Source: Thermoleptolyngbya sichuanensis A183 (GTDB lineage: Bacteria > Cyanobacteriota > Cyanobacteriia > Elainellales > Elainellaceae). Taken from it: 64,000 bases of DNA. A model generated the notes under the pieces. The model made no database searches. It had not been told where the DNA came from and worked only from the letters and a program-made list of their open reading frames with translations. This document shows, piece by piece, positions 1 through 64,000 of the stretch. Both the position numbers and the translations under genes were made by a program. How positions within the stretch are numbered: the first letter of the stretch is position 1; the number at the start of each line of letters is the position of its first letter. The DNA is taken from assembly GCF_013177315.1 (NCBI RefSeq), contig NZ_CP053661.1, positions 3,100,001 through 3,164,000 on the forward strand, in the 5' to 3' direction.

Positions 1-870
1 GTTGGCGATCGCCCCGGCCAGGTATTGATACGTCGTTTCCCCCAGGGCCACGTCCATGCCAATTTGCTTGGTAGACGATTCCAGACGGAAGGCGGCATTC
101 ACCGTGTCGCCCAGGGCGGTGTAGTCGGGGCGATCGCCCGTACCCGTGTTGCCCACCATCGCATAGCCCGTGTTTAGCCCTGCGCCCACCCGCAGTGGAA
201 ACGGCAGCGGATAGCGCTCATGCAGGCGGCTGGTCATTTTGTGCAGAGCGCTGAGGGCGCGAGCAATCCGCACCATCTCGTCGGGCGTAATGCCCTGCGC
301 CCCGTGAATCCAGACTGCCATAATCGCGTCGCCGATGTATTTATCGACCCAGCTTCCATATTCGCGAATGATGTCGCCCGCGCAGCGAAACCAGGTGCCG
401 ATCGCCTCTGAGAGAATTTTTTCGTCTAGCTGGCGCGTCATCACCGTAAAGTCGCGAATATCGACGACCAGCACCGAGATGAGCCGCCGGACGTGGAGGG
501 TGGCAGTAGCGGTAAATTCTTGTGAGTCGATACCGACCGAGGAGTCATGGAGGTGCGACAGTTCGGGAGAGTAGAACTCTAGCTCGGTTTGCCCAAAGGT
601 GAGGCGATCGCCATTGTGGAGCGTTACGGGCACGCTCACCCGCCGACCGTTCACAAACGAGCCGTTGCGGCTGCCCAAATCGATCAGGTAAAACTCGCCT
701 GTCTCCATGCGTTGCAGCATGGCATGGTTGCGCGAAATCCAGCGATCGGGCAGCACAAAATTGTTATCGTCTCCTCGTCCAATCGTCCAACAGTTGTTGT
801 TCGTAAGTGAGAGGTAACGATTGCCAGCGTCGGTTCGTAATATCAGATGGGGAATGGGTTGGGCAGTCAC
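1..870 (-). CDS. FHA-domain adenylate/guanylate cyclase (class III), C-terminus cut by window edge
   Basis: Translating the minus strand from a GTG at 868-870 gives 290 codons open to the window edge. Residues about 10-100 form a forkhead-associated domain, with GR at 31-32, SRNH at 46-49 and then GSRNGSFVNG; such domains bind phosphothreonine. A class III nucleotide cyclase domain follows, with VVDIRDFT (first metal Asp), GDAIMAVW (second metal Asp) and ALGDTVNAAFRLES. The inferred role is cNMP synthesis gated by phosphoprotein binding, in the cytoplasm because no membrane segment is seen. The start is a GTG without a clear Shine-Dalgarno, so it could be slightly wrong, but the FHA fold begins within ten residues of it. 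The ATP/GTP-selecting residues were not resolved, so the product is uncertain. Confidence 0.88.
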   Translation of the reverse strand, partial: MTAQPIPHLILRTDAGNRYLSLTNNNCWTIGRGDDNNFVLPDRWISRNHAMLQRMETGEFYLIDLGSRNGSFVNGRRVSVPVTLHNGDRLTFGQTELEFYSPELSHLHDSSVGIDSQEFTATATLHVRRLISVLVVDIRDFTVMTRQLDEKILSEAIGTWFRCAGDIIREYGSWVDKYIGDAIMAVWIHGAQGITPDEMVRIARALSALHKMTSRLHERYPLPFPLRVGAGLNTGYAMVGNTGTGDRPDYTALGDTVNAAFRLESSTKQIGMDVALGETTYQYLAGAIAN

Positions 871-1302
871 TGACAAAGATGAGAAACCGCTAAATCTTTC
901 CCAAAGAGATGCATCCTGGTGAGTCTGGCACGCTGTGTCAGCGAAGGGCCAGCCGAGCCAGAGGCGCTCCAGAAACAACCTTGCAGATGCTCTGTAGAGG
1001 CTCCATCGAAGCTCTAAATCACCCTGAGTGAGAACCGCCAGTGGTCTTAGCCCGTTTGCACCATGTCAACAAACCCTCAAGTCTCTCAGAGAGGCTTAAG
1101 AGAGGCTTGTAGCACTCTGCCAACGATGCGCTGCAATTCAGGACACCCATTTGCCTGGAAACTTCGCAATATCCAGCATTTGCGCCCATAACCTGCAACG
1201 ACAATCAGCTAACTCACTCCTGCAACTCAACCATGCGACCCTAGCAATGCTACCAAAGCCACACTACTAAGTTAGCCCAGGATACTCAAATCATATCCTC
1301 AG
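871..1302. other. Intergenic region, no gene recognised
   Basis: This gap of about 430 bases separates the cyclase start from the stop of the DUF3120 gene, both on the minus strand. The open frames in it are short and resemble no family I know. It presumably carries the cyclase promoter, but no convincing -35/-10 pair was identified. Confidence 0.5.
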
Positions 1303-2136
1303 TCAGGCAGCAGTCGCCGCTAACCAGAATAAGCCATCTACCAAAAGAGTGCTCAAAATCGCTCCTCCAAAGCTCCACCCGTGGAGCGATCGCAACCGTA
1401 AAGGCGCAAACCCCAGCATCACCAGCAGCCCCACTAGCAGCAGCGCAAAGCCACCACCCCAGGGCGTATACATCTGATGAAGGGCTGCCTGAAGGATTGT
1501 TCCGGCGGCACTTGCGTCTGACTGCATTAATTGTCGCCAATAGGGAACCAGATCGACCAGGTAGAAATACAGATCCGTAATTGCGGTTCCCAGCAGTGAC
1601 CCCAGGTAGAACCAGCGCCCTATTTTGTGTTTTGCCCTGTGGAGGCCAGGCAAGATGAACGGCAGACCCAGCGCCTCGACGGGCAGATGATAAAACGGCT
1701 CCCAGCGCAGCCAGCCCCAATAAATCGACCCGGCAAGCCAGGTCCAGGCAAAGCCAATCAGCAAGTCACCCCAAAGTTTAGTGGTCGGCTGGCGCAAGAG
1801 CGATAGCCCCAGTCCAACCCAGAGCAGTGTCATCCCCAGACTCAGCCAGGGAAATAGCTGCACTAGCGGTGCCTGGAAAAACACCGGAACCGAGACTAAA
1901 AAGACAGATGCCGAAAAAACTGCGAGATGAGTCGTGTAGTCTGCTTGACGCTCTGCCACTTGAGATTCTGCAGCAAGATCGCTGGGGAGGGCAGCAGGCA
2001 GACCCGAAGGCACGAACGGCAAACGAACCGGCAGAATCGCTGATTCAGCGGCTGAGTCGGCAGTAGATTCAACGATGGACTCGGTGAGGTAAAGAGAGCG
2101 ATCGCGCGGTGTAATGGAAACCAACTTTAATACCAA
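1303..2136 (-). CDS. DUF3120 family membrane protein
   Basis: The product is about 277 residues. An N-terminal segment of about 65 residues rich in Ala, Ser and Pro precedes a polytopic membrane region of roughly six helices, with conserved-looking stretches such as WTWLAGSIYWGWLRWEP, HRAKHKIGRWFYLGS and MYTPWGGGFALLL. This matches my memory of the cyanobacterium-specific DUF3120 family, which has no known function. The start is uncertain. The frame reaches back to a TTG at 2136 and has no ATG before the membrane region, so the true start may be another TTG or GTG, and the low-complexity N-terminus may be shorter. It lies alone between two intergenic gaps, so context gives no functional clue. 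Confidence 0.72.
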   Translation of the reverse strand: MVLKLVSITPRDRSLYLTESIVESTADSAAESAILPVRLPFVPSGLPAALPSDLAAESQVAERQADYTTHLAVFSASVFLVSVPVFFQAPLVQLFPWLSLGMTLLWVGLGLSLLRQPTTKLWGDLLIGFAWTWLAGSIYWGWLRWEPFYHLPVEALGLPFILPGLHRAKHKIGRWFYLGSLLGTAITDLYFYLVDLVPYWRQLMQSDASAAGTILQAALHQMYTPWGGGFALLLVGLLVMLGFAPLRLRSLHGWSFGGAILSTLLVDGLFWLAATAA

Positions 2137-2262
2137 CGATTCTTAATGCTTTTCATTTAGTTTACGTTATTTAACACATTGAGGAAAGCCTTGGAGCGAT
2201 GTAGACAGGGGGTTGGTTTAGGCAGATTATTGAGTCCGGCTAGGGCGTGTTTTAAAATCCTT

Positions 2263-2365
2263 CGATCCCCCTAGCCCCCCTTAACAAGGGGGGAACCGAG
2301 CCGAGCCACTCCGGAAGTCCCCCTTTTTAAGGAAGTCCCCCTTTTTAAGGAGGGGGATCGACTCA
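2263..2365. repeat. C/G-tract palindromic repeat cluster
   Basis: The segment reads as alternating C-runs and G-runs (CCCCCTTAACAAGGGGG type) and includes an immediate tandem duplication of AAGTCCCCCTTTTTAAGG. It resembles the cores of the larger elements near 8.9 kb and 55.4 kb but lacks their flanking sequence. It sits upstream of uppP. Such intergenic palindromes are common in cyanobacteria, and no coding frame crosses it. Confidence 0.6.
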
Positions 2366-2578
2366 GGGCAATCAATGACCTAGAAAGTTTTAAAACAGTG
2401 CCTAGGATTTAGCCCTCGCGATCATGGCCCTAGCGCTGGCACTTCGTACAGGATTCTATCCAGGACTTTATAAAGGATTTACTGAGATTTACAGCCTGTT
2501 TACCAAGCAAGGGGACTGGAAGCCGAGGAATTGCGCTTGACTCGGCTAAGATGTGGTGGAGTTTTAGAGATTAAGCGC

Positions 2579-3571
2579 ATGGAGTTGATCAACCTGCCTC
2601 TGCTTTCGGCTTGGCGTGTGTTCACGCAGGGTGAACCCTTTGCAACAGTCTCAGGCGTTTCTCAAGGGATGCAGCAAGGAGTCGCAGGCATTGCACAGGG
2701 CTGGCCCCCGCTGGCGATCGCCCAATCTGCTGCTCCAGATGCCGCTGCGGAGCCGGGTCTCTTGACCAGTACCTTCCAGGCCATTGTGCTGGGGCTGGTG
2801 CAGGGGATCACAGAATTTTTGCCCATCAGCAGCACCGCGCATCTGCTGATTTTTACAAAAATCTTGGGCTGGTCGGCCGTAGGCGAAAAGTATTTCGTAG
2901 ACGCAATCCAGTTTGGCAGCGTAATTGCTGTGTTGATGTACTTCTGGCAAGACATTCGCCAGATTCTCGGCGGCGCGTGGACTGCCCTCCAGCAAAAGGA
3001 CTGGCAGCGCGAGGAGTGGAAGATTCTGGTGGGGATCGCTGTGGGCACGATTCCGGCACTGGTGTTTGGCTACCTGTTTCGCGATGCTATCCCCGAAAGT
3101 GCGCTTGTGATTGCGGTGGTGTCGATTGCGATGTCTCTGCTGTTGGGCTTGGCCGAGAAAATTGGCAGCCGCAAGCGCGGGTTCGATAATTTATCAATTT
3201 TGGACGGGCTGCTGGTGGGATTGGGGCAAACGCTGGCGCTGGTGCCCGGTGTGTCTCGCTCTGGCTCCACCCTGACGACGGGCATGTTTTTGGGGCTACA
3301 GCGACCGACTGCGGCTCGCTTCTCGTTTTTGCTGGGAATTCCTACCCTGGCGATCGCCACACTCTATCAGTCCACCAAAGCCTTTGACAACGTCGATCGG
3401 CTGCTGCCGCTGCTGGTAGGGATTATTTCCACCTTTATTTTTTCCTACTTGGCGATCGCCTGGCTGCTGCGCTATCTCCAGCGCAAAAGCACCTGGGTTT
3501 TTGTCTGGTATCGCCTCGCCTTTGGGACCACGATTTTGCTCTCGCTGGTAGCAGGGCTGATTCGAGAATAG
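2579..3571 (+). CDS. uppP: Undecaprenyl-diphosphatase UppP (BacA family)
   Basis: The enzyme dephosphorylates undecaprenyl diphosphate to recycle the lipid carrier for peptidoglycan and polysaccharide units. Both signature motifs are present: ITEFLPISSTAHL at about residues 77-89 and PGVSRSGSTLTTG about 140 residues later, within a membrane protein of about eight helices. The frame extends upstream to a TTG at 2531, but the ATG at 2579 is preferred (330 residues). Even so, about 58 residues precede the conserved start of the family, rich in Ala, Gln and Gly and not conserved in bacterial BacA. A long C/G-rich intergenic region lies upstream. Function is confident; the start is not. Its location fits a genome with several EPS loci using the same carrier. 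Confidence 0.92.
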   Translation: MELINLPLLSAWRVFTQGEPFATVSGVSQGMQQGVAGIAQGWPPLAIAQSAAPDAAAEPGLLTSTFQAIVLGLVQGITEFLPISSTAHLLIFTKILGWSAVGEKYFVDAIQFGSVIAVLMYFWQDIRQILGGAWTALQQKDWQREEWKILVGIAVGTIPALVFGYLFRDAIPESALVIAVVSIAMSLLLGLAEKIGSRKRGFDNLSILDGLLVGLGQTLALVPGVSRSGSTLTTGMFLGLQRPTAARFSFLLGIPTLAIATLYQSTKAFDNVDRLLPLLVGIISTFIFSYLAIAWLLRYLQRKSTWVFVWYRLAFGTTILLSLVAGLIRE

Positions 3572-3640
3572 GGGCGTGAATCAAATGGAGCGGCAGAGGA
3601 TGGTGCGATCAGGGGATGATGGGATAAGAGGGATCATGGA

Positions 3641-5056
3641 ATGATCGAAGACGGGGTTGATCTGCCAACCCCCCTGCACGCCAACCCTCCCTTCTCTCAA
3701 CCTGCCATGAGCGATGCCGCCATCAAGCCTGCCCTGATTACCCGCGTGCTGCCCGACTCGATCGCCGCAGAGATTGGGTTTGAGCAGGGCGATCGCCTCG
3801 TGTCGATTAACGGACAGGCTCCCCGCGACCTGATCGACTATCAGTTCCTCTGCGCCGATGAGGTGCTGGAGCTAGAAGTGCTGGACGCTGCGGGCAAGAC
3901 GCACCAGATTGAGATTGAAAAAGACTACGACGAAGACCTGGGGCTGGAGTTTGAGTCGGCTCTGTTTGACGGATTGATCCAGTGCAACAACCGCTGCCCC
4001 TTTTGTTTTATCGACCAGCAGCCGCCCGGAATGCGGCAAACCCTCTACCTCAAAGACGATGACTATCGCCTCAGCTTTCTCTATGGCAGCTACCTGACGC
4101 TGACCAACCTGCCCCAGCGCGAGTGGGATCGCATCGCCCAACTGCGCCTGTCACCGCTTTATGTCTCGGTTCACGCGACGGAGCCAGAAGTTCGCATTCG
4201 CCTGCTAAAAAATCACCGAGCGGGTCAAATTCTCGACCAACTGCGCTGGTTCCAGAAAAATCGGCTGCAAATTCACGCTCAGGTCGTTGTGTGTCCGGGC
4301 ATCAACGACGGCGTGCATCTGGAGCAGACACTGCGAGATCTGGCTTCGTTCCACACGGGCGATATTCCCGCCCTTGCCTCCGCTGCGGTCGTACCCGTCG
4401 GGCTGACCCGCTTTCGCCCGGCCGAAGATGAATTAATTCCAGTCACACCGGAACACGCCCGTCGGGCGATCGCCCAAGTGCAGGCGCTCCAAGCAGAGTT
4501 CCGGGCTAAATTTGGCTCTAACGTCGTGTGGCTGGCAGATGAGTGGTTTCTGATTGCAGGACAAGACCTGCCGCCCGAATCCCACTACGAAGACTATCCG
4601 CAGATTGGCAACGGCGTGGGGTCGATTCGTCAATTCCTGAAGCAGTTCAAAATAGCCGCTCGTCAGTTGCCCAAATCTGTGAGTCCGCCGCGCCGCTGGG
4701 TGTGGGTGGTGGGCAATGCCGTTGAGCGAGCCTTTCAGCCGATTCTCAAACGCCTGAACGAAGTGGACGGACTGACCGTGGAGATGGTGGCGCTGCGAAG
4801 CGACTATTGGGGGCAGTCCATCACGGTGACGGGGCTACTGACAGGGCACGACCTGGCGCTGGCGCTAGCCGGGCGGGATCTGGGAGATGGCGTGCTGCTG
4901 CCGTCGCTGATGCTGAAACATGGCGACACGCGGTTTTTGGACGATACGACGGTGGCAGATCTGGAAAAACGGCTGAAAACACCGATTTACGTCGTGTCTG
5001 GTATTGAGGGGCTGTTGGAAACGGCTGTGCAGTCTCCTGTGCTGGCTGCCCGCTAG
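3641..5056 (+). CDS. Radical SAM protein with N-terminal PDZ domain, DUF512 (TIGR03279 type)
   Basis: The 471-residue product starts with a PDZ-like segment (about residues 30-95, with ITRVLPDSIAAEIGFEQGD). A CxxxCxxC cluster follows at C115, C119 and C122 (CNNRCPFCF), which would bind a [4Fe-4S] cluster and S-adenosylmethionine. The C-terminal part contains the DUF512 region (GIEGLLETAV near the end). This is the cyanobacterial TIGR03279 family, a putative FeS oxidoreductase whose substrate is, to my knowledge, unknown. The ATG at 3641 gives the longest form; the ATG at 3707 (MSDAAIKP) starts just before the PDZ domain and is equally plausible. It ends 27 bases before a TIR element that may serve as its terminator. 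Family assignment is strong; substrate unknown. Confidence 0.88.
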   Translation: MIEDGVDLPTPLHANPPFSQPAMSDAAIKPALITRVLPDSIAAEIGFEQGDRLVSINGQAPRDLIDYQFLCADEVLELEVLDAAGKTHQIEIEKDYDEDLGLEFESALFDGLIQCNNRCPFCFIDQQPPGMRQTLYLKDDDYRLSFLYGSYLTLTNLPQREWDRIAQLRLSPLYVSVHATEPEVRIRLLKNHRAGQILDQLRWFQKNRLQIHAQVVVCPGINDGVHLEQTLRDLASFHTGDIPALASAAVVPVGLTRFRPAEDELIPVTPEHARRAIAQVQALQAEFRAKFGSNVVWLADEWFLIAGQDLPPESHYEDYPQIGNGVGSIRQFLKQFKIAARQLPKSVSPPRRWVWVVGNAVERAFQPILKRLNEVDGLTVEMVALRSDYWGQSITVTGLLTGHDLALALAGRDLGDGVLLPSLMLKHGDTRFLDDTTVADLEKRLKTPIYVVSGIEGLLETAVQSPVLAAR

Positions 5057-5083
5057 TCGCGATTTTGCGAAATCGAACTCAGT

Positions 5084-5175
5084 TAGGACTTACGCAGTTG
5101 GACAATTTCTCGCGGGCTGCACCCGCGAGAAATTGTCCAAAACCCAAAGGGCTTATCGCAAGTGCATAAGTCCTA
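5084..5175. mobile_element. 92-bp MITE-like element with TIRs and 5-bp target duplication
   Basis: The ends are TAGGACTTACGCA on the left and TGCATAAGTCCTA on the right, nearly perfect inverted repeats. TCAGT occurs immediately outside both ends (5079-5083 and 5176-5180), as expected for a target-site duplication. Inside is a perfect 19-bp palindrome, TTGGACAATTTCTCGCGGG at 5098-5116 and its complement at 5122-5140, around a 5-base loop. No coding frame fits inside, so it would need a transposase supplied elsewhere. It lies between two convergent genes and the right TCAGT contains the stop codon of the SH3 gene. A related element is at 10553-10625. Confidence 0.85.
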
Positions 5176-5868
5176 TCAGTGTGTTGTAAACCGACTGGCG
5201 GCGTATTCCCAGTATTCGCTGTAGCGGTCGTCGGGCTGCACGTCGCAGTAAATTTCTCGGATGCGATCGCGGCTGCGGTCGTCCTCGCGGGTTTGCAGGT
5301 CGCAGGTGCCACGGGCCGGCACGTAGCGATCGCCCAATTCCGATGATCGGAAATAACGAACGCGCAGCACCGAGTCGCCCCCCAGGGTTTCGCCCACCTC
5401 TCCCACATATTCCAGCACAGCGCGGGAACTGCGGAGCCGCAGGCTGACTTCGTTATCGCGGCGCAGCCGAATGATTTCCGCCACACCAGACGTGCGATAG
5501 CGCCGGGTTTCAATGCGGCCCCGCGATTCATAGACCACGTCTGAGCTAGACGGCGGACGGCTGCTAGAGGAACTGCCCTCCTCGACCGACAGATGGCGAC
5601 GCTGCACCCAGCCCGCCCCACGATCGCCCCGCACGTAGACCCAATCCCCATCGCGGCGAATCACCTCGACGCGATCGCCCCGCCGAAACACGTTGGTCAT
5701 GGGATAACTCTCGCCGGGGCCAGTGCGAACACTAAGTCCGTCGATGGTGACGCGCCCGACCTGGGCCAGGGCGGCCCCTGCGGATAGGGCGATCGCCATG
5801 CAGGATGCCAGGATCATGCCCACACTCCGACGAATCCGTTCACGCTGCCTAAGCTGCATCATTTTCAT
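5176..5868 (-). CDS. Secreted bacterial SH3-domain protein
   Basis: The product has an N-terminal signal-like helix (SVGMILASCMAIALSAGAALAQ, probable cleavage after ALA) and then one bacterial SH3 domain, GLSVRTGPGESYPMTNVF to VQRRHLSV. A Ser-rich linker (SSSSSRPPSSS) and a C-terminal domain of about 115 residues with two cysteines (GTCDLQ and IYCDVQ) follow; I do not recognise that domain. SH3b domains in exported proteins usually bind cell-wall material, so a periplasmic or wall-associated role is inferred. The frame continues to a GTG at 5874, but the ATG at 5868 preceded by GGGTGATC is preferred; further ATGs follow at once. Its TGA stop lies inside the target duplication of the neighbouring MITE, so the insertion left the frame intact. 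Confidence 0.8.
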   Translation of the reverse strand: MKMMQLRQRERIRRSVGMILASCMAIALSAGAALAQVGRVTIDGLSVRTGPGESYPMTNVFRRGDRVEVIRRDGDWVYVRGDRGAGWVQRRHLSVEEGSSSSSRPPSSSDVVYESRGRIETRRYRTSGVAEIIRLRRDNEVSLRLRSSRAVLEYVGEVGETLGGDSVLRVRYFRSSELGDRYVPARGTCDLQTREDDRSRDRIREIYCDVQPDDRYSEYWEYAASRFTTH

Positions 5869-5936
5869 GATCACCCAAAGTCACATGATCACCCGAAGTT
5901 ACAACGACCCTCACAACGACCCAAAGACGCTCTCGA

Positions 5937-6485
5937 CTACGCGCAGCCCTCGATATACTGCACCTCAGGTAGCTTACCTGCGCGATACTCGACCACCCGC
6001 CCCCGATTCGTTTCAAAAATCACCCGAAAGCTCTTATCTGCCTCATCCTTTGGCACAAAGGTCAGATACTTTCCATTTTCAAAGTACTCATGGGGATTAG
6101 AGACGATCTGACCCGGATAAAGTTGCTGAATTTGCGCCTCGGTGCTGCCAATTCCCGCGCCGCTGAGGGTCTTGATTGGACTATTTCTGCCTACGTCCAC
6201 CCGCGCAATCTGCCCATCCGTAACCATAAAGCTCAGACCCGAAATTCCTTGAGCATTCAGAAAATAACATGCATCCCCCTCGCTGTAAGCATTTTCTGCC
6301 CGCACTAGAGGGATGCCCGCCGCCTGCTTCGCCTCGTTGACCGTCATGCCCACGCGCACCGGGCCGACACCCTTGAGATGCACGCGAGAATCAACGCTGA
6401 GGGTGGCTTGGGCCTGGGCGGGAGCAACGGAAACGCAGACCAGACAGCAGACGAGCATTACCACAAACAAGAGTCTTTTCAGCAT
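5937..6485 (-). CDS. Secreted hypothetical protein
   Basis: I do not recognise a named family. The 182-residue product starts with a clear signal peptide (KRLLFVVMLVCCLVCV, cleavage likely near AQAQA). The mature domain of about 155 residues begins GVGPVRVGMTVNEAKQAAGI, a layout reminiscent of the small exported SmpA/OmlA-like fold, where a G-x-x-VGMT motif precedes a helix. A second similar unit may follow at GAGIGSTEAQIQQLYPG. Two cysteines (ACYF and EGCA at the very end) could form a disulphide. It lies 62 bases beyond the SH3 protein start, on the same strand, so the two exported proteins may be co-transcribed. Function is unknown. Confidence 0.72.
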   Translation of the reverse strand: MLKRLLFVVMLVCCLVCVSVAPAQAQATLSVDSRVHLKGVGPVRVGMTVNEAKQAAGIPLVRAENAYSEGDACYFLNAQGISGLSFMVTDGQIARVDVGRNSPIKTLSGAGIGSTEAQIQQLYPGQIVSNPHEYFENGKYLTFVPKDEADKSFRVIFETNRGRVVEYRAGKLPEVQYIEGCA

Positions 6486-6601
6486 AGAGTCACCGGAGGA
6501 AGGGGAATGAATGGTGGGGCGAGTAGATTTTGGATTTTGGATTGGCGAGCGATTGAGGAGTGAGAAGATTGGCGATTGGTGAGATTGAGACCGCGGCGGG
6601 G

Positions 6602-8833
6602 CTATCGCTTTCCAGCGCGGGTCAGGCGGGTAGAGAGCGTGTCGGGCTCGGCGGCAGCCGGGGGAAACAGGTCGGGCTGATCTTCAATTGGCTCAAGCTC
6701 TGGTTCTGTGGGGCCGAAGGAACGCACAGGCACGTCTGCACCGTTGATCACCGCGCCCAAAAACTGGATGGTTTCTGACTCGATGAACTGATCGACGGCT
6801 TCGGTCAGCAGGCCGTCTTCTGTGATGCCGGGTCGGGTCACCAGCAAGAGTCCGTCGGTGTGTGGCTCTAGCAGCAGCGCGTCGGTATGGCGGCTGAGGG
6901 GGGGCGTGTCGATCACCACCAAGTCAAATCGACCACAGGCATCTTCGAGCAGGCGCTTGACTTCGCCCGATTCTAGAATAGCGGCTGCCTGTCGCTGGGG
7001 GCCGGGGCTTGGCAAAATGTAAAGGTTTTCTATCTCAGGCACCAGGCTAAATTCACCCCGGTCGAAGTGTTGCAGCGGCTCTAGCTGGCTGTCGGGGTTT
7101 GGCGCAACGCGCAGGGCAGTGGCTTGGGAGGGCGATCGCAGATCGGCTTCAATCAGCAGTGTCCGCTTGCCAGCGCGGGCAGAGGCGATCGCCAGGTTGT
7201 AAGCCGTCACCGTTTTGCCCTCGCCGCCCAGCAGACTGGTCACCACGACAGCTTTCAGACCGCCCGTCCCCGCTGCCCGCCGTAGATTGCCCCGCAGCCG
7301 CTCATACGGCTCCAGGTAGGGCGAATCTGCCTTCAGCACCAGCGGCATGTCCTCCGTATCGGCAACTCCGGACAAATCAGGTAGTAAACCCAAAATTGGC
7401 ACTTCCTGCTGGCGCAGCGCCAGTTGCAGATCGGGCAGCGTGTGGAAGGTGGCATCCAGCGAATCGAGCAGCATGACTAACCCGCTGCCCACCAGCAGCC
7501 CCACCAGCCCGCCCACCAGTAAAATCGCCAGACTGTTGCGCCCTTCGGCGTTGGCGATCTCCGTCTGAGGCGGCTGCACGACTACTAGACTGCCGACGGT
7601 TTCCTCCGCCGCCAGCCGCACGTCCGCCAGCTTTGCCTGGATCTGGTCGTAGAAGTTTCGCTTCAGCACGACCTGCTGCTCCAGCCGCGATTGCTCCACC
7701 TGACGGTTGGGCACGGCAGTATATTCCTGGCGGAGTTCCTGCTCGGCGGCGCGGAGGGCTTCAAGCTGCTGCTGGAGGGATTCTCGTTCGGTTTGCAGGT
7801 TGACCAGCGTATTGGCCAACTGCTGGCGGGCAGGGTCGAGGCTGCTGCCTTGGCGGATCGTGGACAGGCTAGCGAGGGGTGCAGCAAGCTGGTTGCCACC
7901 GATCACTTCGGTCACCCGCTGCTGCAACAGCGCCTCGAAGGACTGCTGCTGGTGCTTCAAGTCCAGCATGGTGGGATGTTCGGGGCGCAGGTTGCGCGAG
8001 AGCAACTGAGTTTGTAGCTCGTTTTGGTAAATCTTGGCCCGCAGGTCGGCAATGATGGGGTCGGCGCTGAGGGCGGCGGAGGTATAGGCCTGGTCGGCGG
8101 AAAGTCCCAAGCGCGATTCTAGGCTGCGGATCTGAGCGGCGATCGCCTCTAGATTCAGCCGGATCTGGCGCTGCTGCTGCTGGCTAGCGGTAATTGCGCC
8201 CACCAGTTGACCGTCCTGCGCGGCTTGAATTGCAGGCCCTTCGACGCGCACATATTCTTCCAGGTCACGCTCCGCCAGCCGCAACTCCTGCGTCACCACA
8301 GGCAACAGCCGATTCAGGTTGTCGATGATTTGCTGGATTTGCTGGCGGTTAAACAGGCGGCTCTGATCTACCATTGCCTGCATCAGTGCCACCACCGTTG
8401 CCTGGGCTACGCGATTGTCTGGGTCGCGATACTGCACCAGCACCCGCAGCCCCACTTCCTCCGCATTCCGATTGCGATTTTCTCCTTCGGGGCGGGGATT
8501 AACGACTACCGCGGCGTTGCGTCGAATGATAAAAGCATCTGTCCTCACCTGTTGGGTGGCAAGCTGCTGCACTGCGGTTTCTACTACAAAGTCCGACAGC
8601 AGCGTTTCTGCCGTCATCACCTGGGCCTGCTGCTGGAGGGCGGTGTTGGTCTGGCTAACGGTGACGGGCGGCGCGGCATAGCCCAGCATCCCCCGCGAGA
8701 TGTAGCTGGTCGGCGGGGCGGGCTGGAGTGCAGCCACGCCCGATAGCCCCATCACCAGCGCAAACCCTGTCAGCCCGGCCCACTTGTGGCGGTCTAGCGC
8801 TACGAGATATCGCTTGATTAGAGGGGAAACCAT
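6602..8833 (-). CDS. Wzc-like polysaccharide co-polymerase with BY-kinase-type ATPase domain
   Basis: The 743-residue protein has the Wzz/Wzc plan: a membrane helix at about 17-37, a periplasmic region with long Gln-rich coiled coil (about 150-410), a second helix at about 434-456, and a cytoplasmic P-loop domain. Nucleotide motifs are GGEGKT (536-541), the Walker A' strand LLIEADLRSPS (559-569) and Walker B DLVVIDTPP (637-645). An EPYERLRGNL stretch (508-517) sits where BY-kinases carry their oligomerisation motif. It should control chain length and export of EPS at the inner membrane. The C-terminal tail after residue 700 has no tyrosine, so the usual phosphorylated Tyr cluster is absent. 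Next upstream is the Wza-like gene, about 420 bases away across a repeat. Confidence 0.9.
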   Translation of the reverse strand: MVSPLIKRYLVALDRHKWAGLTGFALVMGLSGVAALQPAPPTSYISRGMLGYAAPPVTVSQTNTALQQQAQVMTAETLLSDFVVETAVQQLATQQVRTDAFIIRRNAAVVVNPRPEGENRNRNAEEVGLRVLVQYRDPDNRVAQATVVALMQAMVDQSRLFNRQQIQQIIDNLNRLLPVVTQELRLAERDLEEYVRVEGPAIQAAQDGQLVGAITASQQQQRQIRLNLEAIAAQIRSLESRLGLSADQAYTSAALSADPIIADLRAKIYQNELQTQLLSRNLRPEHPTMLDLKHQQQSFEALLQQRVTEVIGGNQLAAPLASLSTIRQGSSLDPARQQLANTLVNLQTERESLQQQLEALRAAEQELRQEYTAVPNRQVEQSRLEQQVVLKRNFYDQIQAKLADVRLAAEETVGSLVVVQPPQTEIANAEGRNSLAILLVGGLVGLLVGSGLVMLLDSLDATFHTLPDLQLALRQQEVPILGLLPDLSGVADTEDMPLVLKADSPYLEPYERLRGNLRRAAGTGGLKAVVVTSLLGGEGKTVTAYNLAIASARAGKRTLLIEADLRSPSQATALRVAPNPDSQLEPLQHFDRGEFSLVPEIENLYILPSPGPQRQAAAILESGEVKRLLEDACGRFDLVVIDTPPLSRHTDALLLEPHTDGLLLVTRPGITEDGLLTEAVDQFIESETIQFLGAVINGADVPVRSFGPTEPELEPIEDQPDLFPPAAAEPDTLSTRLTRAGKR

Positions 8834-8916
8834 TGAGGGGATTGCGGATTGCGGCGGGACTAACTCAGGCGAAGGGGGACAGGGAGACGACGCTGCCCAT
8901 CATTCTAGGCTTGGGT

Positions 8917-9146
8917 CTACTGTGTATACGCCTCGATTGTTTGCGTCAAGCTCTGAACGATCCCCCTAAATCCCCTTTAATAAGGGGGACTTTCGACCCC
9001 CTAAATCCCCCTTATTAAAGGGGGACTTTCGATCCAGTTCTCTCTGCTGCGGGTCACTCTGGGTTCGATCCCCCCTTGAACAAGGGGGGCTAGGGGGGAT
9101 CAAAGCATTGCCACTCAAACATAGAAGACTTGCATGTACACTATAG
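8917..9146. repeat. About 230-bp C/G-tract element with imperfect terminal repeats (copy 1)
   Basis: The core is a series of C-runs and G-runs (CCCCCTAAATCCCCCTTATTAAAGGGGG style). The flanks match a second copy at 55348-55599: on the left TGCGTCA(A/G)GCTCTGAA(C/A)GATCC, on the right GCC(A/G)CTCAA followed by a TAGAAGACTTG stretch. The outermost bases (CTACTGTGTATAC on the left, GTACACTATAG on the right) are imperfect inverted repeats. No coding capacity is seen. It fills the gap between the Wzc-like and Wza-like genes of one EPS locus. Confidence 0.65.
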
Positions 9147-9251
9147 AGACTTAGGGAGGAAGGGATGCTGACCCTGGCTGCATTTTGCAGAAATTGGACG
9201 TTCAATTTTATATACCCACCGTAACGCATCTTACGGAAGTCTTAGGCTGAA

Positions 9252-10469
9252 TTATGGCTCAAACAGGCTTTCCGAAGCTTCGGTGAGTCGGTCGAAAAAC
9301 AGCAGGAAGCCCAGCACATCGCGGAAGGGCTGGGTGAAGACATTCAGTGCATAGGTGACGCGGCTGATCAGGTTGCGCCCGATGATGATTACATCATTGT
9401 GCTGGAGACGGGGGTTTTCTTCGGGGTCGCCGCGTAGGGCCCGGCGGGCGTTGAAGTCAAGGCGGATGGCGCGGCCCTGGTCGGGGTCGTAGCGAATCAG
9501 GGCGATGTCGCGCAGGTCGGCGGTGTCGGGGTTGGGGCCAATGGCGGCGATCGCATCGAGGAAATCACTCCCGTTGGGTAGGGTAATGTTGGCGATCGCC
9601 CGTCCGCCGCCGCGGCCCCCCAGGCTGTTGGAATAGTTCAGCACGCGGATGTTGATCTGCGGCTGGGCGAGGGTAGAGCGGGCGGTCAGGTCGGGGTCGT
9701 AGCCGTCTCGGTTGGCAGCGGTGAGGGCAGGTACGATAACGGTGTCGCCATCGCTGAGGCGCACAGCGGGCAGCGCAGTCGAGTCGCGCAGGGGCGTATA
9801 CAGATCGAAGGTTCGCTCTAGGGCTGCTCCCGTTGGGGCAGTGCGGCGAATGGTCACGCGCCGCAGGTCGGCTTGGCGCGTCGTGCCGCCTGATGCCAGC
9901 AGCGCGGTAGAGAGTTGTGGGCTTTCCATGGGGTAATAGCCCGGCCGAAACACTTCTCCCAGCACCGTCACCCGCACGGGCCGCTGCGCGACCAAAATCA
10001 CGTCTACCTGCGGATTCACCACAAAGCGGTTGAGTTCCTGCTGAATCTGTAAGCGGGCGCTGTTGAGAGTTTGTCCGTCTAGCCGCAGCGACCCCACCAG
10101 CGGCACCAGCAGGTTTCCTTCTAGGTCGAGCGTGCCCTGAAAGCTGAGGTCGGGAAACCGCAGCACGTTTACAAAAATTGAGTCGCCGGGCCCCAGTCGA
10201 TAGCGGTTGAAATCGGCAAGGGGCGTGGGGCGGGCAGGCGGACGAGTACGAGCGGCGGGCGGCGGGCTGTTGGGCGGCGGCGGGTCTTTTTTGATATCAA
10301 GCCGATCGAGCGAGGGCGGCGGCACCGGGATGTCTACGGTTTGCGCGGTCGCAGAAGCGCCCCAGACAGAAGCGCCCCAGATGGTCAGCAAGATCAGGGG
10401 CAGACCAGACCAGCCAGGCAAACGGGCGATCGCCCAGGGGAAACACGTCGCGGGAGCGGTCATAAACAC
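9252..10469 (-). CDS. Wza-like polysaccharide export protein (OPX, SLBB domains)
   Basis: This 405-residue exported protein has an N-terminal signal-like segment (GWSGLPLILLTIWGASVWGASATAQ) and a Pro-rich linker. A polysaccharide export domain starts at YRLGPGDSIFVNVLRFPDLS, and one or two SLBB-type units follow (VTVLGEVFRPGYYPM, then RDIALIRYDPDQG to HNDVIIIGRN). OPX proteins form the periplasmic/outer-membrane channel for EPS and cooperate with Wzc. No lipobox cysteine follows the signal. The start is either GTG 10469, about 10 bases after GGAG, or ATG 10463, about 16 bases after it; the GTG has the better spacing. Upstream comes a small TIR element and then the exosortase pair, all on the same strand. 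Confidence 0.9.
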   Translation of the reverse strand: MFMTAPATCFPWAIARLPGWSGLPLILLTIWGASVWGASATAQTVDIPVPPPSLDRLDIKKDPPPPNSPPPAARTRPPARPTPLADFNRYRLGPGDSIFVNVLRFPDLSFQGTLDLEGNLLVPLVGSLRLDGQTLNSARLQIQQELNRFVVNPQVDVILVAQRPVRVTVLGEVFRPGYYPMESPQLSTALLASGGTTRQADLRRVTIRRTAPTGAALERTFDLYTPLRDSTALPAVRLSDGDTVIVPALTAANRDGYDPDLTARSTLAQPQINIRVLNYSNSLGGRGGGRAIANITLPNGSDFLDAIAAIGPNPDTADLRDIALIRYDPDQGRAIRLDFNARRALRGDPEENPRLQHNDVIIIGRNLISRVTYALNVFTQPFRDVLGFLLFFDRLTEASESLFEP

Positions 10470-10552
10470 GCAGGATAAACTCCACCCAATCCAGATCGAG
10501 ACACACAGCCGATCCTGGCTAGTATTGGCTGGATTTGACTACAGTTTGACTC

Positions 10553-10625
10553 AGGACTACGCATTTGCAATAAGGTTTCTGAATTTTGGACGATTTCTCG
10601 CAATCGTCCGACTGCGTAAGTCCTA
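10553..10625. mobile_element. 73-bp MITE-like element, relative of the 5084-5175 element
   Basis: The right end TGCGTAAGTCCTA matches the TIR of the first element, and the left end AGGACTACGCA is its imperfect inverse. TGACTC flanks both ends (10547-10552 and 10626-10631), a likely target duplication. Inside, GGACGATT (10588-10595) pairs with AATCGTCC (10602-10609), a shorter version of the palindrome in the first copy sharing GGAC(A/G)ATTTCTCGC. It lies 11 bases from the stop codon of the exosortase partner gene, again abutting the 3' end of a gene. Confidence 0.75.
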
Positions 10626-10636
10626 TGACTCTATCT

Positions 10637-11368
10637 TCATCGAAATGCACCCGCCATCAGTGCTGATTGTACGGCCTTTGCCAATAACTCGGCATCGGCG
10701 TGGGATTCCTCCAGGTTGCCCAGCGGCTCCATCGGCAGCAGCAGGGCGATCGCCACCCAGGGCATCCGCTGTTGCTGCGTCCACTGCATTCGCTGGTCGG
10801 CCCAAAACCATCGCCCCGGATCGGCGCTGCCGCCTGTCGGCCAGGCATACCATTGCACGACGGCGTAGGTCTGCTCGGCGTTCCAGTGGCGCGAAAATCG
10901 AGTATTGACCAGAATGGGCTGGCCATCAGAAGCGTTGACAGAAAAGCGCAAGTTTCGCCGCGAATCGACCCGCAGCCCAAACTCGCCGCTAAAGCTGACC
11001 CAATCGATTTCGGGGGCATCGGCCGACCGCATGGGCGATCGCAGCAGCAGAATTGCAGATGCAGGAGACTCGCTCGATGGTGTGGCTAAAGGGCCAGACG
11101 GTTCCCGCACTATCGTCTGCATTGACCAGCGCCGCACGCCGATGCGAATCTCCTCGCGGCTCTCGGTTTGCCACCCGGCAAGGCCCAGCCCGCTTTGCCG
11201 CAATGCCTGCACTTGCTCCAGATGCGCCATTTGGGGCGGCTGTGTCCAGGGCCACGGCTTGCCAAAGTAGCCGGGGAGGGCAGCGGCCAGGGCGATCGCC
11301 ACCAGCAGCAGCGCCACCCAGCCGCGCCACGGGCGGGATAGGGTGGGTTTCGCGGGGATTGATTTCAC
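10637..11368 (-). CDS. Cyanoexosortase system-associated protein
   Basis: The 243-residue product has one N-terminal membrane helix (GWVALLLVAIALAAALPGYF) and a soluble, presumably periplasmic domain of about 200 residues containing WVSFSGEFGLRV, VVQWYAWPTGG and WFWADQ. Its size, layout and position 11 bases downstream of an exosortase gene match the accessory proteins described with cyanobacterial exosortases (EpsI-like role); I judge the type-B partner most likely. The start GTG at 11368 is supported by AGGAG eight bases upstream. The short spacing implies translation in one operon with the exosortase. Its molecular function is not established; EpsI-type proteins are linked with exosortase or EPS processing. 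Confidence 0.78.
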   Translation of the reverse strand: MKSIPAKPTLSRPWRGWVALLLVAIALAAALPGYFGKPWPWTQPPQMAHLEQVQALRQSGLGLAGWQTESREEIRIGVRRWSMQTIVREPSGPLATPSSESPASAILLLRSPMRSADAPEIDWVSFSGEFGLRVDSRRNLRFSVNASDGQPILVNTRFSRHWNAEQTYAVVQWYAWPTGGSADPGRWFWADQRMQWTQQQRMPWVAIALLLPMEPLGNLEESHADAELLAKAVQSALMAGAFR

Positions 11369-11379
11369 GGCGATTTCTC

Positions 11380-12357
11380 CTAACGGCGCGGCAGCAGCGG
11401 TTCTGAACGAGGCCCTTCAGCGAGAGGAGTCTGGTCTACTGGGGCAGGCTGCCAGCGATCGCCCAGCCACTCGACCCCGCGCCAAACCCACAGCAGCCCG
11501 CCCAGCGTCAGTGCAGAATAGAGGTCACCGCCCCAGCCTTCGTGCAGCCAGTCGAAGGCGAGTTTTTGTTCGGTGCCGTGCAGGTAGGCCAGCATTGTGT
11601 TTCGCAAGATATTGGCGATCGCCGTCAGTCCCACAATCCCCAGCAGAAACAGGGCCGCCTTGAAGCGCGATTCCCGTAAGGATTGCCTCGTAAATCGCCA
11701 GCCCTCGGCCGCGTAGAGCAGGATCAGCCCCGCGTATAGCCCAGTAAACAGGAGCTTCAGCCCCGCGCAGTAGGGCGCAATTTCCACCACCTGATTGTTC
11801 ACATACACATACACCTGATCCACGCACACATCCATGCCCATTTGGAGCAGCATAAACCCAGCGGCGATCGCAATCAACTGTTGCAAGGGCAGGATGTAGG
11901 GGGTCAGCAGATAGGGAAATGCCGTCGGCGTGGCCAGCGCCACCAGCAGCAGCGGAAACGCCATCAGCCGCAGCCCCGCCGCACCTTTGAGCCAGAGGCA
12001 TAGCCCCGTCAGCACCAGCGGCAGCGACAGGTTCACTGCTTCGGCAACAGGGTGAAGATAGAGCCGTAGCCCCAGCAGCAGTAGCCCCAGCCCCAGGCCG
12101 TGCGCCCAGCCCATGCGCTGTTCCGGCAGCGTCTCCCAGTCGCCTTGCCGCTGCCACCCCAGCCACGCCGCCAGCGGCAGCCCCAGCAGCCCGCAGCTAT
12201 AGTATTCATGCTCAATGCTGATGGTCTTGTTCAGCCAGCCCTCTGCCCAGTGCAGCAGCAGCGGCCCGTAGAGCAGCCCCAGCAGCCCCAGCAGCAGCCA
12301 GCCTCGAAATCGAGAGGGCGATCGCCAGATGCCAGAGCCAGAATAGCGAGGATGCAT
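11380..12357 (-). CDS. Cyanoexosortase (probably type B)
   Basis: This 325-residue membrane protein has about eight helices and the exosortase/archaeosortase catalytic set: Cys197 in VEIAPYCAGLKLL, Arg252 in ANILRNT and His272 in WLHEGWGG. Exosortases are transpeptidases that process proteins with a C-terminal PEP-CTERM-type tripartite signal, usually in organisms making EPS. The N-terminal ISIEHEYYSCGLLGLP stretch is what I associate with cyanoexosortase B; type A is the alternative. The gene runs directly into its associated protein and lies within the Wzc/Wza EPS locus. No protein with a clear PEP-CTERM tail is seen in this window, so substrates must be elsewhere. The start is the ATG at 12357, without an obvious Shine-Dalgarno. 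Confidence 0.86.
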   Translation of the reverse strand: MHPRYSGSGIWRSPSRFRGWLLLGLLGLLYGPLLLHWAEGWLNKTISIEHEYYSCGLLGLPLAAWLGWQRQGDWETLPEQRMGWAHGLGLGLLLLGLRLYLHPVAEAVNLSLPLVLTGLCLWLKGAAGLRLMAFPLLLVALATPTAFPYLLTPYILPLQQLIAIAAGFMLLQMGMDVCVDQVYVYVNNQVVEIAPYCAGLKLLFTGLYAGLILLYAAEGWRFTRQSLRESRFKAALFLLGIVGLTAIANILRNTMLAYLHGTEQKLAFDWLHEGWGGDLYSALTLGGLLWVWRGVEWLGDRWQPAPVDQTPLAEGPRSEPLLPRR

Positions 12358-12533
12358 GGTAGTGCCCGTGCGGGAGGTGATGCAGGGATGCGGGAAAGGA
12401 CGAGGTTTAGAAGTTTACTCTAGCATTCCACTGTTTAAACTACTGAAACTACTGAAACTACTAAAACGCTCCAACGTCCCAGTGCCCCGACGATCCAATC
12501 ACTCCCGCATCCCACGTCTCATCCCACCATGAT

Positions 12534-13721
12534 TCAGCACGACACCGAAAACGGCGCACTCACCGCCGCCTCGATCGCCCCGACGACGCGCTGAATCTGA
12601 GCGTCTGTCATGCCGGGGTAAATCGGCAGCGATAGCACCTGATGGCTCAGCCGCTCGGCATTGGGAAAATCTCCCAGTTTATAGCCCAGATAGCGGAAGG
12701 CGGGCTGTAAATGGCAGGGTACGGGATAGTGGATGCCTGTGCTGACGCGGCGAGACTCTAGCGCAGCTTGTAAAGCAACTCGCTCTAGAGGGCAGGCATT
12801 GGTTACACACACCACGTAGAGATGATAGGCGTGGCCGCCGCCGCTGACATTGGTGATGGGCTGGATTCCCGCAAACTGGAGGGGGGCCAACAGTTCGTCG
12901 TAGCGCTGGGCAATCCGCAGGCGATCGCGGTTCCAGTGGGGCAGGTGGGGCAGCTTCACGCCCAGCACAGCGGCTTGCAGCGTGTCTAGGCGGCTGTTTA
13001 CGCCAAACTCGGTGTGGTAGTGCTTGCAGGGTGCGCCATAGTTGCGGAGCGATCGCAGCCGTTCGGCAATCTGCGCTTCCCGCGTTACCACCATGCCGCC
13101 ATCGCCCAGCGCCCCCAGGTTCTTGCTGGGATAAAAGCTAAAGGCAGCCGCCATGCCAACGGAACCCGCACGATAGCCTTCGCGCTCCGCCAGATGCGCC
13201 TGGGCTGCGTCTTCAAAAATCATCAGGTCGTAGGTGCTAGACAAATCGAGCAACTGACGAGGCGACACCATTTGCCCGTAGAGGTGAACCGGGATGATGG
13301 CCCGTGTGCGGGGCGTAATCGCCTTTTCGGCGGCCACCAGATCTATCAGTGCGGTATCAGGTTCGCAGTCCACCAGCACCGGGGTTGCGCCCGATTGCAG
13401 CACGCCGATCAGCGTCGCCACAAAGGTATTTGCAGGCAGCAACACCTCATCGCCCTGCCCGATGCCGCAGGCCCGCAGCCCCAGGGTGATCGCATCCGTC
13501 CCAGAGCCGACCCCAACGCCATGCTCACTGCCACAGGCGCGGGCAAAGGCGATTTCAAAGTCGAGCAGCGCCCCACCCAACACAAAGTCTCCTTGGAGCA
13601 TTGCCGTCTGAATCACTGCTTCAAGCTGAGGCTGGAGCGACCGATGCAGCAGCGCCAGGTCTGTTAGCGGGATGGGGGATGAGATGGCTTGTACCGGGGG
13701 AATTAGCACGGAAATAGTCAT
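12534..13721 (-). CDS. DegT/DnrJ/EryC1/StrS family sugar aminotransferase
   Basis: This PLP-dependent aminotransferase has 395 residues. VGSGTDAITLGLRA binds the cofactor phosphate, FEDAAQAH carries the Asp (D171) that contacts the pyridine nitrogen, and FSFYPSKNLGALGDGG carries the Schiff-base lysine (K200). The family converts keto-sugar nucleotides to amino sugars for surface polysaccharides and glycosylated metabolites; the exact sugar cannot be read from sequence. It is on the same strand as the exosortase and Wza/Wzc genes, about 175 bases upstream of the exosortase, so it is probably part of that EPS locus. Start ATG at 13721. Confidence 0.9.
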   Translation of the reverse strand: MTISVLIPPVQAISSPIPLTDLALLHRSLQPQLEAVIQTAMLQGDFVLGGALLDFEIAFARACGSEHGVGVGSGTDAITLGLRACGIGQGDEVLLPANTFVATLIGVLQSGATPVLVDCEPDTALIDLVAAEKAITPRTRAIIPVHLYGQMVSPRQLLDLSSTYDLMIFEDAAQAHLAEREGYRAGSVGMAAAFSFYPSKNLGALGDGGMVVTREAQIAERLRSLRNYGAPCKHYHTEFGVNSRLDTLQAAVLGVKLPHLPHWNRDRLRIAQRYDELLAPLQFAGIQPITNVSGGGHAYHLYVVCVTNACPLERVALQAALESRRVSTGIHYPVPCHLQPAFRYLGYKLGDFPNAERLSHQVLSLPIYPGMTDAQIQRVVGAIEAAVSAPFSVSC

Positions 13722-13895
13722 AGCAAAACGGGATTTTGGGGGTTCAGACGCTAGAGGGTCAGGGAACTTTCGCTGTCATGCTGGGGCGAGCAGGGCTAGA
13801 AGGTTGCCTGATTAGGGTTTACGAGCTTCCGCATGATTCTGACTTTTGCACTTACTGCACTTACCGCAATTGCATTGACTGCAATTGACAACTGC

Positions 13896-13962
13896 GATTG
13901 GCTTCGATTGGCTCGATTGGCTTCGATTGGCTCGATTGGTTTCGATTGGCTCGATTGGCATC
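13896..13962. repeat. Tandem GATTGGCTTC/GATTGGCTC repeat
   Basis: Seven units beginning GATTGG alternate between 10 bases (GATTGGCTTC) and 9 bases (GATTGGCTC), giving about three and a half 19-bp units. It lies in a gap of about 600 bases between the aminotransferase and the ABC ATPase genes. Open frames crossing the gap read as low-complexity peptides of Leu, Ala, Ile and Trp and are probably not genes. Nothing else was recognised in the gap. Confidence 0.8.
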
Positions 13963-14323
13963 AGTTGCCGCCTTTGGAACCGGGGGATTTGGAAATGGCT
14001 CCAACGGTCTTCTATGCTTCAACAGTCTCCAATACTGTTATGCGGGATGAATGCTAAAGATATCTGTAGGGGCGGCATAAAGAATTAATGAAAGCTGAGT
14101 TGGGATGTAACAGTGAGGGCGCGTGTATCCCCTTAACTGAAAGCAGTTCAGCCCCTTTCGAGTAAGAATTGCGACTTTGGTTCGCATCATTTCTACAGGA
14201 AATACCGGAGATGGAGCAGGTCAGGACGTGCCCCACATTTTTCTGCTGCGGTGTTGCTGTGCAGCAATAGCGTGCAGAGTTCGTATGCGGAGTTTGTATG
14301 CAGAGTTCGTATGCAGTTCCTGC

Positions 14324-15238
14324 TCAAGCTTTGAGGCGGGTGAGCTTGAGAAAAATATCGGTGAGGCTGGCTTCGTCTCGGGTGATGCTCAGCAGGGGCA
14401 GGGGGTTGAGGATGTCCAGAACTGGATACAGCAGGGACGAATCGGGGACGGTGAGGGTGCAACCCTGCACTAAAACCCCCAGCGCGTCTATCTTTTGCAG
14501 GCGATCGCCCGTGAGCGGACTCTCCAATTCAATATGGTAGGCAGAGCCAGAAAACTGACGGATTAGCTCAGGGGTGGCTTCCTCCGCCACAATTTCACCC
14601 TGACGGATAATGGCAACGCGATCGGACAATTCTTCGGCAATGTCAAGCTGGTGCGTGGTCAGCAGGATGGCGCGGCCTTCGGCAGCGATCTCTCGCACCA
14701 GTGCCTTCACCGCCTGCGTCGCCTCAACATCCAGCCCTAAGGTCGGCTCGTCCAGCAGCAGCAGTTGCGGGTCGTGGATCAGCGAAACGGCGATCGCCAG
14801 CTTTTGCTGCATCCCCCGCGACAAAGCTTGCACCACGGTTTTGCGCTTTTCCGTCAGCCCAAACCGCTCCAGCAGCGCCTTTCCTCGCTGATGCGCCACC
14901 CGTCGCGATAACCCCCGCAGCACGCCAAAGTATTCCAGGTTTTCCTCACAGGTCAAGCGCCAGTAGAGGTTGCGGTTTCCTTCCAGCACTGCGCCGAGCG
15001 ATCGCAGCGCCCGACTGTCTCGGTGCGGATCGCGCCCAACGATTTGCACCTGGCCCGCATCGGGCAAAATCAGCCCCGCAATCATCTTGATGGTGGTGGT
15101 TTTGCCTGCCCCGTTGGGGCCCAGAAACGCCAGCACCTCGCCCGCACTCAGCACCAGCGATACGTCTCGCACGGCGGGCACTTCTATCTTCTTGTCTCGA
15201 TAGACTTTTCTCAGACGTTGGGCGCTCAAAACTGGCAT
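14324..15238 (-). CDS. ABC transporter ATP-binding protein (ABC-2 / DrrA-CcmA type)
   Basis: The 304-residue nucleotide-binding subunit contains Walker A GPNGAGKTTTIKM, signature ALSRGMQQKLAIA, Walker B LLLLDEPTLGLD and switch His TTHQLD. Its C-terminal extension of about 80 residues is typical of ABC-2 exporters (lipid, polysaccharide or drug export). The signature is SRGMQ rather than SGGQ, common in this subgroup. No permease gene lies next to it on either side, so the membrane partner must be encoded elsewhere. Start ATG at 15238; about 245 bases on is psbK on the same strand. Substrate unknown. Confidence 0.88.
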   Translation of the reverse strand: MPVLSAQRLRKVYRDKKIEVPAVRDVSLVLSAGEVLAFLGPNGAGKTTTIKMIAGLILPDAGQVQIVGRDPHRDSRALRSLGAVLEGNRNLYWRLTCEENLEYFGVLRGLSRRVAHQRGKALLERFGLTEKRKTVVQALSRGMQQKLAIAVSLIHDPQLLLLDEPTLGLDVEATQAVKALVREIAAEGRAILLTTHQLDIAEELSDRVAIIRQGEIVAEEATPELIRQFSGSAYHIELESPLTGDRLQKIDALGVLVQGCTLTVPDSSLLYPVLDILNPLPLLSITRDEASLTDIFLKLTRLKA

Positions 15239-15482
15239 ACAGAAGCAAAGTCCCCTTGGCAGGCTACTGGCAGGCGACCACTAGCGGATGATGTGGATTA
15301 GAAAGTTCCTTGTGTAAACGAATCGGGTGGACTGGGCGAATCAGCTAACTGGGGCAGACCCTCAGGACACAAAAAACTACGGCATGAAAGGCATGAAAAA
15401 AGGCGGGAACCAACCTGTCCCCACCCCCTTCAAAGAACCTGAGAAAATCAAAACCTCGGTAAAGCAGCTTAGGCAAAGCAGC

Positions 15483-15620
15483 TTAGCGGAAGCCCACGGC
15501 GGCTTGCCACACAAACGCCAGCAAAAAGAAGAACACGGGAATAATCGGCAGCACATCTACCAGGGGGTCGAAAATTGCGTAGGCTTCGGGCAGTTTTGCG
15601 AGTAACAGAGCCGCTTCCAT
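15483..15620 (-). CDS. psbK: Photosystem II reaction centre protein K
   Basis: This 45-residue small gene encodes [19 protein letters not shown], then a transmembrane helix [16 protein letters not shown] and the C-terminus QAAVGFR. The [21 protein letters not shown] pattern is characteristic of PsbK, a single-helix subunit near CP43 that helps plastoquinone binding and PSII stability in the thylakoid. In other cyanobacteria the first eight or so residues are removed to leave an N-terminus at KLPEAY. The ATG at 15620 follows GGAGAGG by 11 bases, good translational support. It is monocistronic as far as can be seen. Confidence 0.95.
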
Positions 15621-15776
15621 GAGTGAAATAACCTCTCCAACACAGATCTCATAATTGGTGCATATTTTAACATGCGGTTAGGTTCCGAAACTATGCCTGC
15701 TCCGATTTTGTCCAGAGATTTTGCTCTATCACGTTGATCCAGCTAATCCAGCTTAATCCAGAGATCCAGAGGTTTT

Positions 15777-15820
15777 GCCCAGTGATTGCCCAGTGATTGC
15801 CCAGTGATTGCCCAGTGGTT
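15777..15820. repeat. Four tandem 11-bp repeats (GCCCAGTGATT)
   Basis: GCCCAGTGATT occurs three times back to back, followed by a fourth unit with one change (GCCCAGTGGTT). It is preceded by a looser AATCCAG repeat (about 15740-15770). The repeats lie in the gap of about 400 bases between the divergent psbK and rpoZ genes, which should also hold both promoters; no specific promoter could be assigned. Confidence 0.8.
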
Positions 15821-16024
15821 GAATTCAATACCTTTGCCAACAGAGTGCCCATAGAGCGATGGATTGATGAGCCTTGCGCTACTCTCAGCGCAACTTTGGT
15901 TTGATGGTCGGCATCAACCGCGACTCGATTGGCTACACTGGAGTACGTCAGTTGGTTTGCGCGTTGACTTGATTTAGTTGACTTGTTTACTTGTTCTGTT
16001 TACTCGTTCTAAGGATTGGCAGCT

Positions 16025-16249
16025 ATGAAACGGTCTCATTTTGATTCCAGCCATTTAATGCGTCGGGCTGAGGATCTCATCAACGCGGCTTCCAATCGCT
16101 ATCGCATCACAGTTCAGGTGGCCAACCGCGCTCAGCGCCGCCGCTTCGAGGAGTTTGACAGCCTGGATGATCCCAAGATGAAGCCCGTGATTCGCGCCAT
16201 TATTGAAATGTCGGACGAGCTAACTCAACCAGAAATTATTGGTGAATAG
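16025..16249 (+). CDS. rpoZ: DNA-directed RNA polymerase omega subunit
   Basis: This 74-residue protein has the cyanobacterial omega pattern: [38 protein letters not shown], then [13 protein letters not shown]. Omega assists assembly and stability of RNA polymerase. The ATG at 16025 is chosen over an upstream in-frame TTG at 16016 because AAGGA lies about 10 bases before it and the family starts M-K-R. The next gene begins 36 bases downstream on the same strand, suggesting co-transcription. Confidence 0.94.
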
Positions 16250-16285
16250 CGTAAGCTCAGTTGGAAGGAATGTGGAGGGGAGACC

Positions 16286-16957
16286 ATGCGATCGCGCTCA
16301 CGCCGACAAACCCGGATTCGGCTGCTCTCTCGGTTAATTGCCGCACTGCTGATTGCGGCAGGCATGTTGCTGGCGATGGGGCTGATTGCGCCAACCCAGA
16401 CCCGCTATGCCAACTCGCCGCTGGGGGCACAACGGGCGATCGCCCAGCAGTATGGCGTTCCCATTCCCAGCCGCGTGGCGGAGGAGATCTATCGCCGCCT
16501 GCCAGAGATACCGCTCGAAAATAATTACATCTCTCAGCGCACGGGAGCCGTCGATCCCGAAGATACCTTCCTCAGCCGGATGATCCGATACCACACGCTG
16601 ATTAAAGGGCGATCGCCCATCTCCCGGTTTGACTGGAAGTTGACCCTCGCGGATTACCTGGGCATCAACGAGCCGATGGTTCCCGGCTCCTATCCTGGGG
16701 CCATTAATCTCACTACCAATCCTCTAGAGGCAGACACCGCCGTGGTCAACCAGTTCACCCGCGCCCAGCGCGACGCATTGGTGAACACGCTCGTTGCCTT
16801 TTTTAACCCCAGCGTGCTAAATCCGCCGCCCCAGTTGACACCCTCTAGCATGTCCGCCGAAACTCCCCAGCAGAACGCGCCCCCCGTTGGTCGTGGCTCC
16901 ACTCAGCCCCTGCCGCTAGAGCCACGACCCGGAGATGCTCAGCTTTTGATGCCCTAA
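16286..16957 (+). CDS. Conserved hypothetical secreted or membrane-anchored protein
   Basis: No named family is recognised. The 223-residue product has an Arg-rich N-terminus and a signal or anchor helix ([19 protein letters not shown]). A domain of about 130 residues follows ([52 protein letters not shown]), then a Pro/Gln/Ser-rich tail. Its position directly after rpoZ (36-base gap, GGAGGGGAG Shine-Dalgarno) suggests one transcription unit. Its TAA overlaps by four bases the TAG of the convergent hemF gene (CTAA at 16954-16957). A periplasmic location is inferred from the signal sequence. Confidence 0.8.
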
Positions 16958-18027
16958 CCGTTCCACTCAGCCCAGTCCTGCGGCTTCAGAAACACCTCGT
17001 ATAGCTCTGCTTCGGGTGTGCCCGGTTCCGGCTTGTAGTTATATTCCCAGCGCACTAGCGGCGGCAGCGACATGAGGATTGATTCGGTGCGGCCGTTGGT
17101 TTGTAGTCCAAAAATCGTGCCCCGGTCGTAGACCAGGTTGAATTCGACGTAGCGCCCGCGCCGATAAAGCTGGAAATTCCGTTCGCGATCGCCATACTCG
17201 TCATGCTGATGCCGTTCGGCGATGGGCACATAGGCGGGCAAAAAGGCGTTGCCACAGTCCTGCACAAAGGCAAATAGGTCTTCCCAGGTGCGTCCCTGCA
17301 CGGGGCCGACCTGCTTGCTGTAGTCGGCTGCGGGGGTGTCGCTGTGGGAGCCGGGATAGGAAATGGGATAGAGGATGCCCTGCGTGTCTTGATAGTCGAA
17401 GAAAATGCCGCCCACACCGCGCGTTTCACCGCGATGCTTGAGGTAGAAGTACTCGTCGCACCAGCGCTTAAAGGCGGGGTAATAGTGCGGGTTATGGCGA
17501 TCGCACGCCGCTTTGATGGTTTTGTGGAAATGGGCGGCATCTTCGCGGGTGGGATAGTAGGGCGTGAGGTCAATGCCGCCGCCAAACCACCACACTGGGC
17601 CCGCCTCAAAGTAGCGGTAGTTGAGGTGAACCGTAGGAATGTAGGGGTTGCGGGGATGCAGCACCATCGACGTGCCCGTGGCATAGAAGCCGTGCCCCGC
17701 CGCTTCTGGGCGCTGCACCAAAATCGATGGGGGCAGATCCTTGCCCCACACTTCTGAGAAATTCACACCGCCCTGCTCAAACACACGACCGCCCTTCAGC
17801 ACGCGCGATCGCCCGCCGCCGCCCTCTTCGCGCACCCAGCCATCTTCCTGAAACTTGCCCTCGCCGTCTAGTGCCTCTAGTCCCTGACAGATGCTGTCTT
17901 GCAGCGCCTTCAGCGCTGTGCTGACACGCTCCCGCGAATCCGCAGGGGGCATTACATTAACCGCAGCGTTCGTAGAGACGGAACTGGGAGACGGAGAAGT
18001 CGCTTCGGGAGAGGGAGACGTTGCCAT
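16954..18027 (-). CDS. hemF: Oxygen-dependent coproporphyrinogen III oxidase
   Basis: The enzyme decarboxylates coproporphyrinogen III to protoporphyrinogen IX using O2, in heme and chlorophyll synthesis. The family signature is complete: [18 protein letters not shown] followed by VGGIFFDYQ. Other typical blocks are [18 protein letters not shown] and [13 protein letters not shown]. The frame extends upstream to a GTG at 18108, but the ATG at 18027 gives 357 residues, the usual family length. The first 30 residues are still Ser/Pro/Ala-rich and poorly conserved. The cyanobacterial enzyme is cytosolic. The 3' end overlaps the convergent upstream-numbered gene by four bases, so the two stop codons share sequence. 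Confidence 0.96.
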
Positions 18028-18335
18028 GATGGAAAAAGAACAGTTGCTAAAAGTAAAGGAAATGATCGACGAAACATCCGCAGCACTGATGCTGCATCCG
18101 GTTTTCACCGTTGCCGGATCTAGACTATCCCGGAACGATGCCCAATGCTTATGCGGTCAACAAATGTAACGAAAAGTGCAAAAAAGCTTAATAGACATAG
18201 CTAAGGCTTCGTTCAGCGGGTAGAAGCGATCGCCCACTTCCAGCAATTTCAACCGGCTCAACTGCTGAGTGCGCTCGATCGCTAGGACGTGACCCAGCCC
18301 TCTCTGAGCAATGCCCAAGGTTCATAAATCTAGAA
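18028..18335. other. Intergenic region between hemF and tRNA-Ser
   Basis: About 300 bases without a recognisable gene. It must contain the hemF promoter, reading leftwards, but no clear -35/-10 pair or known operator was identified. The in-frame extension of hemF towards 18108 is judged untranslated. Confidence 0.45.
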
Positions 18336-18427
18336 CGGAGAGAGAGGGATTCGAACCCTCGGTACGGACTTTCGAACCGTACAACAGATTAGCAATCTGC
18401 CGCTTTCGACCACTCAGCCATCTCTCC
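18336..18427 (-). tRNA. trnS-GCU: tRNA-Ser (anticodon GCU)
   Basis: On the minus strand the acceptor arms GGAGAGA and TCTCTCC pair over seven bases, with G as discriminator. The D-arm TGGCTGAGTGGTCGAAAG is typical. The anticodon stem-loop CAGATTGCTAATCTG places GCT in the loop, reading AGC/AGU serine codons. A long variable arm (GTACGG...CCGTAC) marks a class II tRNA, and the T-arm is GAGGGTTCGAATCCCTC. CCA is not encoded. Confidence 0.97.
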
Positions 18428-18560
18428 AAGATGCCGAAGCTTCATTTTAACAGAAGTCTGGTGTGCATACAAACTCTTTTGGAATGCAACAACGCAATCA
18501 GAAAAGGCACTAGACGGGGGCAGCAACTTTGCTGACAGACTCGTTCCAGCAGCCTGTTGA

Positions 18561-18854
18561 CGCAAACAGCGATCCCGCAGGTTGTTTAATGCCGGGGTGA
18601 AAACTGGGCGATCGCTCGAAGCAGCAGTCCAAGCCGCATACCTCGACAAAAACCTGGCCCGACGAGGCAATCAGCGACCCCTGGCAAACCAAGCGGTCTT
18701 CTTTGAATGGCGAAACCGTACTTATCTTTCGGTGAACGATAATCAAGCGGGCTTTTCTGCTGGTCGTGATTTGCTGATCAACGTTACAGCGATCGCCTTG
18801 AGTGCGGGCGATGCCCAGGCAGGAGTATTGTCAGTCGGCAATTACTTTGCCTAG
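18561..18854 (+). pseudogene. Orphan C-terminal fragment of a bluetail-domain surface protein
   Basis: From the codon after a TGA (18558-18560) to the TAG at 18854 the frame encodes 97 residues: LFNAGVKTGRSLEAAVQAAY, LDKNLARRGNQ, AVFFEWRNRTYLSVND, NQAGFSAGRDLLINVT and finally GVLSVGNYFA. This matches my memory of the C-terminal domain of large cyanobacterial surface or calcium-binding-repeat proteins (bluetail domain), which ends in a hydrophobic strand and an aromatic residue. There is no ATG and no Shine-Dalgarno; the only start is a TTG at 18582, and nothing upstream resembles the rest of such a protein. It is most likely a remnant. A short functional protein is a less likely alternative. 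Confidence 0.6.
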
Positions 18855-19886
18855 AGAGACCATTCTAAGAGCTAATTTATGAAGCAAATCTTAAGAAGCC
18901 TGAAACTCTTGGCATGTGTGGCTTTGAGGTCATGTTTGCCCAGGAAAAGCGGTTTCTCGGAAATCCTTGATTAATAAGGCTTTCAGGCTCCTTTACAAAT
19001 TAGCTCTAAACTTAGCAAGGTTGTTCACTGCGAGCCGGTTTTGTAGATGTTTTGTCTGGGAGTGATGACTGTAAGGTGAGAACTTTTGAATGTGAGAATT
19101 TCTGGCTGCCAAAAATGCTGTATCGGATGACAATAGCCAGGTTTTTCCTAATGTTCTGAATAGGAAACGGTAGCGATTAGCAACTCAGAATAACTGTCAA
19201 AAACACTGTCAAAAAACAGTGCCAAAAAGCGGCTAGGGAGCAGACGGTTTTCCCTGGCCGCTTTTGCATGGGCTATGCATTGGACTAGTACAAAACTAGA
19301 AAATTGGGGCGATCGCCATTGAGGATGTATCTGATGATCTCAGTAATTATTCGGATATACCCGGTCGTTTCCCGTTAAAAAAACATGAACTTCAGACCGG
19401 AAGATAAAAACTAGTGATAAAAGCTGAAAGTGTTTGTCCTCAGGGCTTTGAACCTCCGAAGAGAGTCGTGCCTTCTTGATAACTTCATGAAAAATTCATG
19501 ATCTTGCCCTTATATATGAAGATTATGTGAACCTTTGTTGGCGACGACATCGTACTTTTGCGAGTTCCGGTTAGTCTACATAACTTCTAGCACCAAATGA
19601 TATTGATGCTGGAAATAATGCTGGAAAGTGCATCTGTTCTACAGCCTGCTGCGCTGGTTCTATGACGTTGGCCTTAATGGTCTAAATCGGGGTTCCAATA
19701 GCGTTCTAAATGGTGATCTAAAGGGTGCTCTAAAACTTTGACGACTTAAAAAATATTGAAATCAGGTCAGGTTGCTGATTGGGGTTGAACAATCCGCGCT
19801 TTATCGATGCCTTGACTGTTATGTAAATGCTTCCCGTTTTGCTCATGGCTGGGATATTGAACTAGCTAGATACAGAGTTTCTAACC
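18855..19886. other. Long non-coding region before the second EPS locus
   Basis: More than 1 kb without a credible gene, noticeably richer in A and T than its neighbours. It holds one strong hairpin (listed separately), a short direct repeat TTCATGAAAAATTCATGA near 19485-19502, and many stops in all frames. It precedes a plus-strand EPS gene cluster and is probably its regulatory region, perhaps with a long leader, but no promoter could be fixed. Confidence 0.5.
19225..19265. terminator. Strong hairpin, terminator-like
   Basis: AAAAGCGGCTAGGGA (19225-19239) pairs with TCCCTGGCCGCTTTT (19251-19265) over 15 bases with a single G-U-type mismatch and an 11-base loop. The flanking A and T runs make it look like an intrinsic terminator in either direction. 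No gene ends nearby except the fragment at 18854, so it may instead end a leader or small RNA transcribed from this region. Confidence 0.6.
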
Positions 19887-21008
19887 ATGAAAGTTGCGCT
19901 GGTACACGACTATCTAACTCAGCGGGGCGGGGCAGAGCGGGTTTTTGAACTGCTATGCCGATATTTTCCAGACGCAGATATTTACACGTCTTTGTATGAC
20001 CCGGAGCGCACGATCGAACTGGGCGATCGCGAAGTGCGAACCACCCTTTTGCAGGCGATGCCCAATGCCTCGAAGTATTTCAGGCTGCTGGCTCCGTTTT
20101 ATTACCCAGCATTTCGAGCGCTCGATTTGCGAGATTACGATCTGATCGTGAGCAGCAGCACCAGTTTTGCAAAAGCCGTGCGAAAAGGGGCCCACGCAAA
20201 GCACATTTGCTTTTGTCATAACGTTCCTCGATTCCTTTGGGATACGCAAAACTATCTGCGCGAATATCGAGATTTTCAGACGTTTTATCCTGCTATCGAT
20301 GTGGTGTTTAAGATCCTGAGAAAGGCAGACTTGGCCTATGCTCAGGAACCAGATTTGTACATTGCCAATTCCAACACAGTGGCTCGACGAATTGAGGCGC
20401 TTTACAACCGTCCGGCGGTGACGGTGAATTATCCAATTGATGCCAGCCTGTTTCAGTTTTCGGACAAAAAGGATGACTTTTATCTGGCTTCGGCGCGGCT
20501 GCTGGGCTACAAGCGGGTGGATGTCATCGTGGAAGCGTTTAGCAGGCTGGGCTGGCCGCTGCTGGTGTCGGGGGAGGGGCCGGATCGCAAGCGCCTGGAA
20601 AGCATGAGCGCCAGAAATATCCAGTTCTTGGGCTACGTCAGCGATGAGGAGCGGGCTAGCCTGCTGGCGCGGGCGAAGCTGGTGGTGGTGGCGGCGCTGG
20701 AAGACTATGGTCTGGTGCCTGTGGAGGCGAATGCCAGCGGTACGCCCGTGGTGTCCTATGGCGCGGGTGGCGTGCTGGATACGCAGATTCCAGGGCTGAC
20801 GGGGTTATTCTTTCAAGAGCAGACGGCTGCTTCGCTGGAGACGACGCTGCTAGAGGCGGTGCGGATGCAGTGGGATTATTCCAGGATTCGGGATCACGCG
20901 CTGAGTCGATTTACCAAGAAGGTCTTTTTTGACAAGATTGGGGAAATTATCGACGGGGTGTGCGATCGCCGAGCGGTTGCGTTTAGCTCGGTGAGTCTGG
21001 CTCGATGA
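19887..21008 (+). CDS. Glycosyltransferase family 4 (GT4), first gene of second EPS locus
   Basis: The 373-residue GT-B enzyme has an N-terminal acceptor domain starting KVALVHDYLTQRGGAERVFE, whose Gly-Gly-Ala-Glu loop is typical of GT4. The C-terminal donor domain contains FYLASARLLGYKRVDVIVEAF, VSGEGPDRKRLE, and the EX7E-like stretch ALEDYGLVPVEANASGTPVV. SSSTSFAKAVRKGAHAKHIC and HNVPRFLWD recur in cyanobacterial EPS mannosyltransferase-like proteins. It acts on the cytoplasmic side of the membrane, adding a sugar to a lipid-linked unit; donor and acceptor are unknown. A Wzc-like gene follows about 190 bases on. Start ATG at 19887. Confidence 0.9.
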   Translation: MKVALVHDYLTQRGGAERVFELLCRYFPDADIYTSLYDPERTIELGDREVRTTLLQAMPNASKYFRLLAPFYYPAFRALDLRDYDLIVSSSTSFAKAVRKGAHAKHICFCHNVPRFLWDTQNYLREYRDFQTFYPAIDVVFKILRKADLAYAQEPDLYIANSNTVARRIEALYNRPAVTVNYPIDASLFQFSDKKDDFYLASARLLGYKRVDVIVEAFSRLGWPLLVSGEGPDRKRLESMSARNIQFLGYVSDEERASLLARAKLVVVAALEDYGLVPVEANASGTPVVSYGAGGVLDTQIPGLTGLFFQEQTAASLETTLLEAVRMQWDYSRIRDHALSRFTKKVFFDKIGEIIDGVCDRRAVAFSSVSLAR

Positions 21009-21199
21009 GCCTAGATGAGCCTAGCTGAAGGGGTTTGTTTCAAGGTGTTCTTTTGTTTCAGCGTGTGCTGCAAAAATATTCGTCCAGAGTGTTCATTGAG
21101 GGCGTTTGTCTAGATTCAGTGATTAAGCTCAGCCAGAAAGGTCGTCATAAAGGTCACTACCGGAGTTCCAGATTTTGAGTTCATGCGGGATGAAGAATC

Positions 21200-23446
21200 A
21201 TGTTTGAGGCGAAACTGAATGGAGCAGCCGACTCGGAACTCGGCTATGGGCAGCTTTTTGCCACGCTGATGCGGCGGCGGCTGTTGCTGCTGGGGGTGCT
21301 GCTGAGTACGATGGCGGTTTCAACCTTGCTGTCAGCCCGCAAGGACGCGACCTATCGCAGTTCGATGCAGCTTTTGGTGGAGTCGAACTACGAGCAGAAG
21401 GCGAATCTGCGGGGGGCTGTGCCAGAGACCCTGTTCACGGCTCCAGCCGCAGTCGAAATTGACTACGCCACGCAAATTCGCCTGATGCAAAGTCCCATCC
21501 TGCTGGGGCGGGCGGTGGAGGCGTTGCGCTCTGAGTATCCTGACTTGGGGCTGGAGGACTTGAAGCGGGGTCTGGCGGTGAGCCGCGTGCTGGAAACCGA
21601 GGACAAGATTGAGACGAAAATTCTCCAGGTGGACTATACCAGCGGCGATCCGCTGAAGTCGCAGCGGGTGCTGGAGGTGATGAAAAATGTCTACCTGGCC
21701 TATAACTTGGAGCAGCAGAAGCTCCGCCTAAGCAACGGTCTGTCGTTTATTGACGAGCAACTGCCTACAGTGCGGGAGGAGGTGGCGAATGCAGAGCGAT
21801 CGCTCGAAGATTTCCGCGAAGGGCAGGGCATTATCGACCCAGAGCAGCAGGCTACGGAGTTTGCGAAGGCGCTGAATGCGATCGCCGAACAGCGCCGCGC
21901 CATCCAGGCCGAATTCCAGGATAGTCAGATGCGGTTTCGTGACCTCCAGCAGCAGCTTGCCCGCACGCCCCAGGGGGCGATCGTCGCGTCGCGCCTGAGC
22001 CAGTCGCAGCGATTTCGCAACTTGCTGACCTCGCTGCAAGAAACTGAACTGGCGCTGGCGGAGCAGTTGGTGACCTATACCGATCGCTCGCCTACAGTCC
22101 GCAGCCTAACGCAGCAGCTTGACCGAGAGCGGGCGCTGCTCCAGCAAGAGGCTAGACGCATCCTGGGCGATCGCGCTGAGCTTTCTGAAGACAAACTCTA
22201 TACCGAAGCTCAGATGGGCGAGGTGGAAATGGGGCTGGCTGGGCAGTTGGTGGCCACGCAGACCAACCTGGTGGGCTTGCAGGCTCGCGATCAAAGTCTG
22301 GCCCAGGCCGAAGCCCAGCTTCGTAACGAGCTAAACCAGTTTCCGCAACTGATTGCCGAATACAACCGCCTCCAGCCCGACATCACTACCAAGCGCGAAA
22401 CTCTCCAGCAGCTTTTGAAAGCGCGTCAAGAGTTGGCCATTGAAATTGGGCGCGGTGGCTATAACTGGCAGGTGGTGGAAGCGCCAGAACAGGGCATCAA
22501 AACGGGGCCACGAGTGCTGACCGATCTGCTGCTGGGAACGGTGCTGGGGCTGTTTTTGGGCGCAATGGCGGTGTTCTTGCGCGAGTCGATGGATGATGTC
22601 ATCCACTCGCCCGAAAAGCTGACAGAAACGGTCGCTCTGCCGCCGCTGGGCATGGTGCCAAGGCTGCCGCGCAGCATTGTCGGTCAGCGCTGGCCGCTGG
22701 GGGGTCAGTTGCCGCTGTCTGGGCGATCGCCCGCTGCGTTGCCCATGCTGCAAGCCGCCCAGTGGCCGCTGTTTCGAGAGTCGATGGATCTGGTCTACAA
22801 GAGCCTGCGGCGCAGCAGTCCGGTGTCGGCCCTGCGATCGCTCGCTATTACGTCTGCTTTGGCGAATGAAGGCAAAACGCTGGTGTCGATTGGGCTGGCC
22901 CTGAGTGCGGCACGACTGCATCAGCGGGTGCTGCTGATTGATGCCAACCTGCGATCGCCCAGCTTGCACCACCAGCTCAACCTGCCCAACCGTCAGGGAC
23001 TCTCCACCCTGCTCAGCGGAGAAGATCGGCAGCCCCTACTGCACAGCATCGGCGCAAATACTGATGTGCTGACGGCGGGGCCGCTGTCCAGCGATCCGGT
23101 GCGCCTGCTCAGTTCCGACGAACTGCGGGACTGGATTAGAGCGTTTGAAAAAGACTATGACCTAGTGATTCTGGATTCCTGCGCTGTGCTGGGCGTGGTG
23201 GATGCGATTCAAACCGCCTCGCTTTGCGAAGGCGTTGCCGTCGTCGCTCGTCTCGACAGCGTCTCCCAGTCTAGCCTGATTCAGGCAGCCACGGCGCTCA
23301 ATGGCTTGAATGTGATTGGAATGATTGCCAACGATGTAAAGGGCGCTCAGGTGGCCTACGGTCGCCCGTCGGGACTGGGGGCCCTGTTTGCCGAGTCCGT
23401 TTCTAACCGCGAAACTGCCGAATCCGCAGGACGAGATGCCGCCTAG
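21200..23446 (+). CDS. Second Wzc-like polysaccharide co-polymerase with atypical ATPase domain
   Basis: The 748-residue protein has the Wzc plan: helix 1 at about 27-45 after MRRR, a long periplasmic coiled coil (about 165-415), helix 2 at about 441-460, and a P-loop domain. Walker A is ANEGKT (555-560) and A' is LLIDANLRSPS (578-588). Walker B reads DLVILDSCAV (654-663) where the family normally has DTPP. The C-terminal 90 residues contain a single tyrosine, so no Tyr cluster exists for autophosphorylation. It probably sets chain length for this locus, but kinase activity is doubtful. It sits between a GT4 and an ABC exporter on the same strand. Start ATG at 21200. Confidence 0.88.
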   Translation: MFEAKLNGAADSELGYGQLFATLMRRRLLLLGVLLSTMAVSTLLSARKDATYRSSMQLLVESNYEQKANLRGAVPETLFTAPAAVEIDYATQIRLMQSPILLGRAVEALRSEYPDLGLEDLKRGLAVSRVLETEDKIETKILQVDYTSGDPLKSQRVLEVMKNVYLAYNLEQQKLRLSNGLSFIDEQLPTVREEVANAERSLEDFREGQGIIDPEQQATEFAKALNAIAEQRRAIQAEFQDSQMRFRDLQQQLARTPQGAIVASRLSQSQRFRNLLTSLQETELALAEQLVTYTDRSPTVRSLTQQLDRERALLQQEARRILGDRAELSEDKLYTEAQMGEVEMGLAGQLVATQTNLVGLQARDQSLAQAEAQLRNELNQFPQLIAEYNRLQPDITTKRETLQQLLKARQELAIEIGRGGYNWQVVEAPEQGIKTGPRVLTDLLLGTVLGLFLGAMAVFLRESMDDVIHSPEKLTETVALPPLGMVPRLPRSIVGQRWPLGGQLPLSGRSPAALPMLQAAQWPLFRESMDLVYKSLRRSSPVSALRSLAITSALANEGKTLVSIGLALSAARLHQRVLLIDANLRSPSLHHQLNLPNRQGLSTLLSGEDRQPLLHSIGANTDVLTAGPLSSDPVRLLSSDELRDWIRAFEKDYDLVILDSCAVLGVVDAIQTASLCEGVAVVARLDSVSQSSLIQAATALNGLNVIGMIANDVKGAQVAYGRPSGLGALFAESVSNRETAESAGRDAA

Positions 23447-23519
23447 CAAAGGAGGTTAAGGAGCTTTATAAAGACTGCGTAGAGATCCGGGATAACTAAG
23501 CTGTTTTGTTGCTACGCCC

Positions 23520-25346
23520 ATGTTTTTCAAACTGCTTCAACTGGTTCGCAAGCCCCTAAGAGCAACTCGGTTTTGGCAAGAAAACCACTTGATCTTGAGG
23601 GAGTTCAAAAGCTTTCGCTGGCTGGCGATCGCCGCAGTTTGCTTTGCCCTTTTGGCATCTATTACAGAAGGGTTTGGGCTGGGGTTTTTGCTGGCGTTTC
23701 TGCAAAGTCTTACCTCACCGGATGCACCGCCTGTCCAGACTGGAATTGAATGGTTTGATGTTTGGGTATTAGGGGTTAACGCCCCAGTTACCCAGCGGAT
23801 CTATCGCGTGTCTGGACTGATTGTGGCGGCGACCTGCATCCGGGCCGTGTTTAATTATCTGGCGCAATATTACACGCTGACGAGTGAAGTCACCCTCATC
23901 GATCGACTCCGCAAGCGCGTGTTTGAGCAGCTTCAATCGCAGCGTCTCAGCTATTTTTCTCAGACTCGATCGGGGGAACTGGTCGATGTGTTAACCAGCG
24001 AAATGGAGCGGATCAGAAATGCTTTTGGGGCAATGTCATTTCTGATGACCCGTGCCTTTACGCTGCTGGTGTACGCGATCGCCATTCTCTTACTATCCTG
24101 GCAGCTTTCACTCATTTCGATTCTCCTCTTTGGTGGACTGGCCTTCGGATTTTCTAAGCTGAACAAACGGGTACGGCGGCGAAGTACCAGAACCTCTCAA
24201 GCCAGCGGACGACTGACTTCCATCGCCATCGAATTCATCAACGGAATCCGCACTGTACAGGCCTTTTCTGCACAAGATTTTGAACGGCGGCGGTTTTATC
24301 AGGCCAGCACAGGACTGGTTCAAGAATGGAAAACGGTCTATCGCCTGTCCTGCCTGGTGCGTCCGCTGGCAGAGGCTTCGGCGACCTTTGTGCTGGTGGG
24401 CATGATTATCCTCGCGCTCACCAATCGCATCATGCCCGTTGCGTCCTTGCTGACGTTCTTATTTATTCTGTTTCGCATGGTTCCCTACAGCCAGGACTTG
24501 CTGGGTGTGTTTTCTCACCTCAGCACCATGATGGGGTCTGTAGAAAATATCAAGCGGCTCTTGAGCGATGAAGGCAAGCAATTTTTTGAAGACGGTACGC
24601 GCAGTTTTCCTGGATTGTTTCATGGGATTGAGTTTGTAGCTGTTGATTTCGGCTATGACCCCGATCATCTGGTGTTAAAAGATATTAATCTTTGCATCGA
24701 AAAAGGCAAAACCACGGCCCTGGTTGGGGCATCGGGTTCTGGCAAATCTACGCTGGCAGATTTGATTTCTCGCTTCTATGACCCAACCGCTGGGCGGGTG
24801 CTTTTAGATGGGATTGATTTACGAGAGTTCGAGATCGATTCCGTTCGCCATCGGTTGGCGATTGTGAGTCAGGATACGTTCATTTTTAATGCGTCTGTTC
24901 GCAGCAATATTGCCTACGGCTCTGAACAGGCCACCGATAGCGAAGTGTATGAAGCCGCACGGTTGGCAAACGCGCTGGAGTTTATTCTAGAAATGCCGGA
25001 GGGGTTTGAAACAACGCTGGGCGATCGCGGCATTCGGCTATCGGGTGGGCAGCGCCAGCGAATTGCGATCGCCCGTGCGTTGTTACGAAATCCAGAAATC
25101 CTGATTTTGGACGAGGCTACCAGCGCTCTGGATTCGGTGTCTGAAAGACTGATTCAGGAAGCGCTCGAAAAACTCTCGGTAGGGCGAACCGTGCTGGCGA
25201 TCGCCCATCGACTCTCTACAATTTCAGGAGCCGACAAAATTGTGGTGCTAGAGCAGGGAAGAATTGTCGAGCAAGGCGGCTACCGAGAATTAATTGATCG
25301 GCGCGATCGCTTCTGGAAATACTACCAAATTCAGCAGGCATCCTAA
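23520..25346 (+). CDS. ABC exporter, fused membrane and ATPase domains (MsbA-like)
   Basis: The 608-residue half-transporter has six membrane helices (about 1-330) followed by a complete nucleotide-binding domain: Walker A GASGSGKST (about 403-411), signature LSGGQRQRIAIARALL (about 507), Walker B ILILDEATSALD (about 527-538) with the catalytic Glu, and switch His in AIAHRLST. It should act as a homodimer exporting a lipid or lipid-linked saccharide. Its place inside the EPS locus, 73 bases after the Wzc-like gene and followed by glycosyltransferases, suggests flipping of a lipid-linked oligosaccharide (PglK-like role), since no Wzx is found in this locus. Start ATG at 23520. Confidence 0.9.
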   Translation: MFFKLLQLVRKPLRATRFWQENHLILREFKSFRWLAIAAVCFALLASITEGFGLGFLLAFLQSLTSPDAPPVQTGIEWFDVWVLGVNAPVTQRIYRVSGLIVAATCIRAVFNYLAQYYTLTSEVTLIDRLRKRVFEQLQSQRLSYFSQTRSGELVDVLTSEMERIRNAFGAMSFLMTRAFTLLVYAIAILLLSWQLSLISILLFGGLAFGFSKLNKRVRRRSTRTSQASGRLTSIAIEFINGIRTVQAFSAQDFERRRFYQASTGLVQEWKTVYRLSCLVRPLAEASATFVLVGMIILALTNRIMPVASLLTFLFILFRMVPYSQDLLGVFSHLSTMMGSVENIKRLLSDEGKQFFEDGTRSFPGLFHGIEFVAVDFGYDPDHLVLKDINLCIEKGKTTALVGASGSGKSTLADLISRFYDPTAGRVLLDGIDLREFEIDSVRHRLAIVSQDTFIFNASVRSNIAYGSEQATDSEVYEAARLANALEFILEMPEGFETTLGDRGIRLSGGQRQRIAIARALLRNPEILILDEATSALDSVSERLIQEALEKLSVGRTVLAIAHRLSTISGADKIVVLEQGRIVEQGGYRELIDRRDRFWKYYQIQQAS

Positions 25347-25477
25347 GGTTGAGACGGGTTCAGGTCACGGCTTTGAAAAGAATTTTGAAAAGGGCTTTGA
25401 AACCGCTGTTAATAAAATTCAGGGGCATGGACAAGCAGAGACAAGGAACTTAAAGAAACCGATTAAAGCGTAAGCCG

Positions 25478-26542
25478 ATGAATCATCAAACTGCACTCGT
25501 GAGCGTTATTATTCCGACCTATAATCGTCCGACTTTTCTGCGGGCGGCGCTTCAAAGTGCAGTTCGGCAAACCTATCAAAATATTGAAATTATTGTTTCC
25601 GATAATTGCAGCCCCAAAGATCCGAAGGCGATCATTGAATCCTTTGATGATTCCCGAATTCGTTTTTGGCGAAATGAGAAGAACTTGGGACTTTTTGCCA
25701 ACGCGATAAATGCTGTCAAAATGGCGCGGGGCAAGTATCTAGCCTTCTTGCATGATGATGACCTCTGGAGCGATCGCTTTTTAGAGAGGCTGGTTCCGCT
25801 ATTGGAACAATACCCCGAAGCAACGATTGCTTTCTGCGATCAGTTCATCATCGACGAGACGGGAAAAATCAGCGCCTTTGCCACGCGCAGGATGACGCGA
25901 GCCTATCGGCGCGATCGCCTCCAGAGCGGACTCTACCAACCCTTTGTCGAGGTTGGTCTGGTTCACAAATCTGTCCCCAGCGTTGCGGGCGCTGTGATTC
26001 GGAGAGTGTCAATCGACTGGGCGAATATTCCATCGGAAGTGGATAGGATGCACGACCTCTACATTACCTATCTGTGCTGCAAAGATGGGCAGGCTGCATA
26101 TTACCTTGCCGACAAGCTGGTTTACCATCGAGAACATCCAAACACGGATACCTTTTTGAGCGGCCGACGAGATGGGCTAGCCAAAATTTCTAAAGCTAAA
26201 GTAGAAATCTTTTGCTATCAGCGCTTTCTTCAAGACAGCAACCTGCGTCCATTTAGACCTCATTTCAAGAAGATTTTGCTGCACGCCCAAACAACCTTGG
26301 GCATTGGGCTGCTGTTGGCGAATCGTCCGTCTGAAGCCCGAGTTCATCTATTTCAGTCGCTCAGGGGTCGGCTGTTTAATATGAGAACCTTGGTTGCGCT
26401 GATGCTGAGCTTGCTGTGTTCGCTGGTGCTGATGGAGCGATCGCACGAAGACGATTCAGATCACTTTTTGAGTCTCAATCGAGTCGAGTCGATCCGCATC
26501 TCTCAGAGCATTCAAGACGCGTTTAAGAACACCGCTCGTTAG
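25478..26542 (+). CDS. Glycosyltransferase family 2 (GT2)
   Basis: This 354-residue GT-A enzyme starts ALVSVIIPTYNRPTFLRAAL. IEIIVSDNCSPKDPK is the nucleotide-binding loop and KYLAFLHDDDLW carries the metal-binding DxD region (HDDD). The last 100 residues contain a hydrophobic segment (TLVALMLSLLCSLVLM) that may attach it to the membrane. It transfers a sugar from a nucleotide donor to a growing EPS unit; specificity cannot be inferred. It is second after the ABC exporter, with a gap of about 130 bases. Start ATG at 25478. Confidence 0.88.
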   Translation: MNHQTALVSVIIPTYNRPTFLRAALQSAVRQTYQNIEIIVSDNCSPKDPKAIIESFDDSRIRFWRNEKNLGLFANAINAVKMARGKYLAFLHDDDLWSDRFLERLVPLLEQYPEATIAFCDQFIIDETGKISAFATRRMTRAYRRDRLQSGLYQPFVEVGLVHKSVPSVAGAVIRRVSIDWANIPSEVDRMHDLYITYLCCKDGQAAYYLADKLVYHREHPNTDTFLSGRRDGLAKISKAKVEIFCYQRFLQDSNLRPFRPHFKKILLHAQTTLGIGLLLANRPSEARVHLFQSLRGRLFNMRTLVALMLSLLCSLVLMERSHEDDSDHFLSLNRVESIRISQSIQDAFKNTAR

Positions 26543-26619
26543 CGCCTTGTGAGTCCAACTTTTTTGCCCATTCTGACTAATTCACTTTTAGCATCTACCC
26601 CATTCGCGAATTCCAGCCC

Positions 26620-27480
26620 ATGAAAGTTAGCGTGATCATTCCCTGCCTAAACAATGCGTCTACTCTTGCCACCCAACTGGCGGCTTTGGCAGCCCAACAG
26701 TACGCAGAGCCGTGGGAAGTCATCGTGGCAGATAATGGGTCTACAGACGACACTGTGGCTATTGCAGAGCAGTTTGGCGATCGCCTCCCCAATCTGCGTG
26801 TGGTAGATGCCTCTAGGGTTGGTGGCAGCGCCCATGCCCGCAACGTGGCGGCGGCAGCAGCACGGGGCGAGTTTCTGCTGTTTTGTGATGGAGATGATGA
26901 GGTGGGCGCAGGCTGGGTTGCTGCGATGGCTGCTGCCCTGGAGAAAGCCGATCTGGTCGGCGGGTATATGGAATATTGGCGGCTCAACGAACCCTGGCTA
27001 GTACGGGCTTATAGCTACGAAAATGGATTGAAGCTGTTTGAGTCGGGATACCTAAAATTTGCCAGCGGGTGTAATTTAGGAATTCGTCATGCTGTTCATG
27101 ATGCGGTTCATGGATTTGATGAAACGCTGTTGCGGCTTCAGGATGTGGACTATTCCTGGCGCGTGCAGCAGGCTGGATTCAAACTGAGCTATGCACCTGA
27201 TGCGATCGTTCACTTTCGGCTGCGCGGCAGCATTCGGAGCGTCTGTCGCCGAGCCTTCAAGTTTGGATATACAGAACCATTCCTTTATCAGAAGCATCGA
27301 AACAAGGGAATGCCGCAAATCTTGAGTTGGAAGTCGATCGTCAAAACGGTGGCGCTGTTTCCGGTTCGCCTGATTGCCTCGCTGCGCGATCGCGCTTCGT
27401 TGTGCAAGGTGCTGATGGAAGGCTGCTGGCGCGGCGGCGAACTCTATGGCTGCATCAAACACCGATATTTGCCGCTTTAG
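26620..27480 (+). CDS. Glycosyltransferase family 2 (GT2)
   Basis: The 286-residue GT-A protein has KVSVIIPCLNNASTLATQL, VIVADNGSTDDTVAIAE, and FLLFCDGDDEVGAGW, where CDGDD is the DxD region. A C-terminal acceptor part contains FDETLLRLQDVDYSWRVQQ, with the ED/DVDYSWR motif of processive-like GT2 enzymes. It is one of a run of four glycosyltransferase genes with short spacing, the next starting 20 bases later. The substrate is unknown. Start ATG at 26620. Confidence 0.88.
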   Translation: MKVSVIIPCLNNASTLATQLAALAAQQYAEPWEVIVADNGSTDDTVAIAEQFGDRLPNLRVVDASRVGGSAHARNVAAAAARGEFLLFCDGDDEVGAGWVAAMAAALEKADLVGGYMEYWRLNEPWLVRAYSYENGLKLFESGYLKFASGCNLGIRHAVHDAVHGFDETLLRLQDVDYSWRVQQAGFKLSYAPDAIVHFRLRGSIRSVCRRAFKFGYTEPFLYQKHRNKGMPQILSWKSIVKTVALFPVRLIASLRDRASLCKVLMEGCWRGGELYGCIKHRYLPL

Positions 27481-27500
27481 CATAGCTGGAGGCAGCGCGA

Positions 27501-28709
27501 GTGAAACTTTGCATTGTGACGCATCGGGTGGTTCCAGGAGACGGGCAGGGGCGCGTCAACTACGCCATTGTGCAGCACGCGCTGGCAGTAGGGCATTCGG
27601 TAACGCTGCTGGCCAGCGAGGTTGCGCCAGACTTGGTGCCGCATCCGGGGGTGACTTGGGTGGCAATTCCGTCCGAGGGGCTGCCGACCGAGTTGCTAAG
27701 AAACTTGGTGTTTTCCTGGCACAGTCGGCGCTGGCTGACAAAGCACGCGGTCGAGTTCGATGTGATTAAGCTCAACGGCGCGATTACCGATTTTCCGGCA
27801 GGGGTCAACGCGGTGCATTTTGTCCACCATGACTGGCTGCGATTCGCGAAGCAATCCCTGCGGGAATCGTCCGCCAATCACCCTCCTGGACTGCGGGGTC
27901 TGTATCAGCGGCTCTACACCCTCCTGAATGCCCATTGGGAAAAACAGGCATTTCAACAGGCGACGGTTTTGGTGGCGGTTTCTCAGCAGGTCAAGCAGGG
28001 GCTGCTGAGGCTAGGAGTGCCTGCGTCGAAGATTCGAGTCGTGCTAAACGGAGTGGATGCCACAGAGTTTGTGCCGGGTTCTGTGGAGCGCGATCGCTGG
28101 GGACTGCCGGGGAACGTGCCGATGGGCCTATTTGCAGGAGATATCAAAACGCCGCGCAAAAACCTAGACACTGTGCTTCGCGCCCTAGCTCAGGTGGCTG
28201 GGCTGCATCTGGCAGTGGCGGGCGATCTGCAGGGCAGCCCCTATCCCCGCTTGGCACAGGATTTGGGGGTGGGCGATCGCGTTCATTTTTTGGGTTATCG
28301 CCGCGACCTCAAGGATCTGATGCAAGCCGCCGACCTGTTCATTTTTCCATCCCGATACGAAGCCTGTTCGCTCGTGCTGCTAGAAGCCATGGCCACCGGA
28401 CTGCCAGTGGTGACTGCGGCAACCACGGGCGGCGCAGAAATCGTCACCCCCGACTGCGGCGTGGTGCTGCCCGACCCCAACGACGTGGAGCATCTGGCCC
28501 AAACGCTGAACGCGCTGATTGCCGACTCCACGCGGCGATCGCAACTGGGCCAGGCGGCCCGTCGCCGCGCCGAAGCCCACACCTGGAGCGCAATGGCGCA
28601 GCAATATTTGGACTTGTTTGACGCGCTGTGCTGCCCTGCCGCTGCTGATCATCCCCAAACTGCCAACCATGAAACTTACCGTCATCATTCCCACCTACTG
28701 CCGCGCTGA
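27501..28709 (+). CDS. Glycosyltransferase family 4 (GT4)
   Basis: The 402-residue GT-B protein has an N-terminal RVVPGDGQGRVNYAIVQHA loop. The donor domain contains KIRVVLNGVDATEFVPG, GLFAGDIKTPRKNLDTVLRA, RVHFLGYRRDLKDLMQAAD and the EX7E motif in SRYEACSLVLLEAMATGLPVV. It probably adds a hexose to the EPS repeat unit. The start is GTG at 27501, supported by GGAGG a few bases upstream. Its last 41 bases overlap the next glycosyltransferase, implying translational coupling; the C-terminal tail (TANHETYRHHSHLLPR) is unconserved and arises from that overlap. Confidence 0.9.
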   Translation: MKLCIVTHRVVPGDGQGRVNYAIVQHALAVGHSVTLLASEVAPDLVPHPGVTWVAIPSEGLPTELLRNLVFSWHSRRWLTKHAVEFDVIKLNGAITDFPAGVNAVHFVHHDWLRFAKQSLRESSANHPPGLRGLYQRLYTLLNAHWEKQAFQQATVLVAVSQQVKQGLLRLGVPASKIRVVLNGVDATEFVPGSVERDRWGLPGNVPMGLFAGDIKTPRKNLDTVLRALAQVAGLHLAVAGDLQGSPYPRLAQDLGVGDRVHFLGYRRDLKDLMQAADLFIFPSRYEACSLVLLEAMATGLPVVTAATTGGAEIVTPDCGVVLPDPNDVEHLAQTLNALIADSTRRSQLGQAARRRAEAHTWSAMAQQYLDLFDALCCPAAADHPQTANHETYRHHSHLLPR

Positions 28710-29661
28710 CGACCTGCGGCGCTGTCTGGCGGCCCTGGCTGAGCAAGTGCGATCGCCCGATGAGGTGATCGTGGTGGTGCGCGAGACGGATTGCGACACC
28801 TGGAGTTTTCTAGCGTCTGAGAAGAGTTTCCCCTTGCGAAACTTGCAGCCCAATTTGCGAACGCTGAGCGTGGCTCTGCCGGGAGTAGTAGCGGCGATGA
28901 ATCGGGGCTTGGACGCTGCCCAGGGCGATGTGGTTTGCTTTACAGACGACGACGCTGCGCCCCACCCGGACTGGCTACAGCGCATCGAGCAGCATTTCCT
29001 GGCCGATCCCCACTTGGGCGGACTGGGCGGGCGCGATCGCATCCAGCACTTGCCCGAATCTCTGACCGGCCGGCCCTGCACCGTGGGCAAGCTGCAATGG
29101 TTTGGTCGGCCCATCGGCAACCATCACCTGTGCATGGGCGCGGCGCGAGAGGTCGATATTCTCAAAGGCGTGAACATGAGCTTCCGACGAACGGCGATCG
29201 CCCACCGACGATTCGACACCCGGATGCGCGGCTCTGGGGCCCAGGTTCACTTTGAACTGGCCTTTAGTCTGGCGCTGCGGCGCGACGGCTGGCGACTGGT
29301 CTACGATCCCGCAGTCCTGGTCAATCACTACCCCGCCCCCCGGCATGACGAAGACCAGCGCCACCAGTTCAGCGCGATCGCCCGCCAAAACGCCGTCCAC
29401 AACGAAACCCTGGCGCTGCTGGAACACTTGCCACCTGTGCAAAGAGGGATATTCTTGCTCTACGCCGTGCTACTGGGGCATCGGGATGCCTTTGGGCTGG
29501 CCCAGTTGGTGCGCTATTTTCCGCAACAGCGCGATTTAGCCATGCGTCAGTGGGCGGCGGCCATGCAGGGGCGCTGGCAGGGCGTTCAGACCTGGTGGAA
29601 AAGCCGAAAGCGGGGTCTGGGAACGGGGGTTGGGGGGCAGGAGTTGGAGATGGGAGGGTAG
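28669..29661 (+). CDS. Glycosyltransferase family 2 (GT2)
   Basis: The ATG at 28669 gives a 330-residue GT-A enzyme starting MKLTVIIPTYCRADDLRRCL. The open frame extends 50 codons upstream, but that part lies inside the preceding gene in another frame and is not protein-like. DVVCFTDDDAAPHPDW contains the DxD region and VDILKGVNMSFRR the family's acceptor-loop pattern. The last 50 residues are basic and aromatic, then glycine-rich (GLGTGVGGQELEMGG). It overlaps the preceding GT4 by 41 bases. Donor and acceptor are unknown. Confidence 0.88.
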   Translation: MKLTVIIPTYCRADDLRRCLAALAEQVRSPDEVIVVVRETDCDTWSFLASEKSFPLRNLQPNLRTLSVALPGVVAAMNRGLDAAQGDVVCFTDDDAAPHPDWLQRIEQHFLADPHLGGLGGRDRIQHLPESLTGRPCTVGKLQWFGRPIGNHHLCMGAAREVDILKGVNMSFRRTAIAHRRFDTRMRGSGAQVHFELAFSLALRRDGWRLVYDPAVLVNHYPAPRHDEDQRHQFSAIARQNAVHNETLALLEHLPPVQRGIFLLYAVLLGHRDAFGLAQLVRYFPQQRDLAMRQWAAAMQGRWQGVQTWWKSRKRGLGTGVGGQELEMGG

Positions 29662-29663
29662 AG

Positions 29664-29706
29664 AAGGATTTTGGATTGGGGATTGTGGATTTTGGATTGG
29701 GGGTTG
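29664..29706. repeat. GGATTTT-type low-complexity tract
   Basis: Right after a glycosyltransferase stop codon the sequence reads GATTTTGGATTGGGGATTGTGGATTTTGGATTGGGGG, an irregular tandem array of seven- to nine-base units. The same wording recurs at about 6528-6546 and, more strongly, at 52517-52600, with the reverse complement at about 39175-39197. It looks like a dispersed short tandem repeat family of this genome. Confidence 0.7.
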
Positions 29707-29809
29707 GGTGGTTGGATGGGTTGACTGAGTATGTCTTCTGTGTGTGAGGGTGCGTGAGCCGCCTGCCGTTTTGCCTGCGTTTTGCCAACGTTTTGCCTGC
29801 GTTTTGCCT

Positions 29810-31228
29810 ATGGAAGTCATTTCGAGTCCGCAGCCGAGTGCCAGTCAGTCCTTACCCGGATGGATTGCGATCGCCGGGGTGTTTGGCATTGCCACGCTGG
29901 GGGCCCTGGTAGGGGCAGGGAGCCTGGTGCGGCTGTTTTTTCCGGCCTCGGCGCTGCTGGTGGCGGTGTTGCTCTACTTCCGCTATCCGCTGCTCTACGT
30001 TGGGTTTGCCTGGTGGGTCTGGTTTCTCACACCGCTGCTGCGGCGCGTCAGCGACTACAACAGCTTTTGGGATGAAAAGGGCGTGATTCTGCTTGCGCCC
30101 TATCTGGTCACGTTTGTCAGCGTGCTAACGCTGGTGCGCTATCTGCCCCGCACGTCGAAAATTGGCGGACTGCCCTTTGTGCTGGCAATGGCGAGTGTAG
30201 TCTATGCCTTTTTGATCGGACTCATTCTCGATAATCCGCCGCTTGCCGTGGTTCGCTCTTTCCTAGACTGGATTTGCCCAATTCTGTTTGGCTTTCATCT
30301 GTTTGCAAACTGGCGCGACTATCCCAGCTACCGCAGCAATTTCCAGCGTGTATTTCTCTGGTGTGTCTTGCTCACAGGGCTGTACGGCATCTACCAATTC
30401 ATGGTTGCGCCGCCGTGGGACGGTTTTTGGCTAATTCGCACCAAGCTGGTCAGCTTTGGCAAGCCCGAACCGTTTGAAATCCGCGTCTGGAGCACCATGC
30501 ACTCGCCCGGTCCGTTTGCGGTGGTGATGATGGCAGGGCTGCTGCTGCTGTTTTCGGAGCGCAGCGTATTGGGTATTCCAGCAGCCGTCAGCGGCTACCT
30601 GTCTATTCTGCTCAGCATGGTGCGCTCGGCCTGGGGCGGCTGGGTGGCGGGGCTGCTGGCGGCCTTTGCCTCTACCACGCCCAAGTATCAAATGCGGCTG
30701 GTGGTCACGATTTTGGTGCTGGTGCTGTGCGTCACGCCGCTGACGGCAATGGAGCCGTTTGATGAGGTGATTAGCGAACGGGTCGAGTCGATTTCTAACC
30801 TCGCCCGCGACCAGAGTTTTCGCGATCGCTCTCGCAACCACGACCGCGACTTCAACGTGGCCATTACGCGGGGACTGGGGCGCGGCATGGGCAGTACGTG
30901 GATTGTGAATGAGCGCAACGGCAAGCTGGAAATGATTGTGCTGGACAGCGCCATTCTCGACATTTTCTTCACGCTGGGCTGGGCGGGTGCGCTGCCCTAC
31001 TTGGGGGGAGTGATCTTCCTGCTCGTCAGCCTGTTCAAAGATTCTGCTGCCCGTTCCGACCCGTTTGCCAGCACTGCACGGGGCATTTCGCTGGCAGTGT
31101 TTTTTCAGTTTATTTTTAGCAGCGTCATGCTGGGCCTGTCGGGCATGATTCTGTGGGGCTTTATGGGCATCGCCCTGGCCGCCAGCCGCTATCATCGCCA
31201 TCGCAAAAATCTGCTGAAGGTGTTGTAA
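29810..31228 (+). CDS. O-antigen polymerase/ligase-like membrane protein
   Basis: The ATG at 29810 gives 472 residues; the frame reaches a GTG at 29744, but that part is encoded by a TTTTGCCTGCG repeat and is unlikely to be translated. The protein has about eleven to twelve helices and one large extracytoplasmic loop (about residues 330-390: EVISERVESISNLARDQSF, SRNHDRDFNVAITRGLGRGM). This is the layout of Wzy/WaaL-type proteins, which link polysaccharide repeat units using undecaprenyl carriers. SMVRSAWGGWVAGLLAA in a helix is typical of this clan. It ends the second EPS locus; its stop codon is one base before the left end of the first IS copy. Confidence 0.82.
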   Translation: MEVISSPQPSASQSLPGWIAIAGVFGIATLGALVGAGSLVRLFFPASALLVAVLLYFRYPLLYVGFAWWVWFLTPLLRRVSDYNSFWDEKGVILLAPYLVTFVSVLTLVRYLPRTSKIGGLPFVLAMASVVYAFLIGLILDNPPLAVVRSFLDWICPILFGFHLFANWRDYPSYRSNFQRVFLWCVLLTGLYGIYQFMVAPPWDGFWLIRTKLVSFGKPEPFEIRVWSTMHSPGPFAVVMMAGLLLLFSERSVLGIPAAVSGYLSILLSMVRSAWGGWVAGLLAAFASTTPKYQMRLVVTILVLVLCVTPLTAMEPFDEVISERVESISNLARDQSFRDRSRNHDRDFNVAITRGLGRGMGSTWIVNERNGKLEMIVLDSAILDIFFTLGWAGALPYLGGVIFLLVSLFKDSAARSDPFASTARGISLAVFFQFIFSSVMLGLSGMILWGFMGIALAASRYHRHRKNLLKVL

Positions 31229-31229
31229 G

Positions 31230-32746
31230 CTTTAGTTTGGACTAACTGGCATCACAATAATGCTCAACAGGATGCCATAAAGAATCTGCTCAACCGTTCA
31301 TAACAGTTGAACTTAAGGAATTGGATACAATCCTGCTCGCAGTTAAGCTGCTGTTGCAACCGGACTGTTCAGGGATTGTTCGGATGTCTTGCGTTTCGAG
31401 GCTCGTTTTTTGACCATCGGATAGCAGGGACGAGGAGTTGGCTTGTGCCCCTTGCCTCGTCCTGGCGATTTACCACGAGGTTTAGGCGCAGGAGCAGGGG
31501 TGCCAATCGCTGCCAAAATGCCTGCAAACGCTTGTGCGACCCGACCCGGAGTCAACGTTTCTTGCGGTGCCTGCCAGGGCAAGGGGTGGTCAGTACAGTC
31601 CTTTCGCGCTAACCACAACTGCCAACTGAGCAACGGCATCAGGCTGCTCCACTGTTCGGTTGCCGATACAGAACTGAACTGGGGATGTGTCCAATATAGC
31701 CTCTGCTTGGCAAAGCGATACCAGTGTTCAATGGCAAAGCGACAGAGGTAGTGCAACCACAGGGTTTCTAACGGAGGCATCTGCTCACCCAGCCAAACTA
31801 ACCACAAAGGAGCCAAGCGTCGCGTGCTGCTCTGTGTCTCCAGCACCTCCACGCGCAACACTTCCATTGCCCGTTTGGGGGATTTGCGGAAATGGTATGC
31901 ACTCCAACGACTGACCCGCACTCGTCCCCAGTTGGGATCATCGACTTCAACGGTTTCGACCGGGACACTCCAAGTGTCAGGGTCATTGAGTTTCATCTTA
32001 TGTCCATGCTTGGCAGGTGCGCCTCGCCCTCGATACGCTGGGGGCGCGCCATAGACACATCGATTGGATGTAACCCGCAGCAGCAAGTCTGCCTCAATCC
32101 CTGCCGTTTGGTTGACAAAACTGGCATTGCCGTACCCTCGGTCGTAGATCGCCAACGGACGCACCGCTAACTGCCGAGTCACTTGTTTGAGTTGGAATGC
32201 CGCTTTACTGGCGGGTGTTTCAAAGCTGGTGATGCGCTCATGCCGCAATGGTAATGCCCAACTGCCCCTGTCTTCAGCAATCCAGGCTAAGGTACTGTAG
32301 TTTTGTCCGGCTATCGGGGCATGTCCTGTTCTGCCTGATAAGGTGCGGTCTTTCAAACGCCTGGCAGCAGGACGGTTCCACCGACTCGCATCACCTGCCA
32401 ACAACGGTTGCTGCTGAGTCGGTATCTGCTGCACCAACAGCTTCAGCACCTTTGATCGGGGTAGGCGGCTATCGCGCAACGCTTCATAGGTGCTCGACCA
32501 CTGGCGACGAAAGACAGGACTCTGCGATAGCCTCACAAACGACACGATGCACGCACTCACTAACACGGCATCCATCAGATCAAACAGGGCATCTCTGGCG
32601 TTTCCCAAGCTGGCATACAACGTTTGGCGAAATTGCTGAAGTTCGTTGAAAATCATGGGGTCAATGTTGGTTGTACTTCATTGACCTTACGGCAGTCGGT
32701 GCTTCTCATTGACTGCCTTCCTCTTCACCATTAGTCCAAACTAAAG
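31230..32746 (-). mobile_element. Insertion sequence copy 1 (1517 bp, DDE transposase)
   Basis: The ends are 16-bp perfect inverted repeats, CTTTAGTTTGGACTAA at 31230-31245 and its complement at 32731-32746. One transposase gene fills the element on the minus strand. A second copy of the same length and orientation lies at 35711-37227; comparing the two I found one difference (A at 31744, G at 36225). No direct duplication of the target is seen at the borders (GTAAG outside left, GGAAA outside right). The family is probably IS701/IS4-like from the transposase motifs; it is not assigned to a named IS. Confidence 0.93.
31343..32656 (-). CDS. Transposase of IS copy 1 (DDE, IS701/IS4-like)
   Basis: This 437-residue transposase has a plausible DDE triad: Asp89 in LLAGDASRW, Asp172 in LAIYDRGYGN and Glu310 in RFAIEHWYRFAKQRL, the last having the E-x-x-Y...K spacing of IS4-clan enzymes. 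The C-terminus is basic (KPRGKSPGRGKGHKP, MVKKRASKRKTSEQ), suited to DNA binding. Residue 305 is Cys here but Arg in copy 2, five positions before the catalytic Glu. The gene is intact with ATG at 32656. Family naming is from memory (NF041680-type) and should be treated as tentative. Confidence 0.9.
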   Translation of the reverse strand: MIFNELQQFRQTLYASLGNARDALFDLMDAVLVSACIVSFVRLSQSPVFRRQWSSTYEALRDSRLPRSKVLKLLVQQIPTQQQPLLAGDASRWNRPAARRLKDRTLSGRTGHAPIAGQNYSTLAWIAEDRGSWALPLRHERITSFETPASKAAFQLKQVTRQLAVRPLAIYDRGYGNASFVNQTAGIEADLLLRVTSNRCVYGAPPAYRGRGAPAKHGHKMKLNDPDTWSVPVETVEVDDPNWGRVRVSRWSAYHFRKSPKRAMEVLRVEVLETQSSTRRLAPLWLVWLGEQMPPLETLWLHYLCRFAIEHWYRFAKQRLYWTHPQFSSVSATEQWSSLMPLLSWQLWLARKDCTDHPLPWQAPQETLTPGRVAQAFAGILAAIGTPAPAPKPRGKSPGRGKGHKPTPRPCYPMVKKRASKRKTSEQSLNSPVATAA

Positions 32747-32755
32747 GGAAACTCT

Positions 32756-33319
32756 ATGGGCAATCAATACTCGTTTGTTGGCGGAACGCGAGGACTGTGG
32801 CGGGTGCAAGAGGTTCGACCAGTCGCAGGGGCTGGCCTAGCCCCAGTGAAGCGGCTTGATATTGTAAACGGGGCGATCGCCCCACCGCCACCCGACAGCG
32901 CCTGGGTGCTTCGCAGCTTTGCCAGCAATGTCCGCTATGCCAAGCGGGATGAACTAGATACGCTCCGTGCAGTGCAGCCCGACCTCAACCGGGCAGAAGC
33001 CGTCTCCGCTGTGCTGATCCCCATTAAAAAATCGGCTCAGTGGTGGGACATGGCGCAAGACGAGCGCCGTGCCATTTTTGAGGAACAGTCTCACCATACG
33101 GCCGTCGGGCTGGAGTATCTGCCGGGGGTGGCCCGTCGCCTGCTCCACTGCCGCGACCTAGGGGAACCGTTCGACTTCCTCACCTGGTTTGAGTTTGCAC
33201 CAGAACACACTGCCGCGTTTGATCAACTGCTGGTGCGGATGCGGGCTAGCAAGGAATGGGACTATGTGGAGCGGGAAGTGGAAGTGCGCCTAGAGCGCGA
33301 CGACGCAGCGCAAACCTGA
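32756..33319 (+). CDS. Chlorite dismutase family heme protein (short, clade 2 type)
   Basis: The 187-residue product matches the short cyanobacterial chlorite dismutase family (Cld, about 182 residues). YSFVGGTRGLWRV opens the family and LPGVARRLLHCRDLGEPFDF with LTWFEF is its core. His114 (SHHTAVG), Arg127 (GVARRLL) and Glu167 (RASKEWDY) fall at the numbers I remember for the proximal His, distal Arg and His-partner Glu of the Cyanothece enzyme, so heme binding and chlorite breakdown are plausible. The physiological role in cyanobacteria is unclear. The ATG at 32756 starts nine bases after the IS end, so the original promoter has been separated from the gene. A truncated N-terminus is unlikely because length matches. 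Confidence 0.85.
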   Translation: MGNQYSFVGGTRGLWRVQEVRPVAGAGLAPVKRLDIVNGAIAPPPPDSAWVLRSFASNVRYAKRDELDTLRAVQPDLNRAEAVSAVLIPIKKSAQWWDMAQDERRAIFEEQSHHTAVGLEYLPGVARRLLHCRDLGEPFDFLTWFEFAPEHTAAFDQLLVRMRASKEWDYVEREVEVRLERDDAAQT

Positions 33320-33478
33320 ACACTCGCCCTGCCGACGCAGCCTCACGCCCACAAAAGCCTAATGCAGACCAGCAAGCCGGCCAGCAAGCAAATCCAACAA
33401 GTTTGGCAACGACCATTACAAACCGATGATCCCGGTGTATGATTTGCTGGAATTTTGGTCTTGTTTGGGAGAAGGGAT

Positions 33479-34621
33479 ATGGGTTTGGTAACGGCTCCCC
33501 CGGCGCTGCTGGTGTTGGCGGATGGCACGGTGTTTCGCGGGTTTTCCTTTGGCGCGGCGGGCACCAGCATCGGCGAGGTGGTGTTCAACACGGGTATGAC
33601 GGGATATCAAGAAGTCCTGACTGATCCCAGCTATCGCGGGCAGATTGTCACCTTTACCTATCCCGAACTAGGCAATACGGGGGTGAACCCGGAGGATGAG
33701 GAATCGGCGGGGCCTCAGGTGAAGGGGGCGATCGCCCGCAATATCTGCCCCCGTCCGAGCAACTGGCGCTCCACCCAATCCCTCCCAGACTACCTCAAGC
33801 AGCACCACATTCCGGGCATCTACGGCATCGACACCCGTGCCCTCACCCGCAAGCTGCGCTCCGTCGGCGCGATGAATGGCGGCCTCTCCACCGAAATTCT
33901 CGACCCGGCGGAATTGCTGATGCAGGTGCAGGAAGCCCCCAGCATGGCCGGGCTAAACCTGGTCAAGGACGTGACCACGCGGGAAATTTACGAATGGAGC
34001 GAGCCGACCCCGCCAGAGTGGGAATTTAGCGAAGGCGTAGCAAAATCGCCAGAGCCGCTGACCGTGGTCGCAATTGACTTTGGCGTAAAGCGCAATATTC
34101 TACGGCGGCTGGCCAGCTACGGCTGCCGGGTGATTGTTGTGCCTGCCGACACGCCGCCCGAAACCATCCTGAGCTACAACCCGGACGGCATTTTCCTGTC
34201 TAACGGGCCGGGCGACCCCGCCGCCAACACCGACGGCATTGAAACCACCAAAGCCTTGCTCAAGGCCCAAAAGCCTGTCTTTGGCATCTGCATGGGCCAC
34301 CAGATTCTCGGTCTGTCGATGGGCGGCGAGTCCTTCAAGCTCAAGTTTGGCCATCGCGGGCTAAACCAGCCAGCGGGCTTGCGGCAAAAGGTGGAAATTA
34401 CCAGCCAGAATCACGGCTTTGCCATCGCCCAGGAGTCGCTCCCCGATGCCGAGGTAGAAATTACCCACCTGAACCTGAACGATCGCACGGTGGCTGGCCT
34501 GCGCCATAAGACGCTGCCGATGTTCTCGGTGCAATATCACCCCGAAGCCAGCCCCGGCCCCCACGATGCCGATTATCTGTTTGAGCAGTTTGTTCGCCAG
34601 ATGCGCGAGAGCAAGGCATAG
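33479..34621 (+). CDS. carA: Carbamoyl-phosphate synthase small subunit
   Basis: This subunit releases ammonia from glutamine for the large subunit CarB, making carbamoyl phosphate for arginine and pyrimidines. The N-terminal CPSase domain ([34 protein letters not shown]) precedes a class I glutamine amidotransferase with nucleophile Cys271 ([11 protein letters not shown]), and His354 and Glu356 ([11 protein letters not shown]). All catalytic residues are present, and 380 residues is normal length. ATG 33479 is preferred over the upstream in-frame ATG 33455 because GGAGAAGG lies just before it. carB is not in the window. The gene lies inside the IS-bracketed block, 21 bases before an MFS transporter gene. 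Confidence 0.96.
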
Positions 34622-34641
34622 ACCTCGTTTCAGGATCTCTC

Positions 34642-35784
34642 ATGGCGCAACTGTCTTCTCAGCCATCTCCGCGCTGGATTGGGGTGGCGCTCGCCTTCTA
34701 TGCCTTCATTGCCATTGGCATTGCCGAGGGCGGGCTGGGGGTGCTGCTGCCGTCGATTTTGCAGGAATATAGCCTAACAACCGCCAGCGTCACGCTGCTA
34801 TTCGTCAGCCAGATTACAGGCTACATTTTTGCAGCGTTTACCAGCAGCCTGATCAGCAGCAGACTGGGGCTGGCGCGGATGCTGCTGATGGCGGCGGGCA
34901 CGCTGACGCTGGCGCTGGCGATTTATGCGACCTCGCCCGTGTGGGGACTGATGGTGGCAGCCGGGACGCTGCTGGGGCTGGGCATTGGGCTGATCGACGC
35001 GGGCGTAAACACCTACATCGTGCAGGACGAACGCGGCGCATCGCTGATCGGCACGCTGCATGGGTTTTACGGCGTGGGGGCGCTGTCGGGCCCGGCGATC
35101 GCCACGACGCTGCTAGCGATGGGGATGACCTGGCGACAGGTGTATGTCGTGCTGACGGGGGTGGTGGGGCTGCTGATTGTGGCGCTGCTGGCGGTGTTGG
35201 TGATTCGCTATCCGCCGATGCATCTTCGAGGTGTGGCCACCTCCGAAGGAGCGAGTGCGGCGCAAAATCTGGGGCGATCGCTGCGGCATCCGGCGGTTCT
35301 GCTGACGGGGCTACTGCTGCTGGTCTACGTGGGCACGGAAGCGGCGATCGGCAATTGGGCCTACACCGTGCAATCCGTCGGGCGCAGCATGTCCCCCATG
35401 GCCGCGGGCTACGGTGTGGCGGCCTACTGGCTGGGGCTAACGGTGGGGCGGTTTGGTTTGGACTATTGTTTGCGACGGGTGGGGGCCGTGCGGATGATCA
35501 GCCTGTCGCTGACGCTGTTGCTGATTGGGCTATTCGCCTGGTGGCAATTGCCCGATCAGTGGCTCAGCCTGCCGATGATTGGGTTGGCGCTGGCGGCGAT
35601 TTTTCCAGCGACGATCTGGCTGGTTCCCCGGCGGTTGCCTGCGGAACTCGTCCCCGGCGGCATTAGTTTTGCCACCAGTGCGGCCAGCTTTGGCGCGGCG
35701 ATTATTCCCACTTTAGTTTGGACTAACTGGCATCACAATAATGCTCAACAGGATGCCATAAAGAATCTGCTCAACCGTTCATAA
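34642..35784 (+). pseudogene. MFS transporter truncated by IS copy 2
   Basis: The first 356 codons encode a major facilitator protein of about eleven helices: AEGGLGVLLPSILQEY in the first helix-loop, SSLISSRLGLARM after helix 2 (family A-like motif), and GLIDAGVNTYIVQDE in helix 5. At 35711 the IS begins, and the frame then reads through the IS end, adding about 23 foreign residues (LVWTNWHHNNAQQDAIKNLL) before a stop. The normal last helix and tail are missing, and no remnant is seen after the IS at 37228 onward, so the 3' part was deleted. Substrate unknown; the fold resembles sugar or drug porters. The protein is probably non-functional. Confidence 0.85.
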
Positions 35785-37227
35785 CAGTTGAACTTAAGGA
35801 ATTGGATACAATCCTGCTCGCAGTTAAGCTGCTGTTGCAACCGGACTGTTCAGGGATTGTTCGGATGTCTTGCGTTTCGAGGCTCGTTTTTTGACCATCG
35901 GATAGCAGGGACGAGGAGTTGGCTTGTGCCCCTTGCCTCGTCCTGGCGATTTACCACGAGGTTTAGGCGCAGGAGCAGGGGTGCCAATCGCTGCCAAAAT
36001 GCCTGCAAACGCTTGTGCGACCCGACCCGGAGTCAACGTTTCTTGCGGTGCCTGCCAGGGCAAGGGGTGGTCAGTACAGTCCTTTCGCGCTAACCACAAC
36101 TGCCAACTGAGCAACGGCATCAGGCTGCTCCACTGTTCGGTTGCCGATACAGAACTGAACTGGGGATGTGTCCAATATAGCCTCTGCTTGGCAAAGCGAT
36201 ACCAGTGTTCAATGGCAAAGCGACGGAGGTAGTGCAACCACAGGGTTTCTAACGGAGGCATCTGCTCACCCAGCCAAACTAACCACAAAGGAGCCAAGCG
36301 TCGCGTGCTGCTCTGTGTCTCCAGCACCTCCACGCGCAACACTTCCATTGCCCGTTTGGGGGATTTGCGGAAATGGTATGCACTCCAACGACTGACCCGC
36401 ACTCGTCCCCAGTTGGGATCATCGACTTCAACGGTTTCGACCGGGACACTCCAAGTGTCAGGGTCATTGAGTTTCATCTTATGTCCATGCTTGGCAGGTG
36501 CGCCTCGCCCTCGATACGCTGGGGGCGCGCCATAGACACATCGATTGGATGTAACCCGCAGCAGCAAGTCTGCCTCAATCCCTGCCGTTTGGTTGACAAA
36601 ACTGGCATTGCCGTACCCTCGGTCGTAGATCGCCAACGGACGCACCGCTAACTGCCGAGTCACTTGTTTGAGTTGGAATGCCGCTTTACTGGCGGGTGTT
36701 TCAAAGCTGGTGATGCGCTCATGCCGCAATGGTAATGCCCAACTGCCCCTGTCTTCAGCAATCCAGGCTAAGGTACTGTAGTTTTGTCCGGCTATCGGGG
36801 CATGTCCTGTTCTGCCTGATAAGGTGCGGTCTTTCAAACGCCTGGCAGCAGGACGGTTCCACCGACTCGCATCACCTGCCAACAACGGTTGCTGCTGAGT
36901 CGGTATCTGCTGCACCAACAGCTTCAGCACCTTTGATCGGGGTAGGCGGCTATCGCGCAACGCTTCATAGGTGCTCGACCACTGGCGACGAAAGACAGGA
37001 CTCTGCGATAGCCTCACAAACGACACGATGCACGCACTCACTAACACGGCATCCATCAGATCAAACAGGGCATCTCTGGCGTTTCCCAAGCTGGCATACA
37101 ACGTTTGGCGAAATTGCTGAAGTTCGTTGAAAATCATGGGGTCAATGTTGGTTGTACTTCATTGACCTTACGGCAGTCGGTGCTTCTCATTGACTGCCTT
37201 CCTCTTCACCATTAGTCCAAACTAAAG
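35711..37227 (-). mobile_element. Insertion sequence copy 2 (1517 bp)
   Basis: Same length, orientation and 16-bp ends (35711-35726 and 37212-37227) as copy 1, with one base difference found by eye. It interrupts the MFS gene. The bases outside give no direct repeat. They do show an inverted match: TATTCCC lies just left of the element and GGGAATA just right, as though the end symmetry extends into the flanks. Together with the missing MFS 3' end, this points to an adjacent deletion or IS-IS recombination, not a simple insertion. Confidence 0.93.
35824..37137 (-). CDS. Transposase of IS copy 2
   Basis: The 437-residue DDE transposase is identical to that of copy 1 except Arg for Cys at residue 305. 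Asp89, Asp172 and Glu310 are present and the frame is intact, so this copy may be active. The Arg form reads YLRRFAIEHWYRFAKQRL, which I consider the more usual family wording; copy 1 would then carry the mutation. Confidence 0.9.
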   Translation of the reverse strand: MIFNELQQFRQTLYASLGNARDALFDLMDAVLVSACIVSFVRLSQSPVFRRQWSSTYEALRDSRLPRSKVLKLLVQQIPTQQQPLLAGDASRWNRPAARRLKDRTLSGRTGHAPIAGQNYSTLAWIAEDRGSWALPLRHERITSFETPASKAAFQLKQVTRQLAVRPLAIYDRGYGNASFVNQTAGIEADLLLRVTSNRCVYGAPPAYRGRGAPAKHGHKMKLNDPDTWSVPVETVEVDDPNWGRVRVSRWSAYHFRKSPKRAMEVLRVEVLETQSSTRRLAPLWLVWLGEQMPPLETLWLHYLRRFAIEHWYRFAKQRLYWTHPQFSSVSATEQWSSLMPLLSWQLWLARKDCTDHPLPWQAPQETLTPGRVAQAFAGILAAIGTPAPAPKPRGKSPGRGKGHKPTPRPCYPMVKKRASKRKTSEQSLNSPVATAA

Positions 37228-37276
37228 GGAATAGGGCATGGCAGGAGAACTAAAGGAGAACTAGAAGAAAACTAAG

Positions 37277-37313
37277 AAAAGAGCGATCGCCCGCTTGGAA
37301 CGATCGCTCTTTT
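37277..37313 (-). terminator. Intrinsic terminator of groEL, built on a HIP1 sequence
   Basis: AAAAGAGCGATCG (37277-37289) pairs perfectly over 13 bases with CGATCGCTCTTTT (37301-37313), with an 11-base loop. Reading leftwards from groEL, the stem is followed by the T run. It lies about 125 bases after the groEL stop and 50 bases from the IS end, so it also insulates groEL from the element. Confidence 0.8.
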
Positions 37314-37437
37314 CGCTGAATGTTCTTGACCTCCAACTCTGAGTCCGGCTCCCAGGCGCTACACCAGCAGCGTAGCGCCTGGGAATGTTCCAACTAACTC
37401 GTCGAACTAAGCCGTTGAACTGAGTCGTTGAACGAAC

Positions 37438-39105
<1,668 letters not shown>

Positions 39106-39196
39106 TTACAGTTGAACAGATTCGATTTCGGGCTAGGCCTCGGAACACATGCGGCTTGCAACCGCAGCCGCCTGTCCAAAACCCAAAATCCAAAAT

Positions 39197-39508
39197 TTAG
39201 GAAACGATCGCCAGAATGTCTTTCTCGCTCAGCAGCACGTACTCTTCGCCGCCCAGCTTAATGTCGGTGCCTGCGTACTTGGAGTACAGCACTTTGTCAC
39301 CCACCTTCACTTCTAGCTCTTGGCGGGTGCCATCGTCGTTGCGCTTGCCGGGGCCCACCTGCGCCACTTCGCCGACTTGAGGTTTTTCCTTAGCGGTGTC
39401 GGGCAGAAAAATGCCGCCTGCGGTCTTTTCTTCGGAAGCGCTGACCTTTACAAACACGCGATCGCCCAATGGCTTAACGGTGGAAACACTCAAGGACACA
39501 GCAGCCAT
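39197..39508 (-). CDS. groES: Co-chaperonin GroES (10 kDa)
   Basis: The ATG at 39508 gives 103 residues: [15 protein letters not shown], then [14 protein letters not shown] (the mobile loop that binds GroEL), [10 protein letters not shown], and [13 protein letters not shown] near the end. The frame extends 60 codons upstream, but that part is not conserved and lies in the leader. The first residues MAAVSLS are a typical cyanobacterial extension. It caps GroEL during folding. A leader of about 250 bases separates it from the CIRCE operator. Confidence 0.97.
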
Positions 39509-39761
39509 ACGTATAGTCTCTCCAGACGATAAAGTTGCAGTTAGGTTGAAAGAATCTTGCTCAATTGCTGGCTTGTTTGACCAGACAGACCTGCTGCAAG
39601 GACTTTGCCCTTGACGCGCTCCGCATTCCCGTTCATATTGAAAGGCTGAACCGGACACTTGCCAGAGCGATCGCCCATCGGGAAACAAGCTCCGTAAGCT
39701 CAGCAGAAGCCATCTGCCCTATGCCAATCTGCAATCGAGCCGTTGCTATCGAGTCGAGAAT

Positions 39762-39788
39762 TTAGCACTCTCAACTCCTGAGTGCTAA
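39762..39788 (-). promoter_or_regulatory. CIRCE operator (HrcA binding site) of groESL
   Basis: The sequence is TTAGCACTC-N9-GAGTGCTAA, a perfect 9-bp inverted repeat with nine-base spacer, identical to the CIRCE consensus. It overlaps the predicted -10 region of the groESL promoter, so the heat-sensitive repressor HrcA would block transcription at normal temperature. Confidence 0.96.
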
Positions 39789-39816
39789 TTTACCTGGCAG
39801 GTGGGCCCCTCTGCAA
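39787..39816 (-). promoter_or_regulatory. Candidate groESL promoter
   Basis: On the minus strand TTGCAG (39811-39816) and TAAATT (39787-39792) are separated by 18 bases, a fair sigma-70-type pair. The -10 touches the CIRCE, which supports the assignment, since HrcA operators usually cover the start region. No transcript evidence is available here. Confidence 0.55.
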
Positions 39817-39827
39817 CTTTTTGGGGT

Positions 39828-39843
39828 GTACGGGTTCCCGAAC
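39828..39843 (-). promoter_or_regulatory. K-box-like element upstream of groESL
   Basis: The minus strand reads GTTCGGGAACCCGTAC, which fits the K-box GTTCGG-NNAN-CCNNAC reported, as I recall, for light- and heat-responsive groE control independent of HrcA in cyanobacteria. It lies about 12 bases upstream of the candidate -35, a sensible place for an activator. Confidence 0.65.
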
Positions 39844-40014
39844 TAGCGGTTGGAGGTTGGGGTATGGCAATTGCTAACGCGAGGGCAATTGAGGGTTCGG
39901 GATTGGGATCAGGAGCGCGTTGTCAGAGGGTTGAAGTAGTTCTCTATGAAGTAGTTCTTTATCAGGTCAACCCTGGCTAACTCACAAGGGTTTTGGATGA
40001 GGAGCAACCAACCA

Positions 40015-40329
40015 ATGACACATGCACAACCACCAAGGGCTGTGAGGGCTGTAGGCGACTGGGTGCGGGCCCATGTCTGGATTTCGGGCAAAGTGCAGGG
40101 GGTAGGTTACCGCTTTTCGACCTGTGATACGGCAACACTGCTCAAGATCAACGGCTGGGTGCGAAATCTAGCAGATGGGCGCGTTGAGGCCGTGTTTGAG
40201 GGGCCGGGCGATCGCGTTCAGGAAATGATTCGCTGGTGCCATCAGGGGCCACCGACAGCGGTCGTAAAAGACGTGGCAGTGCAATATGAATCGCCGGAAC
40301 ACTTACGGGGCTTTGAGCTAAGGCGGTAG
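40015..40329 (+). CDS. acyP: Acylphosphatase
   Basis: The 104-residue enzyme hydrolyses the carboxyl-phosphate bond of acyl phosphates. The active-site Arg33 in [10 protein letters not shown] and Asn51 in [11 protein letters not shown] are both present, and [10 protein letters not shown] follows in the usual ferredoxin-like fold. ATG 40015 is preferred over the in-frame ATG at 39997 because AGGAG lies ten bases before it. It is divergent from groES and next to a GT4 gene. Physiological role in bacteria is uncertain. Confidence 0.93.
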
Positions 40330-40559
40330 GCAAATCGCCAGATTGCAAGTTGATTTTAGCGATCGCCTCAGTCTTGATTTTCCTGTATTGAATCTTCCTG
40401 CATTGAATCTTTGTATCGAATCCCAGAAAGCACGCCTGAATACAGCGCGTGGGCAACCTTGATTTATCTATCCCTGAGAGCTATTTATCCCTGACAGCAG
40501 TTTTTCAGTCTCCTTGGCTTCTGCGTTAGGATGCTCATTCTGCTGGCGCTTTTGGCTAC

Positions 40560-42011
40560 ATGCGAATTCTGATCTATTCCTACAACTATTCTCCAGAGCC
40601 GATTGGAATTGCGCCGCTGATGACCGAGCTAGCCGAAGGCCTAGTACAGCGAGGACATGAGGTGCGCGTGGTGACGGGGATGCCCAACTATCCGCAGCGG
40701 CGCATTTACCCTGGCTATCGCGGACGGCTGTATCAAACGCGGGTAGAAAACGGCGTGCGAGTACAGCGCTGCTATGTCTGGATTCGGCCGCGACCGGGGC
40801 TGCTGGGGCGGGTGCTGCTGGATGGCAGCTTTGTGATTACGAGCGTCGTGCAGGCGCTATGGGGCTTTCGACCGGATGTAATTCTGCTGACCACTCCGCC
40901 GCTGCCCGTCAGCGTGCCTGCGGCGCTGTTAGGGAAGATTTACCGCTGTCCGGTGGTGCTAAACGTGCAGGATATCTTGCCGGAAGCGGCGGTGCGGCTG
41001 GGCATTGTGAAAAATCGGCTGGCCATTCGCGCGTTCGAGGCGCTTGAGCGATTTGCCTACCGCACCGCAACGGCGATCGCCGTGATTGCCGACGGCTTTG
41101 CTCAAAACCTGATAAACAAGGGCGTGTCGCCCCAAAAGTTAACCTGTATTCCCAATTGGGTAGACGTAAACTTTATTCGCCCGATGCCGCCAGCCGAGAA
41201 CCGATTCCGCCGGCAGCACGGCTTGCAAGAAAAATTTATCGTGCTGTATGCAGGCAACATTGCTCTGACGCAGGGCATGGAAACGGTGGTTGAGGCCGCA
41301 GCGCTGCTGCGCGATTTGCCCGATTTAATCGTTGCGATTGTGGGCGAGCGCGAAGCCTGTCAGCAGTTGCAGGACTATGCGGGGCAGTGCCATGCAGACA
41401 ACGTGCAGTTTTTTGACTTTCAGCCGCGAGAACAATTGCCCCATCTGATGGCAGCGGCCGATGTAGGGCTGGTGGTGCAGCGCAAAAATGTGGTGAGTTT
41501 TAACATGCCGTCGAAGTTTCAACTGCTGCTGGCCAGCGGCTGCCCAGTGGTGGCTTCGGCCCCGATGGAGGGTGAGCTGGCAAAACTCGTGCTGCACAGC
41601 GAGGCGGGAACGGTCGTGCAGCCGGAGCAGCCAGAGCAACTGGCAGAAATGCTGCGCTCGGTCTATCACGATGCGCCGCAGCGGGCCGCGTGGGCTCACC
41701 AAGGGCGACAGTATGCCCTCCAGCACTATCGCTTTGAGCAGGCGATCGCCGCCTATGAACAGCTATTCCACTCGCTGACCGGTTTGACAGAGCCAGGAAC
41801 AGCGGCGATCGCCCCACCCCCTACGCCCACTGCCACGCCACCCGCCGCCCTGCTGCCCAATGGTTCATCACCCAGTTCAGTGCCTAGTTCAGTGCCTAAT
41901 TCACTACCTAGTTCAACGTCTAACAGTTCAACCGCTAACGGTTCCATGCCCAGCGGATCAACGTCTGACAGCCCCACGAATTCCACCGAGCCAGCCCGTC
42001 GCCAATCCTAG
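40560..42011 (+). CDS. Glycosyltransferase family 4, WcaI-like, with Ser/Thr/Pro-rich tail
   Basis: The first about 400 residues are a GT-B glycosyltransferase of the colanic-acid WcaI type: RILIYSYNYSPEPIGIAPL at the start, VVLNVQDILPEAAV, IPNWVDVNFIRP, VLYAGNIALTQGMETVVEAA, and PSKFQLLLASGCPVVASAP in place of the standard EX7E loop. The last about 65 residues are low complexity (PPPTPTATPP, SSPSSVPSSVPNSLPSSTSN), unlike other family members, and probably disordered. It stands outside the three EPS clusters, between acyP and yqeK. Sugar specificity unknown. Start ATG at 40560. Confidence 0.88.
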   Translation: MRILIYSYNYSPEPIGIAPLMTELAEGLVQRGHEVRVVTGMPNYPQRRIYPGYRGRLYQTRVENGVRVQRCYVWIRPRPGLLGRVLLDGSFVITSVVQALWGFRPDVILLTTPPLPVSVPAALLGKIYRCPVVLNVQDILPEAAVRLGIVKNRLAIRAFEALERFAYRTATAIAVIADGFAQNLINKGVSPQKLTCIPNWVDVNFIRPMPPAENRFRRQHGLQEKFIVLYAGNIALTQGMETVVEAAALLRDLPDLIVAIVGEREACQQLQDYAGQCHADNVQFFDFQPREQLPHLMAAADVGLVVQRKNVVSFNMPSKFQLLLASGCPVVASAPMEGELAKLVLHSEAGTVVQPEQPEQLAEMLRSVYHDAPQRAAWAHQGRQYALQHYRFEQAIAAYEQLFHSLTGLTEPGTAAIAPPPTPTATPPAALLPNGSSPSSVPSSVPNSLPSSTSNSSTANGSMPSGSTSDSPTNSTEPARRQS

Positions 42012-42129
42012 CGGTAAGCCAGCCATCTCGTAACCTGCGCTACAATTGATTCATCTGGTGACTCATCTGGCAGGGGACAGTGAGCAAATCTATGCATTCC
42101 TATGCATCCTCAAGCAGCATGAATCCAGC

Positions 42130-42765
42130 ATGGTTGATTTAGACGACGACACGCTGCGGAGCCGCATCCTGAGCTGGCTAGAGGCGCAGGTTCCAGCCTC
42201 GCGGGTGCAGCATGTGCTTGGGGTCGAGCAGATGGCGATCGCCCTGGCCCATGTTCATAATCTCGATCCACAGCGGGCAGCCCTGGCAGCACTGCTGCAT
42301 GATTTGGCGAAATACTTCAAACCCCAAACGCTGCTGAGCATTGCGGACGAGGCGGGGCTGCCGCTCGATCCGGTAGATGAAGCCAATCCCCACCTGCTCC
42401 ATGCCGACGTGGGGGCGATCGTGGCGCAGCGAGAATTTGGCGTGACCGATGCCGACGTGTTGGCGGCGATCGCCAACCATACTCTCGGTCGTCCCGGCAT
42501 GAGCGCCCTTAGCTGTGTTGTGTTTTTGGCAGACACGCTAGAACCGGGTCGCGGCAACACCGACGAACTGCGTCATCTGCGAACCGTGAGTCAGCAAAAT
42601 TTAACGCAAGCAGTTTGGATGACCTGCGACTATACCTTCAAACACCTGCTGGACGCTGGACATTTAATTCATCCCCGCGCCCTGCAAACCCGAAACTGGT
42701 TTCTCCAGGCAGATTCGGGGCGATGGCGCAGCCCCGCTGCCGAGGCATATCGCCCTGCAACTTGA
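42130..42765 (+). CDS. yqeK: YqeK-like HD-domain bis(5'-nucleosyl)-tetraphosphatase
   Basis: The 211-residue HD-superfamily hydrolase has RVQHVLGVEQMAIALA (first His), AALLHDLAKYF (the HD pair), NPHLLHADVGAIVAQREFG and IANHTLGRPGMS. YqeK enzymes hydrolyse Ap4A symmetrically and contain iron. The frame extends to an ATG at 42046, but ATG 42130 (MVDLDDDTLRS) fits family length better. yqeK is commonly found just before rsfS in bacteria, as here, which supports the call. Confidence 0.88.
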   Translation: MVDLDDDTLRSRILSWLEAQVPASRVQHVLGVEQMAIALAHVHNLDPQRAALAALLHDLAKYFKPQTLLSIADEAGLPLDPVDEANPHLLHADVGAIVAQREFGVTDADVLAAIANHTLGRPGMSALSCVVFLADTLEPGRGNTDELRHLRTVSQQNLTQAVWMTCDYTFKHLLDAGHLIHPRALQTRNWFLQADSGRWRSPAAEAYRPAT

Positions 42766-42885
42766 TCGGTTCCAAGATTTACCGCAACTTGATTTTTTGC
42801 CCGCTGCTTCGTTGTTCATCACACAATGCAAAACTTTGTTTTTTTGCTATCCTGCCTGCAATCTCGATTTAGCCAGTCTTGAATC

Positions 42886-42933
42886 CCCGGTTCTATCAAA
42901 CCCGGTTCTATCAAACCCTGTCCTATCAAACCT
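42886..42933. repeat. Three tandem 16-bp repeats upstream of rsfS
   Basis: CCCGGTTCTATCAAAC occurs twice and then once with changes (CCTGTCCTATCAAACC), ending 19 bases before the rsfS start. It lies in the yqeK-rsfS gap and could affect the leader of rsfS, but no function is evident. Confidence 0.8.
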
Positions 42934-42951
42934 AGAGGTACTGAACATTTG

Positions 42952-43416
42952 ATGACCCATGAATCTCCGCTAGAGGCCCTGCTTTCTACTCGGTTGGCTG
43001 CCGATGCATCCGCCCCTCACCTCACCCTCGAAACCGACTCCAGCAGCGATGACCTAGCGCTGGCGATCGCCCAGGCCGCCGACGACCGCAAAGGCGGCGA
43101 CATTGTGCTGCTGAAGGTGGCTGATGTGTCTTACCTGGCAGATTATTTTGTGCTGGTGACGGGCTTTTCGCATGTGCAGGTGAGGGCGATCGCCAACAGC
43201 ATTGAGCAAACGGTGAAGGAAAAACTCCAGCGAGTGCCCGTGCGAATCGAGGGGCAAGCCGAAGGCAATTGGGTACTCATCGACTACGGCGATGTGATTG
43301 CCCACATCTTCCTTGAAAAAGACCGCGAGTTCTACAACCTGGAAGCGTTTTGGGGACACGCCGAGCGGCTGTCTTTTGCGGCACTGCAAAGCGCAAGCCC
43401 CTCTGCAAAAGGCTAG
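42952..43416 (+). CDS. rsfS: Ribosomal silencing factor RsfS (RsfA/Iojap)
   Basis: This 154-residue protein binds ribosomal protein uL14 and blocks subunit joining when nutrients are scarce. The conserved core is present: AAD(D)RKGGDIVLLKVADVSYL, ADYFVLVTGFSHVQVRAIAN, VLIDYGDVIAHIFLEKDREFYNLEAFWGHA. The N-terminal 40 residues are variable. ATG 42952 is used; an in-frame TTG lies one codon before. The order yqeK, rsfS, CGLD27, asparaginase is one I recall from other cyanobacteria. Confidence 0.95.
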   Translation: MTHESPLEALLSTRLAADASAPHLTLETDSSSDDLALAIAQAADDRKGGDIVLLKVADVSYLADYFVLVTGFSHVQVRAIANSIEQTVKEKLQRVPVRIEGQAEGNWVLIDYGDVIAHIFLEKDREFYNLEAFWGHAERLSFAALQSASPSAKG

Positions 43417-43769
43417 GGGAGCGTTTGACGGCCGGCCTTGAGAAGGGGCATTTGACCCGCGTCTTTCAGTCCGGAGCATTTAACTAGAATCTCGCTGGGT
43501 CGAGTGCCCTCTGTCCTAGGCGGCTGGGGTTAAACAAGGTAGCGAGGAGCCTGGAAATCACAAAAGCCCTGTGCAGCGTGACTTTTGGCACCGCCTCCTG
43601 CCTTCTGTCTGCTCCTAGCTACACCAGATTCGTGGATTACAGTAGACTGCATTCAGGATTGTTTTCAGAATCCGATTTGGAACCAGACTCAGTGCGGATG
43701 ACGCGAGAAGTCAGCGCACTTCGTTCACCGTTTCCCACCTCGCGCTAGGATGCAGCCCAACTGTTGCCC
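43417..43769. other. Intergenic region between rsfS and the CGLD27 gene
   Basis: About 350 bases without a recognisable gene. Frames crossing it are short and resemble nothing known. No repeat or strong hairpin was noticed. It may carry a promoter for the CGLD27-asparaginase pair. Confidence 0.45.
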
Positions 43770-44288
43770 ATGAAATCCTCTCTGCCCGTCTGCCCGGTTC
43801 CCTCCGAGCAGCAACCCATCAATGAGTTTCAGGACTTGCAGGAGTCCTGGTTTTTTCGCTGGGCGACGCTCGACCTCTGGCACTACATCAAGCCGATTCT
43901 GATTCTCTGGAGCTTGAGTTGGGCGGTGTCTGGGCCTGTGGCGGCGGTCAGCTTTCCGCCCGCGAAATATCCAGCGCTGTTTGCCCTGAGCGCGGCGGTA
44001 GGGGCTTGCGTGATTCCGCTGCTGGCGCTAGTGCGGCTGACGCTGGGCTGGTGGTATGTGCGCGATCGCCTTTCCAAGGAAACCGTGTTCTATGAAGAAT
44101 CGGGCTGGTATGACGGACAGACCTGGACGAAGCCCGAAGAGGTGTTGCAGCGCGATCGCCTGATCGTGAGCTACCAAATTCAGCCTATTATGAAGCGGCT
44201 CTGGCGCACGTTTGCCATCTTTGGGCTATTGCTGGTTCTTAGTAGCATTATCTGGGGCATTCTTTCGCATCGTAGCTCGTTGACGTGA
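43770..44288 (+). CDS. CGLD27 / Ycf36 family protein (DUF1230)
   Basis: The 172-residue product begins KSSLPVCPVPSEQQPINEFQ, a pattern I recognise from CGLD27 (conserved in the green lineage and diatoms; Ycf36 in algal plastids). Two or three helices follow (YIKPILILWSLSWAVSGPVA, ALFALSAAVGACVIPLLALV, LWRTFAIFGLLLVLSSIIWG), with the conserved WWYVRDRLSKETVFYEESGW and YDGQTWTKPEEVLQRDRLI between them. It is a thylakoid or envelope-type membrane protein; in plants it has been linked to iron nutrition, but its biochemical role is unknown. ATG 43770 is preferred over TTG 43764. Confidence 0.88.
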   Translation: MKSSLPVCPVPSEQQPINEFQDLQESWFFRWATLDLWHYIKPILILWSLSWAVSGPVAAVSFPPAKYPALFALSAAVGACVIPLLALVRLTLGWWYVRDRLSKETVFYEESGWYDGQTWTKPEEVLQRDRLIVSYQIQPIMKRLWRTFAIFGLLLVLSSIIWGILSHRSSLT

Positions 44289-44472
44289 CTCCCTCGCGAG
44301 AATCGTTGACTGGCATCGCCTCGATCCAAAACATCTGCCGTCCACCACACCTGCTGTCAAGCCATCTCATGACACATCATGGCGTTTCTATTGCGCTGGT
44401 GGACGCAGTGTGTCACAGTCCTAGAGGCGGAAGACGCTGGACTTTATTTACTGGAAATGGCTAAGGCCAGGA

Positions 44473-45426
44473 ATGACTAGGGGAAAACGAGTACAGACCG
44501 CAGAGCTAGAAGTTCGGCTGCTGCGAGAGGGCATTATCGAGTCGCGGCACCTGGTGCAGGCGGCAGTCGCAGACAATCGTGGTCGCGTGCTGTCCGTCGC
44601 GGGCAGTGCGGAGACGGCTTCCTTTGTGCGATCGTCGCTCAAGCCGTTTCAGGCGATGGCAGTGACCAGCACGGGCACGCTGGAGCGCTTTGGGTTGAGC
44701 GATCGCGATCTGGCGATTATGTGCAGTTCCCATCGCGGCACGATTGAGCAGGTGCGTCAGGTATTCAACATTCTTTGGCGTTGCGACGTTGACCCGTCAA
44801 TGTTGCAATGCCCCATTCCCGATGGCAAGCGTAGCCCGCTAGAGCATAACTGCTCTGGTAAACATGCGGGCATGTTAGCAGTCTGCCGCCAGCTTGGCTA
44901 TCCCACCTCCGACTATCTGCAGCGCAACCACCCGGTGCAGACGCTGATCCTGTCCAAGGTATCAGAACTGCTGCGGATGCCTGCGGCGGAATTTATCTCC
45001 GCCCACGACGATTGCGGCGCACCCACCTACTTTATGCAACTGGGGCAGATGGCGACGCTGTTTGCCCAGCTTGCGTCGGGCAGCAGCCTGGATCTGGAAC
45101 GCATTGTGCGAGCGATGACCCATCACCCCATTCTGGTGGCAGGCGAGGGCGAATTTGATACAGAAGTGATGCGCTTGTCGGAAGGGGCGCTGGTGAGCAA
45201 GTCGGGTGCAGAGGGGATTCAGTGCATTGGTCGCGTGGGCGAAGGCATGGGGCTGGCGATCAAGGTGATGGACGGAGCCAAGCGGGCCAAGTATGCCGTC
45301 GCGGTTCACCTGCTCAAGCAGATCGGCTGGGTGACCCCGGCGATCGCCGAAACGCTGACCGAACGCTACCTAACGCTGGGCAACTTTAAGCGGCTGGATG
45401 TGCAGGGCGACCTGACCGTCGTGTGA
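44473..45426 (+). CDS. Asparaginase (asparaginase II family, PF06089)
   Basis: The 317-residue enzyme hydrolyses asparagine to aspartate and ammonia. Family blocks include EVRLLREGIIESRHLVQAAV, FVRSSLKPFQAMAV (Ser/Lys active-site region), IMCSSHRGTIEQVRQVF, NCSGKHAGMLAVCRQLGYP and DDCGAPTYFMQLGQMA, and a late KSGAEGIQCIG. It belongs to the rhizobial-type asparaginase II family, not the L-asparaginase I/II of E. coli. It is on the same strand as the CGLD27 gene. Start ATG at 44473; cytoplasmic. Confidence 0.92.
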   Translation: MTRGKRVQTAELEVRLLREGIIESRHLVQAAVADNRGRVLSVAGSAETASFVRSSLKPFQAMAVTSTGTLERFGLSDRDLAIMCSSHRGTIEQVRQVFNILWRCDVDPSMLQCPIPDGKRSPLEHNCSGKHAGMLAVCRQLGYPTSDYLQRNHPVQTLILSKVSELLRMPAAEFISAHDDCGAPTYFMQLGQMATLFAQLASGSSLDLERIVRAMTHHPILVAGEGEFDTEVMRLSEGALVSKSGAEGIQCIGRVGEGMGLAIKVMDGAKRAKYAVAVHLLKQIGWVTPAIAETLTERYLTLGNFKRLDVQGDLTVV

Positions 45427-45513
45427 TTTTCCTGGTGTAATTTTTGTATTTTGCAGATCTTGTGCGGTCTCGCACTGCGATCGCAAAACCGTAACCGAAA
45501 AACCGTAACCACA

Positions 45514-45556
45514 AAAAGCAGGTGGCCAATCGCCAAGCGATCAGCCACCCACTTTT
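45514..45556. terminator. Bidirectional terminator between asparaginase and ndhB
   Basis: AAAAGCAGGTGGC (45514-45526) pairs with GCCACCCACTTTT (45544-45556) with two mismatches and a 17-base loop. It lies between the stop codons of two convergent genes and carries A/T runs on each side, so it may end both transcripts. Confidence 0.55.
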
Positions 45557-45633
45557 CATTCTTCGCTCTTCGCTCTTCCTTCTTCCTTGTTCCTCTTTCG
45601 CGCTTCCCCTTCCATCGGAGTGCGGACGCAGCC

Positions 45634-47193
45634 CTACTCCACAGGATTTGGATGGGCGATCGCCATCAGGGCCCGTTCAACCCGTAGCGCGGGTTGCAGC
45701 ATCGGCGTGCGGTCAACCGAGTCATTCGCCAGCGTAAACAGCGGATTGGACAGAATGCCCGCCAGCGAGGTGAAGATTAGCGCCGTGACGATGCCTACCT
45801 GGAGCGGGCGCATTCCTGGCAGCGTCCAGCGGATTGGCGGATAGTTCTTTACCGACTCAGACATTTCATCCGGCTCCTTCACCACCATCATCTTCACCAC
45901 GCGGATGTAGTAGTAGATGGAGATCACGCTCGTCACCAGGCCGACCAGCACCAGCGCATAGGCCCCAGCCTGCCAGCCTGCCCAGAATAGATAAATCTTG
46001 CCAAAGAAGCCTGCCAGCGGCGGAATGCCCCCCAGAGACAGCAGACAAATGCTCAGCGCCAGCGTCAGCAGCGGGTCTTTTTGGTACAGACCGCTGTACT
46101 CGGTAATTTCGTCTGTGCCCGTCCGCAGCGCAAACAGGATGATGCAGGAAAACGCGCCCAGGTTCATGAACAGGTACACCAGCAGGTAGAACACCATGCT
46201 GGAATAGCCGGCCTGAGTACCCACGAGCAGCCCGATCATCACAAAGCCGGCCTGACCAATCGAGGAATAGGCCAGCAGTCGCTTCATGCTGGTCTGTGCC
46301 AGAGCTACCACGTTGCCAAGCACCATGCTGAGAATTGCCAGGGCGGTCAGCACAAACTGCCACTGATCGGAAACAGCAGGAAAGGCCGTTACCAGCAGGC
46401 GAATCGCCAAAGCGAAGCCCGCTGCCTTTGAACCCACTGACAAAAACGCGACTACGGGCGTTGGTGACCCCTCGTACACGTCTGGGGTCCATTGGTGAAA
46501 GGGAACAGCGGCAATCTTGAAGGCAATGCCCGCAATCACAAACACCAAGGCGATCACAATGCCAATGGAGTCTTCTAGCCCGGCGATCGCAACGTTGGTG
46601 GCGATCGCCCCCAGTCGCGTTTCCCCACCCGACAGCCCATACAGCAGCGACGAGCCATAGAGGAAAATGGCGGAACTGGCCGCGCCAATCAGCAGATACT
46701 TCAGCGCCGCCTCGTTGGAGCGGGGGTCGCGCTTCATATAGCCCGTCAGCAGGTAAGACGAGATACTCAGCGTCTCCAGCGACACAAACACCATCACCAG
46801 TTCATCGGCCCCAGAGAGGAACATGCCGCCCAGCGTCGCCGTGAGCAAAATCACGATGAACTCGGCCAGCGATGTGCCCGATTGCTCTACGTAGCGCACC
46901 GACATCAGGATCGTCAGCGCCGCCGACAGGGCAATGATGCCGCGAAACACGACGCTCAGGGTGTCTCCGCTAAAGCTCCCCAGAAACGAAACGGGTTCGG
47001 CGATATCCCACTGCGGCACCAGCGCCACAACGGCCGCCAACAGTCCGGCGATCGCCACATAGGGAGTCCATCGAGCCGACGATCGCCCCACAATCAAGTC
47101 TCCGATCAGCACCACCATCAGCGTGGCAATCACAATCCCTTCCGGCAGAATGGTTCCGGCATTAAGCTGGCCGACAAGCGTGGAAAAGTCCAT
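45634..47193 (-). CDS. ndhB: NAD(P)H-quinone oxidoreductase subunit 2 (NDH-1 subunit NdhB)
   Basis: This 519-residue, fourteen-helix antiporter-like subunit of NDH-1 works in cyclic electron flow, respiration and CO2 uptake at the thylakoid. Typical blocks are [60 protein letters not shown] and [18 protein letters not shown], with conserved Glu and Lys residues in the membrane part. Full length, ATG at 47193. It is a single gene, as usual for ndhB in cyanobacteria, convergent with asparaginase and divergent from topA. Confidence 0.97.
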
Positions 47194-47719
47194 AGGGGGT
47201 CTAGCGTAAACGGCGCAAAGTTGAAAACGTGACGGAACAAGACGACCTTATCAGAATCATGGGCAGTTTAGACAAAAGCGCTTGAACGAAACACTCGACA
47301 AAACGTTCAAACCGAAAAGTTCAAACCGAAAAAACGTTCAAACGTGGTTGCCGAATCCGCTTTCTGTGGGCAAACTGCTTTTTAACCGCCTGCATTGCAG
47401 GTCAGGCTCGTTCCATTTCCTTCCATTTCTAATGGATCATACCGCGCAAATCTGTGCGCTACGTGCGGCTCGGCCGATAATCCCCGTTGTTTCTCCTAAT
47501 AGCCCCCAAAAGATTTCCTTCTTGTAAAATCCTTACGATTTGAGATTCCCTACTTTTCAAGGCTATGGTCTATAAGTAGAGAACAGGCATCAGTCAAACA
47601 GACTGTAATCGCCTGTCTGTAATCGCCTATCTGTCTCGTCCTCGCCCGTCCCCCACCAGATCGAAGCGTTACCGATACGTTCTCCATCTGCGTCCTTTTT
47701 CTTAGCACGACTGAGATCC
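47194..47719. other. Divergent intergenic region between ndhB and topA
   Basis: About 525 bases with no credible gene. Near 47300-47350 there is a small tandem array in which GTTCAAACCGAAAA recurs with variants (AACGTTCAAACCG, AAGTTCAAACCG, AACGTTCAAACG). Both promoters should lie here, but none can be assigned with confidence. Confidence 0.5.
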
Positions 47720-50617
47720 ATGTCAACTCTCGTCATTGTCGAATCCCCCACCAAAGCGAAAACCATCCGCAACTACCTGCCGCCGGGCTATCGGGTCGAG
47801 GCATCGATGGGCCATGTGCGAGATTTGCCCCAGTCGGCGAGCGACATTCCCGCTTCGGTCAAGGGCGAAGAGTGGGCAAAACTTGGGGTCAACGTAGACG
47901 CAGATTTTGAGCCGCTCTACATCGTGCCGCAGGACAAGAAGAAAGTCGTCAAGGCTCTGAAAGAGGCTCTAAAACAGGCCGACGAGCTAATCCTGGCGAC
48001 GGACGAAGACCGCGAGGGAGAAAGCATTAGCTGGCACCTGCTGCAACTGCTCCAGCCCAAGGTGCCCACGAAGCGCATGGTGTTCCACGAAATCACCGAG
48101 GAAGCCATCCGCGAGGCCCTGCAAAACTGCCGCGATGTGGATGAGCAACTGGTTCATGCCCAGGAAACTCGGCGCATTCTAGATCGGCTGGTGGGCTACA
48201 CGCTGTCGCCCTTGCTGTGGAAAAAAATTGCCTGGGGTCTATCGGCAGGGCGAGTTCAGTCGGTTGCAGTACGCCTATTGGTCAACCGCGAACGGCAGCG
48301 CCGCGCTTTTCGCAAAGGGTCTTACTGGGATCTGAAGGCGACGCTGGAGAAAGACGGCAGCAGCTTTGAGTCGAAACTGGTGACCCTGGGTGGCTGCCGC
48401 ATTGCCACGGGGGCAGATTTTGACGAATCGACGGGACAAATCATCGCCGGACGCGATGTGCTGCTGCTGGGTGAGGCAGAGGCCCAGGCGTTGCACGATC
48501 GCCTCCAGTCGGCAACCTGGACTGTCACAGGACTAGAAGAGCGGTCTTCGACACGCAAGCCCTCGCCGCCCTTCACCACCTCGACGCTGCAACAGGAGGC
48601 CAACCGAAAGCTGCGCCTGTCGGCCCGTGATACGATGCGCGTGGCTCAGAGCCTTTATGAACAGGGCTATATCACCTACATGCGAACCGACTCGGTGAAT
48701 CTGTCGCAACAGGCGATCGCCGCCGCTCGAAGCTGCGTTCAACAGATGTATGGCAGCGAATACCTCAGCCCCGAACCGCGCCGCTATTCCACCAAGAGCA
48801 AGGGCGCACAGGAAGCCCACGAAGCCATCCGTCCCGCAGGTAGCACCTTCCGCACGCCCCAGGAAACGGGCCTGAGCGGGCGCGAGTTTCAGCTTTATGA
48901 CCTGATCTGGAAGCGCACGGTGGCCACCCAGATGGCAGAAGTTCGCCAGACGAATATCACCGTGCAGATCCAGGCAGAAGATGCGGGATTCCGCGCTACG
49001 GGCAAACGCATTGACTTTCCCGGCTTTTTCCGGGCCTACGTGGAAGGATCGGACGATCCCGATGCGGCAATCGAAAACCAGGAAGTGATCCTGCCTGTGC
49101 TGCGGGAGGGCGACCATCCAAATTGTCAGGAGTTGGAGGCGATCGCCCACGAAACCCAGCCGCCCGCCCGCTACACCGAAGCGTCCCTAGTGAAAACGCT
49201 GGAAAGCGAAGGCATCGGTCGCCCCAGCACCTACGCCAGCATCATCGGCACCATCATCGACCGGGGCTACGCCCAAATGGTGAACAACAGTCTCGTGCCC
49301 ACTTTCACTGCCTTTGCCGTCACCAGCCTGCTCGAAAAGCACTTTCCCGACCTGGTAGATACCAGCTTTACCGCTCGCATGGAGCGCACGCTAGACGACA
49401 TTTCCACGGGCGAAGCCGACTGGCTGCCCTATCTCCAACAGTTTTACCTGGGCGAAACCGGGCTAGACGGGCAGGTGAAGCAGCGCGAGAGCCAGATCGA
49501 CCCTGCCGAAGCCCGCAGCGTGGATCTGGAGGGGCTGGATGCCAAAGTCCGCATTGGCCGCTACGGAGCCTATATCGAAACCGAAACCGAGGAGGGGCCG
49601 GTTAAAGCTACCATTCCCCAAGACTTTACGCCGTCTGACCTGGATGCCGAGCGGGTCGAAGTGCTGCTGCGTCAAAAAACCGAAGGGCCGGACAAGCTTG
49701 GATTTCACCCCGAAACGGGCGAACCGATTTACGTGCTGATCGGAGCCTACGGCCCCTATGTGCAGCTTGGCGATGTAACGGATGAAAACCCCAAGCCCAA
49801 GCGCGCCTCGCTGCCCAAAGGCGTGCAGCCCCAAGATGTAACGTTGGAGCAGGCGGTGAACCTGCTGGCGCTGCCGCGTTTACTGGGGATGCACCCGGAA
49901 ACGGGCTGCAAGATTCAGGCGAACTTGGGTCGCTTTGGGCCCTACATCGTCCACGACCAGGGCAAAAACGGCAAGGACTACCGCTCGATCAAAGGCGACG
50001 ACGACGTGCTGACGATTACCCTGGAGCGAGCGCTGGAACTGCTGGCAGAACCGAAGGCAGGGCGCGGACGCGGACGGGCCGCGGCTCCGATTCGAGAATT
50101 AGGCCCCCACCCGGAAGACGGCGAACCCGTGAACCTCTACAACGGCCCCTACGGCGTTTACATCAAGCACGGCAAACTTAACGCCTCCCTGCCTGAAGGC
50201 GAAAAAGCCGAGTCCATCAGCATGGAAGCGGCCCTGAAAGCGCTGGCAGAAAAAGCCGCCACCAAGAAAACCTCGCGCCGTTCCAGCAAAACTGGCGACG
50301 CAGGCACGAAGACTTCGGGCACCAAGACAGCGACCAAAACCACCAAAACAACCCGCGCAAAGGCTGGCACGGCTCAATCCAGCACGGCTAAATCCAGTAC
50401 AACTAAATCCAGCACGGCTCAATCCAGCACAACTAAGGCGGCCGCTGCGAAGAAGACAACCAAATCTGCTAAATCGACGGCGGAGGCCGAAGCTGAGGTA
50501 ACGCCAACCGAACCAGCGCCCGCCAAAAAAACGGCAGCAAAATCCACCCCTGCCAAGTCCACAACCCAAAAAGCGGCATCCACCACGCGCAGCACCAAGT
50601 CCACCAAAGCGTCCTGA
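47720..50617 (+). CDS. topA: DNA topoisomerase I (type IA)
   Basis: The enzyme relaxes negative supercoils by single-strand passage. The Toprim domain ([34 protein letters not shown] with the acidic triad) is followed by the catalytic domain with Tyr320 in [12 protein letters not shown]. Four C-terminal repeats follow (each with RYGAYIE, AYGPYVQ, RFGPYIV or PYGVYIK). There is no zinc finger, as usual in cyanobacteria. From about residue 848 a 118-residue tail is built of Lys, Ala, Thr and Ser, including repeated [13 protein letters not shown] units, resembling a histone-like DNA-binding tail. Total 965 residues. Start ATG at 47720. Confidence 0.96.
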
Positions 50618-50719
50618 GCGTCTGATTGACTTTGGCTGGTGCTGTTGACTGGAAATGCCTGATGCTGGGCATTTAGAAAAGCCTAATTTAGAAACGCTTA
50701 ACTCTAGAAGCGCTTGATT

Positions 50720-52405
50720 CTAGTAAACCCAGCGGACGCGGTGATCTGGCTCTGGGCTGGCGATCGCCCCCCTGCTCTCTAGGTAGACCAGCGCTGGATA
50801 TTGGGTAAACCGCCCTAGCCCACCTGTCCACCAGGGATCGAGCGTCCAGTAAATCTGCTGCCCGGTAAGACCGTCGCAGTAGAACAGCAGGGCACTGCCA
50901 AGCGTATGCTGCTCTGGACTGGGGCCAGGCAAGGCTCTGGCTGCCTCTGGAGAACAGTGCCATGCGATGATATGGGGCGATCGCCCTAATCGCGTGGCCA
51001 CCTGTTCCATCGCCGTCGCCAACTGCACGATCGCCCGCATCGCCGCCAGATTTTTCGGCAGGTACAGCCCGCCTTGGGTCGCCTCCGCCCAGGTCAGCCG
51101 TCCGCCAGGGGCGATCGCCCCGTGCAGTTGAATCGTGTCTAGCGTCCACTCGGTTTGCAGCACGGGCAGCAGGTCGGGTACGGGTGCAGGCGTTGCGTCT
51201 GGAGAGCCGGGACGTGCCGATTGCAACTGCCGCAGGTCATCCACGAGCGATCGCACGGTGGTCTCGCCTGTCTCCAGCCCCCGCCAGGTCTGCACCAGAT
51301 GCAGCAGGGCCACGCGCTGAGCGTCGGTTTGGCGATAGGCAGCGGGAATCCGCTGGACAAATCGCAGAAGCTGCTGATCAAGCTGGCGAGCAGCATCCAG
51401 CAACGCAGCGGGGCTGGCGCTCATCAAGGATTCTGGATCTACACCCAGCGTCCGCACGGCTGTCGTGCGCGAATCCAGGCCTTGCCATAGGCGAAAGGTT
51501 TCCGTCAGGGCATTGCGCTGTTCCCCTTTGCCCAGGTAATGCGCCGGAAGCCGCTGCACAAAAGCCATCAGCGCCGGGTCTAGCGTGGTCAAATCTGGGG
51601 AAAGGGGATCTTTCTTTTCTAGAGAGGCGATCGCCGCTTCTCGGCTGGGCAACTGTCGCCAGCACTGCACCAGCCGCAGCAGCGCCTCCCGCTGATGGGG
51701 ATAGCCCGCGTAGTTGAGCGGCAGGCGGCGGCTCAGGTCTTGCAAGGCGATGTCCAGGCGGTCCGTAGCAGGCAGCGCGTCTGGCTCAGAGGTTGACCCA
51801 CGGGGCAAGAGCGAGTGAATGGCGGCTGATTGGCTGTCCAACTTCCGCCAGAGTCGCACTGCCTCCAGCAGTCCGTCTCGCTCGTGGCTTAGCCCGCGAT
51901 AGGTTGCAGGCACTTGTTCCAGGAAATTCAGCAGCGCCCCATCCACAAACGCCAGGTTAGACGGCAAACCCGCCGCCAGATGGTCTGCTTCCACCCTTTG
52001 GACATAGGCCCGCAGCAGCGCCCCGCCGTCGCAGGGTTCGAGCTGGGCGGCGTGGGTGTCGTTGGGCGGCGGCAAATAGCCCTCCGCCAAGGCGGTCAAA
52101 AAGCGATCGCCATAGCGCCCCCGATCCACGTCCCACAGGTCAGCGCTTTGCCAGCCCTGAGCAATCAGGCGATCGGTGATGCTGCGAACCGTGCTGGCGA
52201 CGACCTGCGCCTGTCCAGGTAGCGTTTCTACCTCTGTCAGCGCCACCTGGTTGGCAGGCGAGATGCCGAGGCCGACTTCACCATCGCTCAGGGTTGGAGC
52301 CTGATGCACCGCGTGGAGGGCCGCCAGCAGCGGCGCATGAACCCCAGCGCGATCGCCCGCCTGTTGAAAACATGCCCTGCGCTGTGCGGCGTTGAGTGGT
52401 TCCAT
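50720..52405 (-). CDS. Hypothetical protein with four internal repeats and a degenerate peptidase M15-like C-terminus
   Basis: The 561-residue product has no full-length match I know. Residues 1-150 form a variable N-terminal domain. Four repeats of about 44 residues follow at 157-200, 219-262, 277-320 and 345-388, each of the form L..F(V/L)..(V/L)P..Y......R..L...(V/F)(R/Q).W(R/Q).L.(S/T)...A. The C-terminal 140 residues resemble M15 (D-Ala-D-Ala carboxypeptidase-like) proteins: PGGRLTWAEATQGGLYLP, EQHTLGSALLFYCDGLTG, DPWWTGGLGRF. The HxxGxAxD motif reads HTLGSALL, so the metal-binding Asp is missing, and the SxYR motif is replaced by AWHCSPE. There is no signal peptide. Function unknown; loss of peptidase activity is inferred. 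Confidence 0.72.
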   Translation of the reverse strand: MEPLNAAQRRACFQQAGDRAGVHAPLLAALHAVHQAPTLSDGEVGLGISPANQVALTEVETLPGQAQVVASTVRSITDRLIAQGWQSADLWDVDRGRYGDRFLTALAEGYLPPPNDTHAAQLEPCDGGALLRAYVQRVEADHLAAGLPSNLAFVDGALLNFLEQVPATYRGLSHERDGLLEAVRLWRKLDSQSAAIHSLLPRGSTSEPDALPATDRLDIALQDLSRRLPLNYAGYPHQREALLRLVQCWRQLPSREAAIASLEKKDPLSPDLTTLDPALMAFVQRLPAHYLGKGEQRNALTETFRLWQGLDSRTTAVRTLGVDPESLMSASPAALLDAARQLDQQLLRFVQRIPAAYRQTDAQRVALLHLVQTWRGLETGETTVRSLVDDLRQLQSARPGSPDATPAPVPDLLPVLQTEWTLDTIQLHGAIAPGGRLTWAEATQGGLYLPKNLAAMRAIVQLATAMEQVATRLGRSPHIIAWHCSPEAARALPGPSPEQHTLGSALLFYCDGLTGQQIYWTLDPWWTGGLGRFTQYPALVYLESRGAIASPEPDHRVRWVY

Positions 52406-52516
52406 CGCTCCCTGTCCTCCCAGTCTTGCAATTCGGCTTCGCGATTATCCGTCGCGGCTCCAAACGACTATCTGCCCTCCCAATTTACCCGCTGATGCCC
52501 ATTTGGAGACAGGTTG

Positions 52517-52600
52517 GAGATTTTGGATTGGGGATTTTGGATTTTGGATTGGGGATTTCGGATTTTGGATTGGGGATTTTGGATTTTGGATTGGGGATTG
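52517..52600. repeat. GGATTTT-type tandem tract
   Basis: The tract repeats GATTTTGGATTGGGGATTTT about four times in 84 bases, with one substitution (GATTTCGG). It lies between the start of the four-repeat protein and the stop of the ABC half-exporter. It is the longest of several such tracts in the window (others near 6530, 29664 and 39180). Confidence 0.85.
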
Positions 52601-52735
52601 CCAGACTAGGCGTTGATGAGGTCTCCGGGCATTGGCGCTTGTGAGAAGCGCTGTAAGAATTGATCTGGGATTGATCTGGGTGTCAGGACGGGGGGCGGGG
52701 CAAAAGCATTGGACAAGATAGTTGAGATGGGCAGT

Positions 52736-54517
52736 TTAGGCGGAGGCTACGACGGATTTCTTCACCTGGGATTCCAAAATCACGCCGTAAAGCGGACTGG
52801 TTTTCAGCAGTTCCTCGTGGGTGCCCTGGGCCACCAGTCGCCCCTTGTCCATCACCAGAATGCGATCGGCAGTGCGGACAGTGCTGATGCGCTGGGCTAC
52901 TACGAAGGAGGTGCAGGTGCGGCGGCGCATCAGGTCGTCGAGGGCGGCTTGAATCTCGGCGCTGGTCTTGGCATCCACGGCCGAGGTGCTGTCGTCCAGG
53001 ATTAGGATGTTGTAGTCGGTCAGCAGTGTGCGGGCGATCGCCAATCGCTGCTTTTGCCCGCCTGATAGCCCCACGCCCCGTTCCCCGACGAGGGTGTGAT
53101 AGCCCTCCGGCAAGCTAATGATAAAGTCGTGAATTTGCGCTGTTTTTGCCACGGCGATCGCCTCTTCTAGGGTGGCGTGGGGCTTGGCGTAGGTGATGTT
53201 GGACAAGATTGTGCCGGAGAACAGCGTCGTTTCCTGAAACACGATGCCGATGCGCGATCGCAGGCTTTGCAGCGTGAAATCGCGCACATCCCGCCCATCA
53301 ATCCGCACGGCTCCGTCTGTCACGTCGTAAAATCGGGGAATTAGGTTAACCACGGTGCTTTTGCCCGATCCGGTCATGCCCAGGATGGCGATTAGCTCGT
53401 TGGGCCGGGTCTCGAAAGACACATGGCGGAGGGCGGGCGTGCTAGAGCCGGGATAGCGGAACGACACATTCTCAAACGTGATGCGGCCGCCGCAGGTGAC
53501 AAACGGAACCGCTTTGGGGCGATCGCGAATTTCGATTTCAGCATCCACTACTTCATACACGCGCTCTGCCGAAGCCGCTGCCTGGGCGATCGCCGGGGCC
53601 GCAAAGCCAATCAGCAAAATCGGCTGCAAAATCAGCAGCAGGTAGGAGTTAAACGCTACCAGTTCGCCTACCGAAAAACGGCCGCCAATCACAGCCGCGC
53701 CGCCATAGCCGATCACTGCCACTGTCACCAGGTTGCTCAGCAAAAAGATAAACGGAAACGTGTTGCGAATTGACCGCACTGTTTTCAGGTTCGCCGCCAC
53801 CAGGTCTTGATTCAGGTGGGAATAGCGCTCCGTTTCCACGTCCTCGCGTACAAACGCCTTGACTACGCGCACGCCGATCAGGTTCTCTTGCAGCACGGCG
53901 TTTAGATTGCTCAACTGTTCCTGCACTTGGCGAAATAGGCTGCTGTTTTGCCGCAAAAACCGCGCCATCAGCCAGCTACTCGCGGGCACGACCGTCAGCG
54001 TGATCAGCGCCAGTTCCCAGTTCATAATCAGCAGAATGATGGCGATCGCCACCAGCGTCACCACGCCGCTGATCACCTGAATCAGGCTGGTGCTGAGAAA
54101 CGTCCGCACCTGCTCGATGTCGCTGGTCACTCGCGTCAGCAGTTGCGAGGTCTGCGCTTGGTCGTGGTAGCTAAAGCTGAGGTTTTGAATTTTCTGAAAA
54201 ATACGGTTCCGCAGATCGTAGGCGACCCCCTGCGACAGCGCCTCGGCACAGAAACTTTGCCCAAAGTTGAACACGCCCCGGGCGATCGCCGCCGCCACCA
54301 GCCCACCCGCCCCGTACAGCACCACGCGCAGATTGCGCTGCGCGACCCCTTGGTCAATGGCCCAGCGGAAGAGTTGCGGTGTTGCTGCGTAGGCCGCAAT
54401 CAGCAGCAGCGCACTCAGCAGCCCGCCCAATGTCAGCCAGGGATAGTGCCGCAAGCTGCCCAAAACGCGCTGGAGCGGCAGCAGTGAAGATTTTTCTTCC
54501 AGATCAGACGATGGCAC
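52736..54517 (-). CDS. ABC half-exporter with degenerate ATP site
   Basis: The 593-residue exporter has six helices (about 1-310) and one nucleotide-binding domain: Walker A GMTGSGKST (380-388), signature LSGGQKQRLAIARTLL (484-499) and Walker B ILILDDSTSAVD (504-515). The catalytic Glu is replaced by Asp509 and the switch His by Gln542 (VVAQRIST). Asp plus Gln at these two places is the mark of the degenerate site in heterodimeric exporters such as TM287/288, so a partner with canonical motifs is expected. No partner gene is adjacent. The other exporter in this window (23520-25346) has Glu and His. Substrate unknown; it borders the third EPS locus. Start ATG at 54517. Confidence 0.9.
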   Translation of the reverse strand: MPSSDLEEKSSLLPLQRVLGSLRHYPWLTLGGLLSALLLIAAYAATPQLFRWAIDQGVAQRNLRVVLYGAGGLVAAAIARGVFNFGQSFCAEALSQGVAYDLRNRIFQKIQNLSFSYHDQAQTSQLLTRVTSDIEQVRTFLSTSLIQVISGVVTLVAIAIILLIMNWELALITLTVVPASSWLMARFLRQNSSLFRQVQEQLSNLNAVLQENLIGVRVVKAFVREDVETERYSHLNQDLVAANLKTVRSIRNTFPFIFLLSNLVTVAVIGYGGAAVIGGRFSVGELVAFNSYLLLILQPILLIGFAAPAIAQAAASAERVYEVVDAEIEIRDRPKAVPFVTCGGRITFENVSFRYPGSSTPALRHVSFETRPNELIAILGMTGSGKSTVVNLIPRFYDVTDGAVRIDGRDVRDFTLQSLRSRIGIVFQETTLFSGTILSNITYAKPHATLEEAIAVAKTAQIHDFIISLPEGYHTLVGERGVGLSGGQKQRLAIARTLLTDYNILILDDSTSAVDAKTSAEIQAALDDLMRRRTCTSFVVAQRISTVRTADRILVMDKGRLVAQGTHEELLKTSPLYGVILESQVKKSVVASA

Positions 54518-54643
54518 GGCTCAGCGGCCCCCGAAGCCCTAAAACAATTCCCTCAAGCCTATCAGACTAGGGGCGATCGCCGTTGCACCAGCCCGTCCCT
54601 TACTTGGCTGCCAAGCCCTTGCCCCCGCTAGCCCTTGCCCCCG

Positions 54644-55210
54644 CTAGTCGATAATCTTGGCAGGAATGCCCACCGCCGTCTTGCCTGCGGGTACGTCCTT
54701 CAACACCACGGCGTTTGCGCCCACATTAGCATCGTCGCCCAGCGTCACCGCACCCAGAATCTTCGCCCCCGCGCCAACGTTCACCCGCTTGCCGAGGCGG
54801 GGCGCTTCGGTGGGGCGATCGAGATAGCGGTTGCCCATCGTCACGCCCTGACGAATCACGCTGTCGTCGCCGATCACCGTCTGCCCATGAATCACGATTG
54901 CGCTTTGGTGTTCAATAATCACGCGCCGCCCAAGCTGCACCGTATAAGGCAGTTCGATCCCGTAGACATTGCGAACATGGCGAAACATGGCCCGGTAGAG
55001 AATGCTGAAGGGGGCCCGCAGCAGCTTCGGCTTGATGCTCATGCGCCACACGCCAAAGCGATGCACTGCCACTGCGCGAAATCCCGGCTTCGTCCAGTCG
55101 CGGCCGTGGGCGATCCAGTCTTCTTTGATCTGCTGCCACAGCGACAGCGGCGCATCATCCGAAGCAGCAGACATTATCGAGGGGATAGAGGGGTCGGGAT
55201 GAGCAACCAT
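54644..55210 (-). CDS. Hexapeptide-repeat O-acetyltransferase (serine acetyltransferase-like / WcaB-like)
   Basis: This 188-residue left-handed beta-helix protein has an N-terminal helical region (LWQQIKEDWIAHGRDWTKPG, AVHRFGVWRMSI) followed by hexapeptide turns (IIEHQSAIVIHGQTVIGDDS, VIRQGVTMGN, RVNVGAGAKILGAVTLGD). The active-site His is in EHQSAIVIHG. CysE-type enzymes acetylate serine, but in EPS loci close relatives acetylate sugars, and this one sits beside glycosyltransferase genes, so EPS acetylation is inferred. ATG 55210 is used; an in-frame ATG twelve codons later (MSAASDD) is possible. A C/G-tract repeat lies just upstream. Confidence 0.85.
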   Translation of the reverse strand: MVAHPDPSIPSIMSAASDDAPLSLWQQIKEDWIAHGRDWTKPGFRAVAVHRFGVWRMSIKPKLLRAPFSILYRAMFRHVRNVYGIELPYTVQLGRRVIIEHQSAIVIHGQTVIGDDSVIRQGVTMGNRYLDRPTEAPRLGKRVNVGAGAKILGAVTLGDDANVGANAVVLKDVPAGKTAVGIPAKIID

Positions 55211-55347
55211 AGATGAAATTTGGGGTTAGGGTATGCAGTGAGGGTTCTGTTTAGGCAGTCGGCTTAGGAAGTCGGCGTTTGATCTCCCTTAAATCTCCCT
55301 TCATCAGGGGGACTGTGATCGGGCGGCTCGACTCCCTCCTTAGCAAG

Positions 55348-55599
55348 CGACTATGTACACCATCTTTTTGCGTCAGGCTCTGAAAGATCCCCCTAAATCT
55401 CCCTTAATAAGGGGGACTTCCAAGCCAGTTCTCCTTGCTTCGGGGCACTCCAGGTTCGGTTCCCCCCTTATTTAAAGGGGGTTAGGAGAGATTCAGTTCC
55501 CCCCTTGTTCAAGGGGGGTTAAGGGGGATCGTTCAAGGGGGGTCAGGGGGGATCAACACATCGCCGCTCAAGCGTAGAAGACTTGTGTGTATGCAGTAG
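55348..55599. repeat. About 250-bp C/G-tract element with imperfect terminal repeats (copy 2)
   Basis: This is the second copy of the element at 8917-9146. The left flank TGCGTCAGGCTCTGAAAGATCC, split here at TGCGTCAGG, and the right flank GCCGCTCAA...TAGAAGACTTG match that copy. The core has an extra C-run/G-run unit (CCCCCTTGTTCAAGGGGG occurs twice in variants). A further related fragment lies at about 55279-55322. The whole 480-base gap between the acetyltransferase and the next glycosyltransferase consists mainly of this material. Confidence 0.65.
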
Positions 55600-55691
55600 C
55601 CCTTCAAAGAGTTTTTTTGGGGGACTAGCGCTTTAACGCTATTTTTCAACGCTACCTGAAAAACCCAGCCAGACTTTCCGCCGAAGCCATC

Positions 55692-56702
55692 TCAGGAACA
55701 GCGGGCGGGCTTAATATCTGCGCCCTTCAAAAACACGCTGTTGGCGATGAAATCAGACAGGAAATTGGGCGGGTCGGCATCGGGCTTTTGCTGGAGGACG
55801 CGCCGCAGCCGCCAGAGAGCAAAAGTGCTGGCCCATACGGCATCGGTGGCAGCGGCATAGAGCCAGCCGTGGTTTTTCACGAAATAGCGGCGGCGGGAAT
55901 CGAACCAATACTGCGGGCGACGCTTGGGCGCTTGCTTTTGGTTGGTCACGCCGGAGCTTTGCCCCACCAGATGCACGACGTGGCTCTCTGGCACATACCA
56001 GCAGGGCCACCCGGCGCGATAGGCTTGCAGGCAAAAGTCCATCTCTTCGTAGTACATGAAATATTCTTCATCCATTAGCCCGACGGCATCGAAGACCTCG
56101 CGGCGGATGATCATGCTGGCTCCAGCGACCCAATCGGTTTGAAACGTCTCGTCTGAGACAGGCGGCGCAACGGTCCAGCGGTTTAGCAGTTGGCTGACCG
56201 CGCCCAGCCGCAGCCCGCTGTCGATTTCGCTCAGCAGGGTGTGGAACCGGAAGGCCGAGCGCTGGGGCGTACCGTCTGGATCTTCTAGCCGACTGCCCGC
56301 AATCCCCACGCTGGGATGCTCGTCCATGAACTGCACCAGCACTTGCAGTGCCCGCGGACGAACGATGGTATCTGGGTTGAGCAGCAGCACATAGTCTGGC
56401 GGGTGTTCTGATTGCAGCGCTGGCCGAATCGCCGCATTGTTGCCATAGGCAAAGCCACCGTTTTTGGGGAGGGGCATAAAGGTACACCAAGAGTCCCAGC
56501 CCTCAGCGGCGATCGCCCCTCCGATTTTTGTGACCGAGTCATCTGACGAGAGGTTATCGGTCACCACCACGCGGGTATCGGGCATGGCCTGAATTTCGGG
56601 GACGAGCGATCGCAGCGTGTCGATGGTCAGGTCGGGCGTTCGATAGTTCACAATCACCACCAGCAGGCGGGTCGCTGGGGTCAGGGGTAAAGATTGAGTC
56701 AT
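55692..56702 (-). CDS. Glycosyltransferase family 2 (rhamnosyltransferase-like)
   Basis: The 336-residue GT-A protein has LLVVIVNYRTPDLTIDTLRS, VVVTDNLSSDDSVTK, NGGFAYGNNAAIRPAL, and YVLLLNPDTIVRP, where NPDT is the DxD-equivalent of the WbbL-like subgroup. DWVAGASMIIRREVFDAVG and FMYYEEMDFCLQAYRAGW are its acceptor-side blocks. WbbL-like enzymes often transfer rhamnose, but this is only a family tendency. It belongs to the third EPS locus. Start ATG at 56702. Confidence 0.88.
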   Translation of the reverse strand: MTQSLPLTPATRLLVVIVNYRTPDLTIDTLRSLVPEIQAMPDTRVVVTDNLSSDDSVTKIGGAIAAEGWDSWCTFMPLPKNGGFAYGNNAAIRPALQSEHPPDYVLLLNPDTIVRPRALQVLVQFMDEHPSVGIAGSRLEDPDGTPQRSAFRFHTLLSEIDSGLRLGAVSQLLNRWTVAPPVSDETFQTDWVAGASMIIRREVFDAVGLMDEEYFMYYEEMDFCLQAYRAGWPCWYVPESHVVHLVGQSSGVTNQKQAPKRRPQYWFDSRRRYFVKNHGWLYAAATDAVWASTFALWRLRRVLQQKPDADPPNFLSDFIANSVFLKGADIKPARCS

Positions 56703-56841
56703 AGGGGTTGATCAAAAACGCGCACAACTGGGTTGCTTTGGGCTAGCGATGGGTCGATCAATGCACCGGAACCCGTCCTTTTCGATCCACTGAGATTAAA
56801 TCACACAGCGGCTAAAATCACGGTATCAATCCACTCATCCG

Positions 56842-57903
56842 TCAAATCACGGTACAGAGCTTTTGATATTCGGCGGCCTTTTGCTGGCGTAGCCGATTTA
56901 GCCCCCTGCTCAGCAGTTTCCACTGGGGCGGGGCGCTGTTGACCAGGGGCCCCTGCGCTGCCAGCCAGGTTCCTACATCGGGATGCGTGTCGTTCAGGCA
57001 TTGCAGAAACGTGTCCCAAAACGGCATCCACATCGCATCGTGATAGTGCAAGATCTTGGCTTGCCGCAGCTTTTCGGGGTCATACCACTGGGCATGGGTT
57101 TTGGTGCCCATGCCGTAATTGTGTGAATGGGGGAGCGATCGCCAGCGCAGGCCCATCTTCACCATCGTCATGCCCAGGGTGTGCTGGGTGAAATACACGC
57201 CCGCCTTGGCGGAGGCAATGTGAGCATCCAGCAGCTTCAGCGTCGTGTCCAGGTGGACTTTGGAAAAGCCCGTGGCGCGGCGATAGACAAACACGCCGCT
57301 GTTCCAGTACAGGCGGATTTTGATGCCCTCGCGCTCCGTCACCACCCACGGCAAATCGGATAGCTCCAGCCCTGCTACCTTGCAAGCTTCGCGCCAGTAG
57401 GGTTCAAACGGGTCGTCCGGGCCCGATGTGCCGATGTTTTTGTCGGGGGCGCAGGCGGCAAAGTCTTCGTCGTCGGACAGGCGGAGCTGGTCGGGTTCGC
57501 CCAAAATCAGCAGGTCGCTATCCAACCAGCCCAGAAACTCCGTGGTGCAGCGTTCCTCAACCGCCGCCATCGCGTAGTGCTTGTTCAAAAAGCTTTTCCA
57601 GGCGTAGGGATTGGGGGCGCGAAAACGCAGGTATTCCACACCCAGGCGGTCAAACGCCCGCAGCGTCTTGCCCGACAGCGGCGGCCCAAAGCGGGGCGTG
57701 ACTGCCACCACGGGCGCATCGGCAAAGGCCCCGCCCCAGCGCCGCAGGCTCTCTACCATCCGCACGGTCTGGGTTTCCAGCCAGCCCGACTCGACGCAGC
57801 AGACAAAGGTGATATCCGGGGTGATGTCCGGGGTTCTATCCGGCAAAGACGTGTTCGGTAGCGTGTCCGGTGGCGTGTCAGGCAAATGGGCGACAGATGA
57901 CAT
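56842..57903 (-). CDS. Putative nucleotide-diphospho-sugar transferase (GT-A fold)
   Basis: The 353-residue product begins with a low-complexity stretch built on a P-D-T/I unit (PDTPPDTLPNTSLPDRTPDI). A GT-A-like domain follows: FVCCVESGWLETQTVRMVES, TTEFLGWLDSDLLILGEPD with a DSD metal motif, and IRLYWNSGVFVYRRATGFS, recalling the NSGV(F/L) block of glycogenin-like transferases. The C-terminal KILHYHDAMWMPFWDTF resembles the HYHG-type motif of those enzymes. I do not recognise a named family. It lies between two glycosyltransferase genes in the same orientation, so a role in EPS assembly is inferred. Start ATG at 57903. Confidence 0.75.
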   Translation of the reverse strand: MSSVAHLPDTPPDTLPNTSLPDRTPDITPDITFVCCVESGWLETQTVRMVESLRRWGGAFADAPVVAVTPRFGPPLSGKTLRAFDRLGVEYLRFRAPNPYAWKSFLNKHYAMAAVEERCTTEFLGWLDSDLLILGEPDQLRLSDDEDFAACAPDKNIGTSGPDDPFEPYWREACKVAGLELSDLPWVVTEREGIKIRLYWNSGVFVYRRATGFSKVHLDTTLKLLDAHIASAKAGVYFTQHTLGMTMVKMGLRWRSLPHSHNYGMGTKTHAQWYDPEKLRQAKILHYHDAMWMPFWDTFLQCLNDTHPDVGTWLAAQGPLVNSAPPQWKLLSRGLNRLRQQKAAEYQKLCTVI

Positions 57904-57980
57904 AGGGTTGCTCCGTAATGTGCTTTAGTGTGCTTTGGTTCTGGATTTGCGCTGTTCGGATTCGATTCCCAGGACTGCGG

Positions 57981-59225
57981 TCAGGTTTCGCGATATTCGG
58001 GTTGCAGCGCACTCGCACCATAGTTTTGCGATTTGCAAGTCAGCAGCAGCGTTTTCAATCGGGCAGCCCAGCCGCGCTTGGGGTCATAGAAACGGTCTTG
58101 CAGCTTGAGGCAGGCTTGCTGCTTTTGCTGATAGAAAGCGCGATCGCCCATCAGCGTCACCAGCGCCTCGGCGTAGGCTGCGATATCGTTTGGCGGCACT
58201 TCGACCACCGCCTCGCGCACAGCAGACAGGGCAGGGCAGGCAGCGGACGTGACCACCGGACGACCCGCCAGCACCCCTTCCACCACCACTTTGTTAAAGC
58301 CCTCCACAAAGTCGGTGCGGGTGGGCACGATGACGGCATGGGATGCTTCGTAGCGCCGCCGCATAGCGGACTGGTCGCAGTGGCCGTGGCAGATAAAGGA
58401 ATCCGCCAATCCCGCTGTGGCCGCTGCCTGTCTCAGGGCATCCAGCGCCGAGCCATCGCCGCACAGGTCGAATACGATATTGGGGCTGAGGCTGCGCGTT
58501 TGCTTGGCGATGTCCAGCAGGTCAAACACGCCCTTTTCTGGCTCGATGCGTCCCGCAAACAGCACGCGGAAGGGCGATCGCGCTTCGTCAGGCGGCTTCA
58601 GCAGGGCAAACTGTTCCCGCCGATAAACAGGGGTAAAGATGGAGATGGTGCGATGCTGACGATGGGTGATCATGGCGACCTGCTCAGCGATATCATCAGA
58701 AATCGCCAAAATTGCGCGACAATCCCGCTGAAACAAGCGTTTTCCCCACCTGAGCGCGGTCTTTTCAAGTTTTCGCATGGGCAAAAACTTGCGCCACAGG
58801 ACACAGTGCAGCGATGGGATTACCTGCACCCCCAGCCGGGGCAGCAGCGACAGCATAAACCAGTGGGTGGTGCCATCAGCCACAACCGCCACATCAGCGC
58901 GGAACCGCACAGCTGTAATCGCCAGCCGCAGCCCATACCAAATCTGCCCTGCGTGGTAGAGCAGCCCCGTTGCCTTCCGAAAGGGAATGGGTCGATGTTC
59001 TAGGATAAATGCGCCATCCCGAAGCGTTCGTTTATCTCGACACGAAGAAATCACATAAGCATTCGCATTGAGTTCGCGACAGACTTCAAAGAACTGTCCG
59101 GAGTACGTCACAGACACCTGCGATGGGTCATCTTTTTGCTGGCTCCAGTGCTGATACGTACCAATCACGTTACCGGGCCCAGCCGCGTACAAAACGCGCA
59201 GAGATGATGGCATCATCTTTTGCAT
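57981..59225 (-). CDS. Glycosyltransferase family 4 (GT4)
   Basis: The 414-residue GT-B enzyme has the N-terminal LRVLYAAGPGNVIGTYQHWS. The donor domain contains FRVLFAGRIEPEKGVFDLLD, FDLCGDGSALDALRQ, FICHGHCDQSAMRRRYEASH and the EX7E motif in RTDFVEGFNKVVVEGVLAGRPVV. The frame extends to 59282, but ATG 59225 is preferred because GAGG lies eight bases before it and the extra 19 residues are not family-like. It is followed upstream by the polymerase gene on the same strand. Substrate unknown. Confidence 0.9.
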   Translation of the reverse strand: MQKMMPSSLRVLYAAGPGNVIGTYQHWSQQKDDPSQVSVTYSGQFFEVCRELNANAYVISSCRDKRTLRDGAFILEHRPIPFRKATGLLYHAGQIWYGLRLAITAVRFRADVAVVADGTTHWFMLSLLPRLGVQVIPSLHCVLWRKFLPMRKLEKTALRWGKRLFQRDCRAILAISDDIAEQVAMITHRQHRTISIFTPVYRREQFALLKPPDEARSPFRVLFAGRIEPEKGVFDLLDIAKQTRSLSPNIVFDLCGDGSALDALRQAAATAGLADSFICHGHCDQSAMRRRYEASHAVIVPTRTDFVEGFNKVVVEGVLAGRPVVTSAACPALSAVREAVVEVPPNDIAAYAEALVTLMGDRAFYQQKQQACLKLQDRFYDPKRGWAARLKTLLLTCKSQNYGASALQPEYRET

Positions 59226-59297
59226 GAAAATAACCTCAGGAGCAGCAAAAAAGTGAGTCGCAGCACATCGCAAGTCTTTCAATTAGCGTTCCCAAAT

Positions 59298-60701
59298 CTA
59301 GGGTGAAGCGAGCGGTATGCTCTGCCTTCGACGAGGGAGCGATCGCCCCGCGGGTTTGCGTTTGGGCACTCGTTTTCGCAGCGGCTCCGGTTTCAGCACC
59401 AGCCCCGCAATGCCGCCGCTAGAGAGGGTGAAAATAGGATTGGGCATGGCGTTTAGCACACAGTCCAGCGCAAACAGAATCGTGACGACTGCCACGCAGA
59501 CCGCAGGAGCCGCCAGCGGGTGGGCCCAAACTTTTGGCGGGTAGCGACTGACGCACAGCAGAAACGACGGGACGATCATGGTGCTGAACAGCGTGATCAG
59601 CCCAAACGCGCCCTGATTCCCAAAGGCAATGATCCACAGGCTGTCCGTCACAGAAATGTCTTTGCCGTAGTCATCGTAGACGCGGGCCCGCCCCCAGCCG
59701 CCCCAGCCAAACACAGGCCGCTGGCGGGCTTTCTCGCTCAGCAGTTCCTCGTTTTCCAACCGGAAGATCAGCGATTGAGCGCGTTCCGCATTCAGCGTCT
59801 TGGTGACAAATTCTTCGATGCTGTCGCGGCGATCGGGCGTGATGTAGCCCGTTGCGCCCATGTAGAGGTACGTGCCGATGAACACGACCAGGAAGATGAG
59901 CGGAATGTAGGTTTTCAGCTTGCTGCCCAGAAATAGGATGATCAGGCCAAACACCAGCAGTAGGTAGGCTCCCGTCGATCGGCAGTTGAGAAAGCTGACC
60001 ACCATGACGGGCACCAGCGTTTTCATCGGCTGATCCCAATACTTTTTCAGCACGCCGCTTTTCCAGAGCCAGATGCCCACTAGCGCCGCCGCCATCATCC
60101 AGGCTCCCACCGCTAGCCCGTGGGACATAAACACCGTAGGGCGATAGCCGCCCATCCGCATGGTTTGAGAAAAGTCGGCGCGGGCGTGATAGCCGTAGAC
60201 CATCCGGTGAAGTTGGGGGCTAAAGCGCGATTCGTAGAGGGTGAAGGGAATATAGGTTAGGCCACCCGCAAAGATGGCGATCGCCAAGTGCTTCATGCCC
60301 GCCAGGTTACTCAGGTACAATCGCCCAAAAAAGTAGGGTAGCCCCCAACTCACGACCTGCTCCAGGCTGCTGGAAACGCCGTCGTAGGCCCCCAGCCCAT
60401 TGGCCATTGACGAGACAAATGGACTGATGCAATACAGCGCCATCAGTCCGTCGATCCAGCCGGGTTTGAAGGTGCTAAATCGTCCTGAGTCGAACACAAA
60501 CACTGCCAGCAAAATGCCATAGCAAGTCGCCGACATTTTGGTGTAGTCGGGAATGCTGGGCAGCACGATGGCCGCCTGCGGCAGGAATAGCCACGCGATT
60601 ACAAAACTGATGATGACGGCCCGCGGGGGGGAATAGCGCGTGAACAGGTACAGCACGATGGGAATCCAGCCGTACATCACCAGGGCAACTGTTGGACTCA
60701 T
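59298..60701 (-). CDS. Wzy/O-antigen-ligase-like polymerase
   Basis: This 467-residue membrane protein has about ten to twelve helices and a large polar loop (GYITPDRRDSIEEFVTKTLN to FGWGGWGRARVYDDYGKDIS). The FGWGGWGR stretch is a block seen in cyanobacterial O-antigen polymerase-like proteins. LVPVMVVSFLNCRSTGAYLL resembles the helix before the loop in the other polymerase of this window. It probably polymerises the lipid-linked units flipped by the Wzx protein encoded 19 bases upstream. The C-terminus is basic (RKRVPKRKPAGRSLPRRRQ). Start ATG at 60701. Confidence 0.82.
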   Translation of the reverse strand: MSPTVALVMYGWIPIVLYLFTRYSPPRAVIISFVIAWLFLPQAAIVLPSIPDYTKMSATCYGILLAVFVFDSGRFSTFKPGWIDGLMALYCISPFVSSMANGLGAYDGVSSSLEQVVSWGLPYFFGRLYLSNLAGMKHLAIAIFAGGLTYIPFTLYESRFSPQLHRMVYGYHARADFSQTMRMGGYRPTVFMSHGLAVGAWMMAAALVGIWLWKSGVLKKYWDQPMKTLVPVMVVSFLNCRSTGAYLLLVFGLIILFLGSKLKTYIPLIFLVVFIGTYLYMGATGYITPDRRDSIEEFVTKTLNAERAQSLIFRLENEELLSEKARQRPVFGWGGWGRARVYDDYGKDISVTDSLWIIAFGNQGAFGLITLFSTMIVPSFLLCVSRYPPKVWAHPLAAPAVCVAVVTILFALDCVLNAMPNPIFTLSSGGIAGLVLKPEPLRKRVPKRKPAGRSLPRRRQSIPLASP

Positions 60702-60720
60702 GGCGATCGCTCCTCAGGAT

Positions 60721-62073
60721 TTACACCGATCCGCCAAAGGCAGGCAGCCCCCAACCCAGCGCCAGCCGCAGCCCCAGCACCGCCGCCAGCAGTCCCAAAA
60801 ACACGGCCGTCGCCTGCACATCCTGCCGCCAGCAGCCCAGCCGCTCTTTTTCCAGTCCGTATAGCACCACGCCATACATCGGCAAATCGCTAAAGGTGAT
60901 GGCCAGCACGCCACCCCATAGCCCCGCCGCATCAAACCCATAGGGAATCCCAAGGGCGATCGCCCCAAACCGCAGCAGATTACCCCAAGCGCCGTAAACT
61001 GATTTGCCCACGCTCAGCAGGCAGGGGTTCATGGTGCTATACAGCAGCGTGTGCCATAGCCCAAAGGACATCACAGGCACCATCCACGCGGCATCCCGAT
61101 AGCGGTTGTCATACAGCGTCAGGATGAATAAATCGCCAAAGCCCACCACGCCCGACAGCAGCAGCGCCGACCCCATCAGCAGCAGCCAGCGCTTTTTCAA
61201 AATCTTGGCCCGCAGTTCAGGCCGGGGCAGATCTGCCGTGCGCGACACCACGGGAAAAATCACCTTGGTTCCCAATGCACCAATCACCTGCCGGGGAATG
61301 TCCGACAGGGTAAAGGCAATGGTGTAAATCCCCAGCATGGTGATGGAGATGTATTTACCCAGAATCAGACGATCAGCCTGGGTTGCCAGAAAGGTCAGCG
61401 CGGTAGAGATAAAGATCCAGCGGCCAAAACTAAAGAGATCTCGCAGCGAGTCTTTGTCCCAGCACAGTTGGTTGCGATAGCCCGGAATCAGCCAGAAGCT
61501 TCGAGCCGTTCGCAGGGCTGCCGCCACCAGGTTGCCGCCCACCAGCGCCCAGATCGTCGGGCTGAATCCGGCCCAGATAATCATGAAAATTAGGGAGGCC
61601 GCCTGCATTAGCGCGTCAAATTTGATGGTTTTGGCGAGGTCAACGTGGCGACGCAGGGTGGCAACGGCGGTGGACTCAAACCCATTGAGAATCGTGGTCA
61701 GCCCGACGACGGGAATTAGCCAGAGCAGGCGCGGCTCGTTGTAGAACTGGGCCGTGGGATAAGCGATCGCCAGACAAAACAGCCATAGCCCAAAGCCCCG
61801 AACAATTTGCAGCGTCCAGGCCGTGTTGTAAAACGCGGGTTCGTCGCCGCGCTTGTTTTGCACAATGCTGGGAATGATGCCCACATCGGAAAACAGTTGC
61901 AGCCCGATGATGGGAATATTCACCAGCGCCATCAGTCCGAAATATTCCGGCAACAGCAGCCGCGTCAGGATCAGGTTGCCGCCAAAGCGCATGACCTGGC
62001 TGGCTCCGTAGCCTGCAATAGTCCAGATCACGCCGCTGAGGGCTAGTCGGTTGAGAGAGGCAGAAGAGGCCAT
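60721..62073 (-). CDS. Wzx-like oligosaccharide flippase (MOP superfamily)
   Basis: The 450-residue protein with twelve to fourteen helices belongs to the polysaccharide-specific transport group: ALSGVIWTIAGYGASQVMRF opening, GGNLILTRLLLPEYFGLMAL (typical first-helix pair), GIIPSIVQNKR, and LGKYISITMLGIYTIAFTLS. It moves undecaprenyl-linked repeat units across the inner membrane. It lies 19 bases from the polymerase start, so flippase and polymerase are coupled in one operon. Start ATG at 62073. Confidence 0.9.
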   Translation of the reverse strand: MASSASLNRLALSGVIWTIAGYGASQVMRFGGNLILTRLLLPEYFGLMALVNIPIIGLQLFSDVGIIPSIVQNKRGDEPAFYNTAWTLQIVRGFGLWLFCLAIAYPTAQFYNEPRLLWLIPVVGLTTILNGFESTAVATLRRHVDLAKTIKFDALMQAASLIFMIIWAGFSPTIWALVGGNLVAAALRTARSFWLIPGYRNQLCWDKDSLRDLFSFGRWIFISTALTFLATQADRLILGKYISITMLGIYTIAFTLSDIPRQVIGALGTKVIFPVVSRTADLPRPELRAKILKKRWLLLMGSALLLSGVVGFGDLFILTLYDNRYRDAAWMVPVMSFGLWHTLLYSTMNPCLLSVGKSVYGAWGNLLRFGAIALGIPYGFDAAGLWGGVLAITFSDLPMYGVVLYGLEKERLGCWRQDVQATAVFLGLLAAVLGLRLALGWGLPAFGGSV

Positions 62074-62194
62074 GCGAATTCCATGAGAAGGGGCAGAGAG
62101 ACGTTTGGTCGCGTTCCAAGCAGGCTAGATGCTGTTGAGCGAAGGCAGCAGATGAGGTTGGGGCAGACAGCATAGGAGCAACCACAGGCAATGC

Positions 62195-63460
62195 CTAGCC
62201 TTCGGGGATCGGTTGGGACAGGTCAGGTAGGGCGATCGCCTCAGACAATCGCGCTTCGGCTTCAATCTGCTGGAATAGGGCGGCCAGCTTACGAGCTTCG
62301 GTGGCGGCGTTGTGCTGCTGAACCACGCGCGATCGCCCATGATGTCCCATCGCGCTGAGCGTCTTTGTGTCTGCTTGCAGCACCTCCCGTAGCGCCGCCG
62401 TCAGGTCTTCTACCGCACCCGGCGGCACCAGCCAGCCCGATCGCCCCGGCTCCACCAGTTCGGGAATCCCCGCTACGTAGGTACTGACAACCGGACGCGC
62501 CAGCGCCAGCGCCTCCATCAGCACGACGGGCAGCCCTTCTGCAAAGCTGGGCAGCACCAGCGCACGGGCAGTCTGAAGCTGCTGCCGCACCTCTGCGCTG
62601 CTGGCCCAGCCCGTAATCTCGACGTAAGACTCCAGACCATACTGAGCAATGGCCGCCTCTACCTGGGGACGCAGTTCGCCATCGCCCACCAGCACGAGCT
62701 TGAAGGGAATACCCTCGGCCGCCAGGGGGGCGATCGCCTCCAGCAACAGCAGGTGTCCCTTTTGCTCACTCAGTCGCCCCACGCAGACCAACCGCTGCGT
62801 TTCGGGAACCGGGGTCGCCGCCTGAGTGAGAAATTCTTCATCTACGCCGCAGTGAACCACCTGAATCTTGCGCCAGTCGGCAGCCTCACACCAGCGCATG
62901 AGCTGACTTTTGCCAAAGGCGCTGATCGCCACTACCGCTGCCGCCCGCCGGATCTTTTCGGGTAGCAGCAGCGCCTCTGGTCGGTCAAATTCTTCGGGGC
63001 CATGCACCGTAAAGCTATAGGTCGGCCCGCCCAGCGCGTGACACAACATGGCTACGGTTGTGGAGTTCGTACCAAAATGAGCATGGACATGCGTAATTCC
63101 CTGGATCTCAAACTCGCGTCGCAAAATGCAGGCTTCTGCTAGGTAAGCCAGATGATGAGCCAGCCCGCGCTGACCCCGACGACTAATCTTTAGCGTAAAG
63201 GCAAGTGCTTTTAGAAACTGTCCGGGGTGAGCCAACGCCGTTTGAATTAATCCGGTCAGCAAGCCAGAAACACCCCGCGACAAGATCACCTGAGTTTTGT
63301 GTAGCTCTGCCTGGTCACCAGGATCGACCAGTTCGCCGCTACAGGAGCGCACCGAAAAGCGAGCAACGGGCGTGCCAGCCGCCTCCAGCGCCAGGATCTC
63401 TCGCCGGATAAAGCTGTGGCTGACCTTGGGATATTGATTCACCAGATACGCAATCGTCAT
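62195..63460 (-). CDS. Glycosyltransferase family 4 (WcaL/AmsK-like)
   Basis: The 421-residue GT-B enzyme starts MTIAYLVNQYPKVSHSFIRR, the characteristic opening of the colanic-acid WcaL/amylovoran AmsK group. HVHAHFGTNSTTVAML, YSFTVHGPEEFDRPE, VVHCGVDEEFLT and RLVCVGRLSEQKGHLLLLEA follow, with the EX7E motif in PSFAEGLPVVLMEALALARPVV. It is the most upstream gene of the third EPS locus. Start ATG at 63460. Confidence 0.92.
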   Translation of the reverse strand: MTIAYLVNQYPKVSHSFIRREILALEAAGTPVARFSVRSCSGELVDPGDQAELHKTQVILSRGVSGLLTGLIQTALAHPGQFLKALAFTLKISRRGQRGLAHHLAYLAEACILRREFEIQGITHVHAHFGTNSTTVAMLCHALGGPTYSFTVHGPEEFDRPEALLLPEKIRRAAAVVAISAFGKSQLMRWCEAADWRKIQVVHCGVDEEFLTQAATPVPETQRLVCVGRLSEQKGHLLLLEAIAPLAAEGIPFKLVLVGDGELRPQVEAAIAQYGLESYVEITGWASSAEVRQQLQTARALVLPSFAEGLPVVLMEALALARPVVSTYVAGIPELVEPGRSGWLVPPGAVEDLTAALREVLQADTKTLSAMGHHGRSRVVQQHNAATEARKLAALFQQIEAEARLSEAIALPDLSQPIPEG

Positions 63461-63892
63461 GGCTGCTTTTGCAGGGGTGATGTGCTAGGGGCGGGCTGAG
63501 GCTGCGCCCCAATCCAGTGTGCCCATCCGGGATGAGGTGGTAACATTTGCCACGCCAAGTATGCGTTGCAGAAACTTCCAACGGCTGGACTGAAACCGGA
63601 TTGAGGGGCAATATCGTCCCGGTTTTAAGCACGCCAAGATGCATCAAAGCCGAAGCAAATCCTGGCAATCTCCGCAATTTTGACTAGACTTGCGGGCGTT
63701 ACTGAGAGCCAGCAGTTGGGCATTCTAAAGCCAGAGTTTCTGAATCAACGCAGCGTGCGATCGCCCGCTCTGCCTTTACCAGAGTCGAATCCAGCACCGA
63801 ACAGCACCAAAATTGAAAACCCGCTCATTCACCTAAGCCCAATTCAAACTGCACCGATCGCAAAGATGCGTCTCACTTAAAAATCAGCGTCT
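63461..63892. other. Intergenic region upstream of the third EPS locus
   Basis: About 430 bases without a recognised gene; the frames present give peptides with no family resemblance. It should contain the promoter for the minus-strand EPS genes. No repeat, operator or riboswitch was recognised. Confidence 0.45.
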
Positions 63893-64000
63893 ATGACACC
63901 CCCAATCCAGACTGTTGCGACTCATCTTCCCGACGCTCTCTGCCCTCCTGTGCCGCAGCGTGTCCGTCCAATCGCCCACCGCAACAATATCCGTGTTAAT
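63893..64000 (+). CDS. Possible start of a gene running off the window
   Basis: From ATG 63893 the frame stays open for 36 codons to the window edge (MTPPIQTVATHLPDALCPPV, then PQRVRPIAHRNNIRVN). An in-frame stop lies five codons upstream, and no Shine-Dalgarno is visible. The residues are not enough to suggest a family, and it may be a chance frame. Confidence 0.25.
   Translation, partial: MTPPIQTVATHLPDALCPPVPQRVRPIAHRNNIRVN

Follow-up and report, generated by a model that had tools for sequence, protein, structure and literature searches.

A 561-residue protein encoded in the genome of Thermoleptolyngbya sichuanensis A183 represents a conserved, usually single-copy, cyanobacterial family in which a lysozyme-like domain without its catalytic glutamate is followed first by four helical repeats and then by an M15 zinc-peptidase domain. 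What is unusual about the family is this double-hydrolase layout and the recurrent loss of its catalytic site. The reading that we favor, at slightly less than even confidence, is that a hydrolase of the cell wall has on several occasions become a protein that binds or regulates instead of catalyzing. This protein would probably be cytoplasmic and linked to a conserved single-transmembrane (TM) partner whose gene adjoins its own in most relatives. Enzyme-to-regulator conversions are usually regarded as single old events. Here, about 100 genomes offer intact, intermediate, and disarmed members of one usually single-copy family with the same layout, and because intact and disarmed forms coexist within it, a non-cutting role is directly testable by swapping orthologs of the two kinds. 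The family is also a widely kept, uncharacterized, wall-related protein of cyanobacteria that comes with a probable partner.

The gene was found in a 64,000-nucleotide stretch of DNA, the whole of which is referred to as the window, from a cyanobacterial genome of 5,525,100 bases, and it occupies exactly the reading frame given in the initial annotation, which was made from the sequence alone. Its features, in window positions, are as follows.

50720 to 52405, minus strand: whole gene, 561 aa, with an ATG start and its stop codon at 50720-50722; 98 full-length orthologs aligned
51968 to 52405, minus strand: N-terminal lysozyme/lytic-transglycosylase-like domain, residues 1-146, from AF2 models and structural matches
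52304 to 52306, minus strand: H34, at the site of the catalytic Glu in lysozyme-superfamily enzymes, from range offsets and column counts
51800 to 51958, minus strand: repeat unit 1, residues 150-202
51608 to 51772, minus strand: repeat unit 2, residues 212-266
51437 to 51595, minus strand: repeat unit 3, residues 271-323
51233 to 51394, minus strand: repeat unit 4, residues 338-391
51149 to 51220, minus strand: Pro-rich linker, residues 396-419, where pLDDT dips to 76
50723 to 51148, minus strand: M15-peptidase-like C-terminal domain, residues 420-561, from the 1LBU structural match and PF08291 in orthologs

Scans of the window protein against Pfam and NCBIfam gave no family match above chance, a PDB sequence search returned chance-level matches only, plus 1LBU at E 0.35, and a literature search found no published work on the family. 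The protein had been supposed to belong to no described family with this layout; the arrangement is indeed new to Pfam and NCBIfam, yet it is common in cyanobacteria, with a family member in 111 of 388 genomes of the class (each at least 90% complete; one member per genome at the threshold used). The succession of N-terminal domain, four repeats, linker, and M15 domain is near-uniform across the family. A close relative of the window protein, at 80% identity, comes from a metagenome-assembled genome (J069) that is apparently the same record as its congener (G001). One ortholog of 586 aa (L005) contains a duplicated stretch near its N-terminus, seen as two matches covering query residues 3-62 and 47-546. 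In the window itself, a tandem array of the unit GATTTTGGATTGGGGATTTTG (positions 52514-52600; ~3.9 copies of 21, 96% matches) lies directly upstream of the gene start, within the putative promoter region.

The initial annotation recognized the repeats and the M15 domain but missed the domain at residues 1-146. AF2 models had a mean pLDDT of 93 for the full-length protein and 96 for the N-terminal domain alone. Residues 1-147 matched MltF (Z 9.6), MltE (Z 8.4), MltC (Z 8.1), and g-type lysozyme (Z 7.8) in structure, and practically every row listed in the N-terminal search was a glycan-cleaving enzyme of the lysozyme superfamily (best Z 9.6), where Z values of 8-10 are to be read as modest for a helical fold; Foldseek alone gave a weak match (E 0.24). 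The N-terminus was also considered as an SLT or muramidase (PF11860) domain by sequence profile, with zero matches, and the likeness is visible by structure only. In enzymes of the lysozyme superfamily the catalytic Glu sits where the second helix ends. Range offsets, which assume an ungapped stretch before that point, put MltE E64 (35 to 5) and LytB E585 (553 to 2) on residue 34 of the window protein, and goose lysozyme E73 and MltF E316 presumably fall there too. This residue is H in 59, Q in 35, S in two, and L in one of the 98 aligned rows, with one gap, and is Glu in none. Alignment columns further showed that H23 is invariant and E43 near-invariant across the family.

Four repeat units had been proposed at about 44 residues each. 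Their number and homology stood, whereas each unit proved to be ~53-55 residues long and to consist of three helices. Pairwise BLOSUM62 scores of 81-107 were far above shuffle means of 20-22 (z 14-21), and profile-profile comparison with hhalign gave probabilities >99% (E 1e-18 to 3e-28), so that a chance origin is rejected by both approaches. The consensus of the unit is LDxALxxFxxRxPxxYxGxxxQREALxExVRLWRxLDSRxxAIxSL. A repeat profile matched four times in almost all of the positive genomes listed, the exceptions being G055, which has a second, muramidase-fused protein, and G024, whose copy is disrupted. A match of the repeats to a known family, which the initial annotation would have taken as a refutation, was not seen for the window protein, in which they fit no Pfam or NCBIfam model, but they do recur elsewhere, since five copies precede an N-acetylmuramidase (PF11860) in one relative (L045/L144; E 1e-8 to 3e-15). 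The repeats were also compared with PG_binding_1 (PF01471): hhalign matched no unit to it, and the window protein has no Pfam match. Pfam does mark PG_binding_1 fragments among the repeats of the L045/L144 muramidase, and for this reason a distant kinship with PG_binding_1 is possible. Some members carry extra repeats of another kind, SH3-like by reading, ahead of the M15 domain (L046). The Pro-rich linker that follows the repeats has the highest dN/dS within the protein. In several drafts (L117-L121, G011, G028) contigs end near this linker (~residue 404-413), which suggests that an assembly-breaking repeat lies there.

The M15 character of the C-terminus, read initially from a few conserved motifs, was confirmed in two ways: residues 429-561 of the model superimpose on the Zn DD-peptidase 1LBU (Z 11.9, 2.6 A over 118 residues), and intact-site orthologs match PF08291 at E ~1e-13 to 1e-16, as well as the MepK model NF053624 below its cut-off. 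A weak DPBB_1 match together with an M15-like C-terminus was also seen in an 813-aa protein (L051, genome G031), possibly a phage-tail-like hub. In the window protein the site is reduced to one of three zinc ligands, at the following positions.

50906 to 50908, minus strand: H500, the one retained zinc-ligand position
50885 to 50887, minus strand: L507, replacing the zinc-ligand Asp
50783 to 50785, minus strand: Y541, replacing the second zinc-ligand His
50954 to 50956, minus strand: C484, replacing the Arg of the SWYRPP motif

The reported absence of the metal-binding Asp therefore holds and extends to the second zinc His. The substrate-binding S-x-Y-R segment is missing as described, with A481-W-H-C484 in place of S-W-Y-R, and R448 is replaced by Y448. 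The congener shares all of these residues (H500, L507, Y541, A481, C484, and Y448).

The family as a whole presents a different picture. The H-D-H zinc ligands are intact in 67 of 98 full-length members, which keep the HxxGx(A/G)xD...H site and support the proposed descent from a wall hydrolase; D507 and H541 are present in 100%, R484 in 97%, and R448 in 96% of these. Orthologs with an intact site, which the initial annotation regarded as evidence against its interpretation, thus exist in the family, while the window protein itself lacks the site, and because so many orthologs retain it, its absence is best read as a lineage-specific, recurrent loss and not an ancestral absence. The remaining 31 members lack at least one zinc ligand, with replacements at position 507 that include L, V, A, K, and T. 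In these lost rows the substrate shell (R448, S481, R484, and S498) is mostly gone, whereas scaffold residues W439, A442, T443, G446, P450, W482, G503, and W526 are kept in 100%. Two members (L039 and L090) have all three ligands, yet positions 448 and 481 have already changed, which suggests that the substrate shell may change before the metal site.

When trees were made from residues 1-400, so that the M15 domain did not contribute, these losses fell in separate parts of the family. The minimum number of changes between intact and lost states was eight on a quick tree of 98 rows and seven on a careful tree of 76 rows, counts that carry no direction. Well-supported separate lost clades comprise the query clade of five rows (100/99), clades of 13 rows (99/93) and seven rows (98/95), and a pair (100/100), in addition to single rows. 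We infer that the changes were losses rather than gains, because the intact triad is the state shared by other M15 proteins in the same genomes. In several separate clades the cleft Arg and His were replaced mainly by aromatic residues (448 by Y/W/F/H, 541 by Y). A stronger version of the favored reading, which we offer tentatively and consider rather doubtful at present, is that the hydrolase was independently converted at least four times to a non-catalytic receptor, the aromatic substitutions hinting that, in a protein not altered in other respects, the cleft was convergently readapted to a different ligand or partner.

Constraint on the M15 domain was compared between intact and lost members using pairwise Nei-Gojobori counts, in which dS is near-saturated in many pairs and pairs overlap in sequences. 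Among intact pairs the M15 part had a median omega of 0.059 vs 0.11 for the rest of the protein and a dN ratio (M15/rest) of 0.53; among lost pairs the corresponding values were 0.105, 0.13, and 1.03. For the window protein and its congener, omega was 0.19 in the M15 domain, 0.15 in the N-terminus, and 0.13 in the repeats, with an M15 value of 0.13 when the alignment and the domain boundaries were set slightly differently. By these counts, site loss clearly appears to remove the extra catalytic constraint on the domain while constraint on the fold persists. The rise in the dN ratio is what would be expected if the C-terminal domain were a decaying relic, drifting toward loss after catalysis was gone so that only the N-terminus and repeats still matter, and disrupted copies of the gene in G024 (L053 and L122, broken into pieces with fragments on both strands) and G032 fit the same idea. 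We nevertheless regard such decay as improbable, given that omega stays at ~0.10 (0.19 for the window protein vs its congener) and that scaffold positions are conserved at 90-100% in at least four separate lost clades; moreover, no member was established in which the M15 domain is the only part missing, as truncated matches mostly stop at contig ends.

With the catalytic Glu absent from the lysozyme-like domain and the M15 metal site gone, it is strongly supported by sequence that neither hydrolase domain of the window protein should be expected to cut. The protein could still be an enzyme by another route, either through N-terminal glycan cleavage involving H23, E43, or H/Q34, or through an M15 cleft that works by means of E/T/K507 and Y541, with a different metal or with no zinc at all. 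The conservation of H23 and E43 would suit the first route, and one clade retains an acidic residue in the cleft (HGAE/Y), which would suit the second. Both seem improbable to us, in that Glu never occurs at position 34 and the replacements L, V, A, K, and T at position 507 share no new catalytic set, the window protein itself having L507. Binding is instead the inferred mode of action, because the fold is still under selection although the hydrolase sites are gone.

Where the protein acts is suggested by its topology and its neighbors. The statement that it has no signal peptide held for the entire family, in which hydropathy revealed no hydrophobic signal or TM stretch, and access to mature peptidoglycan is uncertain for that reason; a cytoplasmic binding protein is plausible. 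A gene for a single-TM protein lies downstream on the same strand in 57 loci, and one for a HAD-family hydrolase lies divergently upstream in 60 loci. The single-TM gene adjoins the family gene in 21 of the 28 lost loci that have enough flank and in 34 of the 65 such intact loci. It is present in 109 of 111 family-positive genomes vs 105 of 277 family-negative ones, a figure inflated by ancestry and not independent evidence, because the partner shares its phylogeny with the family. The three genes are scattered in the genome of the window (family gene at 3.15 Mb, TM protein at 5.01 Mb, HAD gene at 3.89 Mb), where the family gene is flanked by topA and an ABC transporter, named by reading of their translations. 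The HAD gene there (L139) is a short, possibly truncated frame of 205 aa whose match ends at position 180 of 246. The soluble domain of the partner is large and highly conserved, and a basic stretch after the TM segment suggests that this domain is cytoplasmic.

Two further explanations draw on the same observations. In the first, the family would serve cytoplasmic muropeptide recycling, with intact members trimming muropeptides and disarmed ones sensing them and signaling through the partner. The missing signal peptide, the probably cytoplasmic partner domain (as judged from charge), and the divergently adjacent HAD phosphatase-like gene in 60 loci are all compatible with this role, but no recycling genes were seen in the neighborhood, and we consider it unlikely, if less so than relic or alternative enzyme. 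In the second, the protein would be an endolysin-like autolysin of phage ancestry, freed by its holin-like single-TM neighbor, its disarmed forms acting as antagonists or in an immunity-like capacity. M15 domains of the family's type are common in phage endolysins, and the protein lacks a signal peptide. However, the large conserved soluble domain of the partner is unlike a holin, and wide vertical retention with repeated disarming is ill-suited to a lysis role. In addition, searches for full-layout homologs in phages and on plasmids found the M15 part alone, and viral contigs gave no match to the family protein. These results lead us to reject phages and plasmids as the source of the full layout, and the autolysin explanation as a whole appears very unlikely.

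Under the favored reading of a hydrolase turned binding or regulatory protein, the lysozyme-like cleft and the remodeled M15 cleft would hold either a partner hydrolase or a peptidoglycan-related ligand, be it a glycan strand, a muropeptide, or a precursor. The four repeats would form a fixed-length spacer or docking array between the two hydrolase folds. Together with the single-TM protein, the window protein would probably act either within the cytoplasm or on the inner surface of the cytoplasmic membrane, and its output would likely be regulation or localization of wall enzymes, by analogy with inactive factors described below.

With Peptidase_M15_3 (PF08291) and MepK/DUF882 the family shares the fold, the HxxGxAxD...H(L/I)D frame, and the GGLG.Y loop; the window protein differs in lacking the Asp and second His, in matching neither model, in having no signal peptide, and in that its M15 domain is joined to four repeats and a lysozyme-like domain. 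The best structural match of residues 429-561 is the Streptomyces albus G Zn DD-carboxypeptidase (1LBU), whose zinc site is intact and which also carries a PG_binding_1 domain, whereas the repeats of the window protein give no profile match to PG_binding_1. Residues 1-146 have their fold in common with MltE, MltF, MltC, and g-type lysozymes (Z 7-9.6), but the family has His or Gln at the catalytic Glu position, and by sequence profile its N-terminus matches neither SLT nor PF11860. The L045/L144 muramidase has the same repeat, in five copies, ahead of a wall hydrolase, with the muramidase in place of M15 and the N-terminal lysozyme-like domain absent. EnvC, NlpD, and ActS are inactive LytM factors that have a wall-hydrolase fold and activate amidases (PMC9238320). 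These factors have an M23 fold, are exported, and are linked to division, whereas the C-terminus of the window protein is M15, so that the likeness is one of functional analogy and not of homology.
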